A stretch of 49,153 nt of DNA from Triparma columacea (lineage: Eukaryota; Sar; Bolidophyceae; Parmales; Triparmaceae). Location of the stretch: positions 5,417 to 54,569 of the forward strand of contig BRYA01000079.1 of the NCBI GenBank assembly GCA_030267965.1. The letters are read 5' to 3'. Below are positions 1 through 49,153 of the stretch, piece by piece. How positions within the stretch are numbered: the first letter of the stretch is position 1; each line of letters starts with the position of its first letter. The notes under the pieces are model-generated. The model worked only from the letters and a program-made list of their open reading frames with translations. It was not told where the DNA came from and did not search any database. The translations under genes and the position numbers were made by a program.

Positions 1-139
1 GGGGGGTCAAACATCGTGGGTTGGTTGTTGTGCGGTTTTCGATTATCGTTGGGAATAAGATATTTTATACTTCCCCTTCACTCCCCCCCCTTCCCCTCCT
101 TCTGCCAGCAAAAGGTCTCCCTCTCCCCCCCATGCTCAC

Positions 140-1480
140 CTGTTCCATAGTATCGCATACCTCCTCTTCCCCCCCTTCAATTTTCCCCCCCAACGCAATA
201 TCGTGTAGTCTTTCAATAAGTTTCCCCTCCCCCTCCCCTTTCTCTACATCCCTTTTAACGAACCCGAATTCCCACCCTTCCTTAACCTCCACACTATCCC
301 CTTCACTAGGTCCTCCTACAACAACCCCTCCCCTCACCCCCCCTTCATTCCCTTCCCCCCCACCTCTACCATCCTTCCCCTTCCCAACCTTAACTTCTCT
401 ACTCTCCCCCCCATCATTAGTATAACATTTCCCCACAACCTCCACCCCCCCAACCCCGTCTTTAGGTTTCCATTTCCCCGGTAGTTCCTTCTCCTCCATT
501 CTCCTAACCAGCCAGCAAATGGCGTCTACAATGTTAGCGTTGCACCGAGCCGCAATCGAGGCCTGTTCAAGGGTGAATCCTCCCGTGTTCGGGTCCCTTA
601 AGTACTCGATAATGCTCCCCTTTCCCGAGTTGTCATTGAGGTTTCCGGCGTGCGCGTTTAAACCACCCTTGAGTCCCACGACCTTTTCGACAGCCGCCCT
701 AACCTTTCCCGACATGGATACGCCGTACGGTTTGTTAGCCGCCTTCCTGTTCTCCCTCTTCTGCATAGTCTCCTTCCTCAGTTTCCCAGCCGTCTCGTTG
801 TGCTTGTTCTCCTCGTCCTTACTAGCGAACCTGTTCTGCATAACCAGTCTTGTCGGCGGTTTTCCCATGCTCACACCCGAATTACCTCCCCCTTCGCCCG
901 CACCTGCGGACCCAGCCTTACCCCTCCTACCTTGTGTCTTGTCATCCCTTGTTCCCCCGCCTTGCATGACCCTCCACTGAGTTTTGTAGGGCTCAGGTAA
1001 GTAAAGGTCGAGTCCCTTCTTCCCTTCGAGTTGGTTGAGTGCAACCAGACATACCTCCTCCTTCCCCACGTCCTCGCTCCTAGCGTCAGTGCCGCTAACG
1101 AAGCAAAGGTCCTTGGCGGGGTTCTTTGTGTCAGGGAGGATCACACGGAACCTGAACTTTCCCGAGTCACCCAAGTTCTTGAATTTTGGGGGCCTCCTTT
1201 TACCCTTCTTGCACCATTCAGACATTAGCATCGACGGTACCTTCTGTCCTTCCTTAACCTCGACCCCCCCCCTATTAACAGCCTCCTTCTTCCCAACGAC
1301 TGCCCCAGCTATCGTCGCACCTTTCTGCTTGTGTCCCTTACCTCCCCAACTCTGGGTTAAGGGGTCCCATTTATGACCCCTGCTTGGACGGGGGGGACGG
1401 TTACCGCAATCGCAGTTGTAGGGGTGATCGCAGGCACATTTTGGGGGTTCGGAGGACTTCTTTGACTTTGATTTACCCAT
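140..1480 (-). CDS. Putative DHX29/DHX57-like DExH RNA helicase, N-terminal exon (3' end beyond window)
   Basis: The reading frame starts at ATG 1480 and runs for 447 codons to a good donor (GTGAGC, first base at 139); codons after it give low-complexity Gly/Arg and a stop at 65, so I treat them as intron. The rest of the gene would lie left of the window. Residues 1-30 are basic with a Cys-rich stretch (CACDHPYNCDC). Residues about 100-170 resemble the dsRBD-like segment of DHX29/DHX57 family helicases, ending in ALNQL...LYLPEPYKTQW. Residues about 290-340 resemble the family's UBA-like segment, ending CWLVRRMEEKELPGKWKP, close to the 'WL ... HLPEDELP' pattern known there. The family unwinds structured mRNA and DHX29 acts on 40S scanning complexes. 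No helicase motifs lie inside the window, so the family assignment is an inference from these two segments; an unrelated RNA-binding protein is possible. Confidence 0.5.
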
Positions 1481-1920
1481 TTTTTGAGGAGGGGTATCCG
1501 AGGGAGGTGGAATTATTCGCCTATTTGTACCTAATTTCGTTTGTTTTATTAGTTTTAGGGATATATAGTATAGTAAATGGGTTGCGAGGGATATATATGA
1601 AGATGTAGTTATTAAATGGGAGAAAATGTGAGAAAATGAAAATGGAGAAAGGAGGGGCAGAAAAGAAAGGGAAAGTCTCTCATTTTAGGTCCATTTTCTC
1701 TCTCATTTTAAACGTATATTCGAATATTATCCAATAACGTAATTTTTACACCCAGATTAGTCACACACACACATTTAGTATTGAAATATACACCTTAAAG
1801 CTCCAAATAATAGCACATCCAATTATCCCTTGCTTCATCACTGTGCATACACTGTGCTACATACACAGACGCACATACACACACACACAAATACATACAC
1901 ATACGTACACATACGTACAT
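1481..1920. promoter_or_regulatory. Divergent intergenic region between the helicase-like gene and the next plus-strand gene
   Basis: This AT-richer spacer separates two divergent start codons (1480 minus, 1921 plus) and must hold both promoters and 5' UTRs. It includes a palindrome-like pair of ATTTTCTC/TCTCATTTT tracts near 1620-1710. A CA-rich microsatellite (1860-1920: repeated acacac, then acatacgtac units) lies directly before the plus-strand start. I see no clear TATA box at a convincing distance. Confidence 0.4.
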
Positions 1921-2856
1921 ATGGCACAATCTAACGCAGATAAGCCAACAGATCACATAATTTACTCCTCATTAACCTCACTGGCCCCTACAAACTCCCA
2001 CACAAATTCCTCTACAACTCTTTCAAACGCAAACACCGACAATGTTGATAATAATACACTGAATGATACAGTAAAAAGAAAGAAAAGAAAAGAAAAGTCA
2101 TCAAATCAATCATCCAAATCCTCATCATCCAAATCCTACCACTCCACAATCACCAGCTCAAACACAACGTCCTCAAACAAAGATGTCTACGATTACCTAT
2201 CTGACATATTAATACCCCCCAACAACCACCCCTCCCCCACCTCCACCTCTTCCTCCTTCCCACCAAAACCAACCCCCCCAACACAATACAACATAAAATC
2301 AAGGTCAAAGTTAAGCTCAAACATGCGTGATCGCGTCGGTTACCGCACCGTCCGTTTAGAGATATTAAAGTCTTCCCCTTCCCCCCCTACCATCTCACAG
2401 GGGGTAAATAAAAGAAAGTCTGAGAGAGGGGGAGGGGGAAATAATATGGAGAGGGTTTGGGTTGGAGGTAGAGCAACCAAGAGGTTAAAACGACTTTACG
2501 ATAACTACCAAATAGACATGAAGGAACTCGGGGTGTTTGATAGTACACCATCCTCAAGCTTCTGTCAAGATTCTATCGGAGGGGGAGTAAAAGATAAAGG
2601 GGATTACGTAATCGCACCTGGCTGTCAACTTGAAGTCGTACCTGTTAACGCTGGTGAAATAATGGGGATCAGAGAACGGTCAGGGGGGGTAGGTAAACCC
2701 ACAAAACCCGGAACGTACGTTGTTACAAGCCTTTCGGAAAGTAAAGGAGGGGAAAGAATAGTTAGAGGATGCAAGAGCGGGGGAGGGTGGGTTAAGATAT
2801 TTAAAGGGGAGGTATGGGTTAACGTTAAGGGAAGGAGGAGGATGTACGTGCTCTGA
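1921..2856 (+). CDS. Hypothetical basic, Ser/Thr/Pro-rich protein (311 aa)
   Basis: I do not recognise this gene. The frame is open from an ATG at 1843, but the first 26 codons are a translated CA microsatellite (His/Thr/Tyr repeats), so I prefer the ATG at 1921 (MAQSNADKPT). The N-terminal 130 residues are Ser/Thr/Asn-rich low complexity with a strong nuclear-localisation-like cluster (VKRKKRKEK, about residues 46-54). The C-terminal half is more ordered. It includes MRDRVGYRTVRLEIL at about residue 135 and a terminal segment rich in Gly, Val and basic residues (KIFKGEVWVNVKGRRRMYVL). This looks like a nuclear protein with a small beta-rich C-terminal domain, which is an inference only. It converges on the minus-strand gene ending at 2972, leaving 115 bp between stops. 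Confidence 0.5.
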   Translation: MAQSNADKPTDHIIYSSLTSLAPTNSHTNSSTTLSNANTDNVDNNTLNDTVKRKKRKEKSSNQSSKSSSSKSYHSTITSSNTTSSNKDVYDYLSDILIPPNNHPSPTSTSSSFPPKPTPPTQYNIKSRSKLSSNMRDRVGYRTVRLEILKSSPSPPTISQGVNKRKSERGGGGNNMERVWVGGRATKRLKRLYDNYQIDMKELGVFDSTPSSSFCQDSIGGGVKDKGDYVIAPGCQLEVVPVNAGEIMGIRERSGGVGKPTKPGTYVVTSLSESKGGERIVRGCKSGGGWVKIFKGEVWVNVKGRRRMYVL

Positions 2857-2971
2857 AAAGGGGGTTTGGAACGGTTCGTGGAGGAGGATCGTTACAGGAA
2901 TTGAATTATTTATAAGTCTGAATGTAAATATAGAACAAATCCATTTGATCAAGACCTTGTACATAACACAG

Positions 2972-3792
2972 TCAACACATCAACACGCTCCTGTTCCTAT
3001 CCTTCTTCTCGAGTTCACCCCTAAGTCTATTAACAGCTTTCTTCGCCCTTTTATAAAACTCCCCTTCCTTCTGTAAAACCTCGTAATCATACCCAGCCAA
3101 GTCCCGACCGCGACGGGTCACTAATCCTGAAGGAGTGAATATTGGGACCTTACGAAAGCTGTAGTACTTACGTAAGACTACGATGAAGAATCTATCCAGA
3201 TCCATCGTCTTTACCTGAGAGTTGGGGGGGGGGGGGGAGGGGTAAGAGGGGGGTGTTAGAGATGCGAACTCTTCTTGGTATAAAGAGTTTGCGAAAGCAC
3301 AACTGAGAAAACCACATGCGTAACTGCTCTCTCTTTTACTGCTCTCGCTTTTCCCCTCTCTCTCTCACATTAGTAACCCTAGAAATCGGCACAACCCTTA
3401 TCCTGTCCCTCTCCCTTTTCCCCCCCAAAAATTTCGAGTGTAAGAAACTCCCTACCCTAAAGTGTTTCAACACGGCCCTTTCTACGGAGAGATTCTCAAG
3501 CCAATTTAGGACAGACTCGGGATCGATACTTGCTATGGGGAAAAACGCAAGGGTTGATATCTTCTGGTGGTCGAGATCGACGTAGTCTGTCACTGAGGTA
3601 GAAGTGAACCTGAAATAGAGGAGGGGGTAAGGAGAGTGGGGGTTAGCAGTAAAATATCTTAAGACGCAGCCATTTCAATTTCCGCGGCGCTCACCTCCAG
3701 TTAATATAGCAGCTACCGAAGTGAGTCTGCTGTAAGCAGCACCACCTAACTTGTACGTTCAAGAGTATGAAGTTGAAGAGTGGTACGTAGAT
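2972..3792 (-). CDS. Hypothetical multi-exon protein, three 3' exons (193 codons)
   Basis: Unrecognised. Three exons join in frame on the minus strand: 3792-3695, 3609-3369 and 3214-2972. The 3' intron (3368-3215) has donor GTGAGA and a C-rich acceptor ending CAG. The middle intron (3694-3610) has donor GTGAGC and acceptor TATTTCAG. The first exon shown follows a strong acceptor (TTCCTCCCCAG). Each junction keeps phase, which supports real splicing. The product contains NWLENLSVERAVLKHF, VKTMDLDRFFIVVLRKYYSF and a basic, helical, coiled-coil-like C terminus (EFYKRAKKAVNRLRGELEKK). The true start lies upstream and is not resolved: see the open frame at 4063-4452. Confidence 0.45.
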
Positions 3793-4062
3793 CTGGGGAG
3801 GAAGGATTCTAGTCGGAGGGTGGGACGATGCGTCTTTGATATGGGGGGGAAGGAGCTGGTAAAATTGCCAGAGGAAACGACGAACAAATGGAGAAGGGTC
3901 ACCCTTTAGGCTATTAAGTCTGTGAGATGAGGGTGGGACGAAACGAGAGTCGCCAAAAGGAAAAAATTTAATTGGAAGTAAGCATTTTGGAAGTAAGCAT
4001 TGTTCGTGGGGAGTATAGCCTTCGTTGTGGTGCTCCTGAAGTTTCCAGTCCACTCTCACCTA

Positions 4063-4452
4063 TAAGCCGCAGGAAACATTAGACAAGTAATTATGTACAA
4101 CATCAGAGATGGGATAATGCACGGACGGGTCGTATTTCATGTTGTCCGCGTGCGACGTGTGGTACGATATGGCCGAGGCTACCTCTTCATTCTGAAGAAG
4201 GCCCTTTGCAAGGTCGATGAAGGAGTTTGCAGGGAGGTGATTTATTGAACAGGCATCTTTGGCGTTCTTTATCTGCAACAGGTGGGGGGACGAGTTGGTT
4301 CCTGTGTCTATTACAGGAATGACCTGGTCGCTCATGGGAAGGGGAAACAAGTTAGTTTGACAGTTGTTTTCATCAGATCGATCCAGGAAAACTTGTTTAG
4401 GGGTGTTTTGGAGTATTGCCAAGGTAATTCCTTCTTGGAATTTTATCGCATC
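4063..4452 (-). other. Coding-like open frame, possible upstream exon(s) of the preceding gene
   Basis: A minus-strand frame is open from 4452 to a TAG at 4062-4060. The same frame then continues open to 3691, so a single in-frame TAG splits about 250 codons. The TAG sits directly before GTGAGA, a donor-like sequence, so it is either part of an exon end in another phase, or removed by a short intron ending in TTATAG (a branch-point-like TCTAAT lies upstream). Segments such as SFIDLAKGLLQNEEVASAIS look like real protein, but no family is recognisable. It could equally be a decayed gene. Confidence that this is translated is low. Confidence 0.22.
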
Positions 4453-4685
4453 TCAGCTTTGAGCCTCGCCAACTTAGAGTCAACGCCCGAGGGTTTGATA
4501 GGGATAGCTTGCTAGGAGGAAGCTCTGTAAAAGTAAAGTTTTAATTAAGTCCAATCGGAACTGTGCTAAGGATTTGGCACCTTTTTGTGCCTGAATTACT
4601 CCAGTCCGACACCAAGAACGCCCCTGGAGTCGATATTTAAAAGATTTGTCATAACGTACACTGAGTTCTGATTCTTAAGTTCACG

Positions 4686-5525
4686 ATGTCCGCTTTCGCT
4701 GCAGGAGCACCCCCAGATCCTGGAGGAGGAGGAGGAGGGAGGAACAAGTTCACAAGCAACGACCAGCTGAAGAAGGCAGCGAAGGAGTGGGTGCAGGATA
4801 AGAACAAGGCAAAGGAGAAGTACGGCAAGATTGAAGACTGGGACGTGTCGGAGGTTACGAGTTTTCATGAGCTCTTTAAGGGAGCGAAGGAATTCAATGA
4901 GGACCTCAGTCGATGGGACGTTTCGAATGTCACCAGTATGTACTGCGTGTTTCGTTTGTGCTCAGCTTTCAACTCTGACATCTCTTTGTGGAACACATCG
5001 AACTGCACGGATATGTACTGCATGTTTAATTGCTGCTCGGCTTTCAACTCAGACATCTCTAAGTGGAACACATCGAACTGCACGAATATGCATTGCATGT
5101 TTATTGGCTGCTCGGCTTTCAACTGTGACCTCTCCGAGTGGAACACATCGAACTGCACGGATATGAGAAGCATGTTTGGTGGTTGCTCGGCTTTCAACTG
5201 TGACCTCTCTGAGTGGAAAACATTGAACTGCACGGATATGAGAAGCATGTTTCAATTGTGCCGGACTTTCAACTGTGACCTCTCTAAGTGGAACACATCG
5301 AACTGCACGGATATGTTCAACATGTTTAATGATTGCTCGGCTTTCAACTCTGATCTCTCTACGTGGAACACATCGAACTGCACAGATATGAGGAGCATGT
5401 TCAAAAATGCGACCTCTTTCGACAGTGATTTGTCTCAGTGGAACATGTCAAAGGTCAAAAAGAAAACCGACATGTTCAACAACGCTACTGCTATGAAAGC
5501 ATCCCACAAGCCCAAAGGTGTATGA
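4686..5525 (+). CDS. BspA-like / DUF285 (PF03382-type) 25-residue repeat protein
   Basis: Single-exon protein of 279 residues. Residues 1-20 are Gly/Pro-rich, 20-51 charged and helical, and from residue 52 there are eight full 25-residue units plus a degenerate ninth. The consensus is W-(N/D)-(T/V)-S-N-(C/V)-T-(D/S)-M-xx-M-F-xx-C-S-A-F-N-x-D-(I/L)-S. This is the BspA/DUF285 leucine-rich-repeat-related family, known from bacterial surface proteins and mycoplasma lipoproteins and expanded in some protists. The repeats predict a solenoid. The middle units carry two aligned Cys (NC-T and C-SAF), which would form Cys ladders on the solenoid; this is my inference. There is no signal peptide, so a cytoplasmic location is likelier than a surface one. 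No intron is needed. The function is unknown. Confidence 0.85.
   Translation: MSAFAAGAPPDPGGGGGGRNKFTSNDQLKKAAKEWVQDKNKAKEKYGKIEDWDVSEVTSFHELFKGAKEFNEDLSRWDVSNVTSMYCVFRLCSAFNSDISLWNTSNCTDMYCMFNCCSAFNSDISKWNTSNCTNMHCMFIGCSAFNCDLSEWNTSNCTDMRSMFGGCSAFNCDLSEWKTLNCTDMRSMFQLCRTFNCDLSKWNTSNCTDMFNMFNDCSAFNSDLSTWNTSNCTDMRSMFKNATSFDSDLSQWNMSKVKKKTDMFNNATAMKASHKPKGV
4839..5510 (+). repeat. 75-bp coding tandem repeats
   Basis: Eight 75-bp units plus a partial ninth underlie the BspA-like solenoid. Neighbouring units share long identical stretches (for example tggaacacatcgaactgcac recurs in five units), indicating recent expansion or homogenisation. Outer units are more diverged than inner ones. Confidence 0.9.
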
Positions 5526-5788
5526 TTAATATCAAGAAGGGGAAGTGCAAGACGAAGTAATCCCCCTAAAATCACATATTTTAAAAATGAAAAGGTGCCG
5601 CACGGTTGTTAACTCCTTCCCCCAAAAGCACGGTACCCAACCATGGACCCAAGCCTCTCTTCTCCCGACTCAAACAATTGCCTAGCTGCTTACTCTTTAA
5701 TGTATTCGATAAATTGATTTCACTGAACAACAACAAGGCCACTTAATTTCAACCACACTCCCTTTTCCCACTTCGCCCCCCCCCTCCC
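5526..5788. other. Tail-to-tail spacer
   Basis: Short AT-richer region between two convergent stop codons. Nothing beyond shared 3' UTR or terminator sequence is visible. Confidence 0.4.
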
Positions 5789-7384
5789 TCAACTCTTCTT
5801 CTTTTGTTCCTCACTCTGCAAGCCCGGGACCTCCCCTCCCTTCTTCTCCTTCGCCCTCTCCCTTTCCGCCTTGACCACTAGTTCGTTGTCGTCCTCCTCG
5901 TCCTCCTTCCTCCTCCCCTTGTCAACCTTGAGCGCACTCCTCCCGTAAATTTTCTCGAAAACGTGGTCCCTTGCCCCCCCCTCCGCGTTCCAGTCGCTGT
6001 TGAGCAAGGCAAAGGAGAAACTGTTCCTGCTGACAACCGTGTCTTCGTCAACCTCAATCAGGACGTCCTTCATCTTCTCCCCCTCGACGGTGAACCCTAG
6101 CCTACCGGCCAACCTCCTGCCCTCAGAGTCATCGATGTCACAATCATACTGGACCCTCCTGTACCCCATTCCGAAGAGTTTCCCCAGCACGAGGTACCCC
6201 GCCTCGACCTCTTGCACCTTCCCCTGATAGGTCGGCGTCCAGATCCCGCACTCCATCTTCACGGAGAGGTTGGAGGGGTCGTCTTCGGTGAGCTTAATGG
6301 CGCCGACGCACTTGCGTGTGACAATGTCGAGACAGAGTATGACGCACGAGTCCTTCCCGACGCCAAAGAGGGGGGACGAGTGCACGTCGTTTAAGTTGGA
6401 GAAAGGACCGCCTGTGGAGGGGAGGAAACCCCAAACTGTGGAGGGGTCGAAGGATGGGTGACCCTCGAAGGGCACGCCGGAGGTGTTGAGGGCGAAGTCT
6501 GAAGCGAGGGCGAGAGACTGCGGGTCGCTGGGGAGGTAGGGGTTGAGGATGACGGAGGACCCGAAGGTCCCTGTGGGGTACGTCTTGTAGATTTCATCCA
6601 TCGTATCAAACTCTTTCACGCCCTTGGTGGCCAGCGTTGTAAAGACCCTGGCGTAGCTGCGTGAGTAGTTCTTCAGGGTCTCTGGAATGTTCACCTCGAA
6701 GATTTTCGGGATCTGGGAGCAGGCGGACTTGGTGAAGGACTCGGCACCTGCGTTGGGTCGACCCGGGACGTTGACCGAGTACGTGACGTGGTAGGCCTGG
6801 AAGCGGAGGTAGTTTGCCTTGAAGAGGGATGGAGAGGGGGGGTTGGAGGACATTTTGATTGTGAGGGTTATGGACTTGGCCTGGCCCTCCATCATGACCC
6901 TCCTCGCCATGACCAGGTCTTCGTAGAGTGAAGGTCTCCCATTCATAATGACCTTAGCATTCGTAGCCACGATCTCCTCGCCGCGCGACGCGGCGGCGTC
7001 CTGCTCAGCAATGCGGTCAAAGGAGCCGCCGGCAATGAGGAGGTAGATGACGGTGGCTATTGTGACGACAAAAACAGTAGAACCAAGGCCTGCATGGGGA
7101 ATGGGATGGAGGGTGGTGGTTGGGTTGGAAGGGTGTCGTACATATATCTCTGCAATGCACGTCGTATATCATAGAAACGAATGTGTTCTGGGATATCTCT
7201 TCATCAGAGCAACAACACAACCACCACCACCACCACTCCCCTCGTCATTGCTCCCACCACCATCCCCCCTTTTCATCTTACCTATGCCAATCAATTGAGC
7301 CCTTGGCAACTCTCTCACTCCATCCAAAAGAAGTTGGACGTTAGGACCTAGCACATTTTGCACAGCATTGACAATGTCATCCAT
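5789..7384 (-). CDS. Membrane-anchored GNAT-family acetyltransferase (467 aa)
   Basis: Two exons: 7384-7282 and 7089-5789, with an intron (7281-7090) bounded by GTAAGA and CATGCAG; the join is in phase 1. The start is ATG 7384 (MDDIVNAVQNVLGP). Splicing reveals a transmembrane segment at about residues 36-57 (STVFVVTIATVIYLLIAG) that is lost if only the long exon is read. Residues about 280-400 carry the GNAT acetyl-CoA fold signature of RimJ/RimL-like enzymes: CGIWTPTYQG, EAGYLVLGKLF, GYRRVQYDCD, then the RLAGRLGF-TVEG motif and a C-terminal SFALLNSDW. The family transfers acetyl from acetyl-CoA to amino groups; the substrate is unknown. The last 60 residues are highly charged. A single N-terminal anchor with a cytosolic or lumenal enzyme domain is inferred. 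Its intron holds a copy of the dispersed intronic repeat. Confidence 0.8.
7137..7222 (-). repeat. Dispersed intronic repeat, copy D (diverged or truncated)
   Basis: Inside the intron of the minus-strand GNAT gene. On the minus strand it reads ctgatgaagagata, then tatgatatacgacgtgcat, then agagata, after which similarity to the other copies fades. It is in the sense orientation of the host transcript. Confidence 0.65.
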
Positions 7385-7675
7385 TATATCCAAGAAAATT
7401 TTGGTCGACGTGATGGGGGTCTGGAAAATAAGAGTGTTAGGGATGTTTAGTGGTGTTTTGGTCACTTTTTTGTGGTCCTTAAGATGCACAACCCTCTCTG
7501 AATAACAAAGACCTCGTCAAAAATCCTTTAAACTCACCTTTTTCTTTTGCCTAAATTCGCTATTTCTATTTTCCCCTATTTTCTCCTCCATTCGATTATC
7601 TCTCGCCTTCTTTAAATTGCGTAAGCCGTTCGCCTTACTACAAAAACCAACGAAGTCTCAACATAAATCTTCAAC
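7385..7675. promoter_or_regulatory. Divergent promoter region, GNAT / ferroportin
   Basis: The 291 bp between ATG 7384 (minus) and ATG 7676 (plus) must contain both promoters. The frame upstream of the GNAT ATG stays open for 35 codons, but the methionine at 7384 best fits the protein start. No canonical TATA or Inr motif is convincing. Confidence 0.35.
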
Positions 7676-9975
7676 ATGGGTAATACGCCTTTTGGTCGAC
7701 GCACCGACGATCTCCAGACTCGATCTGACCAGGATTTGCGCAGCAATGACCCTAATACCCTCACTCCCGATGAGTCCGGGGGTCTGACTGAATTAGACGC
7801 TCTTCTCTCTCCTTCTTCCCGTTCTCGTCTCCCGTCCTTGTCCTTCTACAACACCACCCCCTCCCCCTCTCTGCAAACAGCTCCCAAGACCTTCCCCGAC
7901 TCGGCCCCTCCCGCCTTCGGCAAAAGGGGAGACTCGCGTCTCCCGGACGCCCCCCCCCCCTCCATCCGCAACCTCCTCTACACAGGTCATTTCACGTCCC
8001 AGTGGGCGGAGAGGACCTGGGAGTTCACCATCATCCTCCTACTCACCGCTATTGGACCCTCAGACATGGCCCTCCTGCTGCCCTCGACGTTCGGGCTGTT
8101 CTGCTGTCTCAGTTCACTACTCAGCCTCGGTGCAGTAGGCGCATACATCGACAGAAGTTCAAGGTGAGGCCGGGGATGGGGATATTTAATTGTATGGAAA
8201 AAATGTATAATTTATGTTGCTTTCAATATTGTCGTCGCTGTGCTCCTCAGCTTGTGTCTTCCACAAATCTAACTCATTCTCGCACCCTTCGCAGAATCTC
8301 TGCCTTTCGGGCCATCCTAATTTGGCAGAACTTCTCCGTAGTATCCTGCACAGCTGCCTGCTACACCCTCCTTGTCTTGCGCGAGTCCGCTGGTGGAAAG
8401 GTCCTGACGCTGGACTCTGAGTTCTTCCAGGACCCTTTTACTACCTACTTGTTGATCTTTATCCACGTCATGGGGGCGAGCAGCCAGATTGCGAGCAAGG
8501 GGAGCAGCGTGAGCATCGAGAAGGACTGGGTCCCAGAGATATCAAAGGTGAGTCGTCCCCTCTTCGTCCCCCCTTCCTCCCGGTGCCAGAAGGGGTTCTA
8601 ACCGCGCGCTCCCCTCCCCTGCAGGAATACGATGACCACGGTTGGCTGACGCAGACGAACGTGCAAATGAGACAGATCGACTTGGGCTGCAAGGTTGTGG
8701 CGCCGGTATTCGCGGGATTCGTCGTGGCGTGGGGAGGGGAGGACTTAAAGGTGAGTTATGGGGGGGGGAGGGAGGGGGGGGGGGGGGGTTGATGGCAATG
8801 ACGAAGAAACATGAATCTCATTATCTGAACAAAGTTTGTGAAGATTACACATAAATCCAAAATTTCCGAGCCCTGGACAATTTCCTGAATATCCTCCGAC
8901 CGTCAACGCTCTTCAGTCTTAGCCCTAACACACCACACCACCCCCAACCCACCGCAGCCAGCATGCGTTGCTATGGGGGCCTTCAATTTCCTCACCATTC
9001 TTGTGGAGTGGTGGAGCAGCAAGAAGGTCTACTCCATGGTGCCGAAGCTTGCCAGTAAGGCCGAACACAAGGAAGACGGTGACGACGACCGGATGGACGA
9101 GAAGAGCGGGGGGGGTTGCATCTCAGATAACGTAGCGTCACTACAAACGTACTGCCACTACACTGTCGGGCTAGGTGAGGACGGGAGAGGGGGGGGGGGA
9201 TAGGGGGATAAGGGGGGGATATATATTGTCTTGTGCGCAGCTTGCTTCGAGGAACGAAGGGTTTCCTTCTGTTGGTGTGCAAGAAGTCGCTGCGCTCCTC
9301 CTGACCCCACAATCTAACTCCTCCTGCCCACCTCATTGCAGCCGGACTCGCGCTTGCGGCGCTTTACGTGAACGTTCTCAGCTACGGCAGCATCATGCTC
9401 GCGTACGTAACTTGGAGAGGGATGAGCCCCCCCACCATCGGTCTAACCAGGGGTATCTCGGCCACTATTGGTCTCCTCGGCACAATTGCGTACAAGTACT
9501 CCTCGAGCAAGATGAACCTGGAGAATACGGGGCTCTGGAGTATCATGATGCAGGCAGCGTTCCTAGGGATCAGCTACTCCAGCCAGTTTGTAGACGACGA
9601 CAACACGAGCCTGGCGATGCTTGTGGCCGGGGTCTGCGGGAGCAGGGTGGGACTTTGGAGGTGAGAATGGATCAGGCAGGAAGAGTACAACATTTCTTAT
9701 TGCCAACTGTTGCTGACTACTCTTACTAACTACTGCCAACTCATTGCAGCTTCGACCTCGCTGTCAGCCAGATGATGCAAGAGAGGATCCCAGAGGAGGA
9801 CAGGGGGGCGGTAGGTGGGATCCAGACGGCACTGTGCAGCGCATTCGAAATGCTCTCCTACGTTATGGGTATAGTGTGGGCCAAACCGGAAGAATTCAGG
9901 TTCCTGATTGACTTCAGTTATGCAGGGATGCTAGGGGCAGCGGCTTTGTATGGGGTATTCTGGGGGAGGAGCTAA
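7676..9975 (+). CDS. Ferroportin-like iron exporter (SLC40 family), six exons
   Basis: Exons 7676-8163, 8295-8547, 8625-8750, 8958-9174, 9342-9660 and 9750-9975 join in frame to 542 residues; every intron is GT-AG (131, 77, 207, 167 and 89 bp). The C-terminal part matches SLC40 ferroportins closely: RVGLWSFDLAVSQMMQ across the last splice site, then ERIPEEDRGAVGGIQ, corresponding to the family's WSFDL...QE...ERG...GVQ segment. The first membrane segments follow a disordered 100-residue N-terminus (LYTGHFTSQWAERTWEF, TAIGPSDMALLLPSTFGL). The family exports Fe2+ from the cytosol; in plants and algae it also loads vacuoles or plastids. The N-terminal region has no clear signal sequence, so plasma or vacuolar membrane is likely. 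Total length fits the family (about 500-580). Confidence 0.95.
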
Positions 9976-10644
9976 CGGATAAGATAGAGGGAACATATAG
10001 TGGTGGTGTACACGTAATAGAGAAAGTCGGAAGGGTTTGACGAAATGAACGCAAGTGAAACAATCCGGATAAAAGCTGAAACATTTCATTTTGAAGGTGA
10101 TGACAATATTATATTTATTTAATAGGTAAAATTATGAGAACATCAATCAAATCTAAAACCATTCATAATCGCTTGGATTATTAAAAAAAGTTTTCAAAGG
10201 CATCAAAATATTATTTCTTCAAAAACATATTTGTTGTTTACTGGCTATACATTAAATATGTAATTGTACATTCTTATATTGCAAGATATTTGAATTGATA
10301 AAAAACAAATCACATATAAAATAATTTCATAATTACCCATTTTGGAATTTATAATATATGAAATCATTAAATATACATATTAGATCATATATAAAACAAC
10401 TTGATATTTTATTGACAGATTTGAAGCCCTTTAGAATGTTCCAAAAAATCTCGAACACTCGAAATCTGGATGACGGAAACGAGTCATGAGATTTGTGATG
10501 ATAGACAACCAAAACAAAAGGTGTATCGTGCTGTTATGATATTGACAGATCTGCCATCGTTCTGGTCTTTTTTCATCTTTTTTCATGGTGATTAGCTATC
10601 ACCCAAATACTACAAAAGTTCGAAAATACATTCATGAAACATTT
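9976..10644. other. Gene-free, strongly AT-rich intergenic segment
   Basis: Tail-to-tail spacer of 669 bp. Bases 10081-10440 are about 21 per cent GC by my count, against well over 50 per cent in neighbouring exons. It contains no long ORF and no obvious tandem repeat, only A/T homopolymer runs. See the corresponding finding. Confidence 0.7.
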
Positions 10645-11255
10645 TTACCCCATGATTCCTCCAATCCCTTCGTTCACCCCTCGCACGAGTTTGAAGTGCG
10701 TCTCCACAAGCTTATCCGTTCTCTCTTCCACCCTCTCTTTCCTTTCAACCAGCTTGACGACCTCATCCTGGAGGTTCCGTAAGCGAGAGATTTGAGAGGA
10801 GGAGAGAGAGAAGCGCTGCTCATCGTTGAGTGTTTTACCGGAGGAGTAGGAGCTTTTTAGGGAAGATAAATCCGAGAGGAGAGCAGAGTAATCCTCTTCG
10901 CAGCTAATCGTTAAAGGTTGAGGTGGTGGTTAGTCGGTGTTTTAACAAGTACCCCCCCCACCCCCCTCGCCCCCCCCACCAACTTCTCTCACCTAACGAC
11001 GACCTCCATCATATCCTCGACCCCCTCCTCCCCCCTCCCCTCCAAACCCTCCATGTCCTTCAAGTGTTGGTTGACGTCCTGCCAACCTTTCCTGATTTCC
11101 TTACCCTCGCATTTTAGGACGCCCTCTGAGTTCTCCAAGGTTTTCAACCTGTTGTCTATGCTGGAGTCGCTGGTGGTAGAACGGTTGAGGCCGAGGTTTT
11201 CCTCTAGGGTTTGGATTCTGTGGAGAAGCCTGTTCAATCTTGTCTCTCGAGACAT
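10645..11255 (-). CDS. Small coiled-coil protein, possibly dynactin p24 (DCTN3)-like (173 aa)
   Basis: Two exons, 11255-10993 and 10903-10645, joined in phase 2 across an intron with donor GTGAGA and acceptor GATTAG. The product is almost entirely helical with heptads: ETRLNRLLHRIQTLEENLGL at residues 4-23, IDNRLKTLENSEGVLK, EEDYSALLSDLSSLK, then SQISRLRNLQDEVVKLVERK and a final FKLVRGVNEGIGGIMG. Length, an N-terminal heptad with a following glycine-containing break, and a C-terminal long helix resemble dynactin subunit 3 (p24), a shoulder component of the dynein activator. The similarity is architectural and weak, and other small coiled-coil proteins fit too. A dynein cofactor would be consistent with a flagellate cell carrying SAS-6. 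Confidence 0.55.
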
Positions 11256-11561
11256 TGTTGGGGGGGATTAAACGTCGATAAGGATAGAGGGGGAGTAGGT
11301 TTGAATCGATTGAACGAGAGAGGCGAAGTACAAGTGAGGTTCAGGGAAGGTGGAGGGCTTTAAAGGTGATTTGTTGGGGACGGTTTTGGGAGGGATGTGT
11401 TTTATAATCTACCTTGTGTGTGATGTTCTAAAACAAGCGGTGATGTGTGTTTTGAAGGTGTATAAATGTGTTACGGTGGCAATTGAATGTGTAGTAAAGG
11501 TAGTTTAGTGAGGGTTGAGTTTTGAGGGAGAAATTTGCTTGATATTTTGTTGTATTTTGAT
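11256..11561. promoter_or_regulatory. Divergent promoter region, coiled-coil gene / acyl-ACP synthetase
   Basis: The 306 bp between ATG 11255 (minus) and ATG 11562 (plus). The right half is AT-rich (a TTTTGTTGTATTTTGATATGA-like context precedes the plus start). I see no specific motif. Confidence 0.35.
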
Positions 11562-14500
11562 ATGAGATTTTCATCCTCATTACGCATTTTATGTGCAATA
11601 ATTGTACTTCAGAACATAACATCATTTCATAATGTTGTAACAGTAGGCTCAACCTCCAGATCAATCGTATCTGGAGGCATCAAAAAGAATGGCGAGATCG
11701 CTCCCATTGCGTCTTCAATATTCTCATCAAATTCAAACAAAGCACGCAAATTATATAGTTTAACACAGAAAGGTAAGTTAATGAGACAAGTTGTGCAAAG
11801 TCTGGCTCATAATTAAGACGAATCAATGAAAGAAAGGGCAAATAAAGAGGAAAACAATTCTCGAAAGACCACACGCCTCTTATTGCCCTCCACAAATATA
11901 TGTGTTGTATGTTCCGATGAAGAGATAAACCACAAGGTTGAGCATCTTTATGATATGCGACGTGCATTTCGGAGACATGCGCAATGATTAAACGCCAGCA
12001 AACGGGAAATGGCTGCCAAACGACCATACTGAGGAACAAACACATGACAACAACAAGCTGCAGTATGTTCACACTGTACCTTTCTGTCTGAGAGTGACCT
12101 AACACCAAACTTCGATCGTACTCGATATCCGCCTCCCCCTCCCCCCCCCTCTCTCCCCCCCTCACACACACATTTGACGATGCAGGTAAGGGAGGAAGGA
12201 AAGAAGGAGAGTTATTGCAAAGTCGTTTGAGATGATGAATGTTGTTTGTTCCAAGGATGTAAATATACCACAATATATTCAACATATGATATGCGACGTG
12301 CATTCCGGAGACACGCGCAATGATATAACGCCAGCAATTGTCAAATGGCTGCCAAACGACCATACTGAGGAACAAAACAGCATAACCACACACCGAATCA
12401 CCACCAAGGCCCATTCCTACCCTCGCCTCACCCCCCCCCCTCGCCGGCCCTTCCCCCCAGAGTCCGCAACGTTGGGTATGAATTCCTCTTCTCCTTCCCC
12501 ATTTTCCTCTCCCTCCTCCCCTCTCTCCTTCCTCCCTCCCAACCCCCTAGACGTTGCCGAGGACCCTTTGACGAACGAACTTAGGGTCATGAGGGAGGGG
12601 CTAGAGAGCACGTGCGAGATATGGGAGAAAATGTCAGGTGAGGCCATCCCCCTCCCCTTTTTTATTGAAGAGATAGATGGTGATTGTTCGATCCGATGAA
12701 GAGATAACCCACAAACTGACATAATGTATGATATGCGACGTGCACTTCGGAGACACGCGCAATGATTTAACGCCAGCAAGCCCAAAATGGCTGCCAAAAA
12801 ACTATCCTGAGGAACAAGACAAGCACCTTCACCATATCCTCCTCCCCTCAACCCCTCCGAACCCAAACCTCAAACGCTCATCGCTTCGCTCTTCGCTCGC
12901 TTCGCTTCGCTCTTCGCTCGCTTCGCTCTTCGCTCGCTTCGCTCCTCGCTCGCTTAACTCCTCGCTCGCTTAACTCCTCCTCGCAGCACTTTGCCCCACC
13001 CTCACGGCTGTGACTGACGACTATCACTGCGACGTCCCCGTTTCCTACACCTTCTCCGAAGTCCGCGACCTCGTCTCCGGCCTCTCCCTCCACCTCCACT
13101 CCATGGGCCTAACCCCCGGCTCCAAGGCCTCCCTCTTCGCTGAGAACTCCGCCCACTGGCTGATCTCAGACCACGCCGTCCAGTCCCTCTCAGCTTCCAC
13201 AGCCGTCAGGGGGGCAGACGCCCCCCCAGAAGAGCTGAGGTACATCTACGAACACTCGGACTCGGGCCTGGCCATCCTGCAGGGACCCAAGCTCCTGGAG
13301 AAGCTGGTGAAGGACGCGGAGGAGAAGGGCCTCCCAGGACCAGCAGGCCTAGTCTCTAAGGACGGGAAAGCTTGCGGCAACATCATCTTGATTAAGAGGG
13401 ACAAGTACACCGACCAAGACCTCGAATCCTTAATCTCCTCCCACCCCTCCCTGTCCTCCGTCTCCATAACTTTCCTTTCGACCCTCCTTACAACCCCCCC
13501 CCCACATCCTTCTATTCCTGTAACCCCCCCTAATCTCTCCACCCTCTCCACTATCGTCTACACCTCCGGGACAACCGGTAGCCCCAAGGGCGTCATGCTC
13601 GCTCACTCCAACCTCCTCCACCAGCTCTCCCACCGTCTCTCCCCCACCTCCCCCTACTCCTCTACGGAGCCCAACCCAGGGGAGACCATGCTATCTCTCC
13701 TCCCGGTCTGGCACATAACGGAGAGGACGTTCGAGCTGTGGCAGTTCACCCGAGGCTGCAAGGTGGTGTACTCTAGCATAAGGACTTTCAAGGGTGACCT
13801 GGCTAAGCACAAGCCCGAGTGGATGGTTCTGGTGCCGAGGGTACTGGAGAAGGTCGCGCTAGGCGTGCAGGCGAAGTTCGCAGCGGGATCCAAGGCCCAG
13901 AAGGCAATCGTTTCCCTCGCCGTTAAGTCCGCGAGCCGAAGGAACTCGCTGAAGGCCATAGCGGAGGGCCTAGTAGACGGGACCGAGAAACCATCGAGGG
14001 TGGTTAGGGCATCGGCTAGGATCAGGGCAGCGGCGTGGAAGCCGCTGGCGGGGCTCACTGACAAGCTCGTCTGGAGCAAGGTCAGGATGGGTTTCGGGGG
14101 GAACCAGAAGGTAATAATATCCGGAGGCTCAGCGCTGAGCTCGTCCCTCGAGGAGTTCTACGCGAACGCCGGGATACCCATCGTCGTAGGGTACGGCCTC
14201 ACGGAGACCTCGCCCCTAGTTTCCTTCCGGCAGATGGACAGGAACCTCAAAGTCGGGGGTTGCGTTGGCTTCCCCTGCAAGGACACAGAGGTCAAGGTCG
14301 TGGACGAGGCTAGTAGGGAACCCGTGCCTAGGGGATCCCCCGGAATCGTGCTCGCCAGGGGACCCCAGGTTATGCGGGGCTACTACAAGAACGAGGAGGC
14401 GACGAGGAAGGCGATCGACGGGGACGGATTCTTTGACACAGGGGACCTCGGGAGGATCTGCGAGGCCACGGGGGACCTCATACTAACGGGACGCGCGAAG

Positions 14501-15050
14501 GACACGATTGTGCTGTCGAATGGGGAGAACATAGAACCTCAGCCGCTCGAAGATAGCATCCTCAAGTCAGGTGAGAAGGTTTTTTTCCGGATGGCGCCAA
14601 AGCCTTGAGCTCTAACACAACCTCGCCCTCGTCGCAGATCTGATCGACCAAATCGTGCTAAGCGGAGACGACGGTCGCAGGCTAGTCGCCATCTGCGTGT
14701 TGAGCATCCCCGGGCTTGTCGCTCGAGGTTTCATGACTCAGGAGCAGGAGAAGTTGTACTCTCCACTAGTTGACAAGCTCAACGACCCTCAGTACGACCC
14801 CGAAGCCTGCGCTGATGCCGCCAGGGAGCTCAGGGCGCTCACAGATGTCCTCAGATCTGACAGCGTGTTAACGGCGGCCGTGCAGGACGACCTCAGAAGC
14901 GGGACGGGGGTCAAGGGGGGATTTAGGGCCTGGGAGAGCGTGTCGGAGGCCATCCTCTTGACGGAACCCTTCGCCATGAGTAACGGGCTGCTCACGCAAA
15001 GCTTTAAGGTGAAGAGACAGCCCGTCGTTGACCGGTGGGGTAATCCCTAG
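11562..15050 (+). CDS. Plastid-type long-chain acyl-ACP/acyl-CoA synthetase (AAE15/AAE16-like), four exons
   Basis: Exons 11562-11772, 12461-12637, 12987-14570 and 14638-15050 join in phase to 794 residues. The N-terminus (MRFSSSLRILCAIIVLQNITSFHN) looks like a signal peptide followed by Ser/Asn/Lys-rich sequence, with Phe at the likely cleavage point (ITS-F), as in stramenopile bipartite plastid presequences. The enzyme is a complete ANL ligase: P-loop VYTSGTTGSPKG at about 320-331, YGLTETSP at about 532, TGDLGRI at about 614, and a C-terminal hinge with RAKDTIVLSNGENIEP. Best recalled match is Arabidopsis AAE15/16 and cyanobacterial acyl-ACP synthetase, which activate free fatty acids with ATP for re-entry into plastid lipid synthesis. 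Introns 1 and 2 carry dispersed repeat copies. The stop is TAG at 15048. Confidence 0.9.
11910..12048 (+). repeat. Dispersed intronic repeat, copy A
   Basis: About 139 bp in the first half of intron 1 of the acyl-ACP synthetase. It has the shared core gatgaagagata, atgatatgcgacgtgcat, cggagaca, gcgcaatgat, acgccagca, aaatggctgccaaacgacc and tactgaggaacaa. Confidence 0.85.
12246..12395 (+). repeat. Dispersed intronic repeat, copy B
   Basis: Second half of the same intron, same orientation. The core from atgatatgcgacgtgcat to tactgaggaacaa is nearly identical to copy A; the 5' part (ttgttccaaggatgtaaata) has diverged from the gatgaagagata consensus. Confidence 0.85.
12685..12825 (+). repeat. 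Dispersed intronic repeat, copy C
   Basis: Inside intron 2 (12638-12986) of the acyl-ACP synthetase, sense orientation, with full 5' gatgaagagata block and full 3' ctgaggaacaa block. Flanks differ from copies A and B. Confidence 0.85.
12880..12975 (+). repeat. Pyrimidine-rich microsatellite in intron 2
   Basis: A tandem array of tcgctcttcgctcgct-like units, about 16-21 bp each, ends right before the acceptor (tcctcctcgcag) and serves as its polypyrimidine tract. Confidence 0.8.
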
Positions 15051-15239
15051 TCTTGCGTGTGTCAACAATGATAAATCACATTCCTTTAGCCATCCATTAT
15101 TACAACCCTTACAATCACTTTTTCAAGTCCACGACCATGGGGTAAACAATAGTCTTGCGTGTGTCAACAATGATAAATCACATTCCTTTAGCCATCCATT
15201 ATTACAACCCTTACAATCACTTTTTCAAGTCCACGACCA
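15036..15239. repeat. 102-bp tandem duplication across two convergent gene ends
   Basis: Two units, 15036-15137 and 15138-15239, differ at only three positions. The unit contains the last codons and stop of the acyl-ACP synthetase and, on the other strand, the last codons and stop of the PP2C gene. Confidence 0.95.
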
Positions 15240-16427
15240 CAACGGATACATTGTCTCCGCTCCCGCAGTCTCCCGCCTCGACACACAATTTCCTCCCGAT
15301 CCACCTTAGCAGCTCATCATCTGTTTTGCCCTCGTCGACTGTGTTTTGGAAGACAAACTTCCCCACCCTATCGCTCTCCAGCACGTCCCAAACACCGTCG
15401 CTAGCAATCACAAGGAACAAGTCGTCCTCCTCGATGTCCTTCTCAACCACATCGGGCTCCGCTGTGATGTACGGCATCAGCGAAGCGTCCCCGACAGCCC
15501 TGCTCACCGCTAACACGCTCTCGACTCTCCACCTCCCCCAGTAAACCACCGTTCCTCCCAGGTCGGTGATTCTCTTGGTCTCGTCGGGGTCCCCGGGCTT
15601 GTGGTCCTTGCTCATCGCGAACGTCCCCCCCCCCCTCTTCACCACGATCGCCCTGCTGTCCCCGGTGTTGGCGCAGTATATTTTCTCTCCTCCTACCACG
15701 ATACAAGTGCACACAGTCGTCCCATCGGGCTTACCGGTCGCAATAAAGTCTTCGTCTATCTTCATGTAGCTGTCGTGCATCGCCCCCCCGATGTCCCCGT
15801 CCGGGAAATTAGGCTCATTTCTTATGTACAAGCTCAGTCTATCCGCGCAATACTGGGAAGCTTCGAAACCCCCATGCCCATCAAACACACCGTAATAGCT
15901 GACGGGAGATCCACTCTTGGTCTTTCCGATGCGCTCGATCACGTAGCGGTCTTCTTGGTACTGCCTGGCGCCCATGTCGCTCCAGTGGGAGGTCTTGAGG
16001 TGAGATGAGTTTGGCTTAAGGTTACGTTCGCTCATTGGTTTCTGGGGGGTGGGGTGGGGTTGGGATCGGGGACGCGCGGATACATTAGGTACGGGCCAAC
16101 AAGACAAAAGCTCTCTCAAAGCCCCCTGATCCCGCTTCCCCCCATTCTTGACATCCTCATTAAACTCACCAGCAGCTCAGAAGTGCTTCCATCCCCAATG
16201 GTTGTCCTCGAGCAATAAAGATGTTCCTTCGTTATCTCCCCTACGTACACGCTGCTTGTTCTTCTCCCTCTCCCACTGTTTTTTGTTCCCGAGCAAAGGT
16301 AGAAGAGGGTGACCATAAGCAGTATGATAGGGTAGAGGACTACCGCGGGGGAATCATTGTAGAGTTCGACGATTCGACCAACCACTTGGTCCGGATTTCC
16401 GAGCATCTCGATTGCTTTCCCGTCCAT
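15217..16427 (-). CDS. Membrane-anchored PP2C-type Ser/Thr protein phosphatase (360 aa)
   Basis: Two exons, 16427-16170 and 16041-15217, phase 0, intron donor GTGAGT and acceptor CACCCCCCAG. Residues about 28-46 (SPAVVLYPIILLMVTLFYLC) form one transmembrane segment; the catalytic domain follows from about residue 100. PPM/PP2C motifs are all present: SDMGARQYQEDRY, GVFDGHGG, CANTGDSRAIV, SKDHKPGDPDE, LAVSRAVGD, VIASDGVWDVL and GSGDNVSVVVV, so the metal-binding Asp residues are intact and activity is expected. The family removes phosphate from Ser/Thr with Mn2+/Mg2+ and acts in stress signalling. An N-terminal anchor recalls plant PP2Cs tethered to ER or plasma membrane. The gene lies 90 bp downstream of, and in line with, the giant C2-domain gene. 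Confidence 0.92.
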
Positions 16428-16517
16428 AACTGACTCTTTTAAGTTGGCACTTCAGTTTCGGTCTCCAAAATAAATGTGAGCCTGTAAAGTCAATGTCTTT
16501 ACACAACAACAACACTT

Positions 16518-19500
16518 TCACTCCTTCCCCTTCCTCTTTTTCTTCTTCTTCTTTTTCACGGGCACGCCCTCCGCCTTCTTCGGTTCGTCCCCCAAGTTGA
16601 CCTTCTTCGCTTTGTCATTTCTGGTCTCCTTTCTGTCGAGTACGCCAGCTGCGAACTCCTTCACCCCCCCCTCCGCCTCTTTCCTCAGCTCCTCGATACT
16701 CATCGTCAAATCCCTTTCCTCCTCCTCCTTATCCTCCTCTTCCTTGATCTTATCGCTAACTTCCCAGAGCTTCTTCATCAGCTGCTCGTCGAAGTCCCTC
16801 GGCCTGAAGACCTTCCTCCATATCCAGTGCCTCTTCCCCCCGACTCTCCCGAATAAGTATTCTCTCATGTCTAAACAGTATCCTGGATAACCGTAAATTA
16901 CCATCAAGGGGCACATCCCAGCCGCAACGCTCGCCTCCAAGTCCTCCCCGTGCCACTCGCTGTCGCTTACGTCCACATCGCTGCTGCACACGAAGCTCAC
17001 GAGGAACAGGAACACAAAAGGCACGTACACGATCGTCGCCCAGATGAAGCTCACCAGGTACTGCAGGGTAAGCTTGGCCCTCCTGAAAGCGTGATACTGG
17101 ATGTGCTCCTTCCAAGTTCTGTATAGCCTCTCCTTAGTCCTATCTTCGGTGTCCCTGATTTCCCTCTCCGCAATGTAGACGATATTGAAGTCCTCGCTCT
17201 TGAGTGCCTCGCTCTTCAGCCTGGTCATCCTCCTGATATACTTTGCCTTCATGGCCACGACCTCCTTGAAGTACTCCTTCCTCTCCTTGACGAACCCTTG
17301 GTAAGCAATCTCCGTCTTGCTCTCGTCGGCCAACATGTTCAGACGCTTAACCTTCTTCATCATGGGAAGCCAGAGCGCGAACAGCGCTCTTAAAGTCTCC
17401 TCGTGAGCAAGGAGCTTACTAGGGGTCTCATCCTGAACCTCCACCAGAATCCCCTCCAGCAGGTCAAAGTCAAGACTGACTGGCGCAGTCAGCTGCTTGC
17501 TCTTCTCCCTCGCAAGTTGCTCCTCGATGAGCCTCATTTGCTCCTCCCTCTCCAGAAGCTCCTCCGCGGTAGGCTCAGGCACCTTGATCTTTATCTCGTC
17601 CCCGTCCTCATCTAGCAAAGGCTCAACTTGGAACATTCCCCCCTCCTCCCCCCCCTTCAGCTCCTCCAACGGTGGGAGTTTTGGAACGTCAGCCAACGGG
17701 GCCAAAACGATCGCGTTCCCCCCTCCGCCCCTAACAAAACTCGCAATGCTACTCTCGGTCACGCTCTTTTCGTCCCCCTCCACCGCAACCTCTTGGCTGG
17801 CAGCTACGATCATCTTCAGTTCCTCCTCGTTTCTCTCTTCCCTCTTTTTCACCCTGTTGACCCTCTCGCTCTCGTCGTACTGGTATCCACTTATCTCCAT
17901 TTTATGCCTATCGTCCATTTCTTCCTTCGCAGCGTCGTAATCCCCCTCCAGCTCCGCCATCTTCCCCGCTACCAACTCCTCGGAGCTCATGGTGGCATAA
18001 CCACTCTCACCGCCCCCCTCCTCCATCTCTCTCGCCTCCTTCATTCCCCTCAACCTATCCTCATACTCCTTCTCAATAACCCCACTTGCGACCGTGATTC
18101 TCTCCTCCAGTTCCTCTTTCTTCTTCCTTTCGTGTTCTTCCTGCTCGAGCGGACTCATGAGCTCAAACGCTGTCCCCGCTGTCTTGTCCCTGTTACCGTC
18201 CATGTAGGCCTTGAGGGCTATTCCCTCTTCGTCTAGGAGGTTGCCGTCGTCGTCACGGGGACGGGCAGCGTCTGCTATTATGTCCAATCGCGAAGCCTCC
18301 TTCTTCCTATGAAACTAAGACGTGCGGAAACAGACGTGCGGAGATTGATGGGAGGCGAAAGAGGTTAGTGGTTATCCACGTAATACTCGTCGGTACGTTG
18401 AGCCTGATTTGAGCCCTTTCATGACCGCTCCATTCCGCTCGCCGCCCTCCCTCACCTCATCCCTCAAGTCCTTCTCCTCCTTCTCCCACCTCTCCGCCCT
18501 GAGCATAAGGAACTCGTTTCTATCAGCCACCATATTCAACCTCGCATTCTCCTTCATGCTGTCGTACTTCTTTCTCAAGCCCTCCCTCTCCTCGTTATGC
18601 TTCTTCTCCAATCTTGCAACCTGCAACTCGTCCTCCTTCCCAACCTTTATCGGATATTTAATACCATCCTCCCCGAAGAACGTCAACACCAAGTGAAGCT
18701 CCCCTGCAGGAATGGGCACAGCCTTACCCCCCAAACACCCCACCTTCTTATCAAACGTTAAGCCGTACCAATCATCAACTACCCCCCTCCTGAAGGCCTT
18801 CCCCAAATCAACCTCTACCCTCCCGATCAAGTCGTCCTTCCCCATGTCGTCATCCCAAACCTCAATCTCAATGGTCCTATGATGACATATATCCAAACTG
18901 AACTCATCTCCGAACTCGCAGTCCTTCCCCCCCCCCTTCACTACCCTTCCCCTCTTTTCAGACGAGTCTAATCCCTCCTCCCCACCGATTGCCCCCTTCG
19001 CCTTAACAACAACGTAATTGTCCGTCTTCCCCACCCACTCAGTATTCCTCAAGCCCCTTGCCTCGACTACCTCCACAATCAGTAACCCGCTCGGGACAAA
19101 CTCCACCTCCATATGAAGCTCAGGGTCAGTCTTCTGCTCTTTCCCCTTCTTTGACTTCAAGTCGTAGCTCTTCATGTGGGTAACCTTAATTATGGGAGAC
19201 GAGAAGAACGCACCATCCACGGTCAAGCTACTCAAACTGAGGAGCAACTCCTGAGCGCCGAGGCTCTGGATCCTTCCGTGCAGGCTGTGCAGGAGTCCAG
19301 TCTTACCCCCCCCCGATTTTACAATAAAGTCCAGTCTCTCCAGCAATTTTACTGGCTTTGGATCGATCTCCTTCGCCACCGTCTTTCTCTCTTTCCATAG
19401 TTGGTCCACGCAGCTTAGCCTCTCAGCCTTTGTTCCCCACCTCATCCCCTTCCTTAAAGCCTTTCTCAAGCTGAACGTCACGTCCAGCCCCGGGGGCTGC

Positions 19501-22500
19501 TTCGTCTCCTCGATGAACGCTCTCTCGACCACCTTTAAGTCCTCCACGTCGTCCTCGTCTTCGCCCAACAGCTCTGCGATCGCCCTGCTAACTACTGCAG
19601 ACTCCTTGTCCCCGAACTTGCTAAGCTCCACACCGTTAAGGGGCAAAGTAACATCGATGCTGATGTTAGGGCAGACCCCACCCATCAAGCTACAAACGTC
19701 CAACTCGCACTTCCCCAAAAAAGTATCCATCAGCATGTTGTCGTCGAAAACTGTGAACGTCAAGGGCTTCTTCCAGTTCATTCCGTTCACCCACACCAGC
19801 AGCTCCTCGCCATTAAAGTCTGCCTTTACCCCACCATCGTCGCAAGTTATGCTCCTGGCTTTGTTGTCGTCCCCTAGCTTGACCTGCACGTAAGGGTCGT
19901 TTTTATCCATATCTAGCAGCCCCCCATCTTTAAGGCCAGTGGCAGAGTTCAAGGTCACCCTGACCAATCCCACAACCGCCGGCTCCCACAGGACCTTGAC
20001 ACGGATCCGACCGTTCAAATCGTCGTCACCAGCAACATTAAGGTCCAGCGTGGCGTCTTGTTCCTCGTAAGGGGCCAAGAAAACGAGGTTCTTGAGCCTA
20101 AGAGAGTTGTAGCACAGCAAAGTGTCCGTAAAATTGTCGTCGTAAACCTCAATCTCGAGCTCAATCTCGTCATCCTGCTTTATCTCGTTGGGATCGGACA
20201 CGTCAAACACGAGCTTTTCCTCGATCTTGACGTCCCTCCCAGTCTCGTCAGCCTGGTATGTCTTGGACTTCTTCCTCTCCCCCCCCTCCTCCTTTCCCAA
20301 CTTGAGCTTCACGTAAGCCTTCAAATCAGCATCCTTCCCCTTAACGTCATCCAGCTCAACCACAGTCACGATCATCCTCCCCGGCGTCGCCCAAGGTTTC
20401 TCTGGTGGCATCGCACCTACACCTCCGAATGATTTCGGGACCTTGGGCGTACTGAAACCAGATATCTGAGCAACCTGGTTGGGGTAAGCCCATCCCCAAG
20501 GCGTCCCCTCAATGGGGTTCGGTGCGAAGTGAAACACGCACAGGAGCTCACCAGCAGGCATCCTTGTCTCTGTAGTGAATACAAGCCCCGACTTCTGAGA
20601 GTATGTCAAGGGCACGTAACTTGTTGATAACCCGTTCTTGAAAACATCCATGAGGGAGAAGGTGGTCTCGCCGATTAAATCGTCGGAACCGATTAAGTCC
20701 TTGTCGAAGCAACGGAACTGCCAAAGGCGGGCGGGGGGAAGGATGTTAGGTGACCGGAAGTGTCGTAGTATTCTGAGCCCATGTTACAAAGCTTTCCACA
20801 ACCAACCAAATTGCTCGCCTTACTCGCCCTCACCTTCATCTCGTATGCGTCGACAATGTCAAACTCGAAGCACTCATTGAAGATTGGATCCCTCCCGCCG
20901 TCGTTGTGGACCTTGGTCTTGACCTTCTTATCGCTCAACTTCCCGCACTTGCTGTCCACCACTTCAAGCACGACATAAGGGTCCTGACTCCCGACGAGTT
21001 CGGTCTCTCTAAGCCCCCGGCCGCTCTTCACCCAAACTGTGAGCTTCCCAGCGGGTATAAAATCGAGCCTGTATGTAAGCTGTCCGGCCTCCACTCCCCC
21101 TTTCTTCAGTTCAATCTTTCGCATTCTGTTACTCTCACTCTTCTCCACGCTGAAGTACTGCAGCAAGTCCAACTCTGCCTTCCCAACAATCGCATCCCTC
21201 CCGGTGTCATCATCGTAGACGATGATTTCCAACGGCTTCTGCCACATTTCTGCGTCAGCCATCCCTCCCCCCTTCTTCCTTCCTGATTCTAAAGTACCGC
21301 TCCACAACAACAGCTGTTCGTTGAAGAAACTAGGCGCCTGCCCGCCATCGCTGCAGGTCTTACTTCTCGCAGTCTGTCCACCAAATTTGAGGTATACGTA
21401 GGGGTCCATCTTGTCTCCTACCAGGTTCCCGAAGAAGCCCGCGGTATTCCGAAGCGCCTTCCCCTCGATCAGGGTGAATATTATCATTCCGTGCCTCCCA
21501 GCTTCATACTTCAGGTTTAACCTCACTTCTCCAAAGCCCTCCTCGTTGCAGTCTTCTTGAAGCGCGAACCAGTCCTCAACAGGCCGGAACGGGTTCGAGA
21601 GGATAGGAAGCAAGTCAATCTTTATCCTACCGAGCAGCCTATGGCAGCCGCAGGCCAGGGGACACACTGGCATTCGTTCCTCCCAAATCTCGACCGCGAG
21701 AGTAAAGTCGTTCTTCTCCTCTCCAACCAAGTTGGCCACGTCGAGTAGGTCCCAAGCCATTTTTTCATGATGGAACAAGGCGGTCAACCCGGCAGCGTCC
21801 TTTCCTCCCCGTATGGTGTTGACGCAGTTCTTCGCGGGTTTCGTCCTCCAACGCAAGGGTGCCTTGCCACTACTACCCAAGAATACCTTCCCGTATATCC
21901 ATGGCATGTGATTCAACTGCTTCTTGTCAGGGTACGTCAGCTTCCTCGCCCTGTCGAACGTCAAATGCAGCCTTCCCTGAGTCATGAGGAGAGGATCATA
22001 CGCAAGATTGGCTGGCAGATCGTTGAACTTGAGGACACCCTTTTCTTCAACGATGCTGTCAATCACTCTGTCACTACCGTCCAGGGTTGGCCTGTACTGG
22101 GGATACCTTATCTTATCGTAACCATCAAAGGTAAACTTGAGGAAAAGCTCGCCCGCTGGCTTGAGCTTCCCTTTGTGCTTGTACTCAATCTCGTACCAAC
22201 CCTCGGCGGTCCCCAGTTCTCTCACAATATCAACGATGTTTATGGTCGTGAAGCCGATAAGGTCGTCCCGCCCAAAGTCGTCATCCCAAACTTTCACATC
22301 AAGCTCAACCTGATCTACAAAATCGAAATTGAAGGTTGCGTTCCAGATGGAGTCCGCCCCGCCGTCGTCGTGGACAAGAGTCTTGTACTCCTGGCGAAGC
22401 TGAGGAACAATCGACTCCATGGTAAGGGTCACGTAGGGGTCGGGTTCTCCGTTCCGATCGGGGTTGCGTAGCTTCCTCGCCCTTACGACGTCGACGCGTA

Positions 22501-24432
22501 AGCTTCCAGCGGGCAGGAATTGGACAGACATGCGCAGCTCCCCGCACATTTTATTCTTGTGCGTCAACGAGAACGACTGCACGGGAGGAGGGGTGGCCTG
22601 CTTCGTCTTCTTGCTGCGGTATAGCGCCGCGTCTCTGATATAAGGGAGAATGCTGAAAGTGCACTTCCCGATGACATCGTCGAACCCCACATCGTCGTCA
22701 TAGAGCTTGATCTCGACATCGTCTTCAAATCCGTCACGCGGGACATGCATAAGAATTTGTTCATTCTGAAAGGAAGGGTTCGTGCCACCATCATCGATGG
22801 TCCGTGAGCGCTTGCTGTTCTTCTTCCCCAGCTTTATCAAACAGTACGGGTCCTGCTTGCCCATCATTCCGCCCCTGTTTGCAAGGTTCCTTCCATCAAC
22901 TAGAGTGAAAACTGCGACACCCTCGTAACTGTGCTGGAAGCTGAGCGTGAGCTTCACATTGGCAGTTTTTACGTACCCCTGGCCAAATTTATAAACGTGC
23001 AGCTGATAGTAGGCCGTTGAGGGTTTGAGCGGGTTCTCTATGAACTTTTTGCAAGTGATTGTGGTTTTGCCGAGCAAGGCATCGAAGGGGAAATTGTCGT
23101 CGTAAAGCTCCACTTCGAGCACAGTGTCATTGTTCTCGCAAATTTTGTTTCCATCCTTAATGTCAAAGTCAATCTAAGTGAGGTGGGAGGTAGGGAGGGG
23201 GAGGTGAGCAAGGAGAGGGGGGAGGAGGGGAACGCCGCCTCATGACGAGATGCGAGCTCACCTTTTCGTCAGCAAAGTCTGGTGAGAGGGTGGAATTCTT
23301 GACAGTTTCAGTTCGCTTCCACGTCTCAAAACTTTTTCCTCCAATGCGAAACCTCAGAAACGCATTGGTACGGTTGTCCTTGCCACGCACATTGTCGGCC
23401 TCGTGGGCAATGACGGAAAGCCTTCCGCACCATTCTGAAGCCCTGCACCTATTTTCCCTGTCGCGGTACCTTCGGATGGTTTTATTGAGATTCTGCTTTG
23501 CGAGCTTGTCTTCTATATTCTTTACGAGCTGATACCTTGTATTTCGCACTTTAGTCTGGGGAAGGGGGGCAAGTTGATTAGTCAACAACAGTGATGGTGG
23601 GTGACCTTTGCTACTTCCATGCGCGCGCACTCTCTTTCTCTCTCCTCACCTTCTGCTTGTGAGCGTTTAAATAGGCTTCCTCCTTGATGTACTCATTCTT
23701 AAGGCTGACCTGTTCCCTCCAAAGCTCATAGAGCGACTGGATGGCCTTGCCGCCGTGCATCAATTCCTTCACTTTTTTTTGTCGTCGGAACTCCTTCAAT
23801 CGTTTCTTTTTCTCCTCCTCTGTGGGTTGGGGTGGCTCCGGGGAGGCTTCGCCACCCTTATCCTTGACACCCTCTGCCTCACTACTGGCAGGGTCTATTG
23901 CATCTACCGCGATGCCCATCTCGATATCGTGCTCAGCATCATCGGCATGGGTGGGGATGGCTTGACCCAGAGGGCCTTCGGTGGACCCTTCAGTAGGACC
24001 CTTTTCGTCTTTTTTATCGTCTCCTTCGGGGTCGCTATCAGAGTCATTATCACTTGTGTTGCTGCTGTTACTGTCTTCGTTGCTGCCCAAACCCTCACTG
24101 CCACCCCGACTCTCCTCTTTGTTGTCCTCAATAACCTCCTCCTCCTGGTTGGAAGACCCAGCACTTTTGATTGATTTATCCTCCGCATGCTTCCTATCGA
24201 TTGCCTCTTTTGCCTTCCCTTTCCATGTCCTGAGCTTGTCCCTTACTTTCCGTCCTTTCCCCTTCCTACCCACATCTATTTTGACCAGACTCTCGATGGC
24301 AATGTCCTCTGCAGTTCTCTGTTGAACAATTGGGGCAAGTTTCGGAGCGGGCGTCGGAACGGGCGACTCAGGGAGATGATTGCCTTTGGGAGACGCATTT
24401 TTATCTTCCTCCGAGAAAATCTTGGCAAACAT
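16518..24432 (-). CDS. Giant multi-C2-domain protein with C-terminal transmembrane segment (about 2514 aa)
   Basis: Five exons: 24432-23650, 23555-23262, 23173-20834, 20717-18387 and 18314-16518. The first three joins are phase 0 with classical sites; the last uses a weaker donor (GTATTA; an alternative at AC/GTACCG also keeps frame). The start is ATG 24432. Residues 1-260 are charged and disordered. Nine C2 domains lie at about 305-410, 440-560, 580-700, 770-920, 925-1050, 1070-1190, 1250-1370, 1390-1500 and 1680-1810. Ca2+-loop Asp pairs are intact in several (KQDPYC...LYDDDVGFDD; EPDPYV...VWDDDFGRDD; DKMDPYV...VYDDDTGRD; KNDPYV...VFDDN). Then come coiled-coil charged regions and a membrane segment at about 2332-2358 (LVSFIWATIVYVPFVFLFLV). 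The layout is ferlin- or extended-synaptotagmin-like: Ca2+-dependent tethering or fusion of membranes is inferred. Confidence 0.88.
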
Positions 24433-24905
24433 GGCTGCCACTGCCCGTTGTTAGCAGAAAGTCCGAAGCAGGGGGTCCGGTCCTCTGATGTTGTTGGCAG
24501 AATTATGGAAAGAGGGTAACAAGGTGTGGAGAGCCTATGGGGTCATCGTGGACAAGTCAGCGAAGGGTGTATTGGCAGAGTATGTTCTGTTTGACACATA
24601 TACGCTATCTGAGAAGCACTTCAAAAATATGATGCGCTTTATACGCAACGACGGGAGCTCTGAGATAATTAGAAAGGAGTGCGACGACATTGGGATAATA
24701 GCGCGATATTGAAAAAAAAACAAGCACCGTTATTTTCTAATCAAACTTTACAAATTTCCTCCTTCGTATGCACAGATTGTTGGCTCTAAGTATGTTGCCG
24801 AGGGCGAGGAGGCGACGCGTTAACATTTTTTCATGTATACCTTCGATCTCTCGTCTACCCTACTGACTCTTTTCAATTTGTTCCTCTCCTTGCCCCGCAG
24901 TGCTC
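24433..24905. other. Intergenic region upstream of the C2 gene
   Basis: 473 bp between the minus-strand transporter stop (24906) and the minus-strand C2 gene start (24432). Apart from a 74-codon plus-strand ORF (separate entry) it shows an A-run (24714-24720) and no other feature. It should contain the C2 promoter and the transporter 3' UTR. Confidence 0.4.
24488..24712 (+). CDS. Possible small protein (74 aa), unrecognised
   Basis: Complete ATG-to-stop ORF on the opposite strand to its neighbours, starting 56 bp from the divergent C2 gene start. The composition is that of a globular protein (AELWKEGNKVWRAYGVIVDK, LFDTYTLSEKHFKNMMRFIR) rather than of a shadow frame, and it does not overlap any other gene. 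No family recognised. It may also be a fragment of a longer spliced gene or chance. Confidence 0.3.
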   Translation: MLLAELWKEGNKVWRAYGVIVDKSAKGVLAEYVLFDTYTLSEKHFKNMMRFIRNDGSSEIIRKECDDIGIIARY

Positions 24906-26613
24906 TTACACAATGTTGTGAAGGAGCGGCGCCGTCGGCTCCCCAATATTGCCCTTCTGTTTTCTGTTTTTCTCGAAGAACTTCTCTATTTCCTCCAGGC
25001 TTAATCCCTTCGTCTCCGGCACATAATGGTGCACAAAGTATATGCTGTATACGCAAAACACCGTGAACACGGAGAAGAGGGGACCGTTACCGAGGGCCTT
25101 GGTGACGACCGGGATGGAGAGCTGGATGATAAGGTTCCAGAGGAAGTTCATCTGCACCGCAAAGGCAACAGCCTGACCGCGGATCTCCAGGGGAAAGCAC
25201 TCGGATATCATGAGCCACGCAATAGGTCCGAAACCAACCTGGTAACCGCCGATGTAGATGAACATTGCGATGAGGGTGATGACCTGCCTGGGTCCGAAGT
25301 CGTTGCCATCGTTATCGTCGTTGTCGTCGTTGGCGGAGGGGTAGGCGAGGTAGATGTAGGAGAGTACGGCGAGGGCGACAAGCATGAGGGTGTTGCCAAC
25401 GAAAAGCAGCTTGCGGCGTCCGAAGGAGTCGACGTACACGACAGCGAGCATCGTGGCGACGAACTTAAAGGCCCCGAGAAGGACAGTGCTGAATTCTCCA
25501 AGTCCTGCGTCCTGAAGAATCTTCACGGCGTAGCTGAGGACGCTGGGTTGCCCGGTGACCTGCTGCAGGACGATTAGTCCGACACCTGCTAGCAGTGGTC
25601 CCCTCCACTTGGCCGCGAAGATGCTCTTGTTCTCCCCGTTGGATCCTGCGGCGACCTCAATCTCCAGCTGCTTCTCGCACTGGACCCTGATGTCGTCGAA
25701 AATCTCCTTGACAGTGTCCTCGGAGAAAGGGAATACAAACCTTAGGGACTCGGCAGCCTCCTCCGAGCGTTGCTTGAGGAGCAGCCACCTGGCGCTCTTT
25801 GGGATGTACAAGGTACCAAAGAGCATGAGGGTGCTGAAAATGAAGGAGGACCCGTACGCCCACTTCCATCCTCCCACAACCATCTGGGACGACTCGTCGC
25901 TGCAGAGGAGGTACCCGGTGGCGAACCCGAGGAGGATTCCAACCACAATGAAAGCCTCCTTCAAGGAGACGAGGAGGCCACGAAGCGAGGGAGGGGCCAT
26001 CTCAGCTATGTACGTGGGAGCCCCGTGCATACTGAATGCAATGCCAATGCCGTATACTACCCTGATAAAGATGAGAAAGGTAAGACCGACTTCAGCGGAG
26101 GCTGAGGAGGAGGAAAGGAACTGCCCAACAGCCCCAATGGCGTAGCAGCAAGCCCCAATCTGAAGCTCCTTCTTCCTTCCGATGTTGTCGGCGACCTTGA
26201 ACACAACCAGTGAGCCCAAAAATGCTCCAATAGTACTGGCAGCAGTTACAAGGCCCTCGATGAAACCAGCATAGTCACCATCAGTGAGGGAAGAGGACCA
26301 CTGAACGCCAGAGGATGCAAGATCCTTCATCTGAGTTGGGTGCGGGGGCGGTTCAAGGGTTAGAATATCTCGGATAAAGGACGAAGAAGGGAAGGCGATG
26401 GAGGAGAGAGTCTCGTGGAGGGTCTTAGAGAATATTCTTGGGTTATCTCAAGGGAAGTGGACGGGTTGGCCAATGGAACACTCTCCATTATTTCTTCAGT
26501 CTTACTTGTGATACGGCAGCTGATGTTACACCTATTTCATATCCAAATAGAAGACCCCCCAGAGCCGGTACTATAAATAGAAGGAACACGGATAGGCGAG
26601 AATATTCGGCCAT
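24906..26613 (-). CDS. Sugar/H+ symporter of the MFS sugar-porter family (plant D-xylose-proton-symporter-like), 510 aa
   Basis: Two exons: 26613-26506 and 26330-24906, phase 0, donor GTAAGA, acceptor CTCAG. The small first exon supplies the missing first membrane helix with the family signature LGGLLFGYEIGVTSAA. The second exon holds the remaining eleven helices and the motifs NIGRKKE, MHGAPTYIAEMAP, LRGLLVSLKEAF, PKSARWLLLKQ, QQVTGQPSVLSY, DSFGRRKLL, GFGPIAWLMISE-FPLEIRG and the closing PETKGLSLEEIE. These match Arabidopsis At5g17010/At5g59250-type transporters (YEIGATS, QQITGQPSVLYYA), which are vacuolar or plastidic. It probably moves a hexose or pentose with H+; the exact sugar and membrane are not deducible. 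An acidic Asn/Asp insert (DDNDDNDGND) lies in a loop before helix 10. Confidence 0.93.
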
Positions 26614-26975
26614 AATTTATTTGACTCATCCTGGATGGTTTCCAGGATGAGGTGTTTTTGGGAAGGGCCCCCAGAGATGATTCTGATGAGACCTCCAGCG
26701 GGCGGCTCCGTTAATACAACAGACCACTCCCTGGGGTTTGTTGAGAAGCGCGTTGCAAAATATTTGGATTGTGCAGTTCCCGTCTGTGCTTCAATTGACC
26801 AGGGATTTACGTAAATTGGCACATCACTGAGAGGGGGAGGAGTTTTACAGTCCAGATCGTGCGCTCGGATATCCTCTCCGCTCCTGGTTCTATTTTTGGC
26901 AGATTGCTTGATCTTTAGGAGGACAAAACTTAGATAAAGGCTCGCAACCACTAGTCGTATTGCAAATATTTAGAG
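26614..26975. promoter_or_regulatory. Divergent promoter region, sugar symporter / RGS gene
   Basis: 362 bp between ATG 26613 (minus) and ATG 26976 (plus). A short inverted pair (tcatcctggatgg / ccaggatga around 26626-26651) is visible near the symporter start. Nothing else is recognisable. Confidence 0.4.
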
Positions 26976-28124
26976 ATGGGCGCGTGCAGCTCGTCAGTAA
27001 GCGCAGAAGTGGACTCTGGGAGGTCCTCGTCTCCATCCTCTGGCTCAGCCTCTGGCCCAAAACAGGAGAATGTGAGAAGCTACGTTGTTAAGCAGCCCGG
27101 TCAGGGGGCATCCCTCGAGGATGGGAAGATGCCTGAGGCGGCCCAGTCCCTAGCGATAGGAAAGAGCCTGATAAGTGTACTTCACGATCCTATTTGCATT
27201 GAATACTTTGCCATCCACCTGGCCAACGAGCACAGCTCGGAGAACCTCGATTTCTACGAGTCTGTTGACCACTTCCACCACGAGTGGGACATCGACCACG
27301 TGAACGCTTGCAAAAGCATTGCGGACAAGATCTTCCAGCTTTACTGTGGGGTCAATGCACCTCTTGCGGTCAACCTCCCTAGCAAAATCAGAATAAAAAC
27401 CGAGAATAGCATAAAGAGCGGAGAAATAAAGCGGGACACATTCGACAGTGCGGCGAACGAAATTTACCAAGTCATGAACAGGGACAGCTTTGCCAGGTTC
27501 AAGGTCAGCAACCTTTGGGCCAGCTATGTCTCGCACCCTGAGCGCCACCCTGACGGGGCACCTCCGCCTGCAGCGAAGCGCCTGGCCGATTGCTACACGG
27601 GGAGAAGGAACAGCGAGTCTTTGATGCAGTTCATTGGGCAACAAACGATCGAGCAGGTCATTGACCACCCAGAGGGCCTCTCTTCTCTGCGCAAGTTCCT
27701 CTCGGTTGACTCGGACGACATCGGAAGGGGGACCCTTTCCCTTTGCGAATCGGTCAAGGGGTTCAAGGAGTACGTACTGGGTCTCGGGATCCCAAGGGCT
27801 GAGGACATGTACGAGATCGAAGACAATGTAAAATTCCTCATAGAGAAGCACTTTGGCAGCACCAAACAAACCCAACTCCCCGAGGACATCATCGCGGCAT
27901 TTTCGAATGTTCAGCTGACCCTCGACGACGAAAACCACACGGTCCGGCAGATGTGCCTCATCTTCAATGAGATGGAGAAGCTTGGGCTGGAGCATCTCAA
28001 CAAAAACTCGTTTACCAGGTTCCTCAACTCTGCGCTTTACATCAAGTACAGGATGGCCATTGTGAAGAACGAAAACTTGGGGCAAACGAACAGTTCGTTT
28101 AGCCGGGCGCTGTCGCAGGCGTGA
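26976..28124 (+). CDS. RGS-domain protein with N-terminal acylation motif (382 aa)
   Basis: Single exon. MGACSSS at the N-terminus fits N-myristoylation on Gly2 and palmitoylation on Cys4, so membrane attachment is likely. After a Ser/Gly-rich linker, residues about 65-185 form a regulator of G-protein signalling domain: SLISVLHDPICIEYFAIHL, SSENLDFYESVDHF, KIFQLYCGVNAPLAVNLP and a closing VMNRDSFARFKVSNLW. Residues about 235-360 look like a second, diverged RGS copy (SLRKFLSVDSDD, CESVKGFKEYVL, LIFNEMEKLGLEHLNKNSFTRFLNS). RGS domains speed GTP hydrolysis by G-alpha subunits and so end G-protein signalling. No transmembrane helices, so this differs from plant RGS1 (7TM-RGS). A minus-strand 362-codon ORF across it is a shadow. 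Confidence 0.88.
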   Translation: MGACSSSVSAEVDSGRSSSPSSGSASGPKQENVRSYVVKQPGQGASLEDGKMPEAAQSLAIGKSLISVLHDPICIEYFAIHLANEHSSENLDFYESVDHFHHEWDIDHVNACKSIADKIFQLYCGVNAPLAVNLPSKIRIKTENSIKSGEIKRDTFDSAANEIYQVMNRDSFARFKVSNLWASYVSHPERHPDGAPPPAAKRLADCYTGRRNSESLMQFIGQQTIEQVIDHPEGLSSLRKFLSVDSDDIGRGTLSLCESVKGFKEYVLGLGIPRAEDMYEIEDNVKFLIEKHFGSTKQTQLPEDIIAAFSNVQLTLDDENHTVRQMCLIFNEMEKLGLEHLNKNSFTRFLNSALYIKYRMAIVKNENLGQTNSSFSRALSQA

Positions 28125-28537
28125 GCTAGAGAACCAGAGAGGAAGAGGATAAGGGATGTAGTTAGGGTTGTGGGGAGGATTGAGCTGTTCAAATTTAAGA
28201 AACGAGCTTACAGAACAACAACTAATTTTGTGCCGCATTTGTGCCCAGTCGTGTCATCGTGCCTTTCGCATGCGTGATTAGCGTTCAAGGGACTTCGGTC
28301 ATCCTTCACAACCATATTTTTAGGTTTGGCATTTGATCAGGCCTCCCAAACAAACTCCAAACATTGGGTTCTCTTCTCCTCAAATTTTGAACCGAATTGA
28401 GAGTTCCTCTTCCGCGCTCTTTACACCCCGATCGCCCTTCAACCTATTCCCCGTCCACCCTCCCCTCCTTCCCTTCCCAAGCTGTGCCTTCCTTGACTAC
28501 TTCCTTTGGACCTCCCCTTCCCCCCCCCACAACGAGC
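28125..28537. promoter_or_regulatory. Intergenic region, RGS 3' end to OSCA-like start
   Basis: 413 bp with the RGS 3' UTR and the promoter and pyrimidine-rich 5' UTR (ccttcccccccccac just before ATG 28538) of the next gene. No other features. Confidence 0.4.
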
Positions 28538-31500
28538 ATGGCAAATAATGCCTCTGAACTTGATGATTTTCTGAAGGAGGCTGATACAGTCATCTCCCCC
28601 GGGATGCTGAAGAAACGGGCAAAATCCGGTTGCGAGTACAGCACATACCTCCAAAATCCATCGCCTCACCACGGAGCTTTCCTCAAGGCAAACCCTGCTC
28701 CAATTAAGCAGCCAACAGAAAAACCCAAACCCAAGGAGCCTGATTACGCACCGGTCCCTTCTGCTGACACCAACGTTAAAATGAACAAGAAGAACATGCA
28801 GTTGAATGAAGATCAACTGAAGATGCAGAAGAGGATGAGGTGAGGGGGGTGATTATGGGCGAAATGTTGTGGCAAACATGCTACACCTCACTAACACCGC
28901 CTACTCCACCGCCACCTCATTCCCCCCCTCCTCCAGTAACCCCTCCGCCTCAGCTCTCTCCATACTGTGGAAGCTTGGAGACAAGCTCGAAATGATCCAA
29001 AGCGAGATTCTTAAGCTCCGCGAGACCCCAAACAAACCTATGGAAATTATCAAAGCCAAGCAGCACCTCGCCCAGCTCAACGGTCAACTCGAGACGCTTC
29101 AATTCGAAGGCATCGACTCTGTCGTCACCGCAGAGCTAAAGTCAGGCAGGACCGAGGCCCGTGAGGAGCGCAAGCGCCTCACAAAGCTGGCCGAGGAGAC
29201 ACACGAGCTCATCCACATCATGTCGCTAGACCTCAAGAATCGTTTTGTAGAATCAGGCCCGGACATCAATCTCTCCTGGAAATACTTTTTCACGGTGACA
29301 CTACCAAACCGGGTGCTCAAGCCGGGGACCAAGAGAGACTTCCGGAAGCTTGAGCCTGGGGAGGTCGTTGATGGCTCCGAACCCTACGGGGTCTGGGACA
29401 CCCCTGTCAATGAGATCGGGGACTTTGGAATCGGCATCCTTCTGTACTTCAAGATGCTCAACGGTCTGGGGTTCCTCGCTTTTGTCCTTGGCCTCATCTC
29501 CATCTACAATATTGTCTTTTTCAAATCTGATTCCTACTCTGATTCCCAGTCCTCCCTCTCCTCCCTGTCTGCCCTCAAGGGCTCGGCCATCTGCGACGAC
29601 TACACAGCGGTATGCCTCACTGACACGTGCTCGTGCACAACTGACATGACTGCAAGCCCCCCAACCATCACCTCGACGTCCGGAACTTGCGCTTTCAGGA
29701 AGGACTGCGAGTTCAAGGCTGAAAACGCGTACGTCAGCCTCGCCATTGCTGGGGTCTTTCTCCTCTTCAACTTCTACATGGGGTGGTCCCATACCGCAAT
29801 TGCAACGAAGGCCGACGAGGCGGAGCAGACAGCTCAGGACTACTCCATCATGGTAAACGATCCCGATCCCGACGCCACCGACCCAGACGAGTGGCAGACG
29901 TTCTTCAGCCAGTGGGGGCACGTCAGTTACGTTACGGTTGCGTTCAACAACGGCGAGCTCCTCTCGCTGATGGCAGAGCGCGCCAACGTCCTCCGGGCTC
30001 TCTCCTTCGAGGATGTCGTCAAGAGCAATGATAAGAACAAGAAGAAGAAGACCGAGAACCAATACCTTGACTTCGACCACGAGGAGAATGGGAAGCTGTT
30101 CAACGCCCTGTCTTTCGTGCAGAAAAGGACAGGGGGACTTGTTCAGAACAGGAACAAACTTCTACAACTAGACGAAAAGATCCAGACCCTTGTTACCGGA
30201 AGCAAGGTGAGAAAAGAAGAGTGGAGCGCTGTTAGTGCCATCCCTTGATAATCAACCCTTATTTATAACCCCCCCTCCCATCCCCCTTGGCGTGTTTTTA
30301 GAATATTTCCAAGGCGTGCAAGGTCTTCGTAGTCTTTGAGAACGAGTCTTCCCAAAGGCGCTGCCTCAGCCAGCTCACCGTCGGGACCATCCCCGCCATG
30401 ATGGACGACCGGGCTAACATGCCAGAGAGGCACATCTTCAGAGGGAAGAACGTCCTAGATGTTTGCGAGGCCCCTGAGCCCACGGATGTCATCTGGGAGA
30501 ACCTAGAGGTTACCCTAAAGCACCAGCTTATCGAGCAATCTACGACGTTCGTCATCAGCATGGCCATCATCTCGCTTTGTGGTTATATCATTTACCTATT
30601 CCACAAGGCCGACTCCTCTGGCAGCTTGGCCGCGATTTTCATCTCCGTCACCAACAGCGTGCTGCCTGCCGTGCTCAAGGGCATAAACGAGACGGAGGAG
30701 CACTACACCCAGGGCAGCAAGCAGACGAGCCTCCTCCTCAAGCTCGTGTTCCTCAGGTGGATGACCACGGGCTTCATCGTCCTCATTGTTAACGAGGCCG
30801 TAACGACGCTGGACGAGAAGTTCGTAGCCAAGATCTGGGCCATCCTCATCGCGGACGCCGTCACTACGCCCATCCTTAGACTTCTTGACCCGGCGAACAG
30901 GATCGGAAGGAACTACCTAGCGGCCAAGGCCCCCACTCAGGAGAAGATGAACAGCTACTTCCTCGGAGCCGACTGGTTCCTAGCCGAGAGGTACACTGAC
31001 ATGACCAAGACTCTCTTTGTCAGTCTCTTCTTCGTCGCCATCTTCCCCCAGGGTCTCTTCGTGACCGCTTGCGCCTTCACCGTAAGTTTCTGGGTTGACA
31101 AGTACTGCCTTTTCAGGCTCTGGAAGCAGCCCCCCGCCATGGACGGTGCTCTAGCGGTCGCGGCGAGGTTCCAGATAAGCCTCATTTTCCTCATCCACTG
31201 CTTCGTAACGCAGCACTTCTACATGGGCTGGCCGTTCGACAACGTGGAAGCCACAACTTCAAACTCACAAATCACCCTGGACGGTGCGGCAGCAGCGACA
31301 GCGACCAAGTACCAGAGCGTTGAGAAGAGCTCGTACAACGTGTTTGACTTTGGCGATAAGAGCTGGTACAGTACCTCCCAGTCCCAGGTGGTATTCATCT
31401 ACGGTATAATCAACATCGTCACCATAACAACCTTTGTCGTCTACTACTTCGGCACCTCCTTCAAGTACGGTTTCCACAAGCTTTTCTTCGGCAGCTACGT

Positions 31501-32002
31501 CTCCATCGGCGACGCCCGTACCGACCTTTACAGTTTCGTCCCCGGTATCCAGACGTTTGTCCCCACTGTGAATCACAGTCGTCTAGGTCTCCCTCTTTTA
31601 GCTTGCGACCTTTCCTCACTAGACCCTCAACATATTAGCTTCACCATGGACGACTACGCTGAGGTTAACCTTACCTTCAGCACGGCGTTCAGAAACGTTT
31701 CCAACACACGGAAGAAGTCGATCTTCAGCATTGTTAAACAGTACAAAAGTCAGAAGTTAATGGACCATGAGATTGCGAACGTTGAAGTTGACATGGAGAC
31801 CATAGCTGAGTGGGACAAGGCAACGGCTGTGGCTAAGAAGAAAATTATGGTCGAGACTGACCTGGTTAAGGTTGGGAGTTTAGGGAACTCTGGAGGGACG
31901 AACATTGGAGGTGTGAAAGATATGAAACAAGAAAAGGAGAAAGTTCAAGAGAAAAGGAGGAGCCAGTTCCTGGGATTTGGAGGGGGGGACGAGGACCTTT
32001 GA
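28538..32002 (+). CDS. OSCA/TMEM63 (CSC1)-family mechanosensitive ion channel, 1090 aa
   Basis: Three exons: 28538-28839, 28937-30206 and 30302-32002; joins are in phase (donors GTGAGG, GTGAGA; acceptors CTCCAG, TTTTAG). An N-terminal basic and coiled-coil region (residues 1-200) precedes the first membrane helix (YFKMLNGLGFLAFVLGLISI, about 290). A Cys-rich loop (ICDDYTAVCLTDTCSCTTD) and second helix follow. The cytosolic domain contains the RRM-like strand KACKVFVVFENE-SQRRC and the family signature CEAPEPTDVIWENLEV (compare 'APEP.D..W.NL' in OSCA/CSC1). About nine hydrophobic helices follow, ending near YYFGTSFKYGFHKLF. These channels open in response to membrane tension or hyperosmotic stress and pass cations including Ca2+. 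Length is above plant OSCA (about 770) because of N- and C-terminal extensions. Confidence 0.85.
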
Positions 32003-32534
32003 ATAGTGTAGGGTATATAACGTGAAAGTATAACGTTTTTAGAGGTATGAACGGAAGCATTAAGTAGTATTCTTCTTTGTCCATCTTGCTCTTTTTTCCC
32101 CTCTCCTCGTGTAACCATCATATAACCCCCCCGTTCCCCCCCTTTCCTCTTAAACGTTTGACTCTCTCTCTCCCCCCATCCCATCCCCCCCCCCTTAACT
32201 CTTTTGCTACAGTCTCTTAGCTTAAAGTAACTCCCTTTAACTCTGCGCGCTTCTTGCGTCCCCCCTTTTTCTTCTTAACGTTTTGCCTCTCTCACTCTCT
32301 CTCCCCATTCCCCCCCCCTTAACTCTTTCGCTACAGTCTCTTGCTCCTCGTTACTCTCTTTAACTCTGCGCGCTTCTTGCGTCCCCCCTTTTTCTTCTTA
32401 ACGTTTTGCCTCTCTCACTCTTTCCCCATTCCCATTCCCCCCCCCCCCGAGCTCAGGGTTGATGTATTGCCCATCTCCGTCTTAATTTTTCTCCCCTGAT
32501 CTCCCTTTTAGTAACTTTCCTTACCCCCCGTCGT
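32003..32534. other. Convergent spacer with 124-bp tandem duplication
   Basis: Between the OSCA-like stop (32002) and SAS-6 stop (32535). The plus strand is strongly C/T-biased. Two units of a 124-bp repeat (32195-32318, 32319-32440) share ctctgcgcgcttcttgcgtc and the following cccccctttttcttcttaac. No ORF of substance. Confidence 0.8.
32195..32440. repeat. 124-bp tandem duplication
   Basis: Copies start at ttaactctttt (32195) and ttaactctttc (32319). They differ mainly in a short central part (tagcttaaagtaac versus gctcctcgttac) and by a small deletion in the second copy. Confidence 0.9.
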
Positions 32535-34594
32535 TCACCCTGAGTATTGGTAAGTCCCCATCCCCCCTCCACCTTCCGGGCTGATATAAGCTCCCAATCC
32601 CTTGCTAACTTTAAGATCCGGTGTATAACTAGGAGTGTAACTTCTCTCTTGTTGTTCGGTAGTTGCGGAAGAATATGCTGACACGCGTCCGAGTTGGGCC
32701 TCGTTTATCTCCTTGTTTAACCATGTGATTACTTGGTGGTTAGAGTCGAGTAGTTTGCTGCTTTCCGCCAGCTTCTCTCTCGCCTGCGTTAGGTCTCTCT
32801 GAGTTTGGGTGAAGGAGGTTTGGAGGATAGTGTGTTCGCCCTTGATTGCGTTGTGCTTTCTGGTCAGGGAGGCGAGCTCGTCGGTCTTGGCGGCGTTGCT
32901 TATCTCGGAGTTTCGGAGGGCCTCGGTCTTCAGCTTTAGGCGGGACTTCGCCTGCCTGTGCTCGGACTGGAGGCGCTCGATTATGGTGTTGCCCTTCTCG
33001 ATCTCCTAACAGGCGGGGGGGAGGGTGGCGGGGGAGAGGTTGGTGTGTGTTAGTTCGTTCTGCGATAATAATCATTCCCATATATACTTCCTCTCTCTTT
33101 CACCTTCCCCCCCCCTCCTCTCTTACCTTGCTAGCTCTCTTAACCTTATTCTCCAGCAACTCCACCTTCCCTCCCAGCAGTTCATTCTGTTTCGTCAAGC
33201 TCTCCTTCGCTTCCATCCACTCAACTCTTTGTTGTTCCTGTTTTTTCTCCCTCTCCGTTTCCTGTCCTTTCCCTTGTTCTAACGCCGCCATTGTTAGTTG
33301 TGCTTTATGGCACTGTCTCTCTAACGAGAATATGGTTGCGTCCTTTGAGGTTATGGAGGTTTGGAGGGAGGCGTTGTCTTCAGTCAGTTTGGTGACGAGC
33401 TGGGAGCGACTTTCGAGATCAATGGCAAGGGAACGGGCGGTACCTTCAAGCTCAAACTGGGGGGGGTGGGGGGGGGAAGGGGTTAGGCGAATATATATAT
33501 ATATACATATATATACATATACATTTCTAAATACGAAGGACTAACGCTCTGCATCGGACACTTTTGTCTTGTTTCCCCTCCCCCCTTACCTTGTCCGCTA
33601 CCGCTTTCTCCCTTTCGTCCATGACGTTTTCAATTTTCTCTTGAAATTTCTTAATTTCCCTCCTCATCTCCTCCTCTTTCTCTTCAAACTCTCTCCTTTT
33701 CTGCTCCACCATATCTCTGGCCTTCCTTTGGTTTTCAATTTCAACTTCCCTCCCTTTCTCTCCCATTTCCAGTCTCACGGTTCTGACAACGCTTTCCCTC
33801 TCTAGTCTTTCCTTGCTTATATCCTCCTTAAGTTCTCTTATCTCTTTCTCCATCCCTTTCCTAACCCTTCCACCCTCCTCATCCTTCCTCAGTGCTTCCC
33901 TATACTTCTCCGTAAGCTCGTTAACCCTAGCGGATAGGTAAGGCCTTATCTCACGGTCGTTGCACTTGCATACCTGGAGGCTTAGGTGGGTCAACTCCTT
34001 GAACCTTGAGGGTTCGACGACGGAGAGGGTACAGGAACCGTGGGAACCCTCCTCGAGGCGAGCGGTGTATTCACCGGAGGAGCAGGACTTTAGGACTGAC
34101 TGGAGCATGGTGGGGAAATCGGAGAAGTCCACCAGGAGGGACTGGGAGGACTTTAGGAGGTGGAAGTCGTCCTCGTAGACCTCGAGAGTGTAGAGTGTGA
34201 CCTCGTCGGATACGACGGGTGGAGGTGGAGGGGGTGAGGGGGTGGTTGTGGAGGAGTCTGAAGCGTCTGACTCGTCCCCCTCGTTCCTGGCCTCTGCAGC
34301 CTCGAAGGCCGTGGACTCGCAGGTTGCGCCGTCACCCTCGTCGGTCATTTCGAACCTAAGGCCCTTCCCAGTCTCCCCCTCACCGCTCCTGAAAAGTCTA
34401 AGAGTGAAGGACCTCTTGACTGTCTTCTGGGTTGCTTGGGATCCTCCGGGGCCGACACCACCGGTGTTTGACATGGAGGAGGCGGTGAACGAGGCCGGGG
34501 ACACGGTCGTTATCACGTCGCAGGGGACAGAGGGGAGGATTAGGAGAGGGGAGTTTCGGGGGAAGGGTGCAGGGTTTGAGTTGGAGGAGTTCAT
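32535..34594 (-). CDS. SAS6: SAS-6 centriole cartwheel protein, 601 aa
   Basis: Three exons: 34594-33590, 33456-33127 and 33005-32535, all phase 0, with GTAAGG/GTAAGA donors and C-rich acceptors; the last exon has no ATG of its own. Residues about 128-245 form the SAS-6 head: LYTLEVYEDDFHLLKSSQSL, LLVDFSDFPTMLQSVLKSC, and the PISA-type FKELTHLSLQVCKCNDREI followed by RPYLSARVNELTE, matching human SASS6 (LLVDFLAFP, FKHLTHLSL). A long coiled coil follows to about residue 530, then VITWLNKEINEAQLGR and a Ser/Tyr/Gly-rich tail. SAS-6 dimers assemble through the heads into the nine-fold ring that seeds centrioles and basal bodies. It therefore implies that the organism builds flagella at some stage. 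Length is close to the human protein (657). Confidence 0.95.
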
Positions 34595-35137
34595 GTTGTT
34601 GGGTAGTGTGTGTGTGTTTCTATAGCGTTGGTATAGCGTTGGTATAGTATACTGCTAGGTTTTGTTGGTGAAAATAGCTGTAAAGTAGGTAACAGCTGGA
34701 GGTTGGAATTGGGGAGTTCGGGAGGATATTTAATGGTGTTAGTTCTCTGTTGTTATAGCTAGTTATGTAACGTTATTGTATATATGGAGTATTATGGATA
34801 TGATTGTACCGAAATGAACTCCAAATGAAGTGAAAATGAATAATGTGTGTTATAAGGGGGATCTATGAGGAGACTCGAGAAAAGGGGGAGAGAGAGTCAA
34901 GGCTTATTTCCCCCATAAAGGCTCTATACTACATTACAAGCATACTAAGCGTTTATATAACTCACCAATTAGTGCTAAGCTGTAGGAGTATAGTTCCGTT
35001 AATGGAGAATTGTTGTTCCTCCTGTTTTTTTGTTTAAACTTGGTTTCTCGGATTTCTCATTCTCCCTCCATTTTTTCGGGGGAGTGTCCCAGTGCTACCC
35101 AAGCTCTGTCACTCCTCCCAAGGAGTCACGCGTCACT

Positions 35138-35257
35138 TTATTGTTGGACGGATAAGTCTGGGATCGTCGCTTGCCTTACGTGTCGAGTCATATCTGCCGT
35201 TTCGGCTCCAAGTGCTGTCTTGGATTCTGTCGTTGTTGTTTCCGACTTTTTTGCCAT
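35138..35257 (-). CDS. Possible 39-residue small protein or first exon
   Basis: ATG 35257 to TAA 35138, encoding a Thr/Lys/Glu-rich hydrophilic peptide (starts MAKKSETTTTESKTALGAET). Codons look gene-like. A donor-like GTAAGG after codon 26 (TRH) means it might instead be a first exon spliced to sequence below 35040; I could not fix an acceptor with confidence. Function unknown. Confidence 0.25.
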   Translation of the reverse strand: MAKKSETTTTESKTALGAETADMTRHVRQATIPDLSVQQ

Positions 35258-35751
35258 TTTGCTCCTTTTTCGAGGAGAGAGGAGGGAAAGGCCTCTTTAT
35301 CCCTCCATTTCTTCCTAAATATAGTATAAATACACTATTAGAATATATAACATTAATAGGTATGTATATATACACACAATTATACATATAATACGAACAA
35401 ACACGGTACAAAAGAACTTTTTTATATCAAAGCTTCGTCGACGAAGACCCGCCCAACCAAACATATTTCTTATACCCCTCTAGAAAACTATACACCCCAA
35501 CCATACGCATAACATAACCCTATACTTAGTCATACAACTCTTTTTATACTAATTCGTCATTTCTAACAACTCAAATTCCCCACTATATCACAGCATCAAA
35601 CAGGAGGCGTGCTAGAGGAAACCTGTCCACTTCAATACTACTTCAATACTACTTCAATACTACTTCCTTAGGCTAACTATTTTGGAGGACAAACGAAGGA
35701 CAAACGAAGGACAAATAAACGACAAACAAAGGACAAATAGGCTCAAAATAA

Positions 35752-35957
35752 CCCCCCCCCCTCCTCCCCAAGAAGGTGACCCCTTTACTAATAACCTACC
35801 ACCCCAACACTACCAAAAGGGCTCCCCCCCTGTCCCCTCCCTTGCTCTTCTCCCCCCCCCCCTCCTCCCCAAGAAGGTGACCCCTTTACTAATAACCTAC
35901 CACCCCAACACTACCAAAAGGGCTCCCCCCCTGTCCCCTCCCTTGCTCTTCTCCCCC
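35752..35957. repeat. 101-bp tandem duplication upstream of the EP400-like start codon
   Basis: Two nearly identical copies, with ctcctccccaagaaggtgac at 35761 and again at 35862. Each unit carries a C-tract, tactaataacctaccacccc, and a CT-rich end. It lies in the probable 5' UTR or promoter, ending about 30 bp before ATG 35986. Confidence 0.92.
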
Positions 35958-35985
35958 CCTCCCTCCTCCCTCCCCTCCTCTCCAA

Positions 35986-38900
35986 ATGGGAAAGCGTAAG
36001 TCAAGTACAAAGTCCCCCAAACCTGCCCCCATCCCTCCTCCCCCACCTTCACCTCCTCCTCCCCCCCCACCAAAGGTAGAGGAGGATGAAGGGGGAGAAG
36101 GGTACAAGGGGGGGAACAACCCTTATATGGACGCTGAGTATACTGGCTTTAAAAACGAGAAGGAGAAAAAGGTAAGAGGAGGGCAAAAAACTCCACCCGC
36201 GCGAAGTGCGCAGAGTTAACGTTACTAAGGGTTAGGGAATGTGGGGAGGAGTGTGGGGGGGAGGGTGGGGGGGAGTGTGTGTGTGTTTTTTTTTGAGAGA
36301 AAGAAAGAGAAAGAGAGAGAGCTGGCAAGGGGGATATAATACCACCTAAGACGATCATACCAACCCATCTCCACCTCAACCACCTTCCACCCCCCCCCTC
36401 TCCTCCCTACTAACCCCCCGCTTCTCCACTCCCCCCCTAATCCCCCCCTACGGCTCGCTTCGCTCGCCGCCCCCCCCAGGAGCTCATTGCTACCCTGGCA
36501 GCGATTGAGAAAATAGGAATGTCCCTCCTCTCCTCCCCTCAAGTAACCACAGCCACCGACGTCCAGTCCCACAAGGTCCTCTTCCAGCGCGCCAACAGCC
36601 GCAAGAACAACCACCGTCACTCCCCTCCCTCCGGCATCCCCCCCATAACCTCCGTCGGCCGCAGCGTCCGCGAGAAGCGCGGCAACAAGAACTACGCCGA
36701 CCTCGTCAGAGGCGACCTCGAGAGTTACACACCCCAGTCACACCAGTACAGTACAGGGGGGCATTCCAGGCAGGGGAGGGGGGGACAAGGGAACGAGGGG
36801 GGAGGGCAGTATGAGGGGAACCAGTATACGCAACAACAGGCGATACACCAACAACAGCAACAGCAGCAGTATCAACAACAACAGCAGTACCAGCAGCAAC
36901 AGCAGTACCAGGTGAGAGGAGGAGAAGGGAGGGGGAGACAACACAACATTAGTGATTGGAACTATTATAATGGAACAATTATAATGGAAGAATTATAAAC
37001 CTCTCGCCAACCTTTCACCTAACGCACCACACTCCACACCGCAGCAGCAATACGGTTCGCACAGCCAGTACAACCAGGGAGCCTACCAACAGTCCCAGCC
37101 CCACCCTTACTCTGGTTCCCACCTCCAAGTAAACCAGAACTACAGATCCGGTGGCCAGCACCACCCCGGTCTAGGCTCCCAGTTCCCCCCCCACCAGTAC
37201 CCTGTAACTCGGTCGGTACCAACGGTTAGGAAGAAGCCTATCATCAACGCCCCACCTACCCACCTTACAAGCAACGACGAGTTCATAAAGTTGAAGAAAC
37301 AGCGTGCTTCGATATTATCATCCCTCCCCGAGCCAACTCGAGGAGACGGTAAGGGCGGTAGAAGTATGAGGGATTTCCCGGTAGGTAGTGTTGGGAAACT
37401 ATCTAGCGTACCTATCATGCTACCGAGGAGAAGGAAAACTCAATGGGATTATCTGCTGGAGGAAATGAAGTGGATGGCTACGGACTTTATGGAGGAAAGG
37501 ATATGGAAGAAAGTCGCGAGTAAGACGCTGGGGAGAACTATGATTGAGGAAGGGGTTAGGAAGATGAAAGAGATAACTGAACCAACTGCGGTTGATGTTT
37601 GGTTGGAGGAGAAGATGGGTAGGTGTAAGGCTATCGGTGATATGGTTAAAACACACTTTGAGGCCGTAGGGAACAGCGGGTGCCTGGTAGAGGACGGGCA
37701 AGGGGTATGGAAGGTCTGGGAGGAATTCAAGGAATCTATCAAGGAGGGGGAAGAGGAGGAGGAGGGGGAGGATATGGACGAGGAGGAGGAGGAGGAAGAA
37801 GGAGGGACAAGGACGAAGAAGGATAGCAACGGTGGAACTACGACAAGTAGGGGAGGTAACAAGAACTCAAAGTCTAACAAGAAGTCCTCGACGGAGGGGG
37901 AGAGTAAGCAGGCGTCCGCCGAGGACATCAAGAAGGAGCTGGAAGGCATGAAGGCCTTCGGTAGCAAAGGCTGGAAACAGGGTGAACTTAAGAAGGAACT
38001 CGACCAGCACGCGAAAGACGTCTCCAGCAAAAAAAGGAACTTCGCGGCCATCATACATGGAGGGAAGGGTAAAACCAAGGCCATAGCGCAACACCTGAAG
38101 GGACAGGGAGGAGGGAAGTCCAATAAAATTAGACACCTCGTACTATGCCCACCGCAAGCCGTTAACAAGTGGAGGAGACATCTGGGGAAGGACAAGTGTG
38201 CAGTACTTGGACAAACGGGCGCTAGGTTAGTATGGGGGGGGACGGATTAAAGAAACTTAGAGGGACGATGGGGAATGATAGATTTATGGGACTAAACGTA
38301 TAACTAAACATAAACCTCACCCCCCCCCTCTCGTAGGTACATGGGTAAAGAGCCTTCCTTCTCAGGTTCTCAAATAACCCTCTGCGAGTTATCTACCCTC
38401 CGATCACCGGCACTATCTATGAACCTGTTTGGGGTCGACTGGGGGACTATATGGGTGGACTTAAGAGGGAGAGAGGAACCGGGGGTTTGCAAGATGACTA
38501 ATTGGTGGGGACTTGTTGGCAGAGTTAAGGGCGATCGGAGGTGAGGAGGAAAGGACTTGGTAATTAGGCTAGTGCCTCTTCATTGGTGGAACGTTTGGGG
38601 AAATTTCTGGAATCTCACTTTTAACAACATCTCATCACCCCTCCCACCTACCTACTCCTTACACCCAACACACAGGTACATAATAGAGAACCCCGTCGAC
38701 GTAGAAGGGGCCAAGAGAAAGAAGGGGAAAGGGAAGGCCGGCGATATTTCAGAGGAGGGAGGCAAGGGTAAGGACGAGGACAGCCTCGGGCTCTCGAGCG
38801 CCGTCAACAACGTCGACTTCCTCTGCAAGAGAATCGCCTTCTGCTTCAACAAGTTTGAATCGGCCAAGAGGGTACACTCCTGGGCCAAGGATATCGACGA

Positions 38901-41900
38901 CGAGGAGAGGGAGGTCCTGGATAGACTCCAGAAGGTCCTCACCAAGTTCCTCCTCGGGGGATTGGGGGGGGGGGGAAAGATATCCTACCCCAAGGTAAAG
39001 ATTGTAAAGGCCAGACTCACAGAGAGCCAGGAGGCCGTGTACAAGGCTTATGCGCACTCCTTCCTCTCAGGGAAGTCAACGAGCGTCATCGCGAACGGCC
39101 TCATGAAGCTCAGGAGCCTTTGCTTGAGCGTCTACGACAACGGTGCGGCCCCAGGAACTCTGAACTTTTACAGAGGAAGCGACAAGGACTCGGACCTCGC
39201 CGACGCCATGGAGTCAAAGAGCGGTAAAATGGCCGCCCTCGGAAGCCTCGTTGAGGGCCTCGTAGGTAAGGGGAAGAAGGTCGTCGTCCTAGCCTCCCTA
39301 CCTGCGGCCTTGACTCAGGCTAGCATGTTCCTAAACGCCATCGGGGTTAAGCACGACGTCCTAATCGACAGGGGGGGCTCCAGCGGGGACTTCGGGTGCG
39401 GGGGCTACATCGCGGGGCAGAGGAAACTCGAGGAGTTCGAGGAGGGGGGAAGGAAGGACGTAATCGTAGCGAGCGTCGCGAGCGTCAGCGGCATCCAGGG
39501 GGGGATCATACCGACGACGGCGGACAGCGTCGTTATTTTAGATGAGGACTGGAGCGGGAGGCAGGACGCGCAGATGGCGAACTTTATCAAGAGGATACTA
39601 CTTGAAGGGACGAAGCTTGAGATCACGAGGATCGTTACTGAGGGGACCATCGAAAGCGTCCTGTTCGGAGACAAAGTCAACTCGGCAGAGTACGATGTAG
39701 GATCGGGGGAGAACGAGGAAGTCAAGCTCGACTACACCGGCTGCATCATCTCGGCATGCAACAGGAAGACGAGGGAGGTGGAACTAATCTTGGGCAGGAA
39801 CATCTGGGGGCTGAGGGGCAAGACTTTGGATGAAGTTTTGAGCTTTGAGAAGCCAAAGGCTGGCAGGGGAGGGGGTGGGGAAGGAGGAGGAGACGAGAAG
39901 AAGGAGAGCAGCAACTCGCAGCTCGAGTTCCTTCCCCTCGTTAGCGACAGCAGGCAGAACGAGAGCGTCAATAGAGCGATCGGGGGGCAGCTAAGCGTCC
40001 TGGAGAGTAGGGCGGCCCCGCTTTCCTCAGCGTACAAGCAGACGTACGGGGGGATTGGCGGGGGCTTGAGGGCGGGCGCGGCATCGCACATTGAGTACCT
40101 GCCCGCGGTCGTTAGTTTCAACGGCTCCGCCCCCCCTCTAGGTGGGAAGGACGACAACAACGAAGGAGTCGAGTCACTCCTCGAGGCACTGAGCTACAAC
40201 GCGAGCAACGGGAAGATCGAGCACGTGCCGAACTGCACGGTAGTAAGCGCGCCGAACGTCGCGACCTTCCCGCCGTTCGCTGTTAGCAGGATGGACAGCG
40301 CTGACATGGACCTGCGGAAGTACGCGAGCGCAATGTTCGCAACAGGCAACCTGGAGGAGGGAGGGGAAGACGGGGACGAAGAAGGTTTGAAGAGATACTA
40401 CGACAAGGTAAACGAAAGCTGGGCTGAGGCGGGGCTGGGATGCAGCGACGACAACAAGGCGGTTAGACTATTGACGTACCCGGTCAAGGAACGTGAGGGG
40501 AAGGGAGACCATGTCTTTGCGCAGAGGTGAGTTGATTGGAGGGAGGTTGAAAGGGAGGGGAAAGGGGAGGGGATGCATATATGCGAGCAACATTATTGAG
40601 CTTTGATTTTAGTCGTCGCTGCATCCCCCCTACTTATCACTGTCTCATCTGATCTCGTCTGATCTCGTCTGATCTTGTCTTATCGTACTCATCCTAATCT
40701 CATCTCATCGTATCCCAATCGCATCTCATCACCATCTCAACACCACTTCGATCTTATCGCAACCCTCCCACCCTCGTAGCTTTGTCGACTTCATCTCTTC
40801 GGCGCCAATGAAGGACGGGGCCATCGGTAACGAACCTGTTCTTTACGGCCCTCCTCTGATCCCCGGAGTGCTTCCCCCAACCTTCCGTGGATCACTCGAC
40901 GGTAAGCACAACAAGAACGCAAAGGAAAAGAAGGGGAGCGGAGCCAAGGTGACGCCCCCAGGTATGTACGGGATGCTAGGCGACGGGAAGATGCTGAGCG
41001 CCTTCGAGGCGGCCAGGGTCGCGAGCAAGACCAGCACTGCGACCGCAGAATACAGGATGCTCAACGGCGAAAGGGACGAAGGGGACGACGAGGCGGGCTA
41101 CCTGAATAGCGTTCTGCTGTGGATCAAGAGCCCCCCAGGTGACAGAGGGAAGAAGAGGAAGAAGGACGGGGGCATGGACGACGACATGATTGCGAGGTAC
41201 GCCGTCGAGGGTGAGCTTCCGGAGGAGACCGAGGCGAGGGTCAGGGCCGAGGCAAGGAAGATTAGGCTGCAGAAGCAGAGCAAGGTCGCAAACGCCTTGG
41301 CGAAGAATAGCGCCGCAAGAAGCCACGCGGGCCCAGGGGTGCCCATGCTCTTCCAGAGCAGCGCGGTGCAGAGCCCCGTCGACCGCTCCTTGGTCGAACC
41401 AATTCCGATACCCATTAACAGCGAGGAGAAGACTGGCGACAAGGACCGGGAGCGCAACACCATCAAGTCAAAGCTCATGAAGCAGGCTGGGAGCTTGCCA
41501 GGCCCGAAGGTGTACTTTGGGCCATTCGGGGCCGGCTTCTTCAACTCCACTGGTGGCCAATCTGGGGTGCAGCAGCCGAGACCCGTCAGCGGGATAAGCC
41601 TTCCCATGGGTGTCAGCTTGAAGGAGAAGGAGAAGGAAAGGGTCAGTTGGTCGAAACATGAGGATTGGGAGCTCAAGAAAGCGTCGGAGCGCTACGGGTT
41701 CAACTGGGAAATCACGAGCTGGTGCGTCAACGGCCTAGGTAATAGAAGGAGCGCCCGGCAGTGCATGCAGAGGTGGAACGAGCTCGTCGCACTTGACGGC
41801 AAGGTCAGCAAGAAGGCCAAGTCCAACTTGGAGGAGTTTGAGAAGATGGAAGGGGTGACGGGGGCTGAGGTCGGCGAAGTCCTGGGAGGCATGGAGCTGG

Positions 41901-42343
41901 GGCGTTTAAGGGGGGAGAAGAAGGAGAGTGTGGAGGAGATGATGGACGAAGTGGCCAATTGCGAAAACGACGGTGATGGCGAGGGAGAAGGTGTTGTCAA
42001 GATGGAGGTAGAGCCCGACACGGACAAGGACCAGATAAACGGACAGGAGGCCATGGGGGAGGTACAGAAGAGACTTGCTGCCCTCCAGTCTGCCGGGAAG
42101 AAGAAGAGAAATCCGCCGAGCATCCCGGGAAGCCAGGACCCGAATGCCGCTTTGGCAGTTGCCCACTCAAGTCACACCATGGCAACGACTGCAGCCGTCA
42201 CGAAGCTCATCGAGGACAACGGACTCGAGGGCGAAATGAAGGAGAAGGCCGAGACTGGAGACCTCTGGCCGCTCTTTCTCTCGGAGATTTCCATGGCAAA
42301 AAAGAAAAACAACATTGCAAAGAGGAAGAAAAGGGAAGAGTAG
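35986..42343 (+). CDS. EP400/Eaf1 (VID21)-like chromatin scaffold: HSA domain, degenerate SNF2 ATPase, SANT/Myb domain (1805 aa)
   Basis: Six exons join in phase: 35986-36171, 36480-36911, 37045-38225, 38337-38540, 38676-40526 and 40780-42343. Order: Pro-rich N-terminus; Gln-rich tract (about 180-215); HSA domain at about 333-390 (LPRRRKTQWDYLLEEMKWMA, DFMEERIWKKVASK); acidic linker; SNF2-like N-lobe from about 539 (IIHGGKGKTKAIAQHL, HLVLCPPQAVNKW, SQITLCELSTL); C-lobe from about 850 (SGKMAALGSLVEGL, KVVVLASLPAAL, TADSVVILDEDW, GTIESVLF); SANT domain at about 1573-1620 (SWSKHEDWELKKASERYGFN, ARQCMQRWNELV). HSA-SNF2-SANT is the EP400 order in TIP60/NuA4 complexes; HSA-SANT alone is Eaf1. HSA domains bind actin/Arp4. 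The ATPase motifs are eroded (DLRG where DEAH is expected; no HRIGQ-like helix), so a scaffold role is inferred. Confidence 0.85.
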
Positions 42344-42450
42344 AGCTATCCTGCAGAAGTAAGACGTGCTCAGACTTTAAAAAATACAAACAAGTGTGTA
42401 AAGATGAAGATGATTAATTTTTAGTTTGCTTTGTTTTTCGGCTTCGGGCG

Positions 42451-42488
42451 TAAGGGGGGGGGGGGGGAGGGGGGGAGTAGGGGCGGGG
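42451..42488 (+). other. G-rich tract, potential G-quadruplex
   Basis: A long G-run, then A, then further G-runs of six, four and five bases interrupted by A/T/C give at least four G-tracts within 38 bp on the plus strand, directly 3' of the EP400-like gene. Confidence 0.5.
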
Positions 42489-43025
42489 GAATATGAAGTT
42501 TCGTAACAATAGCGGGCGAATTGTAACGCACTGCGTTTTTACTTTGTCGGTAGATATCGTACTATTACAGTAAGTATATGGTATCAACACATAACGGGCC
42601 TTGTGGCACTCACTTTCGCCACGCACAAAATTACTGGCATGCTCTTCTCGCTTTGAAAGAGCGGATTCGAGCCCCCCCACCGTAAAGAGGAGTCACGAGG
42701 GGGGACGAGGAGGAGAGGATTAGTGTGGTCCTTGGATTCTTGGCGATGGTATGGTTGGTTAATTATCCTGGGTCGATTAGGCGACGCACTCATAAGGTGC
42801 AGAAATAAGTTTGCTCGGTTGTTTTCATAAATTGTACAGCGAGCGACTTCATCGGCAATTTGAATCACCAAAGGGCAAGGCCAACACTTGCCAAAATCTT
42901 TTGGAACTTCTTTCTCAATTTAATTCAGGCATATTTCATCTCACAACGTGATTATTGGTACCTAGGTGAGCAGTTGGGGTGCCATTATAGCAGTCAGCTA
43001 AAGGATTATGAAATGTGTTGTCTGA

Positions 43026-43345
43026 TATCGTCACTTCAGGGGAGAAATAGGACTTCATTCCAATCCTACTTCGTCGTGATATCTTATCAAGGAAGTGGAT
43101 ATTTCAGCTCTCCTTGTAGAGTTTCTACGGGATTTTACCTCTAACTTTGTTTGAGGAACCCCGAGCAATACATCTAGATGCCAAGAAATGAAATCGTCAT
43201 TGCAGGGGAGAAATAGAACTTCACCAATTCCGCCATATCTTTTCAGGAGTGGACATTTTCAGCTGTCTTTTCGGTTTTCTACGGGACTTCACCTCTATTT
43301 TGTTTGATGGACCCCGAGCATCACATCTGGAAGCCCCAAAAACCC
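43026..43345. repeat. Imperfect tandem repeat, period about 166 bp
   Basis: Unit 1 (about 43026-43190) and unit 2 (about 43192-43345) share aggggagaaatag-acttca, tttcagct, tttctacggga, tttacctct/ttcacctct, ttgtttga and accccgagca blocks. Divergence is higher than for the other tandem duplications in the window. Confidence 0.8.
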
Positions 43346-43442
43346 CGCATTGCCCATGTTTAAGAAATCATTCACTAACCTCCTGACCCTGACTAACTCC
43401 TTTCTCCCCCCTTCCACCCACTCCCAAGTGCTGTCAACCAGG

Positions 43443-45173
43443 ATGAAGATTTTTTCTTTGCTAGTGTTTGGGCTTATCAGTCTTACCGCACACGCCGGCC
43501 CAGGAGACGATGAGGGTGAGATATTTCATTGTTGCATTGAGTGATTATTAGCTCGTACCACTCACCTGTCGTCACCTTGCTTCCCACGTTGCAGGCAAAA
43601 CCTCAATGAAAGGCTGTAAAGCAGGTTATGCAAAAAAGGCATGCTCGAGCGACATTGACGGCTGTACGGCTGCCGTCAATACCCAATACACTGACTATTG
43701 TGAGCTTTGTCCCGCTGATACATACAGTGAAGGCTTTTCCCTCGCCGCACGAGGTGAATGCACCGATTGTGACTCAGGTAAAACCACAAACGGCAAAACA
43801 GGATCAACTTCTGCCGAAGCCTGCGTTGATGGTGAAGATGGTAACTCCTCGACGACCGATGCCCCAACGGCCTCATCCTCCTCCACCAAGGCACCAACGG
43901 CAACGGCTCCATCTCCATCCCCCGCACCCGCACCCGCTGCATCAGTCTGCGAAAAGCTTAAGAAAGCTCTCCCTTCAGCTATTGTTGAAAACACAGAATG
44001 CCATGACTCCCCGGCTGGCGCCAAATTAACCGCAAGGTGAGACCAAGGGAAAAGTCTTGCTTATCTTTGTCATTTTCTTTTCCTTTTATATCGTCCTAAC
44101 TAACAAATCTTTCTTATCATCATTTAACTGAACGCAGCCTCAGCCTAGAGCCGGAGTACCCAACAGGGACGAAAACTGCTATCGAGGCAGCCTTGTCATT
44201 GGCAGGCGTTCCAACGCCCCTTAAGGTTGATCTAAAGCTTAATCTCGAGTTCGACTTATGCGGGGCTGACGCGGAAAACCCGATGAAATTCGCAGTGTCC
44301 ATGTCAGAGGAGAATCTTGGTCTCGACGACATGAAAATCTTTGAGATGAAGGGAGGGTCTGGGTAAGATGGAGCGAGAAATAGTGGCGAAGCGACCAGCA
44401 AACGCAGGCAGAGGTTTTCATAGTGGAATTACTAACAACGCCCCTTCTTCACTTTTGTTCATTGCTTTGCTCCTCGCAGTGAGCTCACTAAGACATTCAA
44501 TTCCCCTATCACCGTCCCACCTGCTCCAAACCCTGGTGTCGTCTTCGTGGTTTTCAAGGTGACAATGTCAGGCGACACAGCTTCTTCTAAAATTCAGGTT
44601 TCAATCGACCTCCTAACAAAGTACCCATTCCTCCAAGTTACCCCACCAAAAATTATAAATAAAGAGGCAACCATCTACAGCCACGAACTTTTTAGTGAGG
44701 AGATCTCATTGAAAACGGAATGCGATAAGAACCACAAGGGATACGACTGTTTCAAGACCTCCTCCCCAACGAATGTTAATGGAAAAGGTAGCGAGTTCGA
44801 TACGTGCGTTCCGCAGACGCTAGTTCGTAAGGCGGCGGCCGACGGAGGGATGAAGGCAGCTGGGGCAGCTGGGGAGGGAGGATCAATTGGAGGTGCGTTC
44901 GCTGGGGCGCTTGTCCTTGGTCTGGTTGTTGCTGGCGCTGGCGTTGGTTTGGCGGTCAAGTATAAGGTTTTTTCGGTCAACGAGGAGAAGGTGAAGGAGT
45001 TAAAGGACAAAGGATCTTCTCAGGTCAAGGGATTGAAAGAGAAGGTCAAAGGGCTTAAGAAGCCGTCAACTTCGTCAGAGGCTCCGGATACCAAAGACGC
45101 GGCCTTCGATATGAACACTATCGAGGAAGGAAAGAAGGATGCTAAGGTTGTCAAGGCGAACCCGGTCACGTAA
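43443..45173 (+). CDS. Type I membrane protein with Cys-rich ectodomain (477 aa)
   Basis: Four exons: 43443-43515, 43595-44036, 44138-44362 and 44480-45173, all in phase. Residues 1-18 are a signal peptide (MKIFSLLVFGLISLTAHA). A Cys-rich stretch (about residues 28-95; YCELCPADTYSEGF, CTDCDSGKTTNGKTGSTS) resembles GCC2/GCC3 or TNFR-like 'CP.GTYS...C..C..G...GS' modules. A Ser/Thr/Pro/Ala linker (likely O-glycosylated) follows, then a domain of about 230 residues with paired Cys. A Gly/Ala-rich membrane helix lies at about 384-408 (GAFAGALVLGLVVAGAGVGL). The cytosolic tail is Lys-rich and helical (EEKVKELKDKGSSQVKGLKE). It looks like a cell-surface or endomembrane receptor-like protein; ligand and role are unknown. 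Confidence 0.78.
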
Positions 45174-46014
45174 CGTAAACCTTACGATCACGAACACGAC
45201 ATCAAGATCGATTTTCACGGTTTCGTTGGTTGTCATTGTTCAGGAGCTGAGAGGAGGGGGTGGGGGAGCGCGGGATAGGGGGTTGGGGGGAGGGTAAGGG
45301 TGAGGGAACTATAACCCGTTGAAGATTTAAAATGGATGATTTTACTACGACCCTACTATGAAACCTAAGTACGAATCATTCATTTTAAATCTTCAACTGG
45401 TTCCTCGAGACGGTCATAAGGACGACTCCAAGGCTTGCAAGCTCTGTACAATGTACAATGGCCCAATGCAAAAAGAAAAAAGACATGCAACCTCTCTCAC
45501 TCTCTCAAGCAAGAGGTCTTACTTTCTTAGTTACTCAAGGAGAAAAAAGGCAATTTTTGTTTGCTTCTCAAAGCTGCGCTGTGAGCAAGAGAACCGATAA
45601 ACACTGGACTGCCTAGCTGAAGACGTTGGAAAACCATCGCAAGCTACGTTTTTTTGGGGCACTATACGGCTGTAAGTGAATACATTTCTGCAGGAGACCG
45701 AAGGCTCGAAGTTGGGAGAACTTCTTGGGACACTTGGAGTAGTGGGGTGACGAAACGGGTGGCGAGGAGGTAAGAGTGGCTATCGGGAGGACCGAGGAGG
45801 GGGATACGGGGTGCAGGATGGCTCCTGAAGGTCACAAGAGGGGAAAGGGAACACATCGTTGGGCCACATTCCTGGGAGTACGGGCTGGTCTGTAAATTTA
45901 TCAGGCCCAAAGCTGAAACAGCACCGTTACTCACACCAATTAACGCTGTCGCGCCGCAATTTTTTCGCACGTCGACCATGTAACGCAGATTTTCAGCACC
46001 CTGTCGAGGTCATC
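45174..46014. other. Intergenic region with a strong inverted repeat
   Basis: 841 bp between the type I membrane protein and the last gene. It carries the hairpin at 45314-45401 and a plus-strand G-rich stretch (45250-45300). Short ORFs here (45358-45600 plus, 45662-45979 minus) do not look like proteins. Confidence 0.5.
45314..45401. repeat. Inverted repeat, 28-bp arms with 32-bp loop
   Basis: Left arm 45314-45341 and right arm 45374-45401 are reverse complements with two mismatches (core gaagatttaaaatggatgatt against aatcattcattttaaatcttc). It starts about 140 bp after the upstream stop codon, so a 3' UTR hairpin or small mobile-element footprint is possible. Confidence 0.85.
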
Positions 46015-48162
46015 ATGGAGGGTGAGGTTGAAGCAGATGTTGGCCTCGTGGGTGATGTCGCTACGATCGATGATGGTCCGCAGCTTCCCTCTAGCCCTGA
46101 GCGCGCCCATTCCGGTGTGTGCGGCCCAACGAGAAGTTCGCCAGCTGTTTCTCAAATGGCTGAAAAGGGGAGGAACGACATTGAGGCTCAGGATGAGGGG
46201 GCAATTGAGGTCTCCGAGGAGAAAAATGAGGCGGAGGAAGGGTCCAAGAAAGTGATGCTCCCCGTCGACCGTGGTCGCACGGCTTCCGGTCAAGAAGGAA
46301 AGCAGTTGGGGGAAGACCTGATGTTGACAGTCAAGGAAAGGGAGGACGGGAGGACGAAGGAAGTGGCAGTGGGAGAGTTTGTTGCGACGAACGATCTTCT
46401 TAAAGGTGTCGTCGAGAAGTACGCATTTGTCGAGGCGATGCTGGCTGCCATCATTGAGAACAGGCTGCACAGGATGAGGAAGGTGGAGGGGGCAGCCAAG
46501 GACCTGGAGAAGAAGGACGGGAAGGAGATCGGCGAAAGCCTAGCGTCCACATTGGCAACAACTACGCAGGTACAGTCCGCTATAGACGAGTGGATGCGCC
46601 AGTTCCCTGCTCTTAAGGAGCTCGACGAAGAGTACGGCTGGTTCCGACCTATGCTTGAGACGATTGGCTTCAAGCTGATGGAGGAAGTTCCTTGGGGTGT
46701 CAAGATGAGGGTGACAGTGGGAGCTTTCACAAGCATGTCTGATTTGCTGACTGACGTGTATGTGACTTCCAGGTTTTGGAGTGATAAGAAGTATGGGTAC
46801 TTCAAAGCTTCTTTGGCAAGTTTGTTGGTTTCAATTTGGCTTCAGATGCTTATGGTTTGGGCAGTGAACAGGAAGTTGGGGATGAAGAGGGTGGTGCAGG
46901 AGTGGATTCCAATCTTGCTTGGGTACAAGCCTGCTGTTGATGCTTACAGGGTAGCAACTGGGGCAAAGCAAGAGGTTGGGATTGCAATTGAACCAATGTG
47001 GGAGATGACAGGTATGAAAATTATTGAGATGTTTGCTGAGGCAATACCAGGAGTGATTATCCAACTTATGGCTATAGCAACCAGTGACAAAAATGTTGGA
47101 GCTACAGCATGGCTTTCAGTTGCAGTGTCAGCAATTACGACAGGCTTTGCCTCTGCAACAATTAGTTATGACTGGGACACGGGCCCTAAAAGGAGAGAAA
47201 AGTACCCAGACTTCTATGGATATATACCTGCAAAAGCAAGCAAGAGAACAGTAGTGTTTGTGTCGATGTTGCTCTTGTCAGCAGGGATGCTTCTAATAAG
47301 GTGTACAACAATAGTTCTTCTTGGGTTGATGGGAGGTAGTTGGGCCTTTCTCTACATTGGGGCTGACCTTGGTCTGTACATGTTGGTTAGGATATTGAGG
47401 GGAGACTTTTGGTACTGGATGCCATGGGGGGGTCACTTTGAGATTATGAGCAGTATTATTTTAAGAGTGATTTTAAAGATCATTGTAGACTTCACTTCAC
47501 TTGTGCAGATGAGACATCCTAACGAAGTTGGGGGAGCCTATTGGTTATTTGGTCTTGTGTTGACAATGGGAAGTCTACCAGTGTCAATATATATATATCT
47601 ATTTTCTCCTTATGTAGATGACAACCCAATTGATATTGCATCATTTATAGTGAAGTATATCATACCAATAACTACCATATGCCTTGCAGTTTTCTTTTTT
47701 AACATTGAGAGTAAGTACTTGCACACCTTCTGGAGTACACATAGGTCAAAGGATATGTCAATGTCATATTTCCTTGAAGGAGAAAGTGATGATATTAAGA
47801 TTGTAGTCTTTGGAAGCTCAAGGCATCATTGGGTCTCAATTGAAGGAGAAATTAAGAAATGGGTTATGATGAACTGGGCAAAATGGGAAGATGAGCAGCC
47901 AGAGTGGTTTACTGATGTGATAAAAGCAACAGTACCTGTAGATTTCATTTCATCAGATGGAGATGCTAGAAGGAGAGAAAGTGTAAGGAGAGCAAGTATT
48001 GATGCTGAAGCTGAGGGTGGTCTAGCAGGTGCTTTGAGAGCAAGTATTAGGAGAGCAAGTTTTGGAGGCGCTGATGGAGGCGATATTATAGGAGTAGGAG
48101 GTGGGAAAGCTAAAGTAAGCAGTGTTGTTCCGATTGAAGATGAATATGAAGATGGGGAGTAA
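46015..48162 (+). CDS. Subtelomeric polytopic membrane protein, unrecognised (715 aa)
   Basis: The frame is open from 45859, but I choose ATG 46015 (MEGEVEADVGLVGD), the first methionine with a normal protein context. Residues 1-250 are acidic and disordered with a helical segment. About seven or more hydrophobic helices follow from about residue 250: SLASLLVSIWLQMLMVWAV, MFAEAIPGVIIQLMAIA, LSVAVSAITTGFASATI, VVFVSMLLLSAGMLLI, SSIILRVILKIIVDF, LFGLVLTMGSLPVSIYIYLF and FIVKYIIPITTICLAVFFF. The segment SDLLTDVYVTSRFW before the first helix and the later EAIPGVIIQL recall XK/XKR-type scramblases, but the match is weak. The tail has repeated RRAS sites (RRESVRRASID, ASIRRASFGG), consensus PKA targets. 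It is the last gene before the telomere. Confidence 0.75.
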   Translation: MEGEVEADVGLVGDVATIDDGPQLPSSPERAHSGVCGPTRSSPAVSQMAEKGRNDIEAQDEGAIEVSEEKNEAEEGSKKVMLPVDRGRTASGQEGKQLGEDLMLTVKEREDGRTKEVAVGEFVATNDLLKGVVEKYAFVEAMLAAIIENRLHRMRKVEGAAKDLEKKDGKEIGESLASTLATTTQVQSAIDEWMRQFPALKELDEEYGWFRPMLETIGFKLMEEVPWGVKMRVTVGAFTSMSDLLTDVYVTSRFWSDKKYGYFKASLASLLVSIWLQMLMVWAVNRKLGMKRVVQEWIPILLGYKPAVDAYRVATGAKQEVGIAIEPMWEMTGMKIIEMFAEAIPGVIIQLMAIATSDKNVGATAWLSVAVSAITTGFASATISYDWDTGPKRREKYPDFYGYIPAKASKRTVVFVSMLLLSAGMLLIRCTTIVLLGLMGGSWAFLYIGADLGLYMLVRILRGDFWYWMPWGGHFEIMSSIILRVILKIIVDFTSLVQMRHPNEVGGAYWLFGLVLTMGSLPVSIYIYLFSPYVDDNPIDIASFIVKYIIPITTICLAVFFFNIESKYLHTFWSTHRSKDMSMSYFLEGESDDIKIVVFGSSRHHWVSIEGEIKKWVMMNWAKWEDEQPEWFTDVIKATVPVDFISSDGDARRRESVRRASIDAEAEGGLAGALRASIRRASFGGADGGDIIGVGGGKAKVSSVVPIEDEYEDGE

Positions 48163-49008
48163 CTAAGAGGGAAGCAACATTTGCAGGATAAAATGATTTG
48201 ATTTGGTAGTTATGATTTGTGTGTGTGTATTTTTGGTGAATGTTAAGTAATGTGGGAGTGTTATTGTGGTTTGTGAGTATCTAAGAAGTGGAGTTGATGT
48301 GTTGTAGGAGTGTTATAGGTGTTAATGATTAATGTGGAAGTGTAGTAGATGGATAATAGGAGTGTTAAAGTGGTTTGTGAGTATTGAGGATGTGTAGTAG
48401 ATGTGTATGGAGATTTGGAGAGTTGTGGTAGTGTTATAGTGATTTGTTAGTATAATGGAAGTGTAGTGGATGTGTATGGGGATGAATTAAAGGAAGGAGA
48501 GTGTGGTTGTAGAAAAGAGTTATGGGTTGAGAGGAGAAGAGAGGAGGGTATAAGGTGAAATAATGTGTGTAAGTGTAGAAGATGTGTATGAAGATGAATT
48601 AGGAAGGTGAATGTAGTTTTGGAGAGAAGTGAGAGGATTTAAGGGTTGAGGGTAGAAGAGAGGAGGTGTAAGGTAAAATGTTGTGTGTAAGTGTAGTAGA
48701 TGTGTATGTAGATGAATTAAATGAGGGTGAGTGTATTTTAGAGAGGAGTGAGAGAAGATAAGGAGAGAGAGTAGAAAAGAGGAGGGTATAAGATAAAAAA
48801 GTGTGTGTAAGTGTAGTAGATGTGTATAAAGATGAAAAGAAGGAAGTAAAGTGTAGTTGTGGAGAGGAGTGAGAGAAGCTAAGGAGAGAGAGTAGAAGAG
48901 AGGAGGGAATAAGATGGTATGGTGTGTGAAGAGGTAAAGTGTGTGTAAAAGTAAAGTGAGTGTGAAGGTAAAGTGTTTAAAGAGTGTGAAGTGTGTAAAG
49001 TGTGTAAA
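48163..49008 (+). repeat. Subtelomeric imperfect repeat arrays
   Basis: G/T/A-rich, almost C-free plus strand. Units containing agtgttat-gtggtttgtgagta recur at about 48250, 48358 and 48427. Four copies of a 112-120 bp unit starting gtgtag-aga-tgtgtatg begin at about 48461, 48573, 48691 and 48811, each ending in a gagaggaggg-ataag block. No coding potential. Confidence 0.85.
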
Positions 49009-49100
49009 TATTGTAAAAGGTGTAAATATTGTAAAAGGTGTAAAGGGTGTAAAGGGTGTAAAGGATGTAAAGGGTGTAAAGGGTGTAAAGGGTGTAAAGG
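49009..49100 (+). repeat. Telomere-adjacent gtgtaaaggg array
   Basis: Degenerate tandem 9-16-mers (gtgtaaatattgtaaaag, then gtgtaaaggg repeated with one gtgtaaagga variant) that end directly at the first TTAGGG. Confidence 0.9.
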
Positions 49101-49153
49101 TTAGGGTTAGGGTTAGGGTTAGGGTTAGGGTTAGGGTTAGGGTTAGGGTTAGG
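49101..49153 (+). repeat. Telomere, (TTAGGG)n
   Basis: 53 bases of uninterrupted TTAGGG (8 full units plus TTAGG) running to the window end with the G-rich strand 5' to 3' outward, as expected at a right chromosome end. Confidence 0.98.

What the first reader, a model, noticed from the sequence alone, without database searches (positions are those of the whole stretch)
7137..12825. Intron-restricted, sense-oriented dispersed repeat family (introner-like element)
Four copies of an 80-140 bp repeat occur, all inside introns that I deduced independently from reading-frame joins: two in intron 1 and one in intron 2 of the acyl-ACP synthetase (plus strand) and one in the GNAT intron (minus strand). 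All four point in the transcription direction of the host gene. The core (gatgaagagata, gatatgcgacgtgca, gcgcaatgat, ggctgccaaa, ctgaggaacaa) is well conserved while flanks differ. No exon or intergenic copy is visible. Introners in other algae (Micromonas, pelagophytes) show this intron restriction and sense bias; a family here would be a spreading intron.
Basis: partly seen in the sequence, partly recalled or inferred. Interest (0 to 1): 0.78.

Follow-up and report, generated by a model that had tools for sequence, protein, structure and literature searches.

The report
Spreading introns carrying variable guide-like RNAs
In a small marine alga related to diatoms, hundreds of copies of a self-similar intron appear to have spread through genes, and each copy carries a nearly identical structured RNA except for two short stretches that differ in almost every copy, as if each were a guide aimed at a different target.

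Summary
The repeats are real and belong to a much larger family: 406 matches to a 15-base core genome-wide, 11 for a control. I examined 165 copies on 33 contigs. All 118 inter-copy spacers examined contain a zero-length-exon AG|GTAAG juncture, so tandem arrays (up to 42 copies) look recursively spliced, one element per intron. Its scaffold is strongly conserved, but a 12-nt stretch before a D'-like motif and a 5-nt loop are near random: 158 units carry 156 distinct 12-mers, and even a pair with 98.9% identical flanks differs at 9 of 12. Best reading: introners carrying a diversified guide-RNA family. Targets are unknown; the rRNA test could not run because the genome search did not answer from then on. 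An overlap test argues against rRNA for most guides.

The parts
11909..12039 (+). Copy A, box C/D-like RNA element in intron 1 of the AMP-binding (ACS-like) gene
   Evidence: cmsearch 146.5 bits, E 3.9e-28
11911..11915 (+). Copy A, 5' half of the terminal stem (GTTCC), followed by the C-box-like ATGAAGA at 11917-11923
   Evidence: sequence; four of the five stem pairs kept in 153-155 of 155 copies
11937..11948 (+). Copy A, hypervariable segment v1 (12 nt), directly before the D'-like TATGA
   Evidence: 0.01-0.25 bits per position over 160 copies
12002..12006 (+). Copy A, hypervariable segment v2 (5 nt) in the loop of the CAGC/GCTG stem
12029..12037 (+). Copy A, D box CTGA (12029-12032) and 3' half of the terminal stem GGAAC (12033-12037)
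   Evidence: sequence; of 162 copies 159 match CTGAGGAAC with at most one change, 157 keep CTGA
12185..12186 (+). AG|GTAAGG juncture (zero-length exon) between the unit of copy A and the unit of copy B
12246..12375 (+). Copy B, second unit of intron 1; v1 12273-12284, v2 12338-12342
   Evidence: cmsearch 144.5 bits
12688..12817 (+). Copy C, in intron 3 (my model) of the same gene; v1 12715-12726, v2 12780-12784
   Evidence: cmsearch 144.4 bits; this copy is one of the 33 in the model
7101..7212 (-). Copy D, decayed copy whose 3' half, including the D box, is lost; in an inferred intron of a minus-strand gene
   Evidence: cmsearch 34.5 bits, E 7.6e-5; sequence
11773..12460 (+). Intron 1 of the host gene, two stacked units (11773-12185 and 12186-12460)
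   Evidence: reading frame can be joined across it
12638..12986 (+). Intron 3 of the host gene, holding copy C
   Evidence: reading frame can be joined across it

Best explanation
These are introners (mobile spliceosomal introns) whose cargo is a box C/D-like RNA. Each unit is a complete intron. It multiplies in tandem, giving arrays joined by zero-length AG|GT exons that the spliceosome could remove one by one, and it also sits alone in different genes. After splicing and debranching, the RNA is trimmed to its terminal stem and C/D k-turn, as intronic snoRNAs are. It presents v1 (12 nt, just upstream of a D'-like motif) as an antisense guide, with v2 (5 nt) in a hairpin loop. Scaffold and introns spread and are homogenised while the guide segments are replaced or strongly diversified, so the genome holds hundreds of guides in one common chassis. 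Shown: copy number, whole-intron repetition, host-gene strand at tested loci, zero-length junctures, scaffold conservation, v1/v2 hypervariability. Inferred: splicing, processing, protein partners, guiding, mobility, and how v1/v2 change.
For: Copy number 406 vs 11 control; 165 copies on 33 contigs. 118 of 118 inter-copy spacers examined carry an AG|GTAAG juncture and 113 of 118 a branch-site-like motif upstream of it. The three large intron families lie on 15, 7 and 9 contigs. Host domains lie on the element's strand in 8 of 9 loci; the C87 array is followed on its strand by an OsmC/DAO coding stretch. D box to CTAAC: medians 65, 69 and 70 nt in those families (n 48, 40, 26), 74 in the small one (n 3). 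In 33 copies from 33 contigs 62 columns are invariant and 31 more reach 90%, while v1 and v2 columns are near 0 bits. 158 units hold 156 distinct v1; in the 136-copy set, apart from one shared v1 no pair is closer than 3 of 12. Of 269 unit pairs with flank identity over 90%, the v1 distance mode is 9 of 12; the pair with 98.9% identical flanks (gaps set aside) differs at 9/12 in v1, 4/5 in v2 and 1 base in the ~50-base core. A metagenomic ORF matching the end of the C87 array has the same v1 and v2 residues while flanks differ.
Against: No RNA-seq: splicing and a stable RNA are unproven. No Rfam family matches. Covariation does not support the stems: 0 pairs with changes on both sides, 11 one-side pair-keeping cells and 4 broken cells in 33 copies. 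The C box varies, the stretch between C box and v1 has subtypes (about 0.2-1.4 bits), and C'/D' are only approximate. Copies were found by similarity to the core, so conservation and intactness are partly ascertainment. No targets found: own-locus ranks 0.467 and 0.496 with 0.5 expected, no convincing hits in 181 kb. No target-site duplication was evident by eye; inverted repeats were not tested; relatives could not be searched. At apparent orthologues v1/v2 are kept once (P0123, last C87 unit) but differ in P0129 vs C404, and v2 differs in the unit before it in P0123.
Confidence: 0.72

Rival explanations
1. An ordinary rRNA-modification snoRNA family that multiplied in introns: each copy guides 2'-O-methylation of a different rRNA or snRNA site, and the common scaffold reflects one ancestor.
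For: Box C/D-like anatomy and intronic position; algae such as Ostreococcus tauri have many intronic or clustered snoRNAs (PMC7671301, passages).
Against: If all 156 v1 lay at random on 5.4 kb of rRNA, about 18 exact overlaps of 8 or more bases are expected; 2 are seen. With half of them on rRNA about 5 are expected, P = 0.12, so up to about half cannot be excluded; random placement and exact pairing are assumed. The copy number exceeds the 131 snoRNAs reported for O. tauri.
Confidence: 0.2
2. Old guides with fixed targets (compatible with the introner reading; a rival for how v1/v2 came to differ): gene conversion and unequal crossing-over homogenise introns and scaffold, while conversions that overwrite a guide are removed by selection. 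Hypervariability is then only an appearance.
For: One metagenomic apparent orthologue keeps v1 and v2 residues while flanks differ; arrays share flank types.
Against: Conversion tracts would have to end at the edges of a 12-nt and a 5-nt segment while homogenising the ~50 nt between them; a pair with 98.9% identical flanks has unrelated v1 and v2. An apparent orthologue, P0129, differs in both.
Confidence: 0.35
3. A parasitic repeat (SINE- or MITE-like) without RNA function; v1 and v2 are unconstrained and mutate freely.
For: High copy number; decayed copies exist (window 7101-7212; a few low-scoring matches).
Against: The scaffold is strongly conserved across contigs with mostly different flanks; 157 of 164 model matches in 35 loci score over 120 bits, and 3 of the other 7 are cut by locus ends, although loci were chosen for good copies. 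Free mutation would not give 9 of 12 changes where flanks changed by 1%. Strand and branch-site spacing look constrained.
Confidence: 0.1
4. The segments are hypervariable codons of a repeated peptide exon rather than RNA.
For: One sense frame of many copies is open (MICDVHFGDTRND..TPA..KWLPN) and such ORFs occur in metagenome catalogues.
Against: Many copies have an in-frame stop (GAT TAA, GAT TAG) in the conserved core; v2 is 5 nt long; in the tested host genes the element lies in introns.
Confidence: 0.02

Closest known systems
Introners / introner-like elements (Micromonas, Aureococcus, fungi, Amoebophrya; survey PMC9860276 and PMC7789003, passages seen)
   Same: Near-identical whole introns with their own splice sites in different genes, several families per genome, aquatic protist host.
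   Different: Here several intron families share one internal structured RNA, and there are tandem arrays joined by zero-length exons. In the held main text of PMC9860276 the terms tandem, noncoding RNA, hypervariable, Triparma, Bolido and stramenopile had 0 occurrences; snoRNA had 0 in PMC7789003.
Intronic box C/D snoRNAs, including polycistronic clusters with zero-length exons in Candida and Debaryomyces (PMC5033589, passages) and intronic snoRNAs of Ostreococcus tauri (PMC7671301, passages)
   Same: C-box-like and D boxes, terminal stem, sense-intronic position, similar distance to the branch site, an exon arrangement that recursive splicing can resolve into one RNA per intron.
   Different: Ordinary snoRNAs share little beyond their boxes (recalled). 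Here 93 alignment columns are at 90% or more in 33 copies and two short segments vary; the segment before the D box, usually a guide, is constant.
Class I RNAs of dictyostelid amoebae (PMC7919456, search listing only; details recalled)
   Same: A lineage-specific abundant non-coding RNA family with conserved ends and a variable middle (recalled).
   Different: Not intronic introners and no box C/D anatomy (recalled, not checked).
CRISPR arrays and bridge RNAs (recalled, concept only)
   Same: A constant chassis with unique short segments.
   Different: Nuclear, intronic, 12 + 5 nt segments; no effector or acquisition genes were looked for.

Membership tests
Introner | Many introns similar from 5' to 3' splice site | tested here: met
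   121 of 126 extracted whole-intron units fall in four families
Introner | Copies in unrelated genes | tested here: met
   Element in introns of genes with M48 peptidase, SDR, SMC hinge, PALP, AKR, PCRF/RF-1, epimerase, AMP-binding and OsmC domains. Full-length family introns standing alone: C13 and C45 (hosts known) and C209 (host not identified); other hosts carry the element in introns with different flanks
Introner | Sense orientation within genes | tested here: met
   8 of 9 tested loci have a Pfam domain on the element's strand; only same-strand stretches were given to Pfam
Introner | Recent gain: presence/absence between strains | not testable with these tools
   This genome has no relatives in the tool
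Introner | TSD or TIR (not required: 49/130 and 72/177 assessable families in PMC9860276) | tested here: inconclusive
   Flanks of C13, C45, C209 end in AG upstream with no longer duplication by eye; TIRs not tested
Introner | Spliced out of mRNA | not testable with these tools
   No RNA-seq; joinable frames and split domains only
Box C/D snoRNA | D box CUGA | tested here: met
   CTGA kept in 157 of 162 copies; CTGAGGAAC exact in 148; 3 had no match within one change
Box C/D snoRNA | C box RUGAUGA | tested here: inconclusive
   AUGAAGA, CUGAUGU, AGGAUGU, AUGAUGU at one register after GTTCC+1; each departs by 1-2 bases, but the k-turn G3 A4 G6 (recalled) stay
Box C/D snoRNA | Terminal stem next to the boxes | tested here: met
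   Pairs of GTTCC/GGAAC kept in 153-155 of 155 copies for four of five pairs, 124 of 155 for the fifth as anchored by script; no covariation
Box C/D snoRNA | C' and D' boxes | tested here: inconclusive
   ATGATT/ATGATA after the hairpin and TATGA after v1; approximate
Box C/D snoRNA | Guide complementary to rRNA or snRNA | not tested
   rRNA searches did not complete (first, last); overlap test argues against rRNA for most guides
Box C/D snoRNA | Match to a curated family | tested here: not met
   0 Rfam matches at gathering score in the window and in 17 loci; Rfam lists families, so this does not test the class
Recursively spliced (ratcheting) intron | Zero-length exon AG|GT between units | tested here: met
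   118 of 118 spacers examined; use not shown. One family could alternatively use an 18-nt micro-exon (by sequence)

The most novel reading that the evidence does not exclude
A nuclear, programmable guide-RNA system: hundreds of mobile introns that each carry one copy of a constant RNA chassis with a unique 12-nt plus 5-nt recognition pair, diversified far faster than the rest of the element and aimed at a large target space (mRNAs, mobile elements or viruses) rather than at rRNA. It would be a eukaryotic guide repertoire spread by introners.
Probability: 0.35. Interest if true: 0.95.

Novelty: new variant of a known kind. Interest (0 to 1): 0.85.

Why it matters
Introners are known as intron-making elements; none of the passages and listings I saw describes one with an RNA cargo. 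Here they seem to carry a functional RNA family, so intron gain and guide-RNA expansion would be one process, and the intron may be kept because its RNA is useful. Hypervariable segments in an otherwise conserved scaffold demand strong diversifying selection, a segment-exchange mechanism or very selective homogenisation, which strain comparisons can tell apart, and the guides make the target question directly answerable once rRNA and transcriptome sequence are at hand. Arrays of up to 42 units joined by zero-length exons would also be an extreme case for recursive splicing.

Tried and rejected
Rfam at gathering and relaxed thresholds: the relaxed search of 11700-13000 gave 24 low-scoring matches, mostly to low-complexity stretches between the elements. 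Covariation between v1 and v2: one column pair stands out (z about 5) but is not complementary (55 paired vs 51.7 expected); sliding complement and identity between v1 and v2 gave only two offsets just beyond |z| 2, both for identity. Targets near the host gene: mean ranks 0.467 and 0.496 (0.5 expected, s.e. 0.022, n 165); the first own-locus measure, was biased by masking and is not used. Exact 12-mer matches of 150 v1 in 181 kb: 9 vs 3.7 (sd 1.8) for shuffled guides, 4 for reversed ones; they scatter, so I do not claim targets. A permissive two-part search gave 990 hits vs 892-949 in three shuffles (rc(v2) upstream: 513 vs 432-442); it allows 3 mismatches and includes duplicated array sequence, so I did not take this small excess as evidence. 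Sharing of 6-8-mers between guides exceeds letter shuffles and a first-order Markov null by about 2.7-3.5 sd, but consistent overlaps do not exceed a second-order null. v1 dinucleotides (TA low, CA high) resemble neither the coding nor the non-coding part of the window well. Exact cores in viral contigs: 0 in two scans.

Rows dropped: the 162 copies were already merged when identical over 105 bases, which removed one of a recent C66 pair; 160 had a readable v2, and 136 (usual v2 length, TAT after v1) entered. There two copies in C87 share v1 and v2. So two pairs of copies share their guides; all other v1 in the 158 units differ.

Papers: PMC10328945, PMC8476143, PMC9860276, PMC7789003, PMC5033589 and PMC7671301 were seen as passages; all others as search listings. 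Searches bearing on a prior report; none of the listings showed snoRNA-carrying introners or a hypervariable snoRNA array.


Full report
What is there. The window is part of a 37.9-Mb genome in 789 contigs. Among the 120 best listed protein relatives of the host gene, the highest that bears an organism's name is from Triparma verrucosa at 61% identity, with several diatom proteins below it, so I infer a bolidophyte (Parmales) or a near relative.

Genome-wide. The 15-base core occurs 406 times with at most two mismatches against 11 for the control. I worked with the DNA that could be fetched, holding 165 copies on 33 contigs; this is a sample, chosen partly by best match and partly by contig order, and always by similarity to the core. 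Ten contigs hold one copy and 23 hold several; the largest array, on C66, has 42 copies spaced 283-351 bases and runs up to the contig end. One strand is used in 21 of 23 multi-copy contigs; C79 (the window, copy D in another gene) and C404 are mixed, and I did not resolve C404. The model finds 164 matches in 35 loci; 157 score over 120 bits, and of the other seven three are cut by locus ends.

Whole introns. All 118 spacers examined (neighbours under 420 bases apart in one fetched locus) contain an AG|GTAAG juncture, and 113 also a branch-site-like motif before it. Thus the repeat unit is an intron running GTAAG to YAG. Of 126 units extracted, 51, 41 and 26 (on 15, 7 and 9 contigs) form three large families beginning GTAAGGAAGG, GTAAGATGTAAAG and GTAAGATGAGA; 3 form a small one and 5 are unassigned. 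Whole introns of these families stand alone in C13 (M48 peptidase), C45 (aldo/keto reductase) and C209 (host not identified), bounded by their splice sites. In C22 and C52 the element sits between two parts of one fold (KR upstream and adh_short downstream; PCRF on both sides; the KR match, 21.5 bits, is just below Pfam's cut-off of 22.6). C42 gave no Pfam match and C8's match (21.4 bits) is just below its cut-off. Pfam was given only same-strand stretches. In arrays the junctures leave no exon, the arrangement called recursive splicing, which is described for snoRNA clusters in Candida and Debaryomyces (PMC5033589, passages). One family could instead use an 18-nt micro-exon.

The RNA. In an alignment of 33 copies from 33 contigs, 62 columns are invariant and 31 more reach 90%. 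The element has a terminal stem GTTCC/GGAAC, a C-box-like 7-mer at a fixed register, a 26-base hairpin region, an ATGAT(T/A) C'-like motif, a CAGC/GCTG stem and a CTGA D box (157 of 162 copies). The stretch between C box and v1 comes in a few subtypes. D box to the CTAAC branch site is 65, 69 and 70 nt (medians; n 48, 40, 26) in three intron families that do not cluster together by flank sequence, and 74 in the small one (n 3), which speaks for function rather than shared descent of the flanks. Stems are kept, but variation is too low for covariation to test them: no pair changes on both sides. v1 is mostly 12 nt; some copies are off by a base or more.

Two hypervariable segments. Twelve positions before TATGATATG carry 0.01-0.25 bits over 160 copies, against 1.7-1.9 bits just after them. 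Five positions in the loop of the CAGC/GCTG stem behave likewise. The 158 units hold 156 distinct v1: an adjacent C66 pair and a C87 pair share v1 and v2 exactly, and in the 136-copy set no other pair is closer than three mismatches. Among 269 pairs of units whose flanks are more than 90% identical, v1 differs at 9 of 12 positions most often; the closest pair by flanks (98.9%, 12 gap columns set aside) differs at 9 of 12 and 4 of 5, with 1 change in the ~50-base core between. Point mutation at the rate of the flanks would not produce this.

Stability between strains. ORFs read over the element occur in metagenome protein catalogues: 16 in one sense frame and 5 in an antisense frame, so the family lives in wild populations. 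Among the 16 (the 5 were not used here), nine element copies show all five v1 residues; one matches a copy held here (P0123 and the last unit of C87, v1 and v2 residues equal; 86% identity over 150 residues), eight do not. In the unit before it, P0123 differs in v2. Since I hold only about 165 of about 400 copies, the eight misses show little. P0129 aligns over its unique flanks to a C404 copy but differs in v1 (1 of 5 residues shared) and v2. So guides can be kept at an orthologous site and can also differ there; orthology is inferred from flanks only.

Function. A segment directly upstream of a D'-like motif is where a box C/D guide sits (established knowledge), hence the guide reading. Targets were not found. 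The rRNA test failed because the genome search did not answer from then on. Indirectly, 156 random guides on 5.4 kb of rRNA should give about 18 exact overlaps of 8 or more bases; 2 are seen. Under random placement and exact pairing the target space for all guides is probably above 10 kb, while half of the guides on rRNA remains possible (P = 0.12). Targets in the host locus are not supported.

Verdict. Introner: well supported, though gain and splicing are unproven. Box C/D-like RNA: likely, unproven without RNA data. Diversified guide repertoire: the most interesting reading and still open.

Noticed in passing
window 15036-15239: A 102-base tandem duplication (97% identical) just after the AMP-binding gene and next to the PP2C phosphatase gene.
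   Followed up: no
window 12881-12982: Short tandem repeat (TTCGCTC-type, 16-21 base spacing) inside intron 3, next to copy C.
   Followed up: no
window 4686-5525: Protein of DUF285 repeats with 75-base periodic DNA repeats.
   Followed up: no
   Followed up: partly
window 9368-9664: Ferroportin (FPN1) coding stretch in a gene where the model R1 finds no copy of the element.
   Followed up: no
L030 (C404) 2748-2877 + and 1064-1637 -: The one contig besides the window where copies lie on opposite strands (about 1.2 kb apart); host genes not resolved.
   Followed up: no
C66 near base 82,400 of 82,585: The largest array runs up to the contig end, so its length and the copy number are probably underestimated.
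   Followed up: no
v1 position 5 in the 158 units: One of the 12 variable positions is biased to A or T (122 of 158), more than its neighbours (78 and 91 of 158).
   Followed up: partly
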